From IMG/VR virus record IMGVR_UViG_3300022540_000256, positions 1 to 42,895 of that record: a stretch of 42,895 nt of DNA. One strand, written 5' to 3'. A program made the position numbers and the translations under genes. Below are positions 1 through 42,895 of this stretch, piece after piece. The first letter of the stretch is position 1; the number at the start of each line of letters is the position of its first letter. The notes under the pieces were generated by a model, which made no database searches, had not been told where the DNA came from, and worked only from the letters and a program-made list of their open reading frames with translations. Source of the DNA: a virus.

Positions 1-246
1 GACATCTACGGTAACGACGCCGCCTACTGTGTCGACGACGGCATCGAGATCGCCAGAGTAGTCTACGTTCCCAGGCCTATCTTGGCTACCCCTGTTGAGG
101 TAACTCATGTGCGTATCACATGGGTATCCGAGGGCACTACTCCTAGTTGGCCCGTGGACATCTGGCTTGAGCCTCTGGTGTCCCTCGCACCACCAGCGAG
201 AGATGAGGGACTGCTCCAGGGTCTCTGCGAACTCAAGGCCGCATAG
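1..246 (+). CDS. capsid-associated protein, C-terminal part (5' end outside window)
   Basis: Frame 1 is open from the first base to a TAG at 244-246 and gives 81 residues, including VVYVPRPIL and WLEPLVSLAPPARDEG. The same segment DDGIxIARVVYVPRPIL is present in the incomplete gene at 42586-42895, and the frame of that gene continues correctly into base 116. I infer that the two are halves of one gene of about 146 codons in a circular or overlapping genome, or less likely tandem paralogues. The position just after the capsid protein suggests a head decoration or head-completion role. The first 30 bases do not match the other copy and may be unreliable. Confidence 0.6.
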   Translation, partial: DIYGNDAAYCVDDGIEIARVVYVPRPILATPVEVTHVRITWVSEGTTPSWPVDIWLEPLVSLAPPARDEGLLQGLCELKAA

Positions 247-251
247 CTTAG

Positions 252-323
252 TCAGGGATTCCTCCCTGAGAGGTGGGCAGGCCATAGTGATGGTTTTGTG
301 GAGGCTGTCAGTGGTGGCCTGCC
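252..323 (+). other. hairpin-rich gap (247-374)
   Basis: The 128-base gap after the capsid-associated gene holds TCAGGGA 252-258 pairing with TCCCTGA 263-269 (loop 4), and GGCAGGCC 276-283 pairing with GGCCTGCC 316-323. No T-tract follows, so this is not an ordinary intrinsic terminator. The next gene's GGAGG lies downstream at about 361-365. It may be related to the structured gaps of the minus-strand operon, but the fit is weaker. Confidence 0.45.
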
Positions 324-374
324 TGCCTCCTGGAGGTGGCTGACGCTTAGGTATTAACACGGAGGAACGGCCTT

Positions 375-590
375 GTGAACCCTTTTGCTGTACTCTTTGC
401 CAGGTTTAAGGGCAATCCGGGATTCGAGGACATGGAGAGTGAGGGTGACCTCTGGGCTGCTATCAACAGGAACACAATCAGGGTGGCCAGGGTGGACGAG
501 AGGACAAGGGTTGCCCTGATGTTCATCCTACCTACGATGGGTTTCCTAGTAGCTGTACAGTTAGTTTGCTTGGGAGTACTGATAAAGTAA
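375..590 (+). CDS. small membrane protein
   Basis: A 71-residue protein that starts with GTG and has GGAGG nine bases upstream. The N-terminal two thirds are polar and charged (FEDMESEGDLW, VARVDERTR). The C-terminal third is one hydrophobic span (about residues 48-70, LMFILPTMGFLVAVQLVCLG) ending in Lys, so one transmembrane helix is likely. It lies between head and tail genes, and I do not recognise a family. A virion or lysis accessory role is possible but nothing in the sequence decides it. Confidence 0.6.
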   Translation: MNPFAVLFARFKGNPGFEDMESEGDLWAAINRNTIRVARVDERTRVALMFILPTMGFLVAVQLVCLGVLIK

Positions 591-616
591 TGCTCTTGGT
601 GGAAGGGAGGATAGAT

Positions 617-724
617 ATGACAAGAAAGCCTTGTCCTGGTGGAAAGCAACGCAGTGGTGGTGCAGGTAGGGAGTTGGGTAGAGGTGGTCGGCGGGGGCCT
701 ATCGGCAAGCCTGGACGGAGGTAA
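617..724 (+). CDS. short basic Gly/Arg-rich protein
   Basis: A 35-residue ORF starting MTRKPCPGGKQRSGG and ending PIGKPGRR. The ATG follows GGGAGG at seven bases, and the TAA sits just before the GTG of the next gene. About a third of residues are Gly and a quarter Arg or Lys, with no acidic cluster, which suggests nucleic-acid contact. It is the first of two consecutive highly basic products. Its function is unknown. Confidence 0.55.
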   Translation: MTRKPCPGGKQRSGGAGRELGRGGRRGPIGKPGRR

Positions 725-726
725 CC

Positions 727-999
727 GTGCCAGCCGAGAGCGAAAGACAGAGAAAGGCGGCAGGGGTGGCCCTAGCTGTCAAGCGTGGTGAGGCACCTGC
801 ATCTACGCTCAGGGGTGCCTCCAAGCAGATGGCCAAGATGACCCGTTCGCAGTTGGAGGACTATGCCCGCAAACCTCACAAGGCTCAGACCACCTCTAAG
901 GTTGCTGGCCTTCACAAGGAACACAAGTCTAGGGCCAAACGTGCAAAGCCGAAGTCCCACCGTAGGTCATCTCACAAGTCTAGTAAGGGAAGGAGATAA
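727..999 (+). CDS. DUF3008-like protein with basic tail
   Basis: A 90-residue protein with a GTG start two bases after the preceding TAA. The first 50 residues follow the pattern I know from DUF3008 phage proteins: MPAxSExQRxAAGxAL, KRGE, LRGASKQMAKM and QLEDYA. The last 40 residues are an unusual extension rich in Lys, Arg, His and Ser (HKSRAKRAKPKSHRR), histone-like in composition. DUF3008 has no settled function. The tail suggests DNA or RNA binding, perhaps packaged with the genome given the head-gene neighbours. Confidence 0.7.
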   Translation: MPAESERQRKAAGVALAVKRGEAPASTLRGASKQMAKMTRSQLEDYARKPHKAQTTSKVAGLHKEHKSRAKRAKPKSHRRSSHKSSKGRR

Positions 1000-1001
1000 T
1001 C

Positions 1002-1136
1002 ATGCCTACACGAGTCCAGAATCTCAAAAAGGAACTGGAGAAGGCCAAGGGAGCCAGTGCTAACCACTTTGAGCAGCTTCAGGGGCAGATAGATGTTCTG
1101 GTGAAGTACCTAGGGGCATCTGAGAAAAGGAAGTAA
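1002..1136 (+). CDS. small coiled-coil protein
   Basis: A 44-residue ORF, MPTRVQNLKKELEKAKGAS followed by FEQLQGQIDVLVKYL, with GGAG seven bases upstream of the ATG. Heptad-like spacing of Leu and Val and the high Lys/Glu content predict a short coiled coil. It ends three bases before the next gene. The family is not recognised; it is probably a minor structural or chaperone protein. Confidence 0.55.
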   Translation: MPTRVQNLKKELEKAKGASANHFEQLQGQIDVLVKYLGASEKRK

Positions 1137-1139
1137 CAC

Positions 1140-1553
1140 ATGGGCTCCTTCAGTGATGAGATTGAGAACCAGGTCCTCGACCAGGTATTTGGTGCGTCCG
1201 ACTACGCCGAGCCTGCCACTCAATATATAGGGCTCTCTAAGGCCGACCCTGGGGATGATGCCTCGGGCCTGGACGAGCCCTCTGGTGGCTCCTACGCTCG
1301 CGTCGCTGTAGACAATGACAAGGTTACCTGGAGCGCCGCTGCTGCTGGTGCCCTGGCCAATGCCATCCTTATCCAGTTCCCTCAGGCTACGGGTGACTGG
1401 GGCACTATCACTCACTTCTGTGTTTGGGATCACCTTACGGCCGTTCTTGCTGTTAACCTCATAGGCCATAGCAGCCTCAGCGTCGCAAAGGCCATAGATA
1501 CTGGTGACACGGCTAAGTTTGCCATAGGCGAGCTAGATGTTACGTTGGACTAA
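1140..1553 (+). CDS. virion (tail/fibre-associated) protein
   Basis: A 137-residue protein. The sequence follows a pattern I associate with small phage structural proteins: YIGLSKADPGDDASGLDEP, YARVAVDN, FPQATGDWGTITHF, AVNLIGHSSL and FAIGELDVTLD. It is predicted mainly beta-strand with no membrane segment. The stop overlaps the next start by one base (TAATG). It begins the tail and fibre block and probably is a tail or fibre-tip component. The exact role is inferred from position. Confidence 0.6.
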   Translation: MGSFSDEIENQVLDQVFGASDYAEPATQYIGLSKADPGDDASGLDEPSGGSYARVAVDNDKVTWSAAAAGALANAILIQFPQATGDWGTITHFCVWDHLTAVLAVNLIGHSSLSVAKAIDTGDTAKFAIGELDVTLD

Positions 1554-2380
1554 TGGCCCGTCTAATCTTTACCAACAAAGACCTCTCGGGCCGAACCATC
1601 AAAGGTCAGCCCTTCTCTTACATCGGGCGTTGCACGGGCACGGACATCAAGTTCGTTGGTGACTGGACGAATCTCTCCTACTTTCAGAACAACTTTGTCC
1701 GGCCTGACTTCTCACGGGCACAGACCCGTTGGAGTTACGGGCGGTTCAACACCTTCGTAGACCCTCAAACCAGTCGGGATATAGAGATGAGTGACCCTGA
1801 CACGTTGAAGGCAGCAATAGACGAGAGCATGAGCAGGCTAACGGCCGAAGGACGCTGGGCCACGGCCTTGGCCTACGAGGAGGCTACTGCCGCCGACAGG
1901 CTAGTTGTCCCAGACATCCAGGAGGGGTCTTACACCGTCTCCTGGGCTAACGGAATACCACTCCTGCTTCGCAACCTCGGAGGGGACGTTGAGAAGCTGA
2001 TGGAGGTCTTGAAGGCTATTGCTGACGGAAGGCCGCACGTTGTTGACCACTGTTTCAAGCAACATGACGCCGACCCTTCCCAAGCAGTGTGGGACGACTC
2101 AGAGGAGCCTACCCGTAATATAGAGGGAATCACCGTCACCGACTGGGGTGTCCTAGCCTGCAACAGGGAGGGGAAGGAATACCGCAAGCGCTGGTCTGCG
2201 CTCCCCAGCCCGACTAACCCCCACGACCGAGTAGAGGTGGCCGAGCTAATCGAAGCCGAGATTCTGGCAACCATCGGCCTAAGGGTGACCTTCTGGATTC
2301 GGAACATCCTTCCTTGGAGGGCATATGCCTGTACCGGCATACATGGTAGGGACTGGTTCACGCGAGAGGCTGTAAGGTGA
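1553..2380 (+). CDS. virion protein, unknown
   Basis: A 275-residue protein starting at the TAATG overlap. The N-terminal 80 residues (LSGRTIKGQPFSYIGRCTG, FQNNFVRPDFSRAQTRWSYGRF) have a spacing reminiscent of pentapeptide-like or beta-helical strands. The middle contains a mixed alpha/beta stretch and the C-terminal part has WIRNILPWRAYACTG. No catalytic motif is visible. It overlaps the lectin-like gene downstream by four bases (GTGA), so the two are probably translated together. I infer a tail or adsorption component. Confidence 0.5.
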   Translation: MARLIFTNKDLSGRTIKGQPFSYIGRCTGTDIKFVGDWTNLSYFQNNFVRPDFSRAQTRWSYGRFNTFVDPQTSRDIEMSDPDTLKAAIDESMSRLTAEGRWATALAYEEATAADRLVVPDIQEGSYTVSWANGIPLLLRNLGGDVEKLMEVLKAIADGRPHVVDHCFKQHDADPSQAVWDDSEEPTRNIEGITVTDWGVLACNREGKEYRKRWSALPSPTNPHDRVEVAELIEAEILATIGLRVTFWIRNILPWRAYACTGIHGRDWFTREAVR

Positions 2381-4278
2381 TTGTTGGGGCAGGAGGGGCA
2401 GAGGAGCGGCACACCAGCAATGCAACCGCTACGGGCCTGTGGGCTAGCCCCGTCTATATAGAAATCCACACGGTCAAAAAGTACACTGGCGCGGCCTGTT
2501 ACTACTTTAAGCAGCTTGCTACTGGTAATGCGCCCCAGAGCGCAAATCAGGCTAGCGGGTGGTGGTCGTGGGCCAATTGGTTCTCAGGGTTTAATGATGG
2601 CACCTACAGGCTAATCTTTAAGCTGTGCAACGACGATGGCGGGAGGTTCATAGGCTGGAGCAAGGGGACACAGACCTATGAATCCAAGCTGACTATGTGG
2701 AAGGGGCCAAGTGCTGGCACCGTGCTGGTGGACTCAGGCGCGACACAGTTCACCGCCGCTATGTGGCACCGAGTCAAGCTGGAGTTCGCTGCTGGGCATT
2801 GGACTGCTTGGGCTAGTGACGACGGTGCTGCCTGGACGCAGGTATTCACCTACAATGATAGCGGAAATTTTACGACTATGGGCGTCATGCACATGAGCCT
2901 AAACGCCTCTACTGACGAGACCAAGGGAGAAGCCTACGGCCAGCAGTATGCGGACGATTGTATCTACTGGGACGACGATGGGGACAACTGGAACTCACGC
3001 ATCCCTGCTGACGACTTCCCCCGCATCTCCCTGGCACATATGCCTAACACTGTCGGAGCCAAAGACGAGTCCGATGCAGGACAGGCAGCCCTGATAGATG
3101 ATATGCCACCCACTCACGCAGCGGACGGTACGGACAAGTCCACTATTGACGAGACTGACTACTGGACGGACGTGGATGACCTGGATGAGACCGGCACAAC
3201 TGAGAATCCTGACCTTACCGTTGAGACCATTCAAGCTTTGATGGTGACACACGTAGCAGGCACTTTCGGCGCCGAAGACACAGAACTAAATAAGTACAAC
3301 TACTCGCCCGACCAAGGCACCACCGTTTATACAGATGTGGAGGAGGGCGGTCGTGTAATCCAGGTCGGGGCGGAGTTATCTGGAAGCCCCGTTAACTGGT
3401 GGACTCATGCAGGCTATTTTCCCTGGACGCCGGAGACCACTTCGCGTTCATGGACAGAGGCTATCTTCGAGGCGTCTCAGTACGGCATCAGCCTCATAAA
3501 TACTAAGACTGACCAGATGACAGTGCAGGTCATCTTCTTCGGGTCGAGCCATGAGTGGAGCCCACCAGCCGGGGAGATTGAGTGGCTCTCAGGTATCATT
3601 GCAGCACAGTCAGGGCTCTCTGGTGTCCTAATCAGAGACCGTTCCCTCTCAGGTTCCATTGGGAGTGTATCCGTGCTTACAGGGCTGTTAGTGCGAGATA
3701 GACCACTATCGGGCCTCATAGATAGCCAGTCTGGGCTATCAGGCTCATTAGGAAGGCTTCGTTCTCTCTCAGGCTCAATAGATGCTGTCTCTGCACTTGT
3801 AGGCGCTCTGGAGGTGCTGAGGGAGCTACAGGGAGTCATTGCTGGCCAGTCTCAACTCACAGGCAACATAACTCGTGACCGTAAGTTGGCAGGCTCTATC
3901 GACGGACAATCCTCCATGTCTGCCACACTAAATGTTCTCATAGCCTTGCAGGGTACAATTGATGGTCAGTCCGGCCTCTCTGCTACGTTGAATGCTCTCT
4001 TGGCCCTGCAGGGTGCTATCGATGGACAATCCTCCCTCGATGGTACTCTTTCCATGGTGTACGGTCTGGGGGGTACTATCGAGGCCGTCAGTACCATATC
4101 AGGTAACCTTGTAGTGCTGTTTAGTTTATCGGGCACCATAGCCTGTGTATGTGTTATTGATGGCAATCTAACTATCATACACCCATCACCACTACGGCTT
4201 GATGCTGCTGCAAGGGCCATACCACATCCTCTATTTGGTGATGCATGGCAGCAACCGAAGGAGCCTCCAGATGGCTAA
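2377..4278 (+). CDS. large tail protein with lectin-like domain and 20-residue repeats
   Basis: A 633-residue protein starting with GTG in a GTGA overlap. Residues of about 40-210 look like a concanavalin/LamG-type beta-sandwich (MWHRVKLEFAAGHWTAWAS, DGAAWTQVF). A linker and a second beta-rich part follow. Residues 404-603 are ten consecutive 20-residue repeats of the form LSGxIxxxSxLxGxLxxxxx, and a short tail ends the protein. Such architecture fits a fibre or spike that binds surface glycans. It sits between other tail genes and overlaps the next gene by eight bases. Confidence 0.65.
   Translation: MIVGAGGAEERHTSNATATGLWASPVYIEIHTVKKYTGAACYYFKQLATGNAPQSANQASGWWSWANWFSGFNDGTYRLIFKLCNDDGGRFIGWSKGTQTYESKLTMWKGPSAGTVLVDSGATQFTAAMWHRVKLEFAAGHWTAWASDDGAAWTQVFTYNDSGNFTTMGVMHMSLNASTDETKGEAYGQQYADDCIYWDDDGDNWNSRIPADDFPRISLAHMPNTVGAKDESDAGQAALIDDMPPTHAADGTDKSTIDETDYWTDVDDLDETGTTENPDLTVETIQALMVTHVAGTFGAEDTELNKYNYSPDQGTTVYTDVEEGGRVIQVGAELSGSPVNWWTHAGYFPWTPETTSRSWTEAIFEASQYGISLINTKTDQMTVQVIFFGSSHEWSPPAGEIEWLSGIIAAQSGLSGVLIRDRSLSGSIGSVSVLTGLLVRDRPLSGLIDSQSGLSGSLGRLRSLSGSIDAVSALVGALEVLRELQGVIAGQSQLTGNITRDRKLAGSIDGQSSMSATLNVLIALQGTIDGQSGLSATLNALLALQGAIDGQSSLDGTLSMVYGLGGTIEAVSTISGNLVVLFSLSGTIACVCVIDGNLTIIHPSPLRLDAAARAIPHPLFGDAWQQPKEPPDG
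3586..4185 (+). repeat. ten tandem 60-base (20-residue) repeats
   Basis: Ten consecutive units of exactly 60 bases encode LSGxIxxxSxLxGxLxxxxx. Examples are LSGIIAAQSGLSGVLIRDRS, LQGTIDGQSGLSATLNALLA and LSGTIACVCVIDGNLTIIHP. Units keep their length with no indel, while the five-residue ends vary (RDRS, LRSL, VLIA). Regular Leu-Ser-Gly/Ile spacing suggests a solenoid or triple-stranded fibre shaft. Central units are the most alike at DNA level, as expected of recent duplication. Confidence 0.85.
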
Positions 4279-4999
4279 AGCTAGGGAAGATGTAGTCATA
4301 CCCGGGGCCGTGGCCAGAGTAGACATTAGTATGCCTGGGGCCTCATCTGGCGGTGCAGGTGTATGTGCTCCTGTAGACACCAACCTTGACGAGAACCCGT
4401 CCTTTGAGGTCAACCTCAATGGCGTGACAACAACAAATTGTACTATCGAGAGGTCTGGTACCAAGGTCGAGTATGGTTCCTACAGCTGCCGAGCGGAGGC
4501 AACAGGAATCCCTGTGATACTGTTCAAGAAGCGAGGGGTTGATTACTTTTCTATAGTGGCAGGCAGGGCATATGTCCATTCCGTTTTGGCTCAGCTTGAG
4601 ACGGGTGACACTGGGATGGCGCAGATCGCTATACAGTGGTACGATGCAGGCGAGAACCTTGTTTATACTCATAACTCTAGCCTCTACTCCCTTAGCGATT
4701 CGGCCTGGGAGGTAATGCAGGTAGTGGGCACGGCGCCTGCCAATGCCGTGTATGCTCAACTTTATTGCCTCGCTATCCTTAGTAGTGGTGAGGCCATCTA
4801 CCTCGATGGTCAAGAGTTCCGGTGTGCTCCGTCTTACGTTGGGCCTTATATTGATGGCGATCAGGAGTCGTGTCTTTGGGAGGGAACCGTTCATCAGTCG
4901 GTTAGCATCCGTGAGGCAGCGCTTTCCCGTCCACCTGTGGGACTTGGTGTAGGTGCAGAGCCTATACCATTGGCAAGGGCTAAGAGACAGAGGGAGTAA
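4271..4999 (+). CDS. carbohydrate-binding-module-like tail protein
   Basis: A 242-residue protein. The ATG at 4271 follows GGAG and overlaps the end of the repeat protein by eight bases; upstream in-frame ATGs lack a ribosome site. The pattern NPSFEVNLNGVT, then AYVHSVLAQLETGD, WYDAGENLVYT and YLDGQEFRCAP, and finally YIDGDQESCLWEGTVHQSVS is typical of jelly-roll carbohydrate-binding modules fused to phage tail proteins. It probably helps the particle bind cell-surface glycans. I see no hydrolase motif. Confidence 0.6.
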   Translation: MAKAREDVVIPGAVARVDISMPGASSGGAGVCAPVDTNLDENPSFEVNLNGVTTTNCTIERSGTKVEYGSYSCRAEATGIPVILFKKRGVDYFSIVAGRAYVHSVLAQLETGDTGMAQIAIQWYDAGENLVYTHNSSLYSLSDSAWEVMQVVGTAPANAVYAQLYCLAILSSGEAIYLDGQEFRCAPSYVGPYIDGDQESCLWEGTVHQSVSIREAALSRPPVGLGVGAEPIPLARAKRQRE

Positions 5000-5005
5000 C
5001 ACACT

Positions 5006-6121
5006 ATGGCTGGAATTGACGTTTTCGTTACCGTAGAGGACATAACCACTAAGATGCTCACCTATGAGAGCATTGAGCTACACAGGGCTGACACGCTAGG
5101 AGGGGCGTATGCACTGAAGGAGACCGAACCTCTCGTGGCGGATACCTACTACTACACCATTAACAACAGCGATGGCAACCTCAACCACTGGTACAAGTTC
5201 CGCTTTCATCATGCCACGGGACCTGTCAACTCACCCTTCTCCAATCCGTTCCGAGTTGATGGTGTTACTAGGCTGAGAGGGCGGCAGGCTGCTCTGGCTA
5301 AGTATGGTGCGGGCATAGTCATTGCCAACACGGGCACTGTAGCAACTAAGATCACTACCTCTGACTACCGCTTCAAGACTCCTCTATTTCGTACAGACCG
5401 AGGCAAAGGTTCCTGGGTGTTAGTTGCCACAGGGAACAGAGTAGGGGATATGCGGATAGTCAAGTCCTCCGACCCGACAGCTGGCGACCTTGATGTATCA
5501 CCTGACTTTAGTGGTGCCTTGGCTGATGGTGATGAGGTAGAATGGCATACTCTGGCCGACCCTACCGTATGGAACGATGCTCTCAATAGAGGTATGGTTC
5601 GCTACTCCTACATGGATAGGGTGCCTCTGCAGGGTGTATCGGGTCAGGAGGAGTACGACCTGTCCATGATACCTTGGCTTATTGATCCTGAGCAAATCCA
5701 TGATGTGAGGCACTACCCTGTCTCTACTGTGGATATTGACAAGCCTTATGGCATTGGAGGCAAGTGGTGGCGGCCTCGATGGGACAGAGAGAGAATTATC
5801 CTCCAAGTCCACCCTGCTACCACCGATGTACTGTACCTGGAGTGTACGCGGCCTATGCCTCCACTCTACACTGATGACTCAGCGGCCCCACCTGTCTGTG
5901 CTGAGGAGCTAGTGGCAGCCTTGGCCTATGATGAGGTACTGGCTTGGCTGAGTCGTCCTACCAATGGTACATCTGAGGAGCGAGAGAGTTGGAGGAAGCA
6001 GCGTAGGGCACACTTGCCTGAGTTACGTCGTCTACTGTATAAGCACCGGCCTAAACCTAGGTACGGCCCTGTGCAGCTTCCCTACCCACCAGTATCTCCA
6101 TCAAGATTTAAGGCGAGGTAG
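5006..6121 (+). CDS. putative tail adaptor / head-to-tail connector protein
   Basis: A 371-residue protein. The N-terminal 85 residues form an Ig/FnIII-like beta-domain (YESIELHRADTLGGAY, HWYKFRFHHATGPV). The C-terminal two thirds contain YDLSMIPWLIDPEQIHDVRHYP, ERIILQVHPATTDVLYLE and CAEELVAALAYDEVLAWLS. This order of features resembles podovirus tail-tube adaptors of the T7 gp11 type. The next gene is a large beta-protein, as expected of an adaptor/nozzle pair. The assignment is by pattern only. Confidence 0.45.
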   Translation: MAGIDVFVTVEDITTKMLTYESIELHRADTLGGAYALKETEPLVADTYYYTINNSDGNLNHWYKFRFHHATGPVNSPFSNPFRVDGVTRLRGRQAALAKYGAGIVIANTGTVATKITTSDYRFKTPLFRTDRGKGSWVLVATGNRVGDMRIVKSSDPTAGDLDVSPDFSGALADGDEVEWHTLADPTVWNDALNRGMVRYSYMDRVPLQGVSGQEEYDLSMIPWLIDPEQIHDVRHYPVSTVDIDKPYGIGGKWWRPRWDRERIILQVHPATTDVLYLECTRPMPPLYTDDSAAPPVCAEELVAALAYDEVLAWLSRPTNGTSEERESWRKQRRAHLPELRRLLYKHRPKPRYGPVQLPYPPVSPSRFKAR

Positions 6122-6123
6122 CC

Positions 6124-7974
6124 ATGCCTGAGATTCTACACAATATAGCAACGGTTCAGATCGGCACCGAGTCCTATCAACTGGTGCGTAGGGGTACGGA
6201 GGGCACTCTACGCAGAGAGTTTGTGGATGAGCCACCATGGAGCGAGGGCATGCCTAACATCCTGTCCGAGCCCTCTGACACATGGCACCTAGGTGGGTTG
6301 AAGTCCCGCCCAGGCTTTCCAGGCACATCCGAATATGGCTCAAACACCGATTGTAGGTGGCCGAACAGGATACTACCTGGGCCACAGGTATCTACTATCA
6401 CCCTGACTGGTAGCGTAGGCCGGCCTACCCGCTTCTTCGAGGCTCTAGGTCACCTGTTTGTTCTTGCAGGGAGAAAGGCCTACCGCATTGACCCTGCGGA
6501 TGACTCAGTGGTAATGAGCAAGGATTTGTACAGTTGGTCGGAAAACTATAATGACTACTTCATTGATGGGCTGAGATGGGAAGGCGACATTGGGATAGTA
6601 ACCTGGCGTAGTAACGACGATGACTTGGATATTATGTCGAAGGTTACAGCCCTAGGGACTCCTGATACGTGGGTCTTGCCATCACCAACAGCGCACGCGA
6701 CCTGGATGGCTGCAGGCATTGACCGCCTGTTTTGTGTTGACATAGAGGGGCTACTCAAAAACATAGTCTCAGGACTCGACCCTACAGATCCTTACAAACA
6801 CTCGGACCTCATCCAATGTGGAGACACCTCATCGGTTCCTACTGGGCTTGTGGCCTATGGCAAGACGGTGCTCGTTGGAAAGCCCGAAGGGGTGTTTGGT
6901 GTTGACGCTGAGGGCCTTGGAGTTCCTCTTGTCAAGCGCATCCAGCGGAATGATGACAACTTCAGGGGTATGACAAACGTTGACCCCTATGTGTTCCTTC
7001 CACACGGCCGAGGAGTGTACCGCTGGGTGCCTGGTTACGTTGAAAGCGTAGGCATTGAGAGAGAGCTCCTCAACGAGTCTATTGTCAGGGGTGGGTTCAA
7101 CGCCTTTGCTGTTGATGGCAGATGGATTCTTGGTGTCATAATGATAGGTGGCATTGGTGGAAGTGCCATGATTATGATGGCCAGGGACCGTACCGAGGAC
7201 GAGGCTGGGTTTGGCCCTTATGTCTGGGATACTCTTGTCTATTTGGTGGGGGTGGATTGCGAGGCAATACACGTCTCTAGCCTCTGGGACCCTCCTCGTG
7301 TTTTCTTTGGGCATGATTACAATGTAGGCTACTTCAAGGTTTCCTCGGGTGGTGGCGCTCCTGATGTTGTTGGCACCGATTATCGCTTTGCTACATCAGG
7401 CAAGCGTTACACCCGCAAGTACGGCTTTGGTGATAGAGGTGTTAAGGACTTTGTCAAGGTGGTCGTAGTCGGTGAGGGACTAACGGCCAACCGTTACTGG
7501 GAGGTATACTACAACGTGGACGGGGGAGGCTATTCCAAACTCGACGTTGACGGTAATGACATGAAGATAGACTCAGATGGCCGTAAGACCTTCTACCTCC
7601 CCAAAACTGCTGTAGGCCACGAGATTCGGTTCTACCTTGAGTGCACAGGCGATTCCAACAGCTACCCACCTGAGCTAACCTACTTCGAGCCTTTCGCGGT
7701 TCCTCAAAGCCGCAAGGTCCCCCTCATACCCATCACGCTCAGGCTGGCCGAGGGGACTGGCCATGGTGTTGGCAGGGAAGCGCGAGGAGCCGATAAGCAG
7801 CTTAACGACCTTATCACTCTATCAGAAAGTGCCACGGCTATAGACCTGAAGGGCCCTTGGGGTGACTTCTCAGGCTGGGTGCGCAAGGTAAGAGTGGTGG
7901 ACATGGTGCAGGAAGGCTCATCCCCACCAGAACTAATCACCGAAGCCCTGTTGCAGCGAAGGGAGGAGTCATAG
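6124..7974 (+). CDS. putative tail nozzle (beta-propeller-like) protein
   Basis: A 616-residue beta-rich protein with repeated short blade-like units (RFFEALGHLFVLAGRKAYRID, AGIDRLFCVDIEGLL, TVLVGKPEGVFGVDAEG, YVFLPHGRGVYRWVPG), a spacing suggestive of a propeller. The C-terminal part has WEVYYNVDGGGYSKLD and HEIRFYLECTGD, typical of jelly-roll folds. Podovirus nozzle proteins combine a propeller with extra beta-domains and follow the adaptor gene, as here. No enzyme motif is visible. Confidence 0.45.
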   Translation: MPEILHNIATVQIGTESYQLVRRGTEGTLRREFVDEPPWSEGMPNILSEPSDTWHLGGLKSRPGFPGTSEYGSNTDCRWPNRILPGPQVSTITLTGSVGRPTRFFEALGHLFVLAGRKAYRIDPADDSVVMSKDLYSWSENYNDYFIDGLRWEGDIGIVTWRSNDDDLDIMSKVTALGTPDTWVLPSPTAHATWMAAGIDRLFCVDIEGLLKNIVSGLDPTDPYKHSDLIQCGDTSSVPTGLVAYGKTVLVGKPEGVFGVDAEGLGVPLVKRIQRNDDNFRGMTNVDPYVFLPHGRGVYRWVPGYVESVGIERELLNESIVRGGFNAFAVDGRWILGVIMIGGIGGSAMIMMARDRTEDEAGFGPYVWDTLVYLVGVDCEAIHVSSLWDPPRVFFGHDYNVGYFKVSSGGGAPDVVGTDYRFATSGKRYTRKYGFGDRGVKDFVKVVVVGEGLTANRYWEVYYNVDGGGYSKLDVDGNDMKIDSDGRKTFYLPKTAVGHEIRFYLECTGDSNSYPPELTYFEPFAVPQSRKVPLIPITLRLAEGTGHGVGREARGADKQLNDLITLSESATAIDLKGPWGDFSGWVRKVRVVDMVQEGSSPPELITEALLQRREES

Positions 7975-8630
7975 TGCCCACCACCGAGGAGCGCCTTAGG
8001 CGAGTTGAGGCACAGCTTGGCACCCTTCTTGAGGACCACCGTATTGGTTCCGCCCTACAAGGGCCATTCCCAGTATCAGACACCTCTATGAGGTACAGGC
8101 GTGTTGGTAGTGGGATTTACTATCTCCCTGGCACTGTAGCCGCAGTCCAGGACAACACTAGGAACATGGCCGTAACTGCCAATAGGATATATGCCTTGCC
8201 TTTCCTCGTGGTCAACAGGTTGCGCGTTAACCGATTAGCTAGCTATACCCAGGCAGGTGCAGCCGGCAACAGCCGCATGGGAATATATCGTGATGGGGCA
8301 GACCTGGTTCCTCATTCTCTAGTCTCAGGCTCAGGTTCCGTTGCGGTTGGAGCTACAGCTAATTACCATGATTTCAGTCCTCCTGTTACTCTCCACCGAG
8401 GCTTATACTGGATAGCACTTTGCTTTAGCGCTACTCCTACCATGTTCAGGCTACCCTATGAACAGGGAGTGGCCTGGGAGATTCTAGGCCGTCAGATTGG
8501 TATTTCGACTGCCTTCTCAATAGGCTGGATAGCTAATCACGCCTTCGCGCCCTTACAGAGTATATTCCCTTCTACGGGCTTGGCTAAGGCAAGAGACCTG
8601 CCCCTCATGTGGATCAGGCTAGTACCGTAA
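7974..8630 (+). CDS. tail fibre / receptor-binding tip protein
   Basis: A 218-residue protein with a GTG start overlapping the preceding TAG (TAGTG) and GGAGG eight bases upstream. It begins with a helical segment (EERLRRVEAQLGTLLEDH) suited to trimerisation. A beta-rich tip follows: NRIYALPFLVVNRLRVNRL, SRMGIYRDGADLVPHSLV and LHRGLYWIALCFSATPTMF. That combination is common in phage fibre-tip proteins. It is the last structural gene before the lysis pair. Confidence 0.6.
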   Translation: MPTTEERLRRVEAQLGTLLEDHRIGSALQGPFPVSDTSMRYRRVGSGIYYLPGTVAAVQDNTRNMAVTANRIYALPFLVVNRLRVNRLASYTQAGAAGNSRMGIYRDGADLVPHSLVSGSGSVAVGATANYHDFSPPVTLHRGLYWIALCFSATPTMFRLPYEQGVAWEILGRQIGISTAFSIGWIANHAFAPLQSIFPSTGLAKARDLPLMWIRLVP

Positions 8631-8640
8631 AGGAGATAGT

Positions 8641-8850
8641 ATGCTAGAGCGTACAACAGGTAACACAGGCAACCCTATCCAGGACGGCATAACCCGTGCG
8701 GGCTTGGTGAGTGCAGTACAGGCAGTTGTGGCCTTCACTGTTCTCCGATGGGAGTGGCTCACGGTGGAGGAACTGGCCCTGCTAGAAATCCCTATAGTGT
8801 TCGTTGCTGTAGGTCTGTGGGGAATATATGACCATGTTAGGAGGAGGTAG
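8641..8850 (+). CDS. holin-like small membrane protein
   Basis: A 69-residue protein with GGAG six bases before the ATG. It has two hydrophobic stretches (about residues 21-36, AGLVSAVQAVVAFTVL; and 50-64, IPIVFVAVGLWGIY) and ends in HVRRR. A short length, two possible helices, a basic C-terminus and a position two bases before the endolysin gene are all typical of holins. Family membership cannot be confirmed from sequence alone. Confidence 0.65.
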   Translation: MLERTTGNTGNPIQDGITRAGLVSAVQAVVAFTVLRWEWLTVEELALLEIPIVFVAVGLWGIYDHVRRR

Positions 8851-8852
8851 GA

Positions 8853-9917
8853 ATGGATACTGACACCTGGATAGCTAGTGTATCCTGGGATTACCCGGGA
8901 CTGTGTGGCCAGGACGACACGAAGATTCCCCTGGCTAATGTTTGGTTCCGTGTAGCCTATGGGCTTGGCTACCTTGGCGATGCCTACGTGACGAAGATGC
9001 GTAACCGCTACGAGGCGCAGGGCATCGGTTTCTACGGTGTCATCGTCCCATCAGGAACCTCCAACTGGCCATTGCAGCGGTCGCAGGCCCTTGCTGCTCT
9101 ACGCCTCTGCCGTGGACTGGAGTTTGACGTGGAGCCCTATGGTGGATACCTCGGCTCCGAGGCAGGTCTACAAGCTTGGGTTGATAACGTTTTAGCTCCT
9201 CTCCGTTTCGACCATCCTGATGATGTGAGAGGCAAGGATATCTCCCTCTGCTACGATCCTAGAGAGCAATGGCTAGACGGCTGGGACTTCCCTCGTGCTG
9301 TCAGCCTCAGTGACTCCCTAGCTCCAATGGTCTACACGGGAATGTTCGGAGCACATGCCGTCTGGGGTAATCCCATGAAGGCAATCCAACAAGCCCGTCA
9401 GCAGTGTCCTGATGAGAAGGTCTACCGGCCAATCCTGCAAACCTACAGCATCAACCCTGCCGACACGCTGACTTCATTCAAGGAGGCCCTACGGCTAGGT
9501 GGCAAGCCAATCCTGTTCCGTCGCGGAGTAACACCAGTGGAGACGTGGCGGGCTATTGAGGCCATCCCAGTCGAAGGCCCACCACCCGCCGTACCACATC
9601 CAGTCCCACCAGAGGAAGGAGAACTTACAATGAGTCAGTATGAGGAGTTGAAGGCGGAGATTCACCGCCTAGACAAGCGAATTGACCAGATACCTGCTGG
9701 CCCTCCTGGTCCTCCAGGTCCACCTGGACCCCCTAGTGGCGGCTTTGCCCCTCCTCAAGGGGCTGTTTACACCACCGTAGTCAGTGGTGACACTGCTGGA
9801 GGAATCGCAGCAGAGAACGGGATTACCTTCAATCAACTCAAGGCGTTGAATCCAGGCCAGCCCCGTTCAGGCAACTGGAACCTCATCTATCCTGGGGAGA
9901 AGTTCAGGGTGCGCTAG
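8853..9917 (+). CDS. endolysin: glycosidase-like barrel, collagen-like linker, LysM
   Basis: A 354-residue protein. Residues 1-240 look like a TIM-barrel glycosidase with the acidic motif LEFDVEPYGGYLG and strands such as VWFRVAYGLGYLG and YRPILQTYSI. A proline-rich linker, a short helical segment and a collagen-like GPPGPPGPPGPP stretch follow. The C-terminal 45 residues form a LysM module (VYTTVVSGDTAGGIAAENGIT, NQLKALNPG, WNLIYPGEKFRVR) that binds peptidoglycan. It lies directly after the holin-like gene. Its stop TAG overlaps the stop of the converging polymerase gene (CTAG). Confidence 0.75.
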   Translation: MDTDTWIASVSWDYPGLCGQDDTKIPLANVWFRVAYGLGYLGDAYVTKMRNRYEAQGIGFYGVIVPSGTSNWPLQRSQALAALRLCRGLEFDVEPYGGYLGSEAGLQAWVDNVLAPLRFDHPDDVRGKDISLCYDPREQWLDGWDFPRAVSLSDSLAPMVYTGMFGAHAVWGNPMKAIQQARQQCPDEKVYRPILQTYSINPADTLTSFKEALRLGGKPILFRRGVTPVETWRAIEAIPVEGPPPAVPHPVPPEEGELTMSQYEELKAEIHRLDKRIDQIPAGPPGPPGPPGPPSGGFAPPQGAVYTTVVSGDTAGGIAAENGITFNQLKALNPGQPRSGNWNLIYPGEKFRVR

Positions 9918-11698
9918 GAACCCCAAATAGGACTTACACTGGCCTTGAACGGAGTGTGAATCCCAGGGAGCACATGGGCCAGGTCCTCAGGGAACTCTAC
10001 TACACCATCCACTAGGATTTCATCATGCACCTGTAGGGCCTGATCCATGCCTAGTTTGTCACACTTGAGCATCGCTCGCTTGACTACACCAGCGGCGCTT
10101 CCCTGTGGGATGTAGTTAATAGCACACTTTTCAATATGCTCATAAGGAGCTGTGCCTAGCTCAGGCAGTTTGCACCTGCGTCCATCTAAGGTCTCGGCAT
10201 AGCCTCTACTGGGGCCCTCCTCAATCTGCCGTTGTATCCAGTTGTAGGCAACCTTGTACCTAACTATCCATACTTCGCGGCAGTCGGTACACACAGATAT
10301 AGGCAGCTTGGAGTGCTCCGCTAGGGTCTTGATTTTGGCATTGAAGGACATGGCAAAGTTGAAGTCCTTGGCCTTTCGCCTCACTGTTGAGTTATCTGGG
10401 TTGGAGTCGGGCCATAGGGTAAGTTGTGTATCAGCATGGACACTGCCCCCCTCCTCGTACACCTTCATCATCACAGGGTCTTGGGAGGCGTAGGCTATCA
10501 TCCTCATCTCAATCTCACTATAGTCAGCCCAGGACCAGGCCCCTGAGTCTGGTGCAAACACATCCCTGATGGGCTTAGGAATGTTCTGCATATTGTCGTC
10601 ATACGAGGCTAACCTTGATGTGCTAAGGTCTAAGCGGAAGTGTGTATATGCTCTGTCCTCACCCAGCCACTTCCGCAGGTAGGTGCTTAGTAGCTTGGCC
10701 ACCTCTCTGTATTTTAGCACTACACCTGCTAGGGGGTCGGATAGCTCTGATAGTACCTCGTCATCCGTTTTAAGCTGCTTCTTAGACCTAGTGAAAGGCA
10801 GCCAGTTCCCTCTCTGTGCGAGTATGAAGCCCACCTGCTGTGGACTGCTAGGATTGAAGAACTCTTTGTCACAGATGTCCTCATAGAACAGCTTTTCCTT
10901 ACTATACTTCTCATACCAGTTGCCTACGCGGTTTGGTCGTAGGGCCAGCCCCCGCATGGACATTCTCATCAGCAATGGTATGATACGGATGTCTACTTGG
11001 TAACAGTCCTTCATCTGAGGGCTGACGTAATATGAGGTAGGTTCCGTTGGGTCGTACCCTTCAACTAGGTTAGGCTCATAGCTCCATGTGTGACCATCTG
11101 GCTCCCACCATGCACCACCACCCAGCTTGCTATGCAATCGTATGGTGGCTAGACAGTCTCTCATGCACTTGTGGGCGACTGTCTCGGTGGACAAGTCCAG
11201 CATGTTCTGGCGGGCCGGTAGGATGTCACTAATAGCGGCGATTATCATAGAGAGGTAGGCTCTGGCCATATCCTGTAGTGAGCCTACAGGCAACCCTTGC
11301 ACACGCCCCATAAGGGATGAGTCAGCTAATAGTGGATGTTCCCTTGACCCATAGTAGACTGGCCCTATAAAGCCATCACCATCAGGGACATCTAACTCCT
11401 CCCGTGTCAAATAGTTGTCCAGGGCGTGGAGGTCATAGGGAGCATTGTGGAATGCCTTAACGCAAGGGCTGGCCAGTAGTCTCCAGGCCAAGGCCAGGTA
11501 CTTGGATGTATGCCATGTAGGGAAGTAGACTGCCTCACGCTCATTCAGTCCTATACCAAAGCCAATCATGCGACGGTCTTTGAGGGAGACAGTCTCAGTG
11601 TCCACCGAGATTAGAGTAGGGGTCTCCTGCTCCAACCGTGCTATGAGTTGGTCCTCAGTGTAGTTGTTAGGGCCAAGGTAGGCTATGTCAGCCACCAC
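9914..11698 (-). CDS. family A DNA polymerase with 3'-5' exonuclease domain
   Basis: Replicative DNA polymerase of about 594 residues. The exonuclease part has ISVDTETVSL (exo I) and AFHNAPYDLHAL (exo II). At exo III (HKCMRDCLATIRL) the Asp is present but the usual Tyr four residues earlier is Lys. The polymerase part has motif A WADYSEIEMRMIAYAS, motif B RRKAKDFNFAMSFN (a variant of the O-helix, with FN where YG is common) and motif C ALQVHDEILVDG. I prefer the GTG at 11698, just after the preceding stop and after GGGAGG; the frame is open to a GTG at 11749 that lacks a ribosome site. It is the last gene of the early operon. Confidence 0.9.
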   Translation of the reverse strand: MVADIAYLGPNNYTEDQLIARLEQETPTLISVDTETVSLKDRRMIGFGIGLNEREAVYFPTWHTSKYLALAWRLLASPCVKAFHNAPYDLHALDNYLTREELDVPDGDGFIGPVYYGSREHPLLADSSLMGRVQGLPVGSLQDMARAYLSMIIAAISDILPARQNMLDLSTETVAHKCMRDCLATIRLHSKLGGGAWWEPDGHTWSYEPNLVEGYDPTEPTSYYVSPQMKDCYQVDIRIIPLLMRMSMRGLALRPNRVGNWYEKYSKEKLFYEDICDKEFFNPSSPQQVGFILAQRGNWLPFTRSKKQLKTDDEVLSELSDPLAGVVLKYREVAKLLSTYLRKWLGEDRAYTHFRLDLSTSRLASYDDNMQNIPKPIRDVFAPDSGAWSWADYSEIEMRMIAYASQDPVMMKVYEEGGSVHADTQLTLWPDSNPDNSTVRRKAKDFNFAMSFNAKIKTLAEHSKLPISVCTDCREVWIVRYKVAYNWIQRQIEEGPSRGYAETLDGRRCKLPELGTAPYEHIEKCAINYIPQGSAAGVVKRAMLKCDKLGMDQALQVHDEILVDGVVEFPEDLAHVLPGIHTPFKASVSPIWGS

Positions 11699-11699
11699 A

Positions 11700-11957
11700 T
11701 CACCAGTTGACCCTCCCGTATCCCTCAACAGGCATCTCGAACTTTCCACTGATTGTGATTTGTATCTGATACTTGCCTAACTTGATAAAGAGGCATCCGT
11801 CTCTCAGTAGGGTTTCCTTATACGGAGGAGGCATATATGTGGTGAGGTCGCGCACCAGGCCAATCATGTTCTCTGCATCGGCGTGAGCCATGATCTCATG
11901 GGCTGTGAGTTGAGGTTCAGGCTTATGAGCATGAGAGCCCCTGTGTGCCTTAGTCAT
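11700..11957 (-). CDS. small protein of unknown function
   Basis: An 85-residue protein (MTKAHRGSHAHKPEPQ and later LLRDGCLFIKLGKYQIQITISG). Its ATG immediately follows the TAG of the MazG-like gene, with GAGAGGG upstream. It has a polar N-terminus and a C-terminal beta-hairpin-like stretch. The family is not recognised. Its place between nucleotide-metabolism genes and the polymerase suggests a replication accessory role, but this rests on position only. Confidence 0.6.
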   Translation of the reverse strand: MTKAHRGSHAHKPEPQLTAHEIMAHADAENMIGLVRDLTTYMPPPYKETLLRDGCLFIKLGKYQIQITISGKFEMPVEGYGRVNW

Positions 11958-12287
11958 CTATTCCCTCTCCCCACGGGTGATCTGCGCCATTGTCTCCATG
12001 AAACGCTCCTCACCAAGGGCTATCATCTCATCCCAATCGTAGCCTAGTTCGTAGGCTAGCAGCCTGAGTTGAGTCACCGAATCGGCAACTGCGATCATTG
12101 CCTCCGCACGGTAGGCTTGCCACCGACCGGAGTTTCGACGCAGATGGTCACATGCCTCTAGCTTGTATGTAGCCTTGGCTAGGTCACCTATCTGGTACGA
12201 GAGGCAATGCATCCTCATCGTACGGTGACAAAGTGGAAGTCCAGTGGCCTTTACTGCGAGGTCCCTGAGTGCGCTAATAGGAGTCAT
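11958..12287 (-). CDS. MazG-like nucleotide pyrophosphohydrolase fold protein
   Basis: A 109-residue mostly helical protein. The segments SYQIGDLAKATYKLEACDH and EAMIAVADSVTQLRLLAYELGYDWDEMIALGEERF follow the MazG helix pattern (a first acidic helix, then ExxxxxAD-xxQL and a final LGxDxxE). The first EExxE metal-binding motif is degenerate (IGDLAK), so activity is uncertain. The start overlaps the dCTP deaminase stop (ATGA), so the two are co-translated. MazG enzymes hydrolyse NTPs or dNTPs, which fits this neighbour. Confidence 0.5.
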   Translation of the reverse strand: MTPISALRDLAVKATGLPLCHRTMRMHCLSYQIGDLAKATYKLEACDHLRRNSGRWQAYRAEAMIAVADSVTQLRLLAYELGYDWDEMIALGEERFMETMAQITRGERE

Positions 12288-12841
12288 GACTCTCTCCTCC
12301 TTGGCTTGAATGGCTCTGGTTTGATTCCCTGATCTTGGTAGCGAGACCCTAAGTGAGAACTGCCATAAGGCCGCTCACATGGACGTGCCATACGCTGAAA
12401 GGTCAACTGGGCGATAGGGATACCTGGGTGCAGGACTATAGGTATCTTTGCCACGTTCTGTAGCTCTAGGGTCAAGTGGCCCCTGAACCCTGGGTCAATG
12501 TATCCTGCTGTAGCGTGGACAACTAGGCCTAACCGCCCCAATGACGACTTGCCTTCTAGCCGTGCCACTAGGGACTGTCCCACGCTGATGAACTCCTGGG
12601 TAGTGCCTAGCACAAACTCTCCCGGATGGAGCACGTAGTGGGTAAAGTTCACCACACGCCCTAGCGACCTAATCGGTGGATTGGCCAGGTCAATCTCAGA
12701 GAGCCTACCATGGTCAGCGACCCATAGGTACTCTGAGAGTTCCATGTCGTAGGAGGACGGTTGGAGCCTGTCGTCATCCCAAGGCTCAATGGTCAACTCC
12801 TGGCCACGGCACATCCGTATCTCAACGTCGGATAGTATCAT
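12284..12841 (-). CDS. dcd: dCTP deaminase
   Basis: A 185-residue enzyme of the dCTP deaminase/dUTPase superfamily. Hallmarks are LQPSSYDMEL, the active-site block LEGKSSLGRLGL followed by VHATAGYIDPGFRGHLTLEL with its conserved Arg and Glu, and the C-terminal YQDQGIKPEP, which closes over the substrate. It converts dCTP to dUTP (or, in bifunctional members, to dUMP) to feed dTMP synthesis. The ATG follows AAGGAGG within the last codons of the methyltransferase gene. Length is normal. Confidence 0.9.
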   Translation of the reverse strand: MILSDVEIRMCRGQELTIEPWDDDRLQPSSYDMELSEYLWVADHGRLSEIDLANPPIRSLGRVVNFTHYVLHPGEFVLGTTQEFISVGQSLVARLEGKSSLGRLGLVVHATAGYIDPGFRGHLTLELQNVAKIPIVLHPGIPIAQLTFQRMARPCERPYGSSHLGSRYQDQGIKPEPFKPRRRES

Positions 12842-13654
12842 CTATTCCTCCTTCCTAAAGATGATGATGTCCTCGTCATCGACGGTCTTAATTCCCTTAG
12901 CTGCCATGGGAGCACGGTACGAGGACATGGGCTGTAACCACTTGTACCACTCCTCGAGCCTAAATCCGCTCCTAGTGGCATGGCGTATGATGCGCTCGGA
13001 TAGAATCTCTCGCTTCCCTGCTCGTGTGGCGTCCTTCGAGATGATGGCCATTGGAGCATTAGGGACTAGCCTCGCAGCAAGCCGCTTATAGACTAGAACC
13101 ATAGCCTGCTCAAAGTAGAATGGGTTGAGCCGGCCCAGGTTCTGTGGTGATGCCTGCTTGCCCCCGTATGCAGCGATCTTGTCAGGTGTTATTTGCTCGT
13201 CATCGCGGGTCTCACCTCCGCTGCTGAGGAAGTTTGCATAGGGAGGGCTGAATATGGCAGCATCACATAGGTGCTTGAGGTCTATGAGTTTTTGGCGGCA
13301 GTCACCTTCATAGAGGAACAGACTACCTTCAGCCTCATCGAACGGGCCAGTAGTGTTTGCCTTCCTGATAAGGTCAGCATACTGAGGCTCAATGTCTATA
13401 AGGACAACGTTGCGCCCTTCTAGCATAGCAAGCATGAGAGTGCCCGTGCCTCCAAATGGGTCTAGGATGGTATCCCTAGGCTCAGTCAAATATCTTACTA
13501 GCTCCTGGATGAGGTACATATTGGCCTTGGCTGGATGCTGAAACACCTCCCCCGGAAATAGTTGTCTGCGCCAGGTTGTGTCACGGCCAGGGAACAGGAT
13601 ATGTCCGTCCTCGTTGCGTTTGTAGTTAGGCGCAAACTCCTTGTCAGTTACCAT
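12842..13654 (-). CDS. DNA methyltransferase (SPPY type)
   Basis: A 270-residue SAM-dependent DNA methyltransferase. Motif I is ILDPFGGTGTLML (SAM pocket, about residues 61-73) and is followed by VVLIDIEPQYADL; motif IV is AIFSPPYANFL, the catalytic loop. SPPY is most common in N4-cytosine enzymes, though N6-adenine enzymes are not excluded. Motif I precedes motif IV. No endonuclease gene is nearby, so it is probably an orphan enzyme protecting phage DNA from restriction or marking it. The start follows GGAGGAGGGAAA and overlaps the previous gene by 11 bases. Confidence 0.85.
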   Translation of the reverse strand: MVTDKEFAPNYKRNEDGHILFPGRDTTWRRQLFPGEVFQHPAKANMYLIQELVRYLTEPRDTILDPFGGTGTLMLAMLEGRNVVLIDIEPQYADLIRKANTTGPFDEAEGSLFLYEGDCRQKLIDLKHLCDAAIFSPPYANFLSSGGETRDDEQITPDKIAAYGGKQASPQNLGRLNPFYFEQAMVLVYKRLAARLVPNAPMAIISKDATRAGKREILSERIIRHATRSGFRLEEWYKWLQPMSSYRAPMAAKGIKTVDDEDIIIFRKEE

Positions 13655-13937
13655 TACCGTTTCCCTCCTCCACCTGGGCCGCCTTAATCAACATTCTCAA
13701 TGCCTTTACTGACCTGGCAGCCTCGGTATCATCTGGACTGTCCCCCTCATAGAGTGCATCTAGTATTGCGGTTCCCGTCTCGGGGTCCTCTAAGGATATC
13801 CTTAAGCCTGTGAGGAGGAAGTACAAACCCGTGCTCACTAGTTCCATAGGGACTCCACAATCCTGCATCCTCTGTAGCCCATCTCCTACAACCACCTCCG
13901 CAATTGCCTGTATCCTCCTCCTAGTTTCGTCAGACAT
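13644..13937 (-). CDS. small helical protein, unknown
   Basis: A 97-residue protein (MSDETRRRIQAIAEVVVGDG, LYFLLTGLRISLEDP) that is mostly helical and acidic in its second half. Its start lies eight bases inside the end of the ERCC4-type nuclease gene, so the two are coupled. The family is not recognised. It could be an accessory of the nuclease or of the methyltransferase downstream. Confidence 0.6.
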   Translation of the reverse strand: MSDETRRRIQAIAEVVVGDGLQRMQDCGVPMELVSTGLYFLLTGLRISLEDPETGTAILDALYEGDSPDDTEAARSVKALRMLIKAAQVEEGNGNGN

Positions 13938-14652
13938 CTGGCCTGCCTACCTTCCGCAACAACTGTTGTGCCATTTTGAGCCCCATACCTTCCACTGCTG
14001 CCAACTCCTTTGCACTAGCCCCTAACACATTCCAGATGGTAGCGAAGCGGTCGATGAGAGCCTGTGCCCGTACTGCACCTATATTAGTGCCCTTCATAAT
14101 GTTCATCAGGCCCTCTACCTGCGGGTTTGGGTGGAAGTCTATCATTCGCAGATACCTGTTGAACGTGGTGTGCTCCTCTTTCTGGTCGGCCTTGTAGAAG
14201 GCCACGAGTGCAGTGGCAGTTGAGGCTAGATCAGGTGTAAAGTAGACCTCCACGTATTTGCTCACCTGGTAGAGCCATGCGTAGGCCGCCTGCAAGGGCA
14301 ACCGAAACTCCTTGGCAGGAAACATGATGCGCTTGGTGGTGCTCTTGGTGGGCAACCATACAACAGTCCCTACTCCAGAGGATGTTGCTACCCCCTCCAT
14401 TAGGAGCTTCAAACGGACATCAGGGTGAGCCTGTCTCTGCCGCCGTAACTGGTCCTCCACTGCATCCGTGTTGCTGAGGAGTTCCAACCAGGTCTTGCGC
14501 TCCACCTGCTGTATACCATCGTTGAGGCTAGGCCACTTGTAGTCCGCGTAGCCTCTCTCATTGATGCTCTCCCACTCGCAGGGGATGGACTGCCTAAGGA
14601 GGGGAACAATCTCTGCCGGTTCGTGTGCGTCTGCTAGCATAGGGTCAGACAT
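13930..14652 (-). CDS. ERCC4/XPF-type nuclease with helix-hairpin-helix domain
   Basis: A 240-residue protein. The ERCC4 motif VERKTWLELL (about residues 50-59) follows a strand-Asp segment (SLNDGIQQ), as in GDxxxERK of XPF/Mus81-type nucleases. The C-terminal 65 residues contain tandem helix-hairpin-helix elements (GTNIGAVRAQALIDRF, VEGMGLKMAQQLLRKVG) that bind branched or duplex DNA. It probably cuts replication or recombination intermediates. It belongs to the same operon as a Sak4-like ATPase and a Cas4-like nuclease. The ATG follows GAGGAG. Confidence 0.8.
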   Translation of the reverse strand: MSDPMLADAHEPAEIVPLLRQSIPCEWESINERGYADYKWPSLNDGIQQVERKTWLELLSNTDAVEDQLRRQRQAHPDVRLKLLMEGVATSSGVGTVVWLPTKSTTKRIMFPAKEFRLPLQAAYAWLYQVSKYVEVYFTPDLASTATALVAFYKADQKEEHTTFNRYLRMIDFHPNPQVEGLMNIMKGTNIGAVRAQALIDRFATIWNVLGASAKELAAVEGMGLKMAQQLLRKVGRPDV

Positions 14653-14839
14653 GGGAGTTCTCCTCTCCCATTCGATTCAACTCCTCCAGGCAGATACGGA
14701 TGAGTGTACCACCAGGGCGATTCACCTTGAGCCTCTTCTCCCTGATGTAGCCGTACAGAGTGGACTTGTTGACCTTGATGTGGTCTGCCGCCTCTGGTAC
14801 TGTGAGCCATACACAGGAGGCATCATGCTTGTGCTCCAT
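14645..14839 (-). CDS. excisionase-family HTH DNA-binding protein
   Basis: A 64-residue protein with the pattern WLTVPEAADHIKVNKSTLYGYIREKRL followed by GGTLIRICLEEL. This is the helix-turn-helix 17/excisionase type (MerR-like winged helix). It binds DNA, either as a small regulator or an architectural factor. No integrase is present, so a true excisionase role is unlikely. The start follows AGGAGG, and the stop overlaps the nuclease start by eight bases. Confidence 0.8.
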   Translation of the reverse strand: MEHKHDASCVWLTVPEAADHIKVNKSTLYGYIREKRLKVNRPGGTLIRICLEELNRMGEENSHV

Positions 14840-14841
14840 GA

Positions 14842-15090
14842 CTAGTCCTCCTTCTTGATAGAGACTCTATAACATCTACCAGGAACGCTACATACGGAGG
14901 ATGCTCTGTCTACCACCCTCCAATGTACACTGCGGGCAAAGATGAGATGCAGGTGGAGGTGGCCAAGTGGAGGCTTCCACTCCTTAGCGTGTTTGTTGAG
15001 GTAGTCGGTGTTTGTAGCACCTCCATAGCAGTAGTCGTCACCGTATCCCGTTGGCCTGCCTTTGCTCCTCTGACTAGGGATTTGCTTCAT
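14842..15090 (-). CDS. small protein of unknown function
   Basis: An 82-residue ORF (MKQIPSQRSKGRPTGYGDDY, WKPPLGHLHLHLIF, VHWRVVDRASSV). It starts 17 bases inside the end of the Sak4-like gene after GAGAGGCGG, and stops two bases before the HTH gene. Three Cys and several His are present but not in a clear zinc-finger spacing. It is accepted because it fills the space between two firm genes with a plausible ribosome site. Confidence 0.5.
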   Translation of the reverse strand: MKQIPSQRSKGRPTGYGDDYCYGGATNTDYLNKHAKEWKPPLGHLHLHLIFARSVHWRVVDRASSVCSVPGRCYRVSIKKED

Positions 15091-15907
15091 TGTTCCGCCT
15101 CTCTATCTGGATGCGATCACCCGATGACATACCTATAAGATTCACCACAGAGTCCCAGCTAGGGTTCTCCAGCTTAGCACCCTCGAGGTCAAGGTTGTAG
15201 CCACACTTGGTTAGCTCACCTGTAAGTGCCTTATCGGCTTTGGCCATCCTCACCGCCACGTCCACGAAGCGGTAGGTGCCATTGAGGCCTTCCATTATCC
15301 TCTTTCCAGTAGGCAGCGACTCAACCCTGCCATCCCTGCCCGTAGGCATGCTCTTGTATTCGTCGGTGAGGTGGTGAGTAGCCACCAGGTTCTTCTTGAC
15401 ACCTGCCCCTGTGTTGTAGATGTCACGGATGGCGTCATTGGGATTGCCGTATTCGATCTGGAGGAGTTGCTCCCTTATAGGCTTGTTCTGCTTCTCACAC
15501 TCCTCCTGTAGCTTCTGCAGGCGGGCATTTATCCTAATCCTTCTAGCCAGAGTCATTGTGTCGATCACAATGCTCTTGATCTCAGGATCAGTCAGGGCAC
15601 CTACGCACAGCACAAGGAAGTAATCCCAGAGTTCTATGCAGCCATGAACCCGCACAGTGTCCAGTTGGATAGGTGCGGGTAGCTCAAACACGGTGATGTC
15701 ATGGCCCTTCCAGGTGCCCTTGTGGTTCTGCCCTGGATCGTATGATACGGTGAGTATGTCTAGGTCCTTGAACAACTCATCGTACCTGCCTCCGTACAAG
15801 GCTCTCTCAATGCCCATATCGAAGGCGAATCCAACTATAGGTGGAGGGGCAGAGTAGGCAAGTGTGGTCTTGCCTGTAGCCTCCTCACCTTCAATTGACA
15901 GTAACAT
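15074..15907 (-). CDS. Sak4-like RecA-fold ATPase (recombinase)
   Basis: A 277-residue P-loop protein: Walker A GEEATGKTTLA (residues 6-16), Walker B IKSIVIDTMTLARR (about 109-122), and a later sensor region VATHHLTDEY. This layout matches the short RecA-like phage ATPases known as Sak4, which promote single-strand annealing together with a cognate SSB. A Cas4-like nuclease and a putative SSB occur in the same operon, consistent with a recombination set. It starts at a TAATG overlap. Confidence 0.75.
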   Translation of the reverse strand: MLLSIEGEEATGKTTLAYSAPPPIVGFAFDMGIERALYGGRYDELFKDLDILTVSYDPGQNHKGTWKGHDITVFELPAPIQLDTVRVHGCIELWDYFLVLCVGALTDPEIKSIVIDTMTLARRIRINARLQKLQEECEKQNKPIREQLLQIEYGNPNDAIRDIYNTGAGVKKNLVATHHLTDEYKSMPTGRDGRVESLPTGKRIMEGLNGTYRFVDVAVRMAKADKALTGELTKCGYNLDLEGAKLENPSWDSVVNLIGMSSGDRIQIERRNNEANP

Positions 15908-16155
15908 TATGCACCATTCCCTCCTACATCTATAGGCACAGTGGCCATGAACTCCTCGACTGCCCCTTGCTCGAACTGATCCGCCTCGGGGCGGCGTGTC
16001 GCCTCTACATATGCACGAGCGTAGTTGGGGTGCCTGAGCGCAATTATGAGGCCGTACCGTAGGCCCATGGTGGCTGATGCAACATGGAGACGCCTAACGT
16101 GGGCTTGTGTCCAGTATAACTGAGTTAGCCTAACTATCTCATCCTTGGTTGGCAT
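15907..16155 (-). CDS. small helical protein, unknown
   Basis: An 82-residue protein starting MPTKDEIVRLTQLYWTQ. I chose the ATG at 16155 because GGAGG lies six bases upstream; an ATG six codons earlier has no ribosome site. It is Arg- and Ala-rich and mostly helical. Its stop overlaps the Sak4-like start (TAATG). The family is not recognised. Confidence 0.55.
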   Translation of the reverse strand: MPTKDEIVRLTQLYWTQAHVRRLHVASATMGLRYGLIIALRHPNYARAYVEATRRPEADQFEQGAVEEFMATVPIDVGGNGA

Positions 16156-16333
16156 GGGATTCCTCCAGTGCACCCCTCATCGCATCGATAAGTTCGGACA
16201 TCTCCTGTATGCAGATGCACTTGTTGACCTTCTCCTCAAAGCGCCTGCACTTCATGTGGCCATCCTTGATGAGCCTGTCTACTAGGCTCTCGGCGTATTT
16301 CTTTTGGCGGTCGGTAGGTAAGTGGCAGGTCAT
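16139..16333 (-). CDS. small protein with TxxQxxYxxxL...SELID motif
   Basis: A 64-residue protein: LPTDRQKKYAESLVDRLIKD and QEMSELIDAMRGALEE. The pattern 'T-x-K/R-Q-x-x-Y-x-x-x-L ... ASELID-x-L' is seen in short phage proteins and at the C-termini of some phage recombination and ssDNA-related proteins (DUF3072-like). It might contact the recombination machinery of neighbouring genes, but this is inference. It starts in an ATGA overlap after GAGGAG. Confidence 0.55.
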   Translation of the reverse strand: MTCHLPTDRQKKYAESLVDRLIKDGHMKCRRFEEKVNKCICIQEMSELIDAMRGALEESHANQG

Positions 16334-16623
16334 GGCTCCTCTACTCTCTCAAACCCACAGTGTTCTCTACACTGGCCACAGAAGCCAACCGGGTTGTCCT
16401 CACTTACATCCGACGCAGGGTGTGGTGGAGTGCCACAGCAATCGCTGAGCCACTCCTCGTCCTCGTAGTCGGCAGGCAGGATGGCTTGTCCCATGATGTG
16501 CCTGTCGAGTGCATCCTTCTCGTGTGGTGTTAGCACTGGAGCCTCCTTTGACTTCAACCAGGCCTCATACCCGTGTGTAGGGCACTGGTCGTCAGGGCTG
16601 CGGGGTAGGCATGTACAACTCAT
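16330..16623 (-). CDS. Cys-rich protein, probable zinc binding
   Basis: A 97-residue protein starting MSCTCLPRSPDDQCPTHGYE. Cys and His pairs occur at CTC...C..H near the N-terminus and at DCCGTPPHP and GFCGQCREHCGF near the C-terminus, enough ligands for one or two zinc sites. Its function is not recognised. It is coupled to the upstream gene by an ATGA overlap and has GAGGTGG before the ATG. Confidence 0.6.
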   Translation of the reverse strand: MSCTCLPRSPDDQCPTHGYEAWLKSKEAPVLTPHEKDALDRHIMGQAILPADYEDEEWLSDCCGTPPHPASDVSEDNPVGFCGQCREHCGFERVEEP

Positions 16624-16814
16624 GTCGCCACCTCGTGCCTGATGGTAACCTGAGCTAGTGCCTTCCTCAGCCCCTCAACCGGTAGCCTGATGACATGTCT
16701 ATCCCAGGCGCCTTGACTTAACTTGGTCTCCTCCACCAACCAGGCCCAGCCTAGCTCCTCCTCCTCCAGCCATATTGCCTTGTTCTTCCTTCTGAGTACC
16801 TCATACTTTCTCAT
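16620..16814 (-). CDS. small basic protein, unknown
   Basis: A 64-residue protein starting MRKYEVLRRKNKAIWLEEEE and containing WAWLVEETKLSQGAWDRHVI. The ATG at 16814 follows GGAGAGAG and overlaps the end of the preceding gene by 14 bases. The longer open frame to 16934 lies wholly inside the preceding gene and lacks a ribosome site. The family is not recognised. Confidence 0.6.
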   Translation of the reverse strand: MRKYEVLRRKNKAIWLEEEELGWAWLVEETKLSQGAWDRHVIRLPVEGLRKALAQVTIRHEVAT

Positions 16815-17259
16815 GAAGCTCTCTCCTTGCCATCTCATGCTTGATGGCCCTCTGCTTGCGGCTGAACATTTCCTGTACGTGAGATGGCATACCATCCCCC
16901 ATGGGAGCACCCGTCTCCTCGTCCATCGTGTCATCCATTTTGCCCTCGATCCGCCTCAGCATCCGATCGATGTTGCGGAGGTGGCTATCTTCAAGCTCTC
17001 GGATGGAAATGACCCTACCCTCCTTCGTGACCCAGGTATCCTTGGCCGCCATGAGATAGCGGGGTAGTGGTGGAGGGAGTTCCACCCAATCGTCCAGTAT
17101 GTCGAAGTCGTCGGGCGGCGCATTGGCCGCGGCTACCAAGTCGGCAAACTGTGGCGTTGGGTGGTCATAGTGGTGCCCACACAGGCTTGGCTCTCCTGGT
17201 ATCAAGGGCCAGGTGGTAGTCCCTTCCTCGTGACAACCTCTTACGCTACACTCAGTCAT
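16801..17259 (-). CDS. phage protein with N-terminal zinc site
   Basis: A 152-residue protein. The N-terminus has a C-x4-C...C-x2-H cluster (CSVRGCHEEG, LCGHHYDHP). The middle carries the motif TWVTKEGRVISIRELEDSHLRNIDRMLRR, which recurs in many phage proteins (W-x-T-x-x-G-x-x-I-x-I ... HLxN-I-x-x-L) without known function. It starts in an ATGA overlap after AGGAGG downstream of the Cas4-like nuclease. Confidence 0.6.
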   Translation of the reverse strand: MTECSVRGCHEEGTTTWPLIPGEPSLCGHHYDHPTPQFADLVAAANAPPDDFDILDDWVELPPPLPRYLMAAKDTWVTKEGRVISIRELEDSHLRNIDRMLRRIEGKMDDTMDEETGAPMGDGMPSHVQEMFSRKQRAIKHEMARRELHEKV

Positions 17260-17912
17260 GTCCGTACCTCCTGTGCTATCTTGTTGGCGTCACAGAGCAT
17301 CTTGTAGGCGCAGTAGCCGCACTCCCAGTCCTCGTTGTAGGTGAACTGTGGTGGTGGCTCACCTATCTCGCAATAGTGGAGGTAGACTTCCTTCCGCTCT
17401 AGCATCCAGGCCCAATGTCCAGCTATCTCGGAGGGTAGAGCCTCACCATGCCAGCACATGAAATCAGGGAATGGAGGCTTGTAGCTTCCCATCAGGTGAA
17501 CCACAGCCAAGGTGCATTTGGTGTGCTGTTCACAGTGAAGGTAGCTAAGTACCTGCCTCTCCCATGTGACTGGCATCCGCTCTAGGAACTTCTCCAGGGA
17601 TATGCGGGTGGACTTCATCTCTCCTGCCTGGTCGAAGTAGTCAAGGAAGTCCATGTCATAGTGGATGCCATCCACCTCACCCTGTAGATGCTGGCGGTGA
17701 GCCTTGAGTAGCACCTGCTCAAGACCCACCCCAACAACAAACAACATGGTTTCCTTTGGGGCAGGCGGGAGTGGACGGAAGCGGTTATACCAACTCCTCG
17801 TAAGGCAATAGATTAGCTCGGTGACATGAGGGTGCTTCTTCTCCAAGCGGATTTCCTCTGCCAGGTCAGCGAGCATCTTGGTGGCTAGGTGGCTATCTTC
17901 CGCCCACTTCAT
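17256..17912 (-). CDS. Cas4-like PD-(D/E)XK exonuclease with Fe-S cysteines
   Basis: A 218-residue nuclease. VDGIHYDMDFLDYFDQAGEMKSTR supplies the Asp and Glu-x-Lys of the PD-(D/E)XK active site (about residues 80-103). One Cys near the N-terminus (LIYCLTRSWYNRF) and a C-terminal CGYCAYKMLC cluster match the four-cysteine iron-sulphur arrangement of Cas4/AddB-type enzymes. It probably resects DNA ends for Sak4-mediated annealing. There is no CRISPR array or cas gene nearby. The ATG follows AGGAGG. Confidence 0.8.
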   Translation of the reverse strand: MKWAEDSHLATKMLADLAEEIRLEKKHPHVTELIYCLTRSWYNRFRPLPPAPKETMLFVVGVGLEQVLLKAHRQHLQGEVDGIHYDMDFLDYFDQAGEMKSTRISLEKFLERMPVTWERQVLSYLHCEQHTKCTLAVVHLMGSYKPPFPDFMCWHGEALPSEIAGHWAWMLERKEVYLHYCEIGEPPPQFTYNEDWECGYCAYKMLCDANKIAQEVRT

Positions 17913-17922
17913 GATCTGCCTC

Positions 17923-18162
17923 CTACAACTGACCTGCTCTCTCAGCGATGCCGACGAGGCGTGCGTTGAGGTGCTGTAGCCCTTGCTCGATACGGGCTGC
18001 TACACTCTCAATGCCTACAGGGGTTGGGGCCTGATTGGCCTTCTCGTCATCTGGTGGTTGTATCCTACCCACAATCTCATGGGAGGATTTCAGTAGGTCC
18101 TCAATGCTCTCAAGGCGTCGCGGTAGATTGGGCCTCTCCGGTGTCGTTCCAATATCTGCCAT
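17923..18162 (-). CDS. small coiled-coil-like protein, unknown
   Basis: A 79-residue protein (LPRRLESIEDLLKSSHEIVG, VAARIEQGLQHLNARLVGI). Two amphipathic helices are separated by a Pro-rich loop. AGGAGGG precedes the ATG. No family is recognised. It is one of two consecutive short helical genes between the putative SSB and the Cas4-like nuclease. Confidence 0.55.
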   Translation of the reverse strand: MADIGTTPERPNLPRRLESIEDLLKSSHEIVGRIQPPDDEKANQAPTPVGIESVAARIEQGLQHLNARLVGIAERAGQL

Positions 18163-18174
18163 TGAATATCCCTC

Positions 18175-18369
18175 CTAGTCTACAATGTCCTCGGCTAGTA
18201 CCCTAGTTAACCGATGCACATCGCTTCCTATATCAGCGAGCCTACCAACTAGGAGCACAGCGGCTTCACTCTCCTTGTCTCCAACCTTATGGGCAAGGAA
18301 CGTAAGTTCGCCTGCGAGGGCTGCTAACTCTGCACCTCTTTGGAGTCGTTCGTTCCTGTCTAGGGTCAT
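18175..18369 (-). CDS. small helical protein, unknown
   Basis: A 64-residue protein (LQRGAELAALAGELTFLAHK, VLLVGRLADIGSDVHRL), almost entirely helical with hydrophobic heptads. Its start lies four bases after the preceding stop, where GGAG directly adjoins the ATG, an unusually short spacing. The function is unknown. Confidence 0.5.
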   Translation of the reverse strand: MTLDRNERLQRGAELAALAGELTFLAHKVGDKESEAAVLLVGRLADIGSDVHRLTRVLAEDIVD

Positions 18370-18372
18370 CTC

Positions 18373-19011
18373 CTAACTCGCCTTGTGCAGAACGCCCTCA
18401 GCGTCCCGTGTCAGCCTGCCAGCATCAAGGTAGGCCTGTAGCAGCTTGCGTTCGGTGATAGCAGTGACCACCTTGGGATTCTTCCTAACCTGCTCATCGC
18501 CTAGGGCAGCCGCGTAGAAGTCCTTCTCGTTCTTGCCATCGGCTATGCCGAACACATGCTCGTCAAAGCCCTTCTCTACTTCCTCCACAGAGCCAAGGCC
18601 CTCAACAGCTACGATCTGCCACATGTCCTCGGTGATGGTGCCCCAAGCCCCGGACTCAGCATCCCTGTTGCGGCGACTGGCAGGTAGCATGCGCCACTCC
18701 TGCATCTTGCCGACAAGCTCCTTCAAGTCGTGGGCATCTGGAGCTAACTTCTTGTAGGACTTGGCTAGAGCGTCCCATCGTGTCTCAGTTGAGCCAGAGT
18801 AGGATACGACTATTGTGCCCACTGGGAATAGATACGGGGACGTTGCCTCGATCACCTCTAGGTCTACGAACTTGAACTCAATGACCTTGAACGTGCCCCT
18901 ATCACCTTCCCTGTCGATGGCGTTGTACTCTTGGAGTCTACCCCTGATATGCCTCAATGGTGAGATCGCATCAGTGGTATCTAGTCCTGGTTCAAATGGT
19001 TCCTGTGTCAA
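18373..19011 (-). CDS. putative ssDNA-binding / recombination accessory protein
   Basis: A 212-residue protein with a TTG start preceded by AGGAGGAG. The N-terminal half is beta-rich (GTFKVIEFKFVDLEVIEATS, GTIVVSYSGSTETRWDALAKSY), consistent with an OB-like fold. The C-terminal half is charged and helical. It lies between a RepA-like ATPase and the nuclease/Sak4 set, the usual place for a phage SSB. There is no acidic C-terminal tip. The assignment rests on context and strand pattern only. Confidence 0.4.
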   Translation of the reverse strand: MTQEPFEPGLDTTDAISPLRHIRGRLQEYNAIDREGDRGTFKVIEFKFVDLEVIEATSPYLFPVGTIVVSYSGSTETRWDALAKSYKKLAPDAHDLKELVGKMQEWRMLPASRRNRDAESGAWGTITEDMWQIVAVEGLGSVEEVEKGFDEHVFGIADGKNEKDFYAAALGDEQVRKNPKVVTAITERKLLQAYLDAGRLTRDAEGVLHKAS

Positions 19012-19025
19012 TGGACTCCTCCTGA

Positions 19026-19823
19026 TTACGGTAGAATTATCTCATCGGATGGTACAAATAGCAGTGTCTCCCTGTTGAACATCACCTCCCTTGGCTGGAT
19101 AATATCCTCGGCATGCCTCACCACGTCGAAGTTTACTCGTAGGCGCTCTATCTTGTCCTGGCCTCCTTTCCTGGTTACCTTGACAATTGTATCGGCCCAC
19201 CATGCGAATACGGCGGACCCTAACATGTCCTCCTCATCAGCACCAAGTTCCGCTCCCTGCTCATCAAGGGTGCCCTTCCTGGTATGGTGGATTAGGATAA
19301 GGCTAAAGTTGTGTTCCCCTATCAGTTTGTCCAAGGCATCTACAAATATCCTTGCAGAGTTGGGATCGAGGATGTTGCCTGATAGTGTCTTGTATAGAGG
19401 GTCTATGATAAGGATTGTTGGCTTGATAGCGGTTAGCCATCTGCTGAGGACTGCCATCCCTGCCTTACTGTCTAGCTTGAGGTAAGGTTCCGTCCAGACA
19501 TAAAGGTTGCCACGGATTCTTCCTGTCCTTCCATTCACTGCCTCCCAAGAGTGAACCATCTTAGTGAACCTCTTGTGAAGTAGAGGATGTGGTATCTCAA
19601 ACTGGAGGTAGATGACTCTATGCTCGCCTTTAATGTCAAAGTGAAGATAGGGTACACAGTCCACCAGAGATAGGCTCAGGGCCTTAGCTAGCATCGACTT
19701 GAAACTATTTTTCCTGCCATAGATTATGGCCTTGTTCTGAGCATAGAGGATACCATTGCCAATGTATGCCTCAGGGTAGTTGGGTTTCCATTTGAGGAAG
19801 TCGCCTAGCTTTTGTGGTTCCAT
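19026..19823 (-). CDS. RepA-like / AAA_25 RecA-fold ATPase (probable replicative helicase)
   Basis: A 265-residue P-loop ATPase: Walker A IIYGRKNSFKSMLAKAL, a strand with Glu (RVIYLQFEIPHPLL), Walker B PTILIIDPLYKTLSGN and the sensor LILIHHTRKG. This order fits RepA-type hexameric helicases and AAA_25 proteins that unwind DNA at plasmid or phage origins. I place the start at 19823, the ATG within the TAATG overlap with the HTH gene; a longer frame to 19859 has no ribosome site. It is the only helicase candidate I see in the window. Confidence 0.75.
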   Translation of the reverse strand: MEPQKLGDFLKWKPNYPEAYIGNGILYAQNKAIIYGRKNSFKSMLAKALSLSLVDCVPYLHFDIKGEHRVIYLQFEIPHPLLHKRFTKMVHSWEAVNGRTGRIRGNLYVWTEPYLKLDSKAGMAVLSRWLTAIKPTILIIDPLYKTLSGNILDPNSARIFVDALDKLIGEHNFSLILIHHTRKGTLDEQGAELGADEEDMLGSAVFAWWADTIVKVTRKGGQDKIERLRVNFDVVRHAEDIIQPREVMFNRETLLFVPSDEIILP

Positions 19824-20098
19824 TAGGCCCCTTCCCGTAGTCCTAACCTGAGCCGCCACTTACTGACCGTAGACTGGTCTACACCTAATCGGGCACCTAC
19901 CTCCTCAAGAGTACCAAGTATGAGCAATGTTTCCATGGGTAGGCCATGCTTGTCCTCTAACAGTTCCATCAGGCGTGTCTTACAGGGGTCAGGTGGGAGC
20001 GTAGGTGTATCCTCAATATGGCCTTTGCCAACACGCTCTAGGCCACGCTTGGCAAGTATGTCACGGCGGATACGCTCCTTGAAGCCTAGCCCTGGCAT
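19823..20098 (-). CDS. HTH DNA-binding protein, possible replication initiator or helicase partner
   Basis: A 91-residue protein. The C-terminal helix-turn-helix TLEEVGARLGVDQSTVSKWRLRLGL is of the Trp-repressor/sigma-like type; the N-terminus is basic (FKERIRRDILAKRGLERVG). It is translationally coupled (TAATG) to the RepA-like ATPase, so it may recognise the origin and load the helicase, or regulate the operon. The ATG follows AGGAGG. Confidence 0.65.
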   Translation of the reverse strand: MPGLGFKERIRRDILAKRGLERVGKGHIEDTPTLPPDPCKTRLMELLEDKHGLPMETLLILGTLEEVGARLGVDQSTVSKWRLRLGLREGA

Positions 20099-20970
20099 GG
20101 CTCCTCCTCTTGTGCCTGGGCCTCGGCGGGAGTACCCAGAGACTCGGCTATCTCATTCGCCAGAGGCACATACGCCGACTTGAACCCACCATCCTGCACC
20201 ATCACGTACTCAAACAGGCGGTCTAGTAACGCCCGCTGCTCGGCGGTGGCCGGCTCTAGCTTTCGTACATCACGTCGCCACTGTTGCTTGGCTTGGAGGA
20301 ACGCCTCCTCCGCTGCCTCTATCTTCTCAAGCAACTCGTCGCACCGCCTAGCGTGTTCTGCCTTCGCCTCGTCCAGTTCGCTCTTGGGCACCGACAAGCC
20401 AGTGAACACGACACTCCCGCTCTGTAGTAGTTTGGCTTCCGCTGCCTCGGCCCTAGCCTTCATCATCCGCCAGCCATTGAAGTAGGAACTACACTCGTGC
20501 ATGGCTCGCTTGCCTCTTGCATTTCGGAGGGACAACTCAACGGTCAGCTTAGCAACGTCGTCATCCGCTGCCTCAGCCCACTCCAGTAGCTCCTTGGGGA
20601 AATCAGATGCGTTCTTCACCATGTCCATCCATGCCTCTGCGTCCTCGGCCTGCTCGATGGCCGCATCCCGCTCAGCTAGGAACTTAGCCGCGTCATCGTG
20701 CGCTCTCAAGAAGCGGGCATTCGTGGCAGCAGCCCATCTCCGCGCCCCATCCCTCTCTCCCATCACATCCATAGTCACCGTGTTCGCCCTGTCCCGCTCC
20801 TCTTGGGCCTGCTGGAGTTGGTCACTGAGGCTGACAATGGTGTTGTAGCTATCCGCACTGATGAGGGCAATTTGGTGCCAGTCCTCCGACATCTTACGGA
20901 CGCTAGGGAACTGCGCATGTTGCTTGGCCTTCAGGGCCAAGAGACCTAATTGCGCCAATGGTCCAGCCAT
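20086..20970 (-). CDS. long coiled-coil protein, unknown
   Basis: A 294-residue Ala/Glu/Arg-rich protein with long coiled-coil predictions (LSDQLQQAQEERDRANTVTM, AAEAKLLQSGSVVF, DEAKAEHARRCDELLEKIEA). The ATG at 20970 sits in a TGATG overlap with GGAGGTG upstream. The open frame reaches 21249, but the extra part is low-complexity and overlaps the previous gene. The codon choice (many GCC, GCG and CGC) looks more GC-rich than that of the neighbours. The function is unknown. Confidence 0.6.
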   Translation of the reverse strand: MAGPLAQLGLLALKAKQHAQFPSVRKMSEDWHQIALISADSYNTIVSLSDQLQQAQEERDRANTVTMDVMGERDGARRWAAATNARFLRAHDDAAKFLAERDAAIEQAEDAEAWMDMVKNASDFPKELLEWAEAADDDVAKLTVELSLRNARGKRAMHECSSYFNGWRMMKARAEAAEAKLLQSGSVVFTGLSVPKSELDEAKAEHARRCDELLEKIEAAEEAFLQAKQQWRRDVRKLEPATAEQRALLDRLFEYVMVQDGGFKSAYVPLANEIAESLGTPAEAQAQEEEPCQG

Positions 20971-21458
20971 CACTTCACCTCCAGCGCGTCCAGGGCGGCA
21001 CAGGCAGCAGCCAGTTTGTGTAGTGTCGGGATGTTTATTGAAACGACGGCGGTGTTGCGCCAACGCTGCATCCTCATGCCGTTGATAATAGCCCGCTTGA
21101 GTGGCAGAAGCGCGGCCGCTACCTGCTCCCTCGCCTCCGGTGGCAGCCAGCCCTTGCCTACGTCGGTATAGAACGGTCCCTTGCCTGGGCGATCTGTGTA
21201 AGGATAGTTGCAATCTGGGCCACAAGGTTGCGGGCCTGGAGCGCCGCAAATACAGCCCTTGCCTGCGTCGGGGGAGAGGGCGGCACGGGCTAGCTCAGCC
21301 TTTTGCAGCAGGTCGGCCTCCTCTTCATCCTCGCCTTCCTTGCAGTTTGCCGCACGTACACGAAGGGCTAATTCGCACCATTCAAGCGCCGCGTCCTTCG
21401 CAGCGATGGCAGCCTCCAGGCGGGCGACCTGGGCCTGTAGTTCCTGCTCTTTACTCAT
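20970..21458 (-). CDS. coiled-coil protein with Cys cluster, unknown
   Basis: About 162 residues from the ATG at 21458 (MSKEQELQAQVARLEAAIAA). The start was chosen because it lies 12 bases after the transglycosylase stop with a GAGATGA ribosome-like site; the frame is open to 21527. It has an N-terminal coiled coil, a Cys-rich loop (KGCICGAPGPQPCGPDCNYP) that could bind a metal, and a helical C-terminus (EAREQVAAALLPLKRAI). It is coupled to the next coiled-coil gene. The family is not recognised. Confidence 0.5.
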   Translation of the reverse strand: MSKEQELQAQVARLEAAIAAKDAALEWCELALRVRAANCKEGEDEEEADLLQKAELARAALSPDAGKGCICGAPGPQPCGPDCNYPYTDRPGKGPFYTDVGKGWLPPEAREQVAAALLPLKRAIINGMRMQRWRNTAVVSINIPTLHKLAAACAALDALEVK

Positions 21459-21469
21459 GACTTCATCTC

Positions 21470-22132
21470 TTAGTTGCAACTCCATGGCCAGCTTGACATC
21501 CAGGGTGCCCAACCTTGCTCTATCCATATCTCATAGGCAATGGCCGCGTTCTTTACAGGATCATCCCAATCTGTCCAGTAGTTCCAGCCTCTTGCTGTGA
21601 ACCTCCAGGCATGGACGGGCATCAGTTGGAACAATCCTTTGGCCCCACTGGGATTGCTCTCCAGGGGATCGAGCCCTGACTCGCTACAGGCGACTGCTGT
21701 GGCTGTTGCACAGTCCCAGGGGTAGGAGCAGATAATAACCCCAATGCCTTCAGTTGGTGCTGGAGCCGCTTCAAGTATCGGCGTGGGTATTTGCGTTCGA
21801 GGAATGGGTCGGGGCGTAGGTGTGACATCTATCATCCCTTCCTTTCCCGGCGTGGGCGTAGCCGACCACGCTTCCTCCGTGATGGACTCGGTTTGGTTCC
21901 CTTCCTCTGAATCTTGTGTTGTGGCATCTACCTCCTCACCCTCTGGTAGTACCACCACGACTCTACTAGGGATAGTATCACGCAGACCCCCATCCCTATA
22001 GCCGCTCCAAGTAGAAACCACATTGCGTCCGTCATCTCCTTGTTGAACATGGTTGCCTCCAAGCTGACTAGCCCCAACAATAGCTGCTATACAAAGGCAT
22101 GTGGAGGCTACCGCCAGGGTGTAGCGCCCTAT
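21470..22132 (-). CDS. lytic transglycosylase-like protein, start unresolved (probable frameshift)
   Basis: The C-terminal 90 residues match soluble-lytic-transglycosylase/lysozyme-like folds: ATAVACSESGLDPLESNP (catalytic Glu), GAKGLFQLMP and NAAIAYEIWIEQGW. A Pro/Thr-rich linker (TPTPRPIPRTQIPTP) precedes it. The first in-frame ATG is at 21835 (121 residues), but the linker and a good signal-anchor (YTLAVASTCLCIAAIVGAS) continue upstream in frame to 22132, where the only candidate is ATA. A well-placed ATG pair at 22158 with GAGGAG reads MMPNLRGGA and stops one base before that ATA. One added base would join it to the anchor. The enzyme would cleave peptidoglycan at the membrane. Confidence 0.6.
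   Translation of the reverse strand: MGRYTLAVASTCLCIAAIVGASQLGGNHVQQGDDGRNVVSTWSGYRDGGLRDTIPSRVVVVLPEGEEVDATTQDSEEGNQTESITEEAWSATPTPGKEGMIDVTPTPRPIPRTQIPTPILEAAPAPTEGIGVIICSYPWDCATATAVACSESGLDPLESNPSGAKGLFQLMPVHAWRFTARGWNYWTDWDDPVKNAAIAYEIWIEQGWAPWMSSWPWSCN
21832..21927 (-). CDS. tiny basic ORF inside transglycosylase linker
   Basis: A 31-residue ORF (MPQHKIQRKGTKPSPSRRKR and onward) starting directly after the TAG of the 40-residue membrane ORF, in the same frame, with AGGAGG three bases from the ATG. Its TGA overlaps the ATG at 21835. It is strongly basic only because it is the alternative frame of an acidic linker, so it may be a shadow. It is listed because its spacing and overlaps mimic a real gene. 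Confidence 0.2.
   Translation of the reverse strand: MPQHKIQRKGTKPSPSRRKRGRLRPRRERKG
21928..22050 (-). CDS. nested 40-residue membrane protein
   Basis: The ORF starts MFNKEMTDAMWFLLGAAIG and ends ESWWYYQRVRR, with one transmembrane segment (about residues 11-27). The ATG has a near-ideal site (GGAGG, five-base spacer). It lies entirely within the transglycosylase frame, in another phase, an arrangement like Rz/Rz1-type nested lysis genes. It might be a holin, a spanin-like partner or an inhibitor of the transglycosylase. Either this gene or the upstream part of the transglycosylase frame could be the true product here. Confidence 0.5.
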   Translation of the reverse strand: MFNKEMTDAMWFLLGAAIGMGVCVILSLVESWWYYQRVRR

Positions 22133-22154
22133 GCTCCACCTCTCAAGTTAGGCA

Positions 22155-22406
22155 TCATTGGCTCCTCTCTACTCGGCCGATCTCATCATGCAGAGCAGTA
22201 TCGGCATGTTCACGGTCAGACTCCTCTTGGTTGAACCTGTCCTCTAGCTCCCGCAGGCGTATGCGTGTGGCCGACAGCCTCTCGTCGATACCACTCATAC
22301 GCTCACCGTGACCTAGTAGGGTATTCTTGAGGTCAGTCGTGAGATCACCAACACGCTCACCGAGGTCCTCAATGTTGGCCTTAAGTTTGGCTATGTCACC
22401 GTTCAT
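22155..22406 (-). CDS. small coiled-coil protein
   Basis: An 83-residue protein (MNGDIAKLKANIEDLGERVG, LLGHGERMSGIDERLSATRI, LRELEDRFNQEESDREHAD), predicted to be one continuous coiled coil. AAAGGAG lies six bases before the ATG. The stop TGA overlaps the ATG pair at 22158 that leads into the transglycosylase locus. Similar short coiled coils occur in phage lysis regions, but the function is unknown. Confidence 0.6.
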   Translation of the reverse strand: MNGDIAKLKANIEDLGERVGDLTTDLKNTLLGHGERMSGIDERLSATRIRLRELEDRFNQEESDREHADTALHDEIGRVERSQ

Positions 22407-22424
22407 GACAGTCTCCTTTCTGCT

Positions 22425-22523
22425 ACATCACAGGCCAGTAGGGCCAAGGAGCCAGGTGAGTAGCCAGTGAGGAGCACCCGTTGGTGTGACGTGAGACTCC
22501 CCGACCCTACAGGAATGTGATGT
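22425..22523 (-). ncRNA. structured intergenic element E
   Basis: The gap before the 83-residue gene is closed by ACATCACA 22425-22432 with TGTGATGT 22516-22523 (8 pairs). An internal loop with two further pairs follows, then GTAGGG 22438-22443 with CCCTAC 22505-22510. The interior can form further short hairpins (for example CACC/GGTG around 22476-22487). On the minus-strand RNA the 3' arm ends just upstream of AAAGGAG, and the 5' arm abuts the stop of the preceding gene. It is probably a member of the same set as elements A-D. Confidence 0.5.
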
Positions 22524-22533
22524 CTAGACATCA
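22518..22533. promoter_or_regulatory. 16-base perfect palindrome, possible operator
   Basis: TGATGTCTAGACATCA is a perfect inverted repeat with no spacer, located at the 3' end of the 56-residue zinc-ribbon gene and overlapping one arm of element E. A dimeric repressor site is possible. The overlap with the RNA helix offers another explanation. No function can be assigned. Confidence 0.35.
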
Positions 22534-22694
22534 AATTTGACATTTCTCCAAGGTAACTCCATTACCTCCAACAGCCTCTTAGACACACCACACCTGACAC
22601 AGTATATGCCTACGACTAGTTGTAGTGGAGACCTGGGCTTAGACCACTTGTGGCCACACCTTCTACAGAGGTACCTTCGCCACCAACCAAGCAT
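22524..22694 (-). CDS. zinc-ribbon microprotein
   Basis: A 56-residue ORF (MLGWWRRYLCRRCGHKWSKP, GIYCVRCGVSKRLLEVMELP). Two C-x2-C knuckles 19 residues apart make a classic zinc ribbon, with basic residues around them. It starts three bases after the stop of the preceding 32-residue membrane ORF, with only a weak ribosome site, so translation may be coupled. Its target is unknown; nucleic-acid or host-protein binding is likely. Confidence 0.6.
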   Translation of the reverse strand: MLGWWRRYLCRRCGHKWSKPRSPLQLVVGIYCVRCGVSKRLLEVMELPWRNVKFDV

Positions 22695-22697
22695 GAG

Positions 22698-22796
22698 TTA
22701 GCCCCAGGCCTCTATCAGCTTGACTGTGACATAGGCTGTGATAGCTACGGCCCAGATAGCCCAACCCAGGTACGCTATAGCCTTCCAGTACATCAT
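22698..22796 (-). CDS. 32-residue membrane microprotein
   Basis: The ORF starts MMYWKAIAYLGWAIWAVAIT and continues AYVTVKLIEAWG. It is one transmembrane helix with almost no soluble part. The ATG lies in an ATGA overlap with the upstream gene and has GGGAGGGGG before it, so it is very likely translated. A role in membrane targeting, superinfection exclusion or lysis timing is possible, but nothing decides between them. Confidence 0.6.
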   Translation of the reverse strand: MMYWKAIAYLGWAIWAVAITAYVTVKLIEAWG

Positions 22797-22987
22797 GCCG
22801 TCCCCCTCCCGGGTGGTTCTCTCTGGGCCTCTAGACCCGCCTCATAGCCAGCCTGCCAACAAGGGCAGTCGCTTGTAGTGTGCTGCTCACTAGGCTGGTC
22901 GCAAGCAGCGGTGCAGATGTCCTCCTTGGGAGGGCCTCGTATCTCCCGCTCACTGCGGATGATGTCCTCTGGTGCCATATCCATCAT
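22793..22987 (-). CDS. small Cys-containing protein, unknown
   Basis: A 64-residue ORF (MMDMAPEDIIRSEREIRGPP, ICTAACDQPSEQHTTSDCPC, WQAGYEAGLEAQREPPGRG). Four Cys in the middle could form a metal site. AAGGAG lies five bases before the ATG, which overlaps the previous stop (ATGA). The stop overlaps the start of the 32-residue membrane gene. The family is not recognised. Confidence 0.55.
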   Translation of the reverse strand: MMDMAPEDIIRSEREIRGPPKEDICTAACDQPSEQHTTSDCPCWQAGYEAGLEAQREPPGRGTA

Positions 22988-23193
22988 ATCTGCTCCTTCA
23001 CTGCCAGCCCACAGGCCGACTGAAACTTCCTTAGCTCGAACCTAGTGTTGTCGTTGTAGAACATCCCCGCAAGGACATAAATGGTGTAGACAATTGCCTC
23101 TGGCCCTGTGATGCCTGGTGCGTGCCTTGTGGTATGCTCTAACTGTGCCCTCATCACCCTAGCTACTGCCTCATGGTGTTGCTGAGTAAACAC
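22984..23193 (-). CDS. small helical phage protein (DNxxF...ACG family)
   Basis: A 69-residue protein with a GTG start and AAGGAG upstream. The pattern HHEAVARVMRAQ ... GMFYNDNTRFELRKFQSACG is shared with the 75-residue gene at 24514-24741 (HYDDLAKFLRAE ... HLAADNPQFDRERFLKACG). I regard the two as paralogues of a small family common in phages and of unknown function. The start lies just downstream of structured element D2. Confidence 0.6.
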   Translation of the reverse strand: MFTQQHHEAVARVMRAQLEHTTRHAPGITGPEAIVYTIYVLAGMFYNDNTRFELRKFQSACGLAVKEQI

Positions 23194-23207
23194 TATGCTC
23201 CTTTCCT

Positions 23208-23314
23208 AACTTCTACACCCACCGCCCCTGAGGAGGACTGGCCACGTTTCCGCTGAGTCTCACAGCCCTCCTCTAGGCGGACCCAAAGGGAGAAGGGCGA
23301 TGGAGGTAGAAGTT
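23208..23314 (-). ncRNA. structured intergenic element D2 (long closing stem, two hairpins)
   Basis: On the minus-strand RNA, bases 23314-23295 pair with 23228-23208: nine perfect pairs (AACTTCTAC/GTAGAAGTT), one C-U mismatch, then ten more pairs of which two are G-U. Inside are a CCC-TTT-GGG hairpin (23282-23290) and an 11-pair stem, 23263-23273 with 23230-23240, with one G-U and a 22-base loop. The G-U pairs exist only in the minus-strand transcript; the plus strand would have A-C mismatches. That supports an RNA read with the operon. AAGGAG of the next gene follows immediately. Confidence 0.6.
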
Positions 23315-23328
23315 ATTTGCTCCTGCTT

Positions 23329-23419
23329 CCCCCGCTGCCCTGGTGATAATCATAACCAGGGTGCGGTCCACCTTCACCATCTGGCCGAAGCCAGGGGGGT
23401 GCGGCGAGGGCAGAGGGGG
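23329..23419 (-). ncRNA. structured intergenic element D1 (three-way junction)
   Basis: A closing helix pairs CCCCC 23329-23333 with GGGGG 23415-23419, then one mismatch, then CTGC 23335-23338 with GCAG 23410-23413. It encloses CTGGC/GCCAG (23381-23394), whose loop is TTCG on the minus strand, the very stable C(UUCG)G tetraloop. It also encloses CCCTGGT/ACCAGGG (23338-23361) with a ten-base loop. The closing arm is followed by GGAG, but no gene starts between D1 and D2. A small hairpin GGTGG/CCACC (23418-23433) adjoins the upstream stop. Confidence 0.5.
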
Positions 23420-23433
23420 TGGCAGGAACCACC

Positions 23434-23587
23434 CTAATTGAATACCTCATCTTGGCACTTCTGACACAGACCTGATATAGCATACTCCTTTCGACTCAGC
23501 CCATCCTTGAACTCTGTAGCAGGGCCACTACAGCCAACAGGTGAGGCAATACACCTGCTAGACTTAATAGCTGTGGTGCGGCCCCAT
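23434..23587 (-). pseudogene. zinc-site microprotein gene with one-base frameshift at its start
   Basis: A frame open to TAG at 23434 encodes RCIASPVGCSGPATEFKDGL followed by SRKEYAISGLCQKCQDEVFN. I recognise this as a small conserved phage family with C...C and C-x2-C and the signature LSRKEYxISGLCQxCQD. The expected ATG at 23587 (TAATG overlap) reads MGPHHSY and stops. Removing one G from the GGGG after ATG restores MGRTTAIKSSRCIASPVG. So this is a homopolymer sequencing error, a recent mutation, or a frameshift site. Confidence 0.65.
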
Positions 23588-23640
23588 TAGCGTTCTAGGA
23601 GGGCTTCTATCTCAGGGTGTTTCTCACTAGGCTCAGGCAC
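23587..23640 (-). CDS. 17-residue ORF between two coupled genes
   Basis: A GTG in the TAGTG overlap with the preceding stop begins a frame reading VPEPSEKHPEIEALLER and ending with TAA, which overlaps the ATG at 23587. Overlaps at both ends suggest ribosomes pass through this frame, either making a 17-residue peptide or simply coupling the two genes. Evidence for a functional product is weak. Confidence 0.3.
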   Translation of the reverse strand: MPEPSEKHPEIEALLER

Positions 23641-23813
23641 TAGAATACTCCATTCGGTTTGGGGCACTCACATCCTAAGTACCAGACCTTCTGAGGCTGG
23701 CCGTGGAAGATGATAAGGCCTTGCTTCTCCTCACGTTCACATAGACAGGTTGAACATCTAAGGATCGTGTCCATGTGAGGTTGCCTAGACACACGGTAGA
23801 ATCCTATTCGCAT
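23640..23813 (-). CDS. zinc-site microprotein
   Basis: A 57-residue ORF (MRIGFYRVSRQPHMDTILRC, STCLCEREEKQGLIIFHGQP, VWYLGCECPKPNGVF). The cysteines C-x2-C-x-C and C-x-C make a probable zinc site. AAGGAG lies about ten bases before the ATG, directly after structured element C. It is followed by the 17-residue ORF through a TAGTG overlap. Its function is unknown. Confidence 0.6.
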   Translation of the reverse strand: MRIGFYRVSRQPHMDTILRCSTCLCEREEKQGLIIFHGQPQKVWYLGCECPKPNGVF

Positions 23814-23831
23814 GGTTCGCTGCTCCTTTCA

Positions 23832-23904
23832 GAGTGGGCCGGTAGGCTGGGTCAGGGTTGAGGATGCCTCTCACTATTCAGTTGTAGACCTACCGGCCCT
23901 ACTC
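23832..23904 (-). ncRNA. structured intergenic element C (15-pair stem)
   Basis: GAGTGGGCCGGTAGG at 23832-23846 pairs with 23889-23904: eleven continuous pairs, a one-base bulge at 23900, then four more. The 42-base interior contains GAGG-ATG-CCTC (23860-23870). No T-tract follows, so it is unlikely to be a simple terminator. On the minus-strand RNA the 3' arm ends three bases before AAAGGAG of the 57-residue gene; the 5' arm begins six bases after the stop of the preceding gene. Confidence 0.6.
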
Positions 23905-23910
23905 GCTAAC

Positions 23911-24399
23911 CTAGCCTGTTGCTACAGGCTCGTCCTCGCAGACCATCTCGTACTCTGATTCCTCTTGCATACGGTAGCCCGTTACCTTCTTGGTGATCTG
24001 GCAGTTAGAGCCAGCAGGGAGGCCATTGAACTCAACCCGTAGCCCTTGCTTGAAGCCAGGTAACTCATTCAGGGAAAAACTGTAACCGACCTGGCCGCTC
24101 CACTTTACCAGGGTACGGCGTGGCTTTTTGTAGGTTTGGTCTGGATGTTGCCCTAATAGATAGGTATACAGCTTGTCCACGTCGGCGTGAAGGGCATCCG
24201 CTGCCTCTGGGCCGTTGGCAGGTTCTTGGGGCCAAAGGCTAAGACTGCTAGGAGTCAAATTCCCGATGCGATAGCGCCTTTGCACAAACGAGGGCAAGAT
24301 GTCCTCTATCTTGTCAAGCAGGTCTAGCTCCCCAGTAACCTTGCGTAGCCAATAGAGCGAGGTTTTCCTCTGCTCACGGTAGGCATCATGCTCACTCAT
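23911..24399 (-). CDS. phage protein of unknown function
   Basis: A 162-residue protein starting MSEHDAYREQRKTSLYWLRK; the ATG at 24399 follows AAGGAG and overlaps the previous stop. A helical N-terminal half (GELDLLDKIEDILPSFVQRR) is followed by a beta-rich C-terminal half (TLVKWSGQVGYSFSLNELPG, LPAGSNCQITKKVTGYRM) ending with acidic residues. The family is not recognised. Confidence 0.6.
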   Translation of the reverse strand: MSEHDAYREQRKTSLYWLRKVTGELDLLDKIEDILPSFVQRRYRIGNLTPSSLSLWPQEPANGPEAADALHADVDKLYTYLLGQHPDQTYKKPRRTLVKWSGQVGYSFSLNELPGFKQGLRVEFNGLPAGSNCQITKKVTGYRMQEESEYEMVCEDEPVATG

Positions 24400-24521
24400 C
24401 TGACTCTCCTTTCTCCATAATACTCCCTCAGCCAGCAGGTCAGGCAAGTGCAAGGATATGACCCCTCACCTGGTATCCTACTAGTTGAGACTGTACCACA
24501 TTGAGGGCAATACTTAGTCAT
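24396..24521 (-). CDS. zinc-ribbon microprotein
   Basis: A 41-residue ORF (MTKYCPQCGTVSTSRIPGEG, SYPCTCLTCWLREYYGERRV). C-x2-C and C-x-C-x2-C knuckles form a zinc ribbon. The start at 24521 overlaps the previous gene by eight bases and the stop overlaps the next start (ATGA). The longer frame to 24596 lacks a ribosome site. Its target is unknown. Confidence 0.6.
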   Translation of the reverse strand: MTKYCPQCGTVSTSRIPGEGSYPCTCLTCWLREYYGERRVR

Positions 24522-24741
24522 CAGGTTCCACCCCACATGCCTTAAGGAACCTCTCCCTGTCAAACTGTGGGTTGTCAGCAGCAAGGTGGTCAGCAAGGCG
24601 CTCTGCCACCCTACGCTTTGACTCCAACATCAGGTGCTTGCTATGGACGGCAGCAATTCCCTCTGGCTCAGCCCTAAGGAACTTTGCCAAGTCGTCGTAG
24701 TGCCTAGTGTTGTACCTAGGATTGGTTGGGTACTCAGGCAT
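24514..24741 (-). CDS. small helical phage protein (DNxxF...ACG family)
   Basis: A 75-residue protein: YNTRHYDDLAKFLRAEPEGI, RRVAERLADHLAADNPQFDR, ERFLKACGVEPDD. It shares the H-Y/H-x-x-x-A-x-x-x-R-A and DN-x-x-F-x-x-x-x-F-x-x-ACG pattern with the gene at 22984-23193. GGAGG lies eight bases upstream of the ATG. The family is widespread among phages in my experience but uncharacterised. Confidence 0.65.
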   Translation of the reverse strand: MPEYPTNPRYNTRHYDDLAKFLRAEPEGIAAVHSKHLMLESKRRVAERLADHLAADNPQFDRERFLKACGVEPDD

Positions 24742-24744
24742 AGT

Positions 24745-25422
24745 TTATCCCTCCACTTGCCTTGAACTTGGTAGGACCGACACAATGTTACCTGCATTGA
24801 CACCTGCATGGTACGCCTCTGGCTGGACATTTACCGTCCTGCCACGCCTCAGGTCAGGATACTCCTGGTGCATAAAGGTATTAGTCTCCTCAGTGAGATT
24901 GACCACTAGCGCACGAGTGTTTGCATCCTGGCCTAGCTCCAACTCCTGCAACCTCTCACCTATCCGGTTGATGGCACCTAGCAGGAACGATCCCTTCCAA
25001 GCACTGTTGACTGGTCGCCCGAGAAACTCCTGCACCCCTGCCTGAGTAGATGCAAGTATCTCTAACTGGCCAGTGAGCCAAGAGGCCATCTCCTTGACCG
25101 CCTCAACATTGTGCTTGCGGCCAAGGATGTGACTCTGGCCATTTGAGATGACTGTGCGGCAGAAGTTGTGTCGGGCGATTGCACTGAGGAGAAAGCGTTT
25201 CCACTGTACTGCCCCTACATCAAACATCTCATTTAGTACAGGGCAGGGCTCAGCACCCTCCTCACACTCTGCATCGGCCATGTCTAGATTATACCTGAGG
25301 AGCATGGCCTGTAGCCGCTCCATTGCCAGAGACGCTTCATGCTCAGTGGCAGCCTCATCAGATGCAAGGCGTAGTAGTACTCGCACCTTCTCAAGGATAC
25401 CTTCTGGTGGTGCGGTGGTCAT
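24745..25422 (-). CDS. DUF2786 protein with C-terminal DUF7168-like domain
   Basis: A 225-residue protein. Residues 7-50 match DUF2786 (ILEKVRVLLRLASDEAATEH, EASLAMERLQAMLLRYNLDM). The rest (FLLSAIARHNFCRTVISNG, LGRKHNVEAVKEMASWLTGQ) matches the domain that usually follows it in phages and some bacterial proteins. No function is established. The ATG overlaps the stop of the 41-residue gene upstream (ATGA). Confidence 0.75.
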   Translation of the reverse strand: MTTAPPEGILEKVRVLLRLASDEAATEHEASLAMERLQAMLLRYNLDMADAECEEGAEPCPVLNEMFDVGAVQWKRFLLSAIARHNFCRTVISNGQSHILGRKHNVEAVKEMASWLTGQLEILASTQAGVQEFLGRPVNSAWKGSFLLGAINRIGERLQELELGQDANTRALVVNLTEETNTFMHQEYPDLRRGRTVNVQPEAYHAGVNAGNIVSVLPSSRQVEG

Positions 25423-25544
25423 GGCCTCATCTTGCCAAACCAGCGGATGAAGGAGGACCTAATATGGCCTCTGCACTTAGCACAGTAGCCACCATACACC
25501 CTCCTTCCATGCTTACTGTGGCATAAAGGATTGCGACACGGCAT
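25419..25544 (-). CDS. zinc-site microprotein
   Basis: A 41-residue ORF (MPCRNPLCHSKHGRRVYGGY, CAKCRGHIRSSFIRWFGKMR). C-x4-C and C-x2-C plus His make a probable zinc knuckle in a basic protein. AAGGAG lies nine bases before the ATG, and the TGA overlaps the DUF2786 start. A competing frame with a GTG at 25627 overlaps structured element B and is less likely. Confidence 0.6.
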   Translation of the reverse strand: MPCRNPLCHSKHGRRVYGGYCAKCRGHIRSSFIRWFGKMRP

Positions 25545-25573
25545 CGCTCATGCTCCTTTCTCTGGCTACTCCA

Positions 25574-25638
25574 ACCGAGGGGCTGGCAGGGTCCACACCT
25601 GCGTCCAATGATATATCCTTGGCTCACAGCCCCTTGGT
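25574..25638 (-). ncRNA. structured intergenic element B (three-way junction)
   Basis: A closing helix pairs AGGGGCTG 25578-25585 with CAGCCCCT 25627-25634, extendable by ACC 25574-25576 with GGT 25636-25638. Inside are GCAGG 25586-25590 with CCTGC 25598-25602 (loop 7) and a weaker CCAA 25605-25608 with TTGG 25619-25622 (loop 10). The gap runs from the stop of the 55-residue gene to the ribosome site of the 41-residue gene. The layout of one closing stem and two hairpins is like elements A and D1. Confidence 0.5.
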
Positions 25639-25642
25639 GAGA

Positions 25643-25810
25643 CTAACCCTCCGTGTACTCCTGGCGTGGAGCCTCATCTATCAACCGTATGATGCATGAT
25701 GCCCTTCGCCAGTTCTCCGGGGGCCCACTGATGTTGGCCAGGACCTCACGGACGAAGGCCATATCGTCCTCATTGATTTCCAATGTGATGGCCTTCCACT
25801 TGTCAGGCAT
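25643..25810 (-). CDS. small acidic protein, unknown
   Basis: A 55-residue ORF (MPDKWKAITLEINEDDMAFV, REVLANISGPPENWRRASCI, IRLIDEAPRQEYTEG). AGGAGG lies about nine bases before the ATG, directly after element A. Composition and codon use look like its neighbours. A helical core with charged ends is predicted. The family is not recognised. Confidence 0.6.
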   Translation of the reverse strand: MPDKWKAITLEINEDDMAFVREVLANISGPPENWRRASCIIRLIDEAPRQEYTEG

Positions 25811-25828
25811 TGTGGTACTCCTCCTTTT

Positions 25829-25947
25829 GCTAGACCACCCGGTGCTGTTACCAAGGGGAGCACCTCCGATTCGTTGGAGGCGTTACCAGCAAGGACACAA
25901 TTAGTTGTGTTCTCCCTCGCCTTAGCAACAGCACTGGAAGGTCTAGC
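25829..25947 (-). ncRNA. structured intergenic element A (nested helices, three-way junction)
   Basis: GCTAGACC 25829-25836 pairs with GGTCTAGC 25940-25947. A symmetric 5/5 internal loop follows, then GTGCTGTT 25842-25849 with AACAGCAC 25927-25934. A shorter helix made of AAGG/CCTT and GGAG/CTCC (25853-25860 with 25912-25923) comes next. Two hairpins lie inside: CCTCC/GGAGG 25863-25880 (loop 8) and ACACAA/TTGTGT 25895-25910 (loop TTAG). The paired bases are Watson-Crick. The last arm ends four bases before AGGAGG of the 55-residue gene. Confidence 0.65.
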
Positions 25948-25962
25948 CTCCCAGTTGCCATT

Positions 25963-26142
25963 CTATTCCTCGAACTCCTTTGGCCAGTGCTCCCCAGCCA
26001 AGGCTTCGTGCTTCCCTAAGGCGTAGAACCATGTGTCGAAGAGGAGTTCAAGCGCATGGCGGAAGCACAGGCATAGTTGGCTTCCATAGATACCTCCAAT
26101 AAAGAAGGCAGCATTCGCTCCGCAAGTCTCACACTTTGGCAT
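25963..26142 (-). CDS. zinc-site microprotein, first gene of the early operon
   Basis: A 59-residue ORF (MPKCETCGANAAFFIGGIYG, SQLCLCFRHALELLFDTWFY, ALGKHEALAGEHWPKEFEE). C-x2-C and C-x-C-x2-H make a zinc site resembling B-box or ribbon folds. AAGGAG is six bases before the ATG. It is the first gene behind the TTGACA promoter at about 26205, so it should be among the earliest products. A host-takeover role is plausible but unproven. Confidence 0.6.
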   Translation of the reverse strand: MPKCETCGANAAFFIGGIYGSQLCLCFRHALELLFDTWFYALGKHEALAGEHWPKEFEE

Positions 26143-26181
26143 GGTACTCCTTTCGCGCTACTCACCAACTTGCTACCTACC

Positions 26182-26210
26182 AGTTTAACCCTATAACTTG
26201 CGCTTGTCAA
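26182..26210 (-). promoter_or_regulatory. sigma-70-type promoter of the early minus operon
   Basis: On the minus strand TTGACA (26205-26210) is followed by 17 bases and TAAACT (26182-26187; four of six consensus bases). ACTTG and CAAGT (inverted, 26197-26213) overlap the -35 box, and CCAGTT/AACTGG flank the promoter, so a repressor may bind here. The 59-residue gene starts about 35 bases downstream. Confidence 0.65.
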
Positions 26211-26407
26211 GTGATAACTGGTTAACTTGGCATAGAACTTGTGTGCTAGTAGATATGATTAAGTGCATATACATTACCATGCCAACCCGCGCCACAGTCT
26301 AACTGTTAACCCGCACAATCAATAACACAATACCGCCATAGCCTCAGATACAGTAAACACATTAAGGTGTTGTTTTAGTGTATAATCACGAAAGCCCGAG
26401 AAATCGC

Positions 26408-26436
26408 TTGACAGCTAATGTCCTGGGGTGTAAGGT
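26408..26436 (+). promoter_or_regulatory. promoter of the isolated plus-strand gene
   Basis: TTGACA (26408-26413), 17-base spacer, TAAGGT (26431-26436; three of six). The -35 box is perfect and the -10 box weak, suggesting activation or low constitutive use. The gene starts at 26545, leaving a leader of about 100 bases. Confidence 0.55.
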
Positions 26437-26544
26437 GAAGATGGTAGTCAGCACGTTAACAATCATAGACGCGGCTCAGAGTGGCGAGAGCCCAACTTGG
26501 GGCCGCAACTAATAGAGATGGCGACATCTCAGGAAGGAATCCCA

Positions 26545-27165
26545 ATGCCAGAACAGGAGACTGTGACTCTCGCATCCGAGGGAGCGAGAATCAAGCGTCT
26601 GGAAGCTGACTTGGCAGATGCAGTCAAAGCGCAAGAGACTGCTATCACGGCCATGACCAAACGCCAGAAGGATGCCAGCACAGATGAATTGCTGGCACTG
26701 GCCGATGACGTTCGAGTGGCCAAGTCGAAGTGCGATGGCGTGCAAGCCACAATCAACGCCAGCCAACGTACCATCGGCCGACTCGAATGGGAAGCCAAAA
26801 GCGCAAAGCTGACGGCCGTTCTTAACCCCATTGCTAGTCAAGTGCGCCAAGCCATCGTGAACGCCAAAGCCACCATGACAGAGTTCAAGGTGACTGGGGT
26901 GGTGGTGACTGTGACAGACGTGGACAAGGCCGATGTTATGGTCGCAGTCAAGCCCACGGGCCCAGACGTTCCAAAGCCGCCCGCGAAGCGTGGGAGTGGC
27001 GGAGGTGGCGGTGGTGGAGGTGGTCGCGTTCCACTGACTGTTGATGACACCGAGTACGCTAGTGCAAACGCTGCGCTGATGGCCATATTCCCCGACTTCG
27101 AGGGCAAGATGGGGCGTCAGGCAATCATAGCCAAGCTGGAGAAGGCAGGCCACACGGTCAGCTAA
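26545..27165 (+). CDS. isolated accessory (moron-like) protein, unknown
   Basis: A 206-residue protein. The ATG at 26545 has GGAAGGA seven bases upstream; the frame also contains an ATG at 26518. The N-terminal 80 residues are coiled coil (ARIKRLEADLADAVKAQETA). A beta-segment (FKVTGVVVTVTDVDKADVMV) and a linker with nine Gly follow. The C-terminal domain is VPLTVDDTEYASANAALMAI ... MGRQAIIAKLEKAGHTVS. It has its own promoter and terminator and opposes both neighbouring operons, the hallmark of a moron. A defence, exclusion or host-control role is possible. Confidence 0.65.
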   Translation: MPEQETVTLASEGARIKRLEADLADAVKAQETAITAMTKRQKDASTDELLALADDVRVAKSKCDGVQATINASQRTIGRLEWEAKSAKLTAVLNPIASQVRQAIVNAKATMTEFKVTGVVVTVTDVDKADVMVAVKPTGPDVPKPPAKRGSGGGGGGGGGRVPLTVDDTEYASANAALMAIFPDFEGKMGRQAIIAKLEKAGHTVS

Positions 27166-27175
27166 ACTGCATATA

Positions 27176-27215
27176 CCCCCTAGCAATTAAGTGCTGACTA
27201 CTGCTAGGGGGTTTT
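27176..27215 (+). terminator. intrinsic terminator
   Basis: CCCCCTAGCA (27176-27185) pairs with TGCTAGGGGG (27202-27211), ten perfect pairs, followed by TTTT (27212-27215). The 16-base loop can form a further AGT/ACT pairing. It ends transcription of the isolated gene 10 bases after its stop codon. Confidence 0.85.
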
Positions 27216-27422
27216 GCTTACCTTCCCTCACAGAACATTAGTTCTGATAGGAGTGGGGGTGTTTGTGCTGGCCAGCTATAGACGCTCCCTATACCGCCCA
27301 CCCATCATAGCCACCACCTATCCGAAGCTATGCCTACGATCGGGGTATCCTATACACACACGTAAGGCTCTCCTCGCCATTTTTACCAAAATCACAAAAC
27401 GACCCGAACACATGTTCCACCC
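27216..27422. other. intergenic region between converging units
   Basis: About 207 bases between the terminator and the end of the second minus-strand operon. It holds an inverted repeat CAGAAC-ATTA-GTTCTG (27231-27246) and a palindrome GCTGGCCAGC near 27268-27277. It also has, on the minus strand just after the last stop, a small GAACA/TGTTC hairpin followed by T-rich sequence, which may act as a weak terminator. No convincing gene is seen. Confidence 0.4.
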
Positions 27423-27683
27423 TCAATGGACATGAGGCTTCACATAGTCATCGTATAGGTTGGGGCCATATCCCATGAGTGCCTCAGTGGGCACAAAACC
27501 TGCACCAGTGTTACTAACAGATAGGTGGTACTGCCTGAACACCATGATGACACCAATAAGACAATCAAACCAGCCATCGGCCTGCTGTACCATCTCTAGG
27601 GCTGCCATCTCAGGCACCCAGATGGGACAGGATAGCCAATGTGGTAGGTTGTGTACTGTAGCTTCCAACTCGCGCTTGTTCAT
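27423..27683 (-). CDS. small protein, unknown (last gene of second minus operon)
   Basis: An 86-residue protein (MNKRELEATVHNLPHWLSCP, MVQQADGWFDCLIGVIMVFR, ALMGYGPNLYDDYVKPHVH). It is mixed hydrophobic, with a central segment that could bind membrane. It starts four bases after the stop of the 35-residue membrane gene with only a weak ribosome site (GGTAGAG), so translation is probably coupled. No family is recognised. Confidence 0.55.
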   Translation of the reverse strand: MNKRELEATVHNLPHWLSCPIWVPEMAALEMVQQADGWFDCLIGVIMVFRQYHLSVSNTGAGFVPTEALMGYGPNLYDDYVKPHVH

Positions 27684-27687
27684 AGCT

Positions 27688-27795
27688 CTACCAGAAGGGT
27701 ATTGCTAGGATGTTGTTGATGATAAAGCCTACCATCATAACAAAGATGATGAGCCAGATGACATAGGCTATAGCACCTCCAACTGTGACTTTCAT
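27688..27795 (-). CDS. 35-residue membrane microprotein
   Basis: The ORF starts MKVTVGGAIAYVIWLIIFVM and continues MVGFIINNILAIPFW. It is one or nearly two hydrophobic helices with a single Lys at the N-terminus. GGGAGG lies eight bases before the ATG, which overlaps the preceding stop (ATGA). Location in a small, separately controlled operon suggests exclusion or host membrane modification rather than structural use. Confidence 0.65.
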   Translation of the reverse strand: MKVTVGGAIAYVIWLIIFVMMVGFIINNILAIPFW

Positions 27796-28013
27796 TGTAT
27801 CTTCCTCCCTGGCACTATTGATGGCCTTAGATAGCCACCAAGTTGTTCGGCATGGATTTCCTCTTTGCTGGTTGGATCATAAGGGCCCTTGTGCCTGAAC
27901 TCTCGCTCCTTTCCACAATACTTGCACTCGGCCTTGTTGCCATCAGAGCCTTGAGGCCTAAACATCCAGTGATGGGCCTTGGTGGGAGACCTTCTACAGT
28001 AACCAGGCTTCAT
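27792..28013 (-). CDS. small zinc-site protein, unknown
   Basis: A 73-residue protein (MKPGYCRRSPTKAHHWMFRP, NKAECKYCGKEREFRHKGPY). C...HH and C-x2-C can bind zinc. The rest is basic and polar. It starts in an ATGA overlap with the upstream gene and ends in another with the membrane gene. Confidence 0.6.
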   Translation of the reverse strand: MKPGYCRRSPTKAHHWMFRPQGSDGNKAECKYCGKEREFRHKGPYDPTSKEEIHAEQLGGYLRPSIVPGRKIQ

Positions 28014-28588
28014 GACAGGAACCTCTTTAGCTTCTCATGGATGATCTTTGTCCTCTGTTCATCTCTCCTGTTCATTAACTTTACAATCCCAACCCCTGTG
28101 GCCTCTATCTCTACCTTTAGCGCTATAAGCTTCTTGGCACTCTGCTCTAGTTTGATAGGGTCCTCGGTAATGAGAATCTGTCGGTACAGTTCTGCCCTGC
28201 GCCTCACTAGTCTCCTTCTGTGCAGTTTCACCTCGTTGCTCAATTGGTGCAATGCTCCGGTTCCATCTGGCCGTCCGCCTCGTCTGTGCTCTTTCCTCCA
28301 TTCAGACTTATGCAGGTGGTAGACAATCATCCACTTGCCTAAACAGGCCATATGTAGGCGGCTATACCTGAGGCCTTCCCTCTTGCCAACCCTTCTCTTG
28401 CCGGTAGGCTCCTCAAACTTATCTCTCTTGAGGGATGCCCGGCGGAGCTTCTGGACGGCCTCCTGCACCTTTCCAAACCGAGTCATCACTAGTGCATGGA
28501 GTTCTCCAACTTTAATTAGCTCCTTGCAATGCTGGCAAAGGGCAGTCTCGGTGATCTTTTTATTTACATGTAGTAGGCCTATGAACAT
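28010..28588 (-). CDS. zinc-binding protein with basic helical tail
   Basis: About 192 residues from the ATG at 28588 (GGAG six bases upstream and downstream of the promoter at 28622-28650). Earlier in-frame ATGs lie in or before the promoter. The N-terminal domain has ALCQHCKELIKVGELHALV and later LHMACLGKWMIVYHL, a C-x2-C ... H-x2-C pattern like treble-clef fingers. The C-terminal half is strongly basic and helical (LHRRRLVRRRAELYRQILI). DNA or RNA binding is likely. It leads the second minus operon. Confidence 0.6.
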   Translation of the reverse strand: MFIGLLHVNKKITETALCQHCKELIKVGELHALVMTRFGKVQEAVQKLRRASLKRDKFEEPTGKRRVGKREGLRYSRLHMACLGKWMIVYHLHKSEWRKEHRRGGRPDGTGALHQLSNEVKLHRRRLVRRRAELYRQILITEDPIKLEQSAKKLIALKVEIEATGVGIVKLMNRRDEQRTKIIHEKLKRFLS

Positions 28589-28621
28589 GAACGACTCCAA
28601 TACTCTTATTACTACAAGTGT

Positions 28622-28650
28622 ATAATAGCATGGGGGTCGTCTCATGTCAA
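28622..28650 (-). promoter_or_regulatory. strong promoter of the second minus operon
   Basis: On the minus strand TTGACA (28645-28650), a 17-base spacer and TATTAT (28622-28627): all six and five of six consensus bases. The spacer contains half of an inverted repeat GGGGTCGT (28633-28640) / ACGACCCC (28695-28702), a possible operator. This is the best consensus promoter in the window. Confidence 0.75.
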
Positions 28651-28823
28651 TATGGGTAGTGTGTGTACACTCTTTAGCATTATATGACTCCCACACGACC
28701 CCTCCATAGTTACACTCTCTATGTAATAGATGTTTAGTAGTCGTCTGCGCCTTCAGATGGCTATAAATGCACACCATTACACACGAAAACACTCAAATAG
28801 CTACGCATATCACTCCAAATAGC

Positions 28824-28853
28824 TTGACAGCCACCCCTCAAACGTGTTACAAT
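28824..28853 (+). promoter_or_regulatory. promoter of the terminase/virion operon
   Basis: TTGACA (28824-28829), an 18-base spacer and TACAAT (28848-28853; five of six). The predicted start of transcription falls at about 28860, right at the GGAGAG ribosome site, giving almost no leader. A promoter further upstream in 28660-28820 is not excluded. Confidence 0.6.
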
Positions 28854-28865
28854 GAGAATGGAGAG

Positions 28866-29543
28866 ATGGAACCTATGGAAACTCCAGAAGGCGTCCAGAT
28901 CGTGCCCACAGGCCAAGCAGAGCCCAATCCTGACGACATCGAGCAGACTCTAAGGGCCCAACTTCCTCTATTTGAGAACCCAAGGAAGGCTGACTACCTC
29001 GCAAATAGGGCCTGTGGGTTCAGTATCAGAGAATCTGCTGCCCTTGCTCACGTTGCACAGCACACTATCTCTGACTGGAGGCGCAATGACCCTGTATTTG
29101 CTGAATGGGAGGGCCAGAGGCTAACATACCTTCAGACCAATCTCCTTGGCATCGTCCAGAGGGCAAAGTTTGCCCGCAATATGATGCTAGGCATGATTAT
29201 TGATGGCAAGGTGTTGCAGAAGGCAGCCTTTAGTGGCCTGGCCAGTTTAATAGAGGTGGAGAAGGAGTACCTCCTCAAGCTGGCCCGCAAAATGTACGAT
29301 CCGCAGGCCCTTCTGGCCCTTGAGCGAGCCTGTGGTGAGGCACCTGATGACGGTGATACTAATATCAGTATTGAGAAAGCTGTTGTCCTCGTGGATGGCC
29401 GAGAGGTGACGACAGTAGAGGCCAAGCAGGCTGCTGCTAGTCAACTACTAGAGCAGTTCACTGCCAATAGAAACAAGTTCATTGCAGATGATCGGGACGG
29501 GGAGCTAGTTGAAGGCAAGGTAGTCAATGTTGACGGTGAGTAG
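28866..29543 (+). CDS. terS: terminase small subunit-like protein
   Basis: About 225 residues from the ATG at 28866 (or 28875). An open frame extends to 28767 but runs through the promoter. DNA-binding segment: ADYLANRACGFSIRESAALA followed by HVAQHTISDWRRNDPVFAEW, a helix-turn-helix typical of small terminases. A long helical middle and an acidic end follow. It recognises the packaging site and partners the large subunit encoded 130 bases downstream. The assignment rests on the HTH and position. Confidence 0.7.
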   Translation: MEPMETPEGVQIVPTGQAEPNPDDIEQTLRAQLPLFENPRKADYLANRACGFSIRESAALAHVAQHTISDWRRNDPVFAEWEGQRLTYLQTNLLGIVQRAKFARNMMLGMIIDGKVLQKAAFSGLASLIEVEKEYLLKLARKMYDPQALLALERACGEAPDDGDTNISIEKAVVLVDGREVTTVEAKQAAASQLLEQFTANRNKFIADDRDGELVEGKVVNVDGE

Positions 29544-29679
29544 CCTAATCAAGTACCTCAAGGCCAAACAGTGCCTCTATCCACAGATGCACTTAGAGAC
29601 TATGTTACGCTTTGACAGGCTACTGACCTGCCATGAGGTCGGTGTGAGGACGTGGAGAGGTTGGCGTAACAAGTGGTAA
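29536..29679 (+). CDS. 47-residue ORF between terminase genes
   Basis: A GTG overlapping the end of the small subunit gene (GTGAGTAG) begins VSSLIKYLKAKQCLYPQMHL, ETMLRFDRLLTCHEVGVRTW, RGWRNKW. Its TAA overlaps the GTG start of the large subunit. The C-terminal CHEVGVRTWRGWRNKW looks like the recognition part of a small HTH. Both overlaps favour translation. Confidence 0.5.
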   Translation: MSSLIKYLKAKQCLYPQMHLETMLRFDRLLTCHEVGVRTWRGWRNKW

Positions 29680-31094
29680 CGGCAACTAGGCCTCCACAAC
29701 TGTCCCAGGTAGGTGCCCTGGCTATCGCTGCCCGTGATGGCGACCAGCGGACCTATGCCAAGGCTGTCCATAACTATGAGTATGAGTTCTACCAGGATGC
29801 CTGGGCACATGGCCTAGAGACTCTCAACGAGGTAGTCATCGTTTGCCCTCCTGATACCTACAAGTCCACAACCGTTCGCCACTTTGTTGAGCGGGCCATT
29901 GGGAGGAACCCCGACATCCGCATCCTCTGGATAATGAACGCTGGCGATCAGGCCATGAAAAATGTTATGGCCGTCAGGCAAACCATAGAGGGCAACAATG
30001 TCTACCGTCAGGCATTTGGTATTGCAGAGGATAAGGACTCCCAATGGACTAACTCTGTTCTGTTTGTCAAGCGGGACTACAAGGGCCCTGACCCTACTCT
30101 CATGGGTGCTGGCATTAATGGTCCTTATCAAGGCCTCCACTTTGATATTGTTATCCTCGATGACCTCACTGACCAGGAGGACCCTCGCAGTCCCACTACC
30201 ATGTTGGCCCAGGAGGAGAAGCTCCGTGGGGTCATCATTGACCGTGTGTTGGAGGGTGGACGTATCATTGGTATCTGCACTCGTTGGGGTGAGACCGACC
30301 TAGTGCCCACCTTTGCCGACATGGGCTTTACTATAGTCGAGATGCCTATTGTGGGTGATTACCCTTGGGGGCCAACTCTCTCACCTACACGCTTTCCCCC
30401 TGAGCGCGTCGAGATCATACGCCAGAAGAAGGGTGATGTCCTCTTTGCCATGACCTTTATGTGCAATCCACAGGCTGTTGGGGGTAATCTCATCAGCCGT
30501 GAGCATATTGGTTACTGGGAGAAGGATACATTCCCTACGAAGTCGATGCCCTTCTTCATGGGAATAGACCCATCAGCTTCCCTCAAGACCTATGCCGATC
30601 ACTCCGCAATAGCTACAGTGGGAATAGATTGGAAAACGAGGGTCATGTACCTCGTAGACATGTGGTGTAAGAGGGTAGAGACTCCTGACCTTGAATCCCA
30701 AATCGTCAGGAAGTTTAGGCGCATGGGTGCTATACGGAGGATAGGCCTTGAGACTAAGGGTTTCCAGTTGAGCCTGTTGCAGGGTATGAGGAGGCGCTAC
30801 CGGCTTCCGTTTAAGGAAATACCCTACCGCACCCGCCGCACCCAGATGCAGAAGGTAATAGCAGTTGATAATGACAAGGTGGGCCGGGCTCTCTACCTTG
30901 ACTCTCTATTCTCTAGTGGACGGCTATTGATTCCAAGGGGCCTTCCGCTAGTAGAGGGTATTTCCCTCGAATCGGAACTTTGCACCATCCCTAATGGTAA
31001 AATGGACGACCGCATGGACGCCTTGGCCTTTGCCTGTGTGCTTGCTGAGGGCGCTATGCCTATGAGTCTCAAGGTCCGGATAAGGGGGTTCTAG
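29673..31094 (+). CDS. terL: terminase large subunit
   Basis: A 473-residue packaging ATPase/nuclease with a GTG start. ATPase part: VVIVCPPDTYKSTTV (Walker A variant) and FDIVILDDLTDQED (Walker B with catalytic acid). Nuclease part, RNase H-like: FMGIDPSASLKTYADHSAI, RRIGLETKGFQ and KMDDRMDALAFA supply the acidic residues. It pumps DNA into the procapsid and cuts the ends. It directly precedes the portal gene with a one-base overlap. Confidence 0.9.
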   Translation: MVTATRPPQLSQVGALAIAARDGDQRTYAKAVHNYEYEFYQDAWAHGLETLNEVVIVCPPDTYKSTTVRHFVERAIGRNPDIRILWIMNAGDQAMKNVMAVRQTIEGNNVYRQAFGIAEDKDSQWTNSVLFVKRDYKGPDPTLMGAGINGPYQGLHFDIVILDDLTDQEDPRSPTTMLAQEEKLRGVIIDRVLEGGRIIGICTRWGETDLVPTFADMGFTIVEMPIVGDYPWGPTLSPTRFPPERVEIIRQKKGDVLFAMTFMCNPQAVGGNLISREHIGYWEKDTFPTKSMPFFMGIDPSASLKTYADHSAIATVGIDWKTRVMYLVDMWCKRVETPDLESQIVRKFRRMGAIRRIGLETKGFQLSLLQGMRRRYRLPFKEIPYRTRRTQMQKVIAVDNDKVGRALYLDSLFSSGRLLIPRGLPLVEGISLESELCTIPNGKMDDRMDALAFACVLAEGAMPMSLKVRIRGF

Positions 31095-33046
31095 TGGCAG
31101 AGATGACAGAAGTTGATGCCGCCTACGTCAACCGCCTTCGAGAGGAGTTAAAGACCGAGTTCTCAGGTCTCCATAAGCGTATGTCTGAGATTGAGTCGAT
31201 ACGCTACCTGGAGGATGACATAGGGCTGCCCGCAGAGGAACGCTCCTCTGGCCTGGAGATCCGCATTGGCGCGACAGGTGAGTTGATCGAGAACGTTAAG
31301 GCTGCTCTCACCTCCAATGTCCCTGTGGTGGTCTTCAAGCCTTTGCGCTCTGGTTCTGATGCTAAGGAGAACAGCAACAAGCGGGAGAAGTTCTGGGCGG
31401 AGTACCTCAAAACTATAAACACTCCTGTGCCTGTGTTCCCTGAGCTTGCGGATGCGCAGGCTGGACCTGGTGTTGGTATCCTCAAAGGCATGTTCTACCC
31501 TTGGCCAAAGACAGAGCGTAGACGCCTCAAGAGTGAGCCCGGAACAAAGGCAGGGGATAAGGCCTATAAGGATCGCCAGAAGGCCCTTAAGCGTCTGTGG
31601 GGGCCGCCCTTTAGGACCATCACCATCCATCCCCTTACGTTCTTCTTTCGCCTTGGTGATGGCAACCAGATTGTAGAGTCTATTGAGCACTCCTACAAGC
31701 CTAGGCGTGTCCTTGAGAAGGCCTATGGCAAGTTTGGTGTTCAATCGGAGCCTGTGAAGGGTGATGAGGCCCTGCGGCAAGCTGGAGTTGCTGGGCAGCC
31801 CGATGAGGAGATCAGGCCACTCCCCGCTGGTGCAGACACCTCCACTATGGCCCTTGTCACTGAATACTGGAACCCTGAACTCTACCAGGTCTATGTCAAC
31901 AATGAGAAGGTGTGGGAGGAGAAGGATCCTAGCGTCCGTTATTTCCTGGCTGTGGGGCGCACTACCAGCAGTAAGGACCCCGACAAGTTTGGTATGTCTG
32001 TGGCCGAACTAATGAGGCACAACGAGCCTACTATCAACCGTGCCCTTACGCGCGTGGCCGAGGCTATGGAGATAGTTGTTCGTCAACGTCAGACCGTAGA
32101 ACTTCCTGAAGGTTCTAGTGAGGGCCTGATGGATCCTCCTCGAAGGCTTGTTACCACGGGGGAGGGTGAGGGTGGTGAGTCTAACGAGCCTGTGGCTCGC
32201 ACCTGGAGGTTCAAGGCAGATGTGGCCGAGGCTCTACCCGCTGGTGCCAAGCTTGTCAATGTCTTTGAGGGTGCCGAGAGTGTCTTTGGCGCCTTGCCCT
32301 TCATCCAATTTATGATGCAGATTCTAGGTACTCATGGTGTCTCACCTATCTTCAAGGGTATCCCACCTGGTGCTGCTGGCTCTGGCTACCGTGACAACTC
32401 CATCTACCTTATGGCTCTAAGTCAGTTCCAGTACATCCTAGACTCCTTCGCCGCCTGTGTCACCGAGTATGTCCGCTGGATGGAGGAGCAGGTTGTAAAG
32501 AAGGCAAAGCAGGAGGTGTTTGTGAATGATCTCTCGCTTACGCCCGAGGACATACGTGACTTTCCCTCTATCATTGAAATCCACATTGAGCCTCTTCTAC
32601 CGCAGAACATCATCGCTATGGGCCAGTTCTACGCTCGTATGCACGCCGAGGGTCACGCAACCCGCCGCATGGTTATTGAGAAGGGTATGCGGGAGCAGCA
32701 GCCTGAGGAGATCATCCGTGAGATGTACCTCGAGGATGCCCAGGCCATGATGCAGCCCATACTCATTCGAGATGTCCTCCAAACTGTGGGTGCTATACCG
32801 CCACCTGCGCCGGCCCTGGTTGGCCCTGATGGTAAGCCTATCAGCAGTGGTGGTAACGGTGCTACTGGCGGCCCTGGAGGTGTAGAACAACTCATGGCCG
32901 AGATCATGAGTGGGAAGGGCACCAGAGGACAGCGTCCCGGTGCTGGTGAGGCTGGTCAGGCTATGGGTGGCTACACCCGTGCTGGCCAATCTCGCCAACC
33001 GCCAGAGGAGGCCGGAGCTTCGCCCGGATTGGAGCAGCCTGTCTAA
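31094..33046 (+). CDS. portal protein
   Basis: A 650-residue protein following terL (GTG at 31094, or ATG at 31103). The N-terminal GLEIRIGATGELIENVKAAL and FWAEYLKTINTPVPVF, the central ALVTEYWNPELYQVYVNNEK and HNEPTINRALTRVAEAMEIV, and the long helical part after residue 420 fit podovirus-type portals. It ends in a low-complexity Gly/Pro/Gln tail. It forms the ring through which DNA passes and which holds the tail. Confidence 0.8.
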   Translation: MAEMTEVDAAYVNRLREELKTEFSGLHKRMSEIESIRYLEDDIGLPAEERSSGLEIRIGATGELIENVKAALTSNVPVVVFKPLRSGSDAKENSNKREKFWAEYLKTINTPVPVFPELADAQAGPGVGILKGMFYPWPKTERRRLKSEPGTKAGDKAYKDRQKALKRLWGPPFRTITIHPLTFFFRLGDGNQIVESIEHSYKPRRVLEKAYGKFGVQSEPVKGDEALRQAGVAGQPDEEIRPLPAGADTSTMALVTEYWNPELYQVYVNNEKVWEEKDPSVRYFLAVGRTTSSKDPDKFGMSVAELMRHNEPTINRALTRVAEAMEIVVRQRQTVELPEGSSEGLMDPPRRLVTTGEGEGGESNEPVARTWRFKADVAEALPAGAKLVNVFEGAESVFGALPFIQFMMQILGTHGVSPIFKGIPPGAAGSGYRDNSIYLMALSQFQYILDSFAACVTEYVRWMEEQVVKKAKQEVFVNDLSLTPEDIRDFPSIIEIHIEPLLPQNIIAMGQFYARMHAEGHATRRMVIEKGMREQQPEEIIREMYLEDAQAMMQPILIRDVLQTVGAIPPPAPALVGPDGKPISSGGNGATGGPGGVEQLMAEIMSGKGTRGQRPGAGEAGQAMGGYTRAGQSRQPPEEAGASPGLEQPV

Positions 33047-33351
33047 TGCCCATTATAGCTGGCCCTGAGCTAGACAAGATCAAGAAGGAGCTAATCGAGT
33101 GGTATCTAACCACGAGAGAGTGGCTCATCAACACCCTAGAGGAGGGTGGCTATCCCTACGGTGCTCATGAGCTATCACCTGCGGAGCAACTCCAAAAGTT
33201 TATGGCGATGACTCCTGAGGAGTGGCGCTACATGACAACTAAGCTGGCCGAGAGGTATCGTGGTCGGCCCGACCAGCGTGAGTTGGTTGAGGCTGACCTC
33301 AGAGACTACACGACTCGCATGACTCGGATGATGGGAGGTGTGGCAAGATGA
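33046..33351 (+). CDS. small virion-operon protein, unknown
   Basis: A 101-residue protein (GPELDKIKKELIEWYLTTRE, ELSPAEQLQKFMAMTPEEWR, DLRDYTTRMTRMMGG), highly helical. It overlaps both the portal stop (TAATG) and the next start. Position suggests a portal-associated or internal head protein; no family is recognised. Confidence 0.6.
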   Translation: MPIIAGPELDKIKKELIEWYLTTREWLINTLEEGGYPYGAHELSPAEQLQKFMAMTPEEWRYMTTKLAERYRGRPDQRELVEADLRDYTTRMTRMMGGVAR

Positions 33352-34136
33352 TACGCAAGGTGTTTGTGGGTGGCAAGCCTTACCTGTTGGACGAGGATGG
33401 CATCATGCTCCCACCTGTCATGGGAGGGCAGGAAGTCTATGGCCCACCTGTTCCTTCAGATTATGTGCCTCCGGTGGGTTCGCAGACGCCCCCTGGTGGC
33501 GTCTATGACGCTGTTACTGGGCAGCCACCAGGTACTCCCATAATGCCCAACCCTGATGACTACTGGGTTAAGATGGACTCGGATCCAAACTCTCTCACGT
33601 TTGGCCAGGAGTTACCGGCGTCACCTGGTGAGGCAGGGGCCTGGCAAAACGTCTACTCCTACAACAAAGACCTGGCCGACTACTTAGAGTTCGGTACGCC
33701 TGGGGGCCCTGGTGGCCCTGGAGCCACTACTGGCCCTACCGCTGCCGAACTGGCCATTGAGCAGTCGAAGGTGCAGGCCGCTAACATGGCCAATTACCTT
33801 GATGGTGTGATACGAGGTGTTGAGGCCGAAATATCCGCTGGCCGTCTTAGCCTTGAACAGGCTGAGGCAGAGTTCAATCGCCGCATGGATGCTCTTGGTG
33901 AGGCTGGCACTCAGATGGCTGCGATGTGGCAGTGGACTGTGCCGGAGGATGCTGGTGCTCTACATCCTGACATCAGGGCAAACCTGGGCATGGAGCCCTG
34001 GGAGTCTCAGCCTATGACCTGGGACCCTTATGCCCTTGCACAGCAGATTATAGCTGAGACTCCTGAACTCACCGGTCAGCCAATTGCAACCGATCCAATT
34101 CAAGAGGCCATTGAGCTGGCCCAGGGGCTCATCTAG
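33348..34136 (+). CDS. virion protein, Pro/Gly-rich with helical centre
   Basis: A 262-residue protein. The N-terminal 130 residues are Pro/Gly-rich (PPVPSDYVPPVGSQTPPGGV). The centre is helical (AAELAIEQSKVQAANMANYL, LSLEQAEAEFNRRMDALGEA), and the end has LTGQPIATDPIQEAIEL. It resembles the disordered internal or head-associated proteins often encoded next to giant virion proteins. It starts in an ATGA overlap. Confidence 0.5.
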   Translation: MIRKVFVGGKPYLLDEDGIMLPPVMGGQEVYGPPVPSDYVPPVGSQTPPGGVYDAVTGQPPGTPIMPNPDDYWVKMDSDPNSLTFGQELPASPGEAGAWQNVYSYNKDLADYLEFGTPGGPGGPGATTGPTAAELAIEQSKVQAANMANYLDGVIRGVEAEISAGRLSLEQAEAEFNRRMDALGEAGTQMAAMWQWTVPEDAGALHPDIRANLGMEPWESQPMTWDPYALAQQIIAETPELTGQPIATDPIQEAIELAQGLI

Positions 34137-34147
34137 GAGGTTCCATT

Positions 34148-34960
34148 ATGGCTCCTGAATACCCTTATCAGACCTGGCAAAGGCTCTTTGGGCGCGGTTG
34201 GCCTTCGTTCGCTGAACTAGCCGCTTTGTATGCTAGGCGAGGCATCAAAGCCGCACCTGGTTCATATGAAGGCAACATAGCTCTCCAGAAGGCTGTGCTA
34301 GGAGGCTGGGACCCGTATGCACCAGTTCCTAAACCTGCACCTAAACCTGCACCAAAGCCTGCCCCTAAGCCTACGGGCAAGCCTGCGGAGTATATAACTC
34401 GTTCTCCGTCTTCTACTGCGATGCAGATCGAGCCTGGGATGTGGCAGGCTATTGAGGAGGAGCGCCTTGAACTAGAGCGCCAGATTGCTGCGGAGTTAGC
34501 TCGGCTGGAGGCGGAGCGCATTGAGCTAGATCGGCAGCGGGCGGAGGCGGAGCGTTGGGCTATAGAGGGGAAGCTAGCCGTCTCACCTATTGACTTTGTA
34601 GCCTACGAGTTGTACAAGCGTGAGTTAGAGGCAGGAGGCTACACACCCAAGACTGGCGCAGCGGCCACCGATCCTGAGATTCAAGCTATGGTCAGCCAGA
34701 TAACAGGGGAGGTAGGTGGTGGCGGCTATGGTGGAGAGTTTGGCACCTACATTCCTGCTATCCAACAGTGGTCACGCTCAGGGTTCCAGGATGTGAGCCC
34801 TGATGAAATGGCAATCATTAGTAGTTTCCTGAAGGCGGGACTAACTCCCTCCGGGGACGGGGAGGAGTTCAGCTATGACCCTCAGGAATACTTCCGTGAG
34901 ATGGAAGAGGGATTCGTCCCCTTCATCCAGACACCAGCACAAACCCGTTATCAGTTCTAA
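34148..34960 (+). CDS. virion protein with PKPAPKPA linker and coiled coil
   Basis: A 270-residue protein: a short N-terminal part (YQTWQRLFGRGWPSFAELAA), a PKPAPKPAPKPAPKP linker at about residues 59-73, then a long charged helix (EEERLELERQIAAELARLEA) and a Gly-rich and acidic C-terminus. AGGAGG precedes the ATG. It is probably an internal virion protein ejected or packaged with the giant protein downstream. Confidence 0.5.
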   Translation: MAPEYPYQTWQRLFGRGWPSFAELAALYARRGIKAAPGSYEGNIALQKAVLGGWDPYAPVPKPAPKPAPKPAPKPTGKPAEYITRSPSSTAMQIEPGMWQAIEEERLELERQIAAELARLEAERIELDRQRAEAERWAIEGKLAVSPIDFVAYELYKRELEAGGYTPKTGAAATDPEIQAMVSQITGEVGGGGYGGEFGTYIPAIQQWSRSGFQDVSPDEMAIISSFLKAGLTPSGDGEEFSYDPQEYFREMEEGFVPFIQTPAQTRYQF

Positions 34961-34970
34961 GGAGGTTATC

Positions 34971-35228
34971 ATGCCAGATGGAAGGCCTTATGGAGTAGGG
35001 TCTGCTGTAGACACTGACCCACGCCGACGCCGGATGTTACAGGTTACACAGGGCTTTCTGAATCAAGGACCTGCTAGTGCCGGTGCAGAGCCTCGTACTC
35101 GCCCTAGCACGTACCCAGATGTTAGAGGGTTTGCCAGCACCCCTGTTGGCAAAATGCTCCTCAGGAACATTATGGCACGGATGCAGGGGGCACGAGGACA
35201 AGCTCAGCAGAGGCCTATTAGGAGGTAG
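34971..35228 (+). CDS. small basic virion-operon protein
   Basis: An 85-residue protein (MPDGRPYGVGSAVDTDPRRR, MLQVTQGFLNQGPASAGAEP, MLLRNIMARMQGARGQAQQR). The ATG at 34971 follows AAGGAGG; the frame is open to 34875 inside the previous gene. It is basic and largely disordered with one amphipathic helix near the C-terminus. Its function is unknown. Confidence 0.55.
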   Translation: MPDGRPYGVGSAVDTDPRRRRMLQVTQGFLNQGPASAGAEPRTRPSTYPDVRGFASTPVGKMLLRNIMARMQGARGQAQQRPIRR

Positions 35229-35230
35229 CC

Positions 35231-38200
35231 TTGCCTAACTTCTGGGAGTATGAGCCTCAAACAGAATACTCCTCCCGTCGCTCTGGCCGATTCAGGCGTC
35301 GGGCTACCCAAACGGCCTTTAGGCGGTTTGCGCGTTCTGCTATGCAGCAGCGTGGCTACGACCCTGACATGCTTACTCCTCTAGGAACTGATGTCTCCTT
35401 GAGCCCTGGGGAAATGGAGAGCATGGTTCCTGGTGCTGAGCAGCGGCTAAGGAGGATGCAGGACCAACTCAAGCGCCTTGCTGACATGGCCGAGATGCCT
35501 CAGTTGGCGTTTGGGGCTACACCAGACCCTATGGGAGAGGTTGCCAAGGCCTACACTGGGGCTACTCCACAGGAGCGTAGTGCTGCTACCTCTCTTGTAG
35601 GTGAGGACTATCTACGCCACCAGGAGCTACTAAAGGAATACTCCCCTGAGCAGATAGAGATATGGCGGGATGTGGCCCGCCGCACTGATAAAATCATGTT
35701 GGAGTCAGGGCTAGAGGGGCCTCATCTAGTGAATGGTAAGATGCTCAAGGATGTCCATTGGGATGAGGCACAGGAGGAGGCTGTTCAGCAGGCTATCAAA
35801 TCACTAAGCTGGGATGAAGTTAAGACTATTAGCCCTAGCAAGGGCCTCTTTGGTGATCTTCTAGGCAACTTTGGCAAGTTCATGTCCTGGATGGAACATG
35901 GTGCTGGCCCTCTGATAGGTGGCCCGCTGGCTCGTACTGCCGATGAGGGCTTTCCCTTCCTCGACCCTGAGGGCCATACTGCCTTTGAGCGTGGTGCTGA
36001 ACTGAGCCGACCTGTGGCCCAAGACCTACTCGAAGGCACTGCTATGCGCTTTGAGATGATGGAGGAGGGATTTGAGGAGGTCACAGGCATCCATACCCGT
36101 ATAGTCAGTGATGCTACTAGGAGTCAGGTTGCAGAGGATATACTCACAGAAGTCATCAACCCTGCTGCCCTAGTCCTTGTGGCACCTATAGTCATGCAGG
36201 GTACAGCAGGCCTCCGTGGTGGTGCCCTTGCCAACAAGATGGCGTCTAACCTCCTTGGCACCGGCATGGAACCTGAGTTGGTAGGGGGAACTGCTAGAGG
36301 GCTGACTGCTATTTGGAGGGGTGGCCTTGGGGTCCTACAAACTGTCCCCAGGAATGTCAGGAATACTCGTGTATTCCAGGCTGCTCTACATGGTGAGGCC
36401 ACTGTACCTAAGATGGCTAGAGCCACGGATGAGGTCGTAACATCCTTCCGGGGGGCCGAGAAGGGTGGGATGGAGATGGGCCTGTTTGGTACTGAAGGGT
36501 CCGGCCTTTATGTGACCGGTGACCGCGCACTTGCGGAATCCTTTGGCGATGTACAAGAGATTCAGCACATCGCCCCTCGGAATCCTCTCATTGTCAAGAA
36601 TGAGCCCCTCTATATACTTAGGGAGGACCCTAGGGTGTATGAGGTAGTCAGTTCTACTGATTCCCTTTGGGCGCGGCTGAACAAGGAGGCCGTGAAGGAG
36701 GGAAAGCTCACTGCCGAAATCGTAGCCCAGAAGGGCACTCACTCCCCCTTTGGGATGGAGGCATGGCCTAGAGCGATGAGGCGGACCTCACGCATCCTGG
36801 CACAGAAGATTCGTGCGGCGGGATATGATGCCGTTAGGGTACTTGATGTGGATGGTGCCTGGGAGGTACTGTTAGATCCTAGTCTGACGCGTGATATTTT
36901 GGCACCGAATCTACTTAGACGGGCTGAGGAGCTATTTACCTCCTCCAAGAAGGCTGTAGCAGAGGCCCTGCAAGAGACTAATGCCTACCGTGCAGGAGTC
37001 AAGGATGGAAGGCTCTCACAAGAGGCTCTTGATCAGTCTCTTATGGCCTTGGGGCAGCGTCGCAAGGAGTTCACCAAAGCACGTAAGGCTCTGAACACTG
37101 CTCGAATCACTAGTGAGCATGATGAGGTGGTGGCCAGTCTCCGTAGCGCTGGTGTGAATGATGAGACTTCAGGCCTTATTGGTCGTGCCTTTGAGCAGAG
37201 TGCTAAGAAGGTAGTGGCAGAGGAAGTCCTCCTCAACGCTAAGTGGTGGAGGCAATGGCCTGCTGCCGTTGTGGGGGTCATCACAGGAACTCCACCTGGA
37301 GTTGTAGGCCGTCTGGCTAACCGACGCGAGATACTCCTAGGTGCCCTCCGCCGCTACACAGCCGAAACCACTAACCCTATCTTCTCGGATGTCCAAAAGA
37401 TGTTGAACAAGGAACTCCCTCATATCACCTACATTGGTGAAACCAAGTGGGCTAGTGAGGCTATGGGCACCTACAAGGCCTACCATGTCATCCAACATCC
37501 TGAATGGTATGATGGCCTTTCCTATGCTCTCAAGAAGCGTATGGGTGACGCTCAAGAGGCAATGCGTATCCGTCTAGAAGCAGCAAAGGCTATGGGCTAT
37601 CCCATTAAGGCTCTGGATGGTGCCTATCTAGAGCAACTATGGGAAATCCCACAGTCACACCTGACCGTTGGGGACGTACCTCTACCTGGCCGTGTAAGTG
37701 TTGCCAAACCCCGCCTCTTTGATGACTACATGAGGGGCATCAACCAGGGCTTTGTCCCAAAGGAGATGACTGTTGAGGAGCTAATGCAGCACTCCTCTGG
37801 TCTACTCGATCAGGCTATCTCCGATGCCTGGATGCGCCAAGAGGTTCTTCGTCGCTTTGGCAAGGTAGGTGGTAAGACAAGGCCAGGTACGGCAGCGTTC
37901 CGTCATGTTCTCTACAAGGGTTGGAGTGGCCCTGAGGATATAGTAAACTGGGTCAGCAAGATAGATGCCCCTGTGGGCTCTAACATCCGTGGCATTGGCA
38001 ACCTGTCTGCTGCCTTCCGTGGCACCGTGTTCGGCCTCGCTGACATTGCTGTAACTGGTGTGCAGTGGCCCCTATCAATTGCCCACGGTGGCTTTCAGGT
38101 GGGCCTCGGAACCCTTACCAGGTCCTTGGAACTGGCTGGTATCGACCTCTTCCATGTCTATGCGAAGGATGCAACCTTCATGGGTCGCCTTGTTGATGGT

Positions 38201-40030
38201 GCGGAGCATGGGCTTCATGTAGGTATCGGCCCCTCATCCATTACGCTCAAGGGTGGCACCGTCGTAAAGTATGCTCCGAAGGTGGGCAAGACCATAGATA
38301 AGCCTATCTCCAAGGCTATTGATGTGCTGGCTCAGGCACAGTTTGGCCATGCTTTGACCTTTGTGCGGCTTCGCATGTATGAGGGCAACCTTATACTCCT
38401 CAAGATGGTGGGTAAGAACATTGATGACCCTGCTGTGCGCCGCATGGCTGCTGAGTGGGCTAACTCCTGTACTGGTGCCTCCCGTGGGGCCATGACTAGA
38501 GGCCGTCGGGCCCTTGAAAGCATCTCTCTCACCTCCGTCCAGATGACAAGGGCTAACCTCTCCGTCTATGGCCAACTAATCTCACAGCTTAGTCCCAAGG
38601 CTGGCCGTATGGAGCGTCTGAGGGCTGCTGTGACTCTAGCCAACCTTGGTGCATACACCTACGGCATTCAATACCTATTCAACTCTGCCTTTGGTGATGG
38701 GCCTCAGGAGTGGATACCTGGCCGCTCCGACTGGGCCACTATCCGTATTGGTGGCACAACCGTACCCATCATGCCCCAGCGTTCTATCCTCAGAGCCATG
38801 GACAAAAGCATCCGAATCATAGAGGACTATGCCAAAGAGGAGCCTGACACCAGCCTGTCTGATATTGCTAAGGCATGGTCACAGGTGGCTGTGGGTAAGG
38901 GCTCTCCTCTGGTGGGTGCTCCTTTGGCTGGCCTGTTTGGTATTGGCTTTGAGCCTGAAACTGGTCAGTTCCATGTTGGTGACCTTTCACTCAAGGGTAG
39001 AGCTATGGGAATAGCCCCTGTACCTCCCCTTGTGGAACAGATTGCCTTCCAGGAGCGCGATGTCTTGTCACTCACTACTGCTGGTCTTGGCTTCAACCCC
39101 TATGATACACTATCAGGTAAGTTGCTCCGTGAGCAGTTCAGTAGTGTCACCAAGGAGGAGTTGAACTGGGAGAGCCCCGCTCATTCTGCCCTGATTGAGG
39201 ATACTCCTGCACTTAGTAAGCTGTGGGAGAAGTCTAAGGAGGAGTCCCGCGAGTACGGCTCTCAGTCTGCTATAACCTCCTTTGAGATCAAGCAGGAGAT
39301 CGAGCAGGGTGAGCAGGATAAGGGTATTGTGGTCCTAGCTGAGGCAGTCAAGTCTGGTGACCCTATGGCTACCCAGAGGTGGTCCGATGCCCGTGGTAGT
39401 TTCCTTGGCTGGCGTGATGGCAAGTGGGATGAGAGGTTCACTGCGCGTGATCCTAAGACAGAGATTGGTGTCCTAGTCCAGGAACTCTATGCCATCAACC
39501 CTAAAAGTCCTGAGTTCACTACCTCTAGTGGAGTAACTGACTGGAGTGCCTTCAATGATGCCAGGGATGCTGTCAAGGCTAAGATGTCTCAGGCTGATAG
39601 AAAGGCTATTGAGGACAAAGAGAAGTTCATTAATCCTGTGGCAGAGGCCATTGACAAGGAGTTTAGGGCTGCTCAGGACTCTCTACGCCCTCTCTGGGAC
39701 CTAGAGGATGGAGTCTGGGAGCGTCTCCAAGGCAAGTATCCTGACTTCCAACAGTACCCTAACATACAGGGTTTCAAGGACGCTAAGGTCCAAGAACTAA
39801 TTAACAATGGTGTGCCACAGGAGGACATTGCGTGGCGGCTTGAACGGTTGCCTATCATCTCCAAGATTGGTGAGCTAGTCCAGACCATACGGTTCCAATA
39901 TCGGATGCAGCACCCTGATGTGGATGCTCTCTGGGTCAAGTGGTATGGCGGCACACCTGCTAGACAGCAAGCACAGGCCAGGGGGTCATCAACAACTCGT
40001 GGACGCTTTGGTCAGCGAAGGAGTCGTTGA
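35231..40030 (+). CDS. giant virion protein with ADP-ribosyltransferase-like domain
   Basis: 1599 residues, with a TTG start and GGAGG five bases upstream. Residues of about 405-545 resemble ADP-ribosyltransferases: TSFRGAEKGGMEMGLFGTEG, GLYVTGDRALAESFG and, at 531, GYDAVRVLDVDGAWEVLLDP, an end seen in many phage ART-like domains. A hydrophobic segment (about 308-330) precedes it. The rest is helical with amphipathic stretches, typical of very large internal virion proteins ejected with DNA. By comparison with T4 Alt, the ART part could modify host proteins at infection. Confidence 0.65.
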   Translation: MPNFWEYEPQTEYSSRRSGRFRRRATQTAFRRFARSAMQQRGYDPDMLTPLGTDVSLSPGEMESMVPGAEQRLRRMQDQLKRLADMAEMPQLAFGATPDPMGEVAKAYTGATPQERSAATSLVGEDYLRHQELLKEYSPEQIEIWRDVARRTDKIMLESGLEGPHLVNGKMLKDVHWDEAQEEAVQQAIKSLSWDEVKTISPSKGLFGDLLGNFGKFMSWMEHGAGPLIGGPLARTADEGFPFLDPEGHTAFERGAELSRPVAQDLLEGTAMRFEMMEEGFEEVTGIHTRIVSDATRSQVAEDILTEVINPAALVLVAPIVMQGTAGLRGGALANKMASNLLGTGMEPELVGGTARGLTAIWRGGLGVLQTVPRNVRNTRVFQAALHGEATVPKMARATDEVVTSFRGAEKGGMEMGLFGTEGSGLYVTGDRALAESFGDVQEIQHIAPRNPLIVKNEPLYILREDPRVYEVVSSTDSLWARLNKEAVKEGKLTAEIVAQKGTHSPFGMEAWPRAMRRTSRILAQKIRAAGYDAVRVLDVDGAWEVLLDPSLTRDILAPNLLRRAEELFTSSKKAVAEALQETNAYRAGVKDGRLSQEALDQSLMALGQRRKEFTKARKALNTARITSEHDEVVASLRSAGVNDETSGLIGRAFEQSAKKVVAEEVLLNAKWWRQWPAAVVGVITGTPPGVVGRLANRREILLGALRRYTAETTNPIFSDVQKMLNKELPHITYIGETKWASEAMGTYKAYHVIQHPEWYDGLSYALKKRMGDAQEAMRIRLEAAKAMGYPIKALDGAYLEQLWEIPQSHLTVGDVPLPGRVSVAKPRLFDDYMRGINQGFVPKEMTVEELMQHSSGLLDQAISDAWMRQEVLRRFGKVGGKTRPGTAAFRHVLYKGWSGPEDIVNWVSKIDAPVGSNIRGIGNLSAAFRGTVFGLADIAVTGVQWPLSIAHGGFQVGLGTLTRSLELAGIDLFHVYAKDATFMGRLVDGAEHGLHVGIGPSSITLKGGTVVKYAPKVGKTIDKPISKAIDVLAQAQFGHALTFVRLRMYEGNLILLKMVGKNIDDPAVRRMAAEWANSCTGASRGAMTRGRRALESISLTSVQMTRANLSVYGQLISQLSPKAGRMERLRAAVTLANLGAYTYGIQYLFNSAFGDGPQEWIPGRSDWATIRIGGTTVPIMPQRSILRAMDKSIRIIEDYAKEEPDTSLSDIAKAWSQVAVGKGSPLVGAPLAGLFGIGFEPETGQFHVGDLSLKGRAMGIAPVPPLVEQIAFQERDVLSLTTAGLGFNPYDTLSGKLLREQFSSVTKEELNWESPAHSALIEDTPALSKLWEKSKEESREYGSQSAITSFEIKQEIEQGEQDKGIVVLAEAVKSGDPMATQRWSDARGSFLGWRDGKWDERFTARDPKTEIGVLVQELYAINPKSPEFTTSSGVTDWSAFNDARDAVKAKMSQADRKAIEDKEKFINPVAEAIDKEFRAAQDSLRPLWDLEDGVWERLQGKYPDFQQYPNIQGFKDAKVQELINNGVPQEDIAWRLERLPIISKIGELVQTIRFQYRMQHPDVDALWVKWYGGTPARQQAQARGSSTTRGRFGQRRSR

Positions 40031-40302
40031 TGAAAACTTGGGCAGAACGTGTAGCAACTGCTGAGTCCTCCAAATGTGGTCACTATGGAGGCTGTGGCTG
40101 TGCAGCCTTTCAGGGCTGCTGTATGGAGTGTCCTCTGCCCGCGTCGGCATGCGATCGGCCATCTGGCTGGGGGCACAAGCATAACCTGCTCCGTGACGAT
40201 GAGATGCGTGAGTTGAAACGAGGAGGAGTACCAGTGCAGGACATAGCCAATAAGTTTAGCATGTCAAGGCGGAATACCTTTCGCGTCCTAGCAGGGGGGT
40301 GA
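40030..40302 (+). CDS. Cys-rich HTH protein
   Basis: A 90-residue protein starting at a TGATG overlap. The N-terminal half has CGHYGGCGCAAFQGCCMECP and a further Cys, a compact zinc cluster. The C-terminal half is an HTH (MRELKRGGVPVQDIANKFSM, SRRNTFRVLAGG). It resembles small phage transcription regulators. A TTGACA promoter lies 11 bases after its stop, so it may control the capsid genes. Confidence 0.6.
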   Translation: MKTWAERVATAESSKCGHYGGCGCAAFQGCCMECPLPASACDRPSGWGHKHNLLRDDEMRELKRGGVPVQDIANKFSMSRRNTFRVLAGG

Positions 40303-40312
40303 CATTATTGAT

Positions 40313-40342
40313 TTGACAAACTGTGCTCAGACATGCTACGCT
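40313..40342 (+). promoter_or_regulatory. promoter before scaffold and capsid genes
   Basis: TTGACA (40313-40318), an 18-base spacer and TACGCT (40337-40342; three of six). The -35 box is perfect and the -10 box weak. It would give extra expression of scaffold and major capsid protein. Confidence 0.5.
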
Positions 40343-40363
40343 TAGACCAGACTGGAGAGTACC

Positions 40364-41338
40364 ATGCCAGATAAGCCACCTGAACCAGACCCAGAGATAA
40401 TCGCTCTCGCCGCAGCGATTGGTGATGATCTTATACCTGATGTTGAAGCTCCTGCACCTCCAAAGCCGGTTCCTGGAGAGAAGAAGGGTGAGCCCCCTGA
40501 GGGCGAGCCTGGCACTTCCGGTGAGACGGCTGAGGAGACTGTAGAGAGGGTTAAGAAGGAAGCCGAGGAGGCTGCTAAGGGCAAGCCCAAAGATGGGGAC
40601 AAACCTCCAGAGGGGGATAAGCCCCCAGAGGATGACCCCCTCAAGGGTGTTGAGCTTAAAGTGCTCCTCGAGCATTCTGTCCTAGGCCCTGCACTTCAAC
40701 ATTGGTCTGACATTGCGGGCAACACGCGGATAGCCAATGCTCTTGAGAAGGAGCGTGAGTCTCTGGCTGCTACTGCGAAGCTCACCGCTGAGGAGGAGCA
40801 GTCGGATGCACACTTCGCCTCTATGACCAAGGAGCAAATCGCTGAGGAGATCAGTGATAACGATGAAGCCGCGGTCAAATATGCCCAGTTTAAGGCCAGA
40901 CTACAGGCCGGCACCGGTGGTGGCCTCAACCCGGAGGCAGTAGCAAAGGCCTCCGAGGTCTATGCTGTCAGCGCCCAGGTGCTCCTCAATACTCAGATGT
41001 TGGAGGGTTCAGAACTTCCGCCCGAAGTGAAGGAAGGGTTGAAGCCTGAGAACTTCAACAAGCCAGGGGGCGCAGGCCTCACTGCCTGGGGAGAGGAAAT
41101 CTACAAGGCCCTCGTGACCCATGAGGCTCAGATAATAGCTGAGCGTCTCAAGGAGGAAGGTTGGGAGGCCTACAAGCAAGAGCACCTGGCGGAGACAGAC
41201 GGAGAGAGGCCAGCTGCCATTGGTGGCCGTAGGGCAGAAGGAGTACCTGATCTCATCGGGACTCCCACCGATCAGTTGTGGGATGGTGCTTTCAGGGACA
41301 GACCCCAAGATGCGAAACCAAAGGAAGGAGCAAAGTAA
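40364..41338 (+). CDS. scaffolding protein
   Basis: A 324-residue acidic protein. The first 95 residues are Pro/Glu/Lys-rich and disordered (PDKPPEPDPEIIALAAAIGD, GDKPPEGDKPPEDD). The middle is helical (ALEKERESLAATAKLTAEEE, MTKEQIAEEISDNDEAAVKY). The C-terminus is mixed and basic. Low Cys content, high charge and a position immediately before the capsid gene are typical of procapsid scaffolds. Confidence 0.75.
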   Translation: MPDKPPEPDPEIIALAAAIGDDLIPDVEAPAPPKPVPGEKKGEPPEGEPGTSGETAEETVERVKKEAEEAAKGKPKDGDKPPEGDKPPEDDPLKGVELKVLLEHSVLGPALQHWSDIAGNTRIANALEKERESLAATAKLTAEEEQSDAHFASMTKEQIAEEISDNDEAAVKYAQFKARLQAGTGGGLNPEAVAKASEVYAVSAQVLLNTQMLEGSELPPEVKEGLKPENFNKPGGAGLTAWGEEIYKALVTHEAQIIAERLKEEGWEAYKQEHLAETDGERPAAIGGRRAEGVPDLIGTPTDQLWDGAFRDRPQDAKPKEGAK

Positions 41339-41341
41339 CAC

Positions 41342-42277
41342 ATGGCTGACCTAACCATGCTTGAGGCGGCCAAACATAGCCAGGACAAGGTTGAGCGTAC
41401 GGTGGCCAAGACCATCGTAGAGGCTTCTCCTATCCTGGAATACCTCCCCATCAAGATCATCAATGGCCCTGCCTACCGTTACCACCGTGAAGCTACCCTT
41501 GGTGGCATTGCGTTCCGTGGTATTGGTGGGACCTACACCGCTGATTCCGGAGTTATCAATCCCGAGTTTGAGCCTCTGGTTATCATGGGTGGTGAGGTCT
41601 CTATCGACAACTTCGAGGTTGACGTGATGGGCAACCTCCTGGACCTCAAGGGCAGTAAGTACCGGATGAAGGCCCGTCAGGCCGGTATCACCTTCTCGGA
41701 GTATTTCTTTGAGGGTGACACCGTTGTAGACGAGTTCTGCTTTGATGGCCTTCGCAAGCGCCTCGCCGGCAACCAGATCATGCGTGCGGCCGATGGTGGG
41801 GCCGTTCTAACTCTAGCCATGCTAGACGAACTCTTGGATGCTGTCATTGGCGAGAACTCGCAGAAGGTGCTCTTTATGAGCCCCTTCATGCGCCGCGCCG
41901 TGACTACTCTTTGTAGGGCCCAGACTGGTACTGCCCTCATCCACTTCACGCAGGATGCCTTCAACCGGCAGCAAATAGCCTACGCCACCTGTCCCATCCG
42001 TGTTGTTGTCCGTGAGGACGATGGCAGTACCTTCTTCAACTTCGACGAGGACGATGCAACGGCTGGTGGTGGGAACATGGATACCACTTCTATCTACTGT
42101 GTGCGGTTTGGCCAGGACTACGTTCATGGCATCTCCAACAAGGCTCTACCTGGAGTCAAGGACTTTGGAGAGACAGAGGCCGCACCCAAGCACCTGGGCC
42201 GTATCGAGTGGTATCCTGGTCTAGTGGTGAAGCACCCTAGGGGCGCTGCAAGGCTTTGCCAGATCGACGACGTGTAG
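41342..42277 (+). CDS. major capsid protein
   Basis: A 311-residue protein, probably with the HK97 fold. Recognisable parts are SPILEYLPIKIINGPAYRYH, ATLGGIAFRGIGGTYTADSG, GEVSIDNFEVDVMG and later LFMSPFMRRAVTTLCRAQTG and YCVRFGQDYVHGISN, the order found in capsid proteins of many tailed phages. GGAG precedes the ATG at 11 bases (GTAACACATGG context). It forms the shell around the scaffold encoded upstream. Confidence 0.85.
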   Translation: MADLTMLEAAKHSQDKVERTVAKTIVEASPILEYLPIKIINGPAYRYHREATLGGIAFRGIGGTYTADSGVINPEFEPLVIMGGEVSIDNFEVDVMGNLLDLKGSKYRMKARQAGITFSEYFFEGDTVVDEFCFDGLRKRLAGNQIMRAADGGAVLTLAMLDELLDAVIGENSQKVLFMSPFMRRAVTTLCRAQTGTALIHFTQDAFNRQQIAYATCPIRVVVREDDGSTFFNFDEDDATAGGGNMDTTSIYCVRFGQDYVHGISNKALPGVKDFGETEAAPKHLGRIEWYPGLVVKHPRGAARLCQIDDV

Positions 42278-42298
42278 GATTAGCAGGGAGGAGTAGTC

Positions 42299-42589
42299 AT
42301 GGAGAACCTACCACCTGGTGTTGTGGAGGAGGATGGCGAGTTGTACCGCTATGTCCCTAAGACCTCAGCGGATGGTAAGGAGTGGCATCAGCGGAGATTA
42401 GTTACCCTTAACTTCAAGGAGGCAAGGGCAAAGAGGGCTGACTTCTACCACCAGGGCCTCCAGACATGGATTCTGGAAGGCTATAAGCAGGAGAAGGACC
42501 GAGCGCCTGCTGACATCATGGCGGATGCTAGTACCTCCGTGACTACCCTTGTTGATGATTCAGGGGACATGGAAGGAGAATCTGAATGA
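42299..42589 (+). CDS. small head-region protein, unknown
   Basis: A 96-residue protein (MENLPPGVVEEDGELYRYVP, LVTLNFKEARAKRADFYHQG, LQTWILEGYKQEKDRAPADI). It has a beta-rich start, a helical centre and an acidic end. GGGAGGAG precedes the ATG. Head completion or decoration is plausible from position. Its TGA overlaps the next ATG. Confidence 0.6.
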   Translation: MENLPPGVVEEDGELYRYVPKTSADGKEWHQRRLVTLNFKEARAKRADFYHQGLQTWILEGYKQEKDRAPADIMADASTSVTTLVDDSGDMEGESE

Positions 42590-42895
42590 CCCCCAGAGAC
42601 AAAAACCTACAGCTAAGAGACTACACTGCACCCCTGGTAGCCTCTGGCAGCACAACGGCTATTGAGTGCGAGGGTGGCTTCTATGCCATCGTTAGGTGTG
42701 TCGGTAAGATCATTACCGATGCCGATGAGAAGTTTGACCTCGTTGTCGAGGCCTCGGTGGACGATGAGGCTAAATACGGCAAGATAGGTGCCTTCCCTCA
42801 AATCGTGGCCACCGACGACGGCATCGTGATCGCCAGAGTAGTCTACGTTCCCAGGCCTATCTTGGGTGGCGGTGTTGAGGTAACTGATGGGCGTA
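42586..42895 (+). CDS. capsid-associated protein, N-terminal part (runs off window end)
   Basis: 103 residues are visible from the ATG at 42586 (ATGA overlap): MTPRDKNLQLRDYTAPLVAS, GGFYAIVRCVGKIITDADEK, FDLVVEASVDDEAKYGKIGA, then RVVYVPRPILGGG. Beta-strand alternation and context fit small head decoration or completion proteins. The frame continues at base 116 of the window (ITWVSEGTTPSWPVD), giving about 146 residues in total if the ends join. Confidence 0.65.
   Translation, partial: MTPRDKNLQLRDYTAPLVASGSTTAIECEGGFYAIVRCVGKIITDADEKFDLVVEASVDDEAKYGKIGAFPQIVATDDGIVIARVVYVPRPILGGGVEVTDGR

Follow-up and report, generated by a model that had tools for sequence, protein, structure and literature searches.

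The closest described counterparts of the elements reported here are the RNase III sites of phage T7. The T7 early mRNA carries five such sites, where cleavage by the host enzyme yields mono- and dicistronic messages (PMC4858673), and E. coli RNase III, with a minimum helix of 12 bp, cleaves stems of the R1.1 type (PMC8708148). In cluster K mycobacteriophages, the ESAS (extended start-associated sequences) are 17 bp inverted repeats with spacers of 4-13 bp; they share a sequence consensus, the departures from which do not support RNA pairing according to their authors, who favoured DNA-protein binding (PMC3203893). Integron attC sites measure 57-141 bp and act via the bottom strand (PMC3053210). 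The long single-copy hairpin upstream of gene IX in phage f1 is inhibitory in the described model of translational coupling, and structure just after a stop codon is reported to correlate negatively with coupling (PMC12548453).

The window, the whole stretch of 42,895 bp that was analyzed, is an IMG/VR-type virus record from an unclassified phage. Its genes include those for a terminase, a DNA polymerase, a helicase-like protein and a dCTP deaminase, and its TerL and polymerase are remote from the phages in the public record collection (~25-28% identity). Between 26142 and 22155, the junctions of the minus-strand early genes are mostly overlaps or gaps of a few bases, and the exceptions are the gaps listed in an earlier note on this DNA, each of which was claimed to be closed by a long helix. 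All six long helices are present in these gaps on the transcribed (minus) strand, as confirmed by the folding and helix scores below. The features are as follows.

22155 to 26142, minus strand: early operon, in which the elements punctuate a series of small genes, from open reading frames and Shine-Dalgarno (SD) sites.
26182 to 26210, minus strand: promoter-like site TTGACA-17-TAAACT (sequence match) at the operon head, upstream of gene 25963-26142.
25829 to 25947, minus strand: element 1 (class A), arms 25916-25947 and 25829-25860, two hairpins in the apical part; precedes gene 25643-25810, with SD AAAAGGAGG at 25820-25828.
25564 to 25648, minus strand: element 2 (class F), arms 25627-25648 (containing the TAG stop of the upstream gene, 25643-25645) and 25564-25585; precedes gene 25419-25544, with SD AAAGGAG at 25553-25559.
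23832 to 23904, minus strand: element 3, arms 23889-23904 and 23832-23846; precedes gene 23640-23813, with SD AAAGGAG at 23823-23829.
23318 to 23429, minus strand: element 4, arms about 23407-23429 and 23318-23341; first of a tandem pair, after the TAG stop at 23434.
23207 to 23315, minus strand: element 5, arms 23293-23315 and 23207-23229; precedes gene 22984-23193, with SD AAAGGAG at 23198-23204.
22425 to 22523, minus strand: element 6, arms 22495-22523 and 22425-22453, directly after the TAG stop of gene 22524-22694; precedes gene 22155-22406, with SD AAAGGAG at 22413-22419.

Every helix in the window that precedes a gene adjoins the AAAGGAG site of that gene. In the window, 0-5 nt separate the 3′ arm from this site; the earlier note gave a usual distance of 3-15 bases.

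Shuffled sequences do not fold equally well. Against dinucleotide shuffles, the fold z-score was -5.3 for the gap 25811-25962 (element 1), -4.6 for 23194-23433, which holds two tandem elements (about -3.5 to -5 for element 4), -3.3 for 22407-22523 (element 6) and -2.6 for 23814-23910 (element 3). The value of only -0.9 for 25545-25642 is understated, because the helix of element 2 reaches 6 nt into the preceding gene, beyond the gap as given. The elements could not be told from ordinary sequence by a fixed 120-nt z-score scan or by raw counts of the longest helices, but they stood out when a gap-penalised helix was scored for ending near the ribosome site. Among 530 gene starts scored in this way in the window and its relatives, at least 36 was reached by 26 of the 292 on the minus strand, compared with 2 of the 238 on the plus strand and 0.2 expected from shuffled upstream DNA; a minority of the 26 are promoter-region inverted repeats, so that the count of elements is somewhat lower, and the contrast stays without them. 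The enrichment was found at early gene starts only. In the window, the high tail comprises the genes starting at 25810 (score 53), 23193 (45, from 22 pairs and one mismatch), 22406 (44) and 23813 (35).

To find relatives, single-protein searches were unsuccessful, and a search of genome contigs with terminase A2 returned no relative, whereas terminase searches based on alignments yielded about 30 related contigs (TerL identity 51-68%). A DUF2786 protein is among the genes that their early operons have in common with the window, and eight related records bear the same element in the early operon with the pairing of the gaps kept. As several relatives (L096, L097, L114 and L111) gave no match to the covariance model, the element family is not universal in the lineage. 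An unrelated helix with the same placement surrounds a small gene in L006.

We aligned 20 elements, 19 from relatives and one from the window, over a helix base of 27 positions. The copies fall into five sequence classes (A, B, C, D and F), both arms align almost without gaps, and 94.5% of the cells are paired. Double compensatory changes occur at 16 of the 24 pairs (17 of 24 in an earlier alignment of 16 rows), for example the A-U to U-A change between GCUAGACC/GGUUUAGU in classes A and C and GCUAGUCC/GGAUUAGU in class B. There are 66 doubly changed cells where shuffles give 18.9, and no slid register comes near this number. The covariation score reaches 0.527; it is 0.262 for shuffles and does not exceed 0.18 when the register is slid. 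Since the copies were first chosen for having helices, the comparison with shuffles by itself could flatter the covariation. A mere selection artefact is nevertheless countered by three results: the classes share sequence, which makes their homology independent of the pairing; the models recovered copies on which they had not been trained (L106:4083-4204, L102:5574-5683, L089:6332-6403 and L113:1960-2031); and a covariance model built from relatives alone, R3, matches the window.

R3 matched element 1 at 25813-25947 (E = 2.4e-11). When the 4.7-kb window region was scanned with filters off, it also matched element 6 at 22408-22523 (24 bits, E = 8.5e-5) and, weakly, element 5 at 23195-23310 (E = 0.024) and element 2 at 25551-25647 (E = 0.28). 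All these matches lie on the expected strand and in the expected place, and the two weakest rest mainly on position. Element 1 aligns with copies in L102, L104, L106 and L123, and element 2 is assigned by sequence similarity to the class F copies in L102 (5574-5683) and L123. The models detected no homologue of elements 3 and 4, which are assigned by helix and placement alone.

The family was confined to these phages in our searches. In 734 kb from 83 other viral loci, model R1 matched nothing; pattern scans across viral contigs refound only the family itself, and the lone pattern match in a Bacillus genome is at about chance level (we estimate one or two for such a collection). No DNA similar to element 1 was found in 50,697 phage records. 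Rfam gave no match above chance in the window, L102, L123 or L106, in agreement with the earlier note, which gave no named phage RNA as known with this placement. We conclude that the elements almost certainly constitute a genuine covarying RNA family without a match in Rfam 15.

The strong covariation among homologues also supports the proposal that the elements are a conserved RNA and not DNA repeats. On the transcribed strand, the aligned register contains 73 G·U against 17 A·C combinations, most of the latter at mismatch-prone positions. The helix search counts G·U as a pair and thus biases this count, but the bias does not explain the excess, because inverted repeats that the same procedure gathered at the promoter of the operon's first gene have 12 G·U against 23 A·C. 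The excess points to folding as RNA rather than as duplex DNA. By the same measure, the promoter repeats are a separate DNA-level feature and look like DNA operators, whereas the elements look like RNA.

This bears on the idea that the elements are DNA-level sites, either attC-like sites of single-strand recombination or DNA-protein sites, which shuffle cassettes of small genes. Like attC sites, the elements follow stop codons between small and mostly unrelated genes, are of similar size and keep a constant architecture while their sequence varies. In contrast to attC, which acts through the bottom strand, their pairing bias lies on the sense strand, and the GTTRRRY/RYYYAAC cores were not seen in the aligned ends when read by eye. 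The tyrosine integrase family (PF00589) was absent from all seven family records and present in 14 of 14 control genomes. We therefore reject identity with attC and consider a DNA-level role very improbable. The ESAS resemble the elements in that many inverted-repeat copies stand directly upstream of the starts of different phage genes; identity with them was rejected given the arms of up to about 30 nt, the apical part of up to about 110 nt and the class-specific sequences of the elements, in which departures support RNA pairing, the reverse of the ESAS.

The elements are about 56-161 nt long, with class-specific sequences and arms of up to about 30 nt. From the outside, the helix runs through eight pairs, one mismatch-prone position, three pairs, another such position, one pair, a third such position and about 12 inner pairs, which places the mismatch-prone positions at 9, 13 and 15 from the base of a helix of about two and a half turns. 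Inside the inner pairs lies an apical region of a few to about 110 nt, whose hairpins differ in number and length. The two enclosed hairpins described earlier are thus not a constant feature, and what is conserved is the outer helix of ~27 positions: its base, its mismatch positions, the UUAGUAG-like 3′ end and the placement between stop codon and SD. The ends read GCUAG.../...UUAGUAG or GCUGG.../...ACAGUAG. The upstream stop codon usually lies from -4 to +9 of the first arm base and is often the UAG of GCUAG, and the 3′ arm is followed by AG and an AAAGGAG-type site, with the SD core 4-9 nt past the arm.

Long intergenic hairpins are typical of transcription attenuators or terminators and of independent small RNAs, and the elements do fold as long hairpins between genes. 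However, the search for intrinsic terminators, a GC-rich stem with a U-run, found no minus-strand terminator-like site at the elements. The promoter-like site at 26182-26210 is the sole such match on the minus strand in 21800-27000; no promoter lies near the elements on the same strand, and each element is joined to the SD of the next gene. We regard both possibilities as quite unlikely, and the suggestion of independent small RNAs made in the earlier note is not borne out, while its proposal of an action on translation or processing is supported as a putative function. The operon is probably transcribed from its head as one polycistronic message that runs through the elements.

Sequestration of the SD in a translational switch was also rejected: the median probability of an unpaired SD is 0.54 for genes preceded by elements and 0.48 for others (p = 0.10). 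The f1 gene IX hairpin likewise is an intercistronic phage hairpin that ends shortly before a start; in contrast to its single inhibitory copy, the elements are multi-copy and leave the SD accessible. With an accessible SD, with neither terminator nor internal promoter, and with no integrase or RNase III gene recognizable in seven family records, what is left is a signal acting on the polycistronic message.

Such a signal would be portable. By BLAST, the genes downstream of the five class A copies bear no relation to one another, and class D elements stand before several different gene families. As the flanking genes are mostly unrelated, the elements behave as a portable punctuation mark, and the occurrence of one class before unrelated genes is as expected of a generic punctuation signal.

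For the action of this signal, we tentatively prefer intercistronic processing and insulation at sites that would work like the RNase III sites of T7. The helix would form after translation of the upstream gene and be cut by a host double-strand RNase of the RNase III type; the leftover stem would shield the upstream message at its 3′ end, and the block that follows would start as a message with a short leader and an exposed strong ribosome site. The helix of 27 positions exceeds the 12-bp minimum of RNase III and has the length of R1.1-type stems. No phage-encoded RNase III was recognizable in seven family records, and so a host enzyme would be needed. Both the elements and the T7 sites are long irregular hairpins, repeated between cistrons of an early operon near the following ribosome site, with a double helix of a size suited to RNase III in a message that, here, is presumed to be polycistronic. 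The elements differ from the T7 sites in their conserved base sequence and mismatch register, their variable apical domain and the stop codon usually at or in the 5′ arm, and they form an unrelated sequence family. The relation to T7 would accordingly be one of similar working and not of membership, as the sequences are not homologous.

Cleavage as such would not call for a stop codon fixed so closely to the base of the helix. The chief rival is a translational bridge or decoupler, in which the stop of one gene lies beside the SD of the next across the helix base and the geometry decides, without cleavage, whether a terminating ribosome reinitiates or is blocked. In its favour, the helix base anchors both stop codon and SD, the blocks set apart by the elements otherwise consist of overlapping or abutting genes, and post-stop structure is reported to lower coupling (PMC12548453). 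On the other hand, no significant difference from other early genes was seen in the strength or accessibility of the SD, and a plain hairpin would suffice, leaving the conserved mismatch positions and end sequences unexplained. We consider this reading doubtful. The same holds, at a similarly low level of confidence, for a broader proposal: a new class of intercistronic RNA in which the helix joins a stop to the next SD and governs the passage of ribosomes by geometry or through a dedicated binder, as a portable punctuation mark whose structure was kept while the copies diverged, perhaps avoiding recombination between them.

The conserved mismatches and ends are explained neither by processing nor by the translational rival and may be the mark of a binding protein; together with the GCUAG...UUAGUAG ends, whose sequence is conserved, the mismatches point to a specific binder and not just to generic recognition of a double strand. 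A phage or host RNA-binding protein could use the elements to switch early gene blocks on and off coordinately, and the conserved GCUAG/UUAGUAG ends and mismatches at positions 9, 13 and 15 speak for this. Yet the rest of the helix sequence varies freely between classes and no candidate RNA-binding protein was identified, and such a switch seems unlikely to us.

To our knowledge, few phage RNA families are backed by covariation, and most of them come from cultured phages. The family described here is multi-copy, follows a sharp geometric rule of stop codon, helix and ribosome site, precedes unrelated genes and comes from uncultured phages. It is a previously undescribed, co-evolving RNA hairpin that reaches from a stop codon to the next ribosome site and probably serves to cut or insulate the mRNA between genes. 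With the elements, one can readily test how the compact operons of phages are divided, by cutting or insulation, into blocks that are expressed separately, and whether T7-like mRNA processing has emerged independently elsewhere. In most records each class is found once per genome, with two copies of class F in L123 as an exception; this pattern would fit an avoidance of recombination among the copies. Given that repeats of near-identical sequence would recombine, a repeated structure with differing sequences may be a selected state.

In the helix of the element at window 25829-25947 and in its homologues, mismatch-prone positions lie at constant spacing from the helix base. They correspond to columns 10, 14 and 16 of A9, our alignment of element copies from the window and related phages, and the mismatches there are frequently C·A or A·C. 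The placement of the elements recurs at L006:7432-7668, a locus on a related phage contig, where a 55-aa ORF is flanked by a 17-bp perfect inverted repeat that stops directly ahead of the AAAGGAG site of gene 7180-7416, but the sequence is unrelated to the elements.

Within the operon, a minus-strand frame at 23434-23640 matches the gene at L096:2-211 (64% over 50 aa); an in-frame TAA breaks the window's frame after ~17 codons. The proteins of 22984-23193 and 24514-24741 may be paralogues, because both match the same region of the L089 protein 2929-3372.

The early operon is broken by an opposite-strand gene (26497-27165, plus strand), and relatives carry a plus-strand gene at the corresponding place (L089:6945-7541). 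Directly 3′ of the stop of the plus-strand gene 26545-27165 lies a short hairpin (27168-27217) that is very stable whichever strand is folded (z about -7 and -6); it probably terminates transcription in both directions between convergent genes.

Long inverted repeats recur across the family 5′ of the first early-operon gene.

Locations of these repeats
Window, about 28618-28784
L102:8696-8816
L122:7837-7968
L118:2672-2803
L117:3794-3940
L111:2415-2544

In relatives, these repeats overlap a TTGACA-type promoter sequence. A·C mismatches outnumber G·U pairs in them, which suggests an operator that acts at the DNA level, not an RNA.
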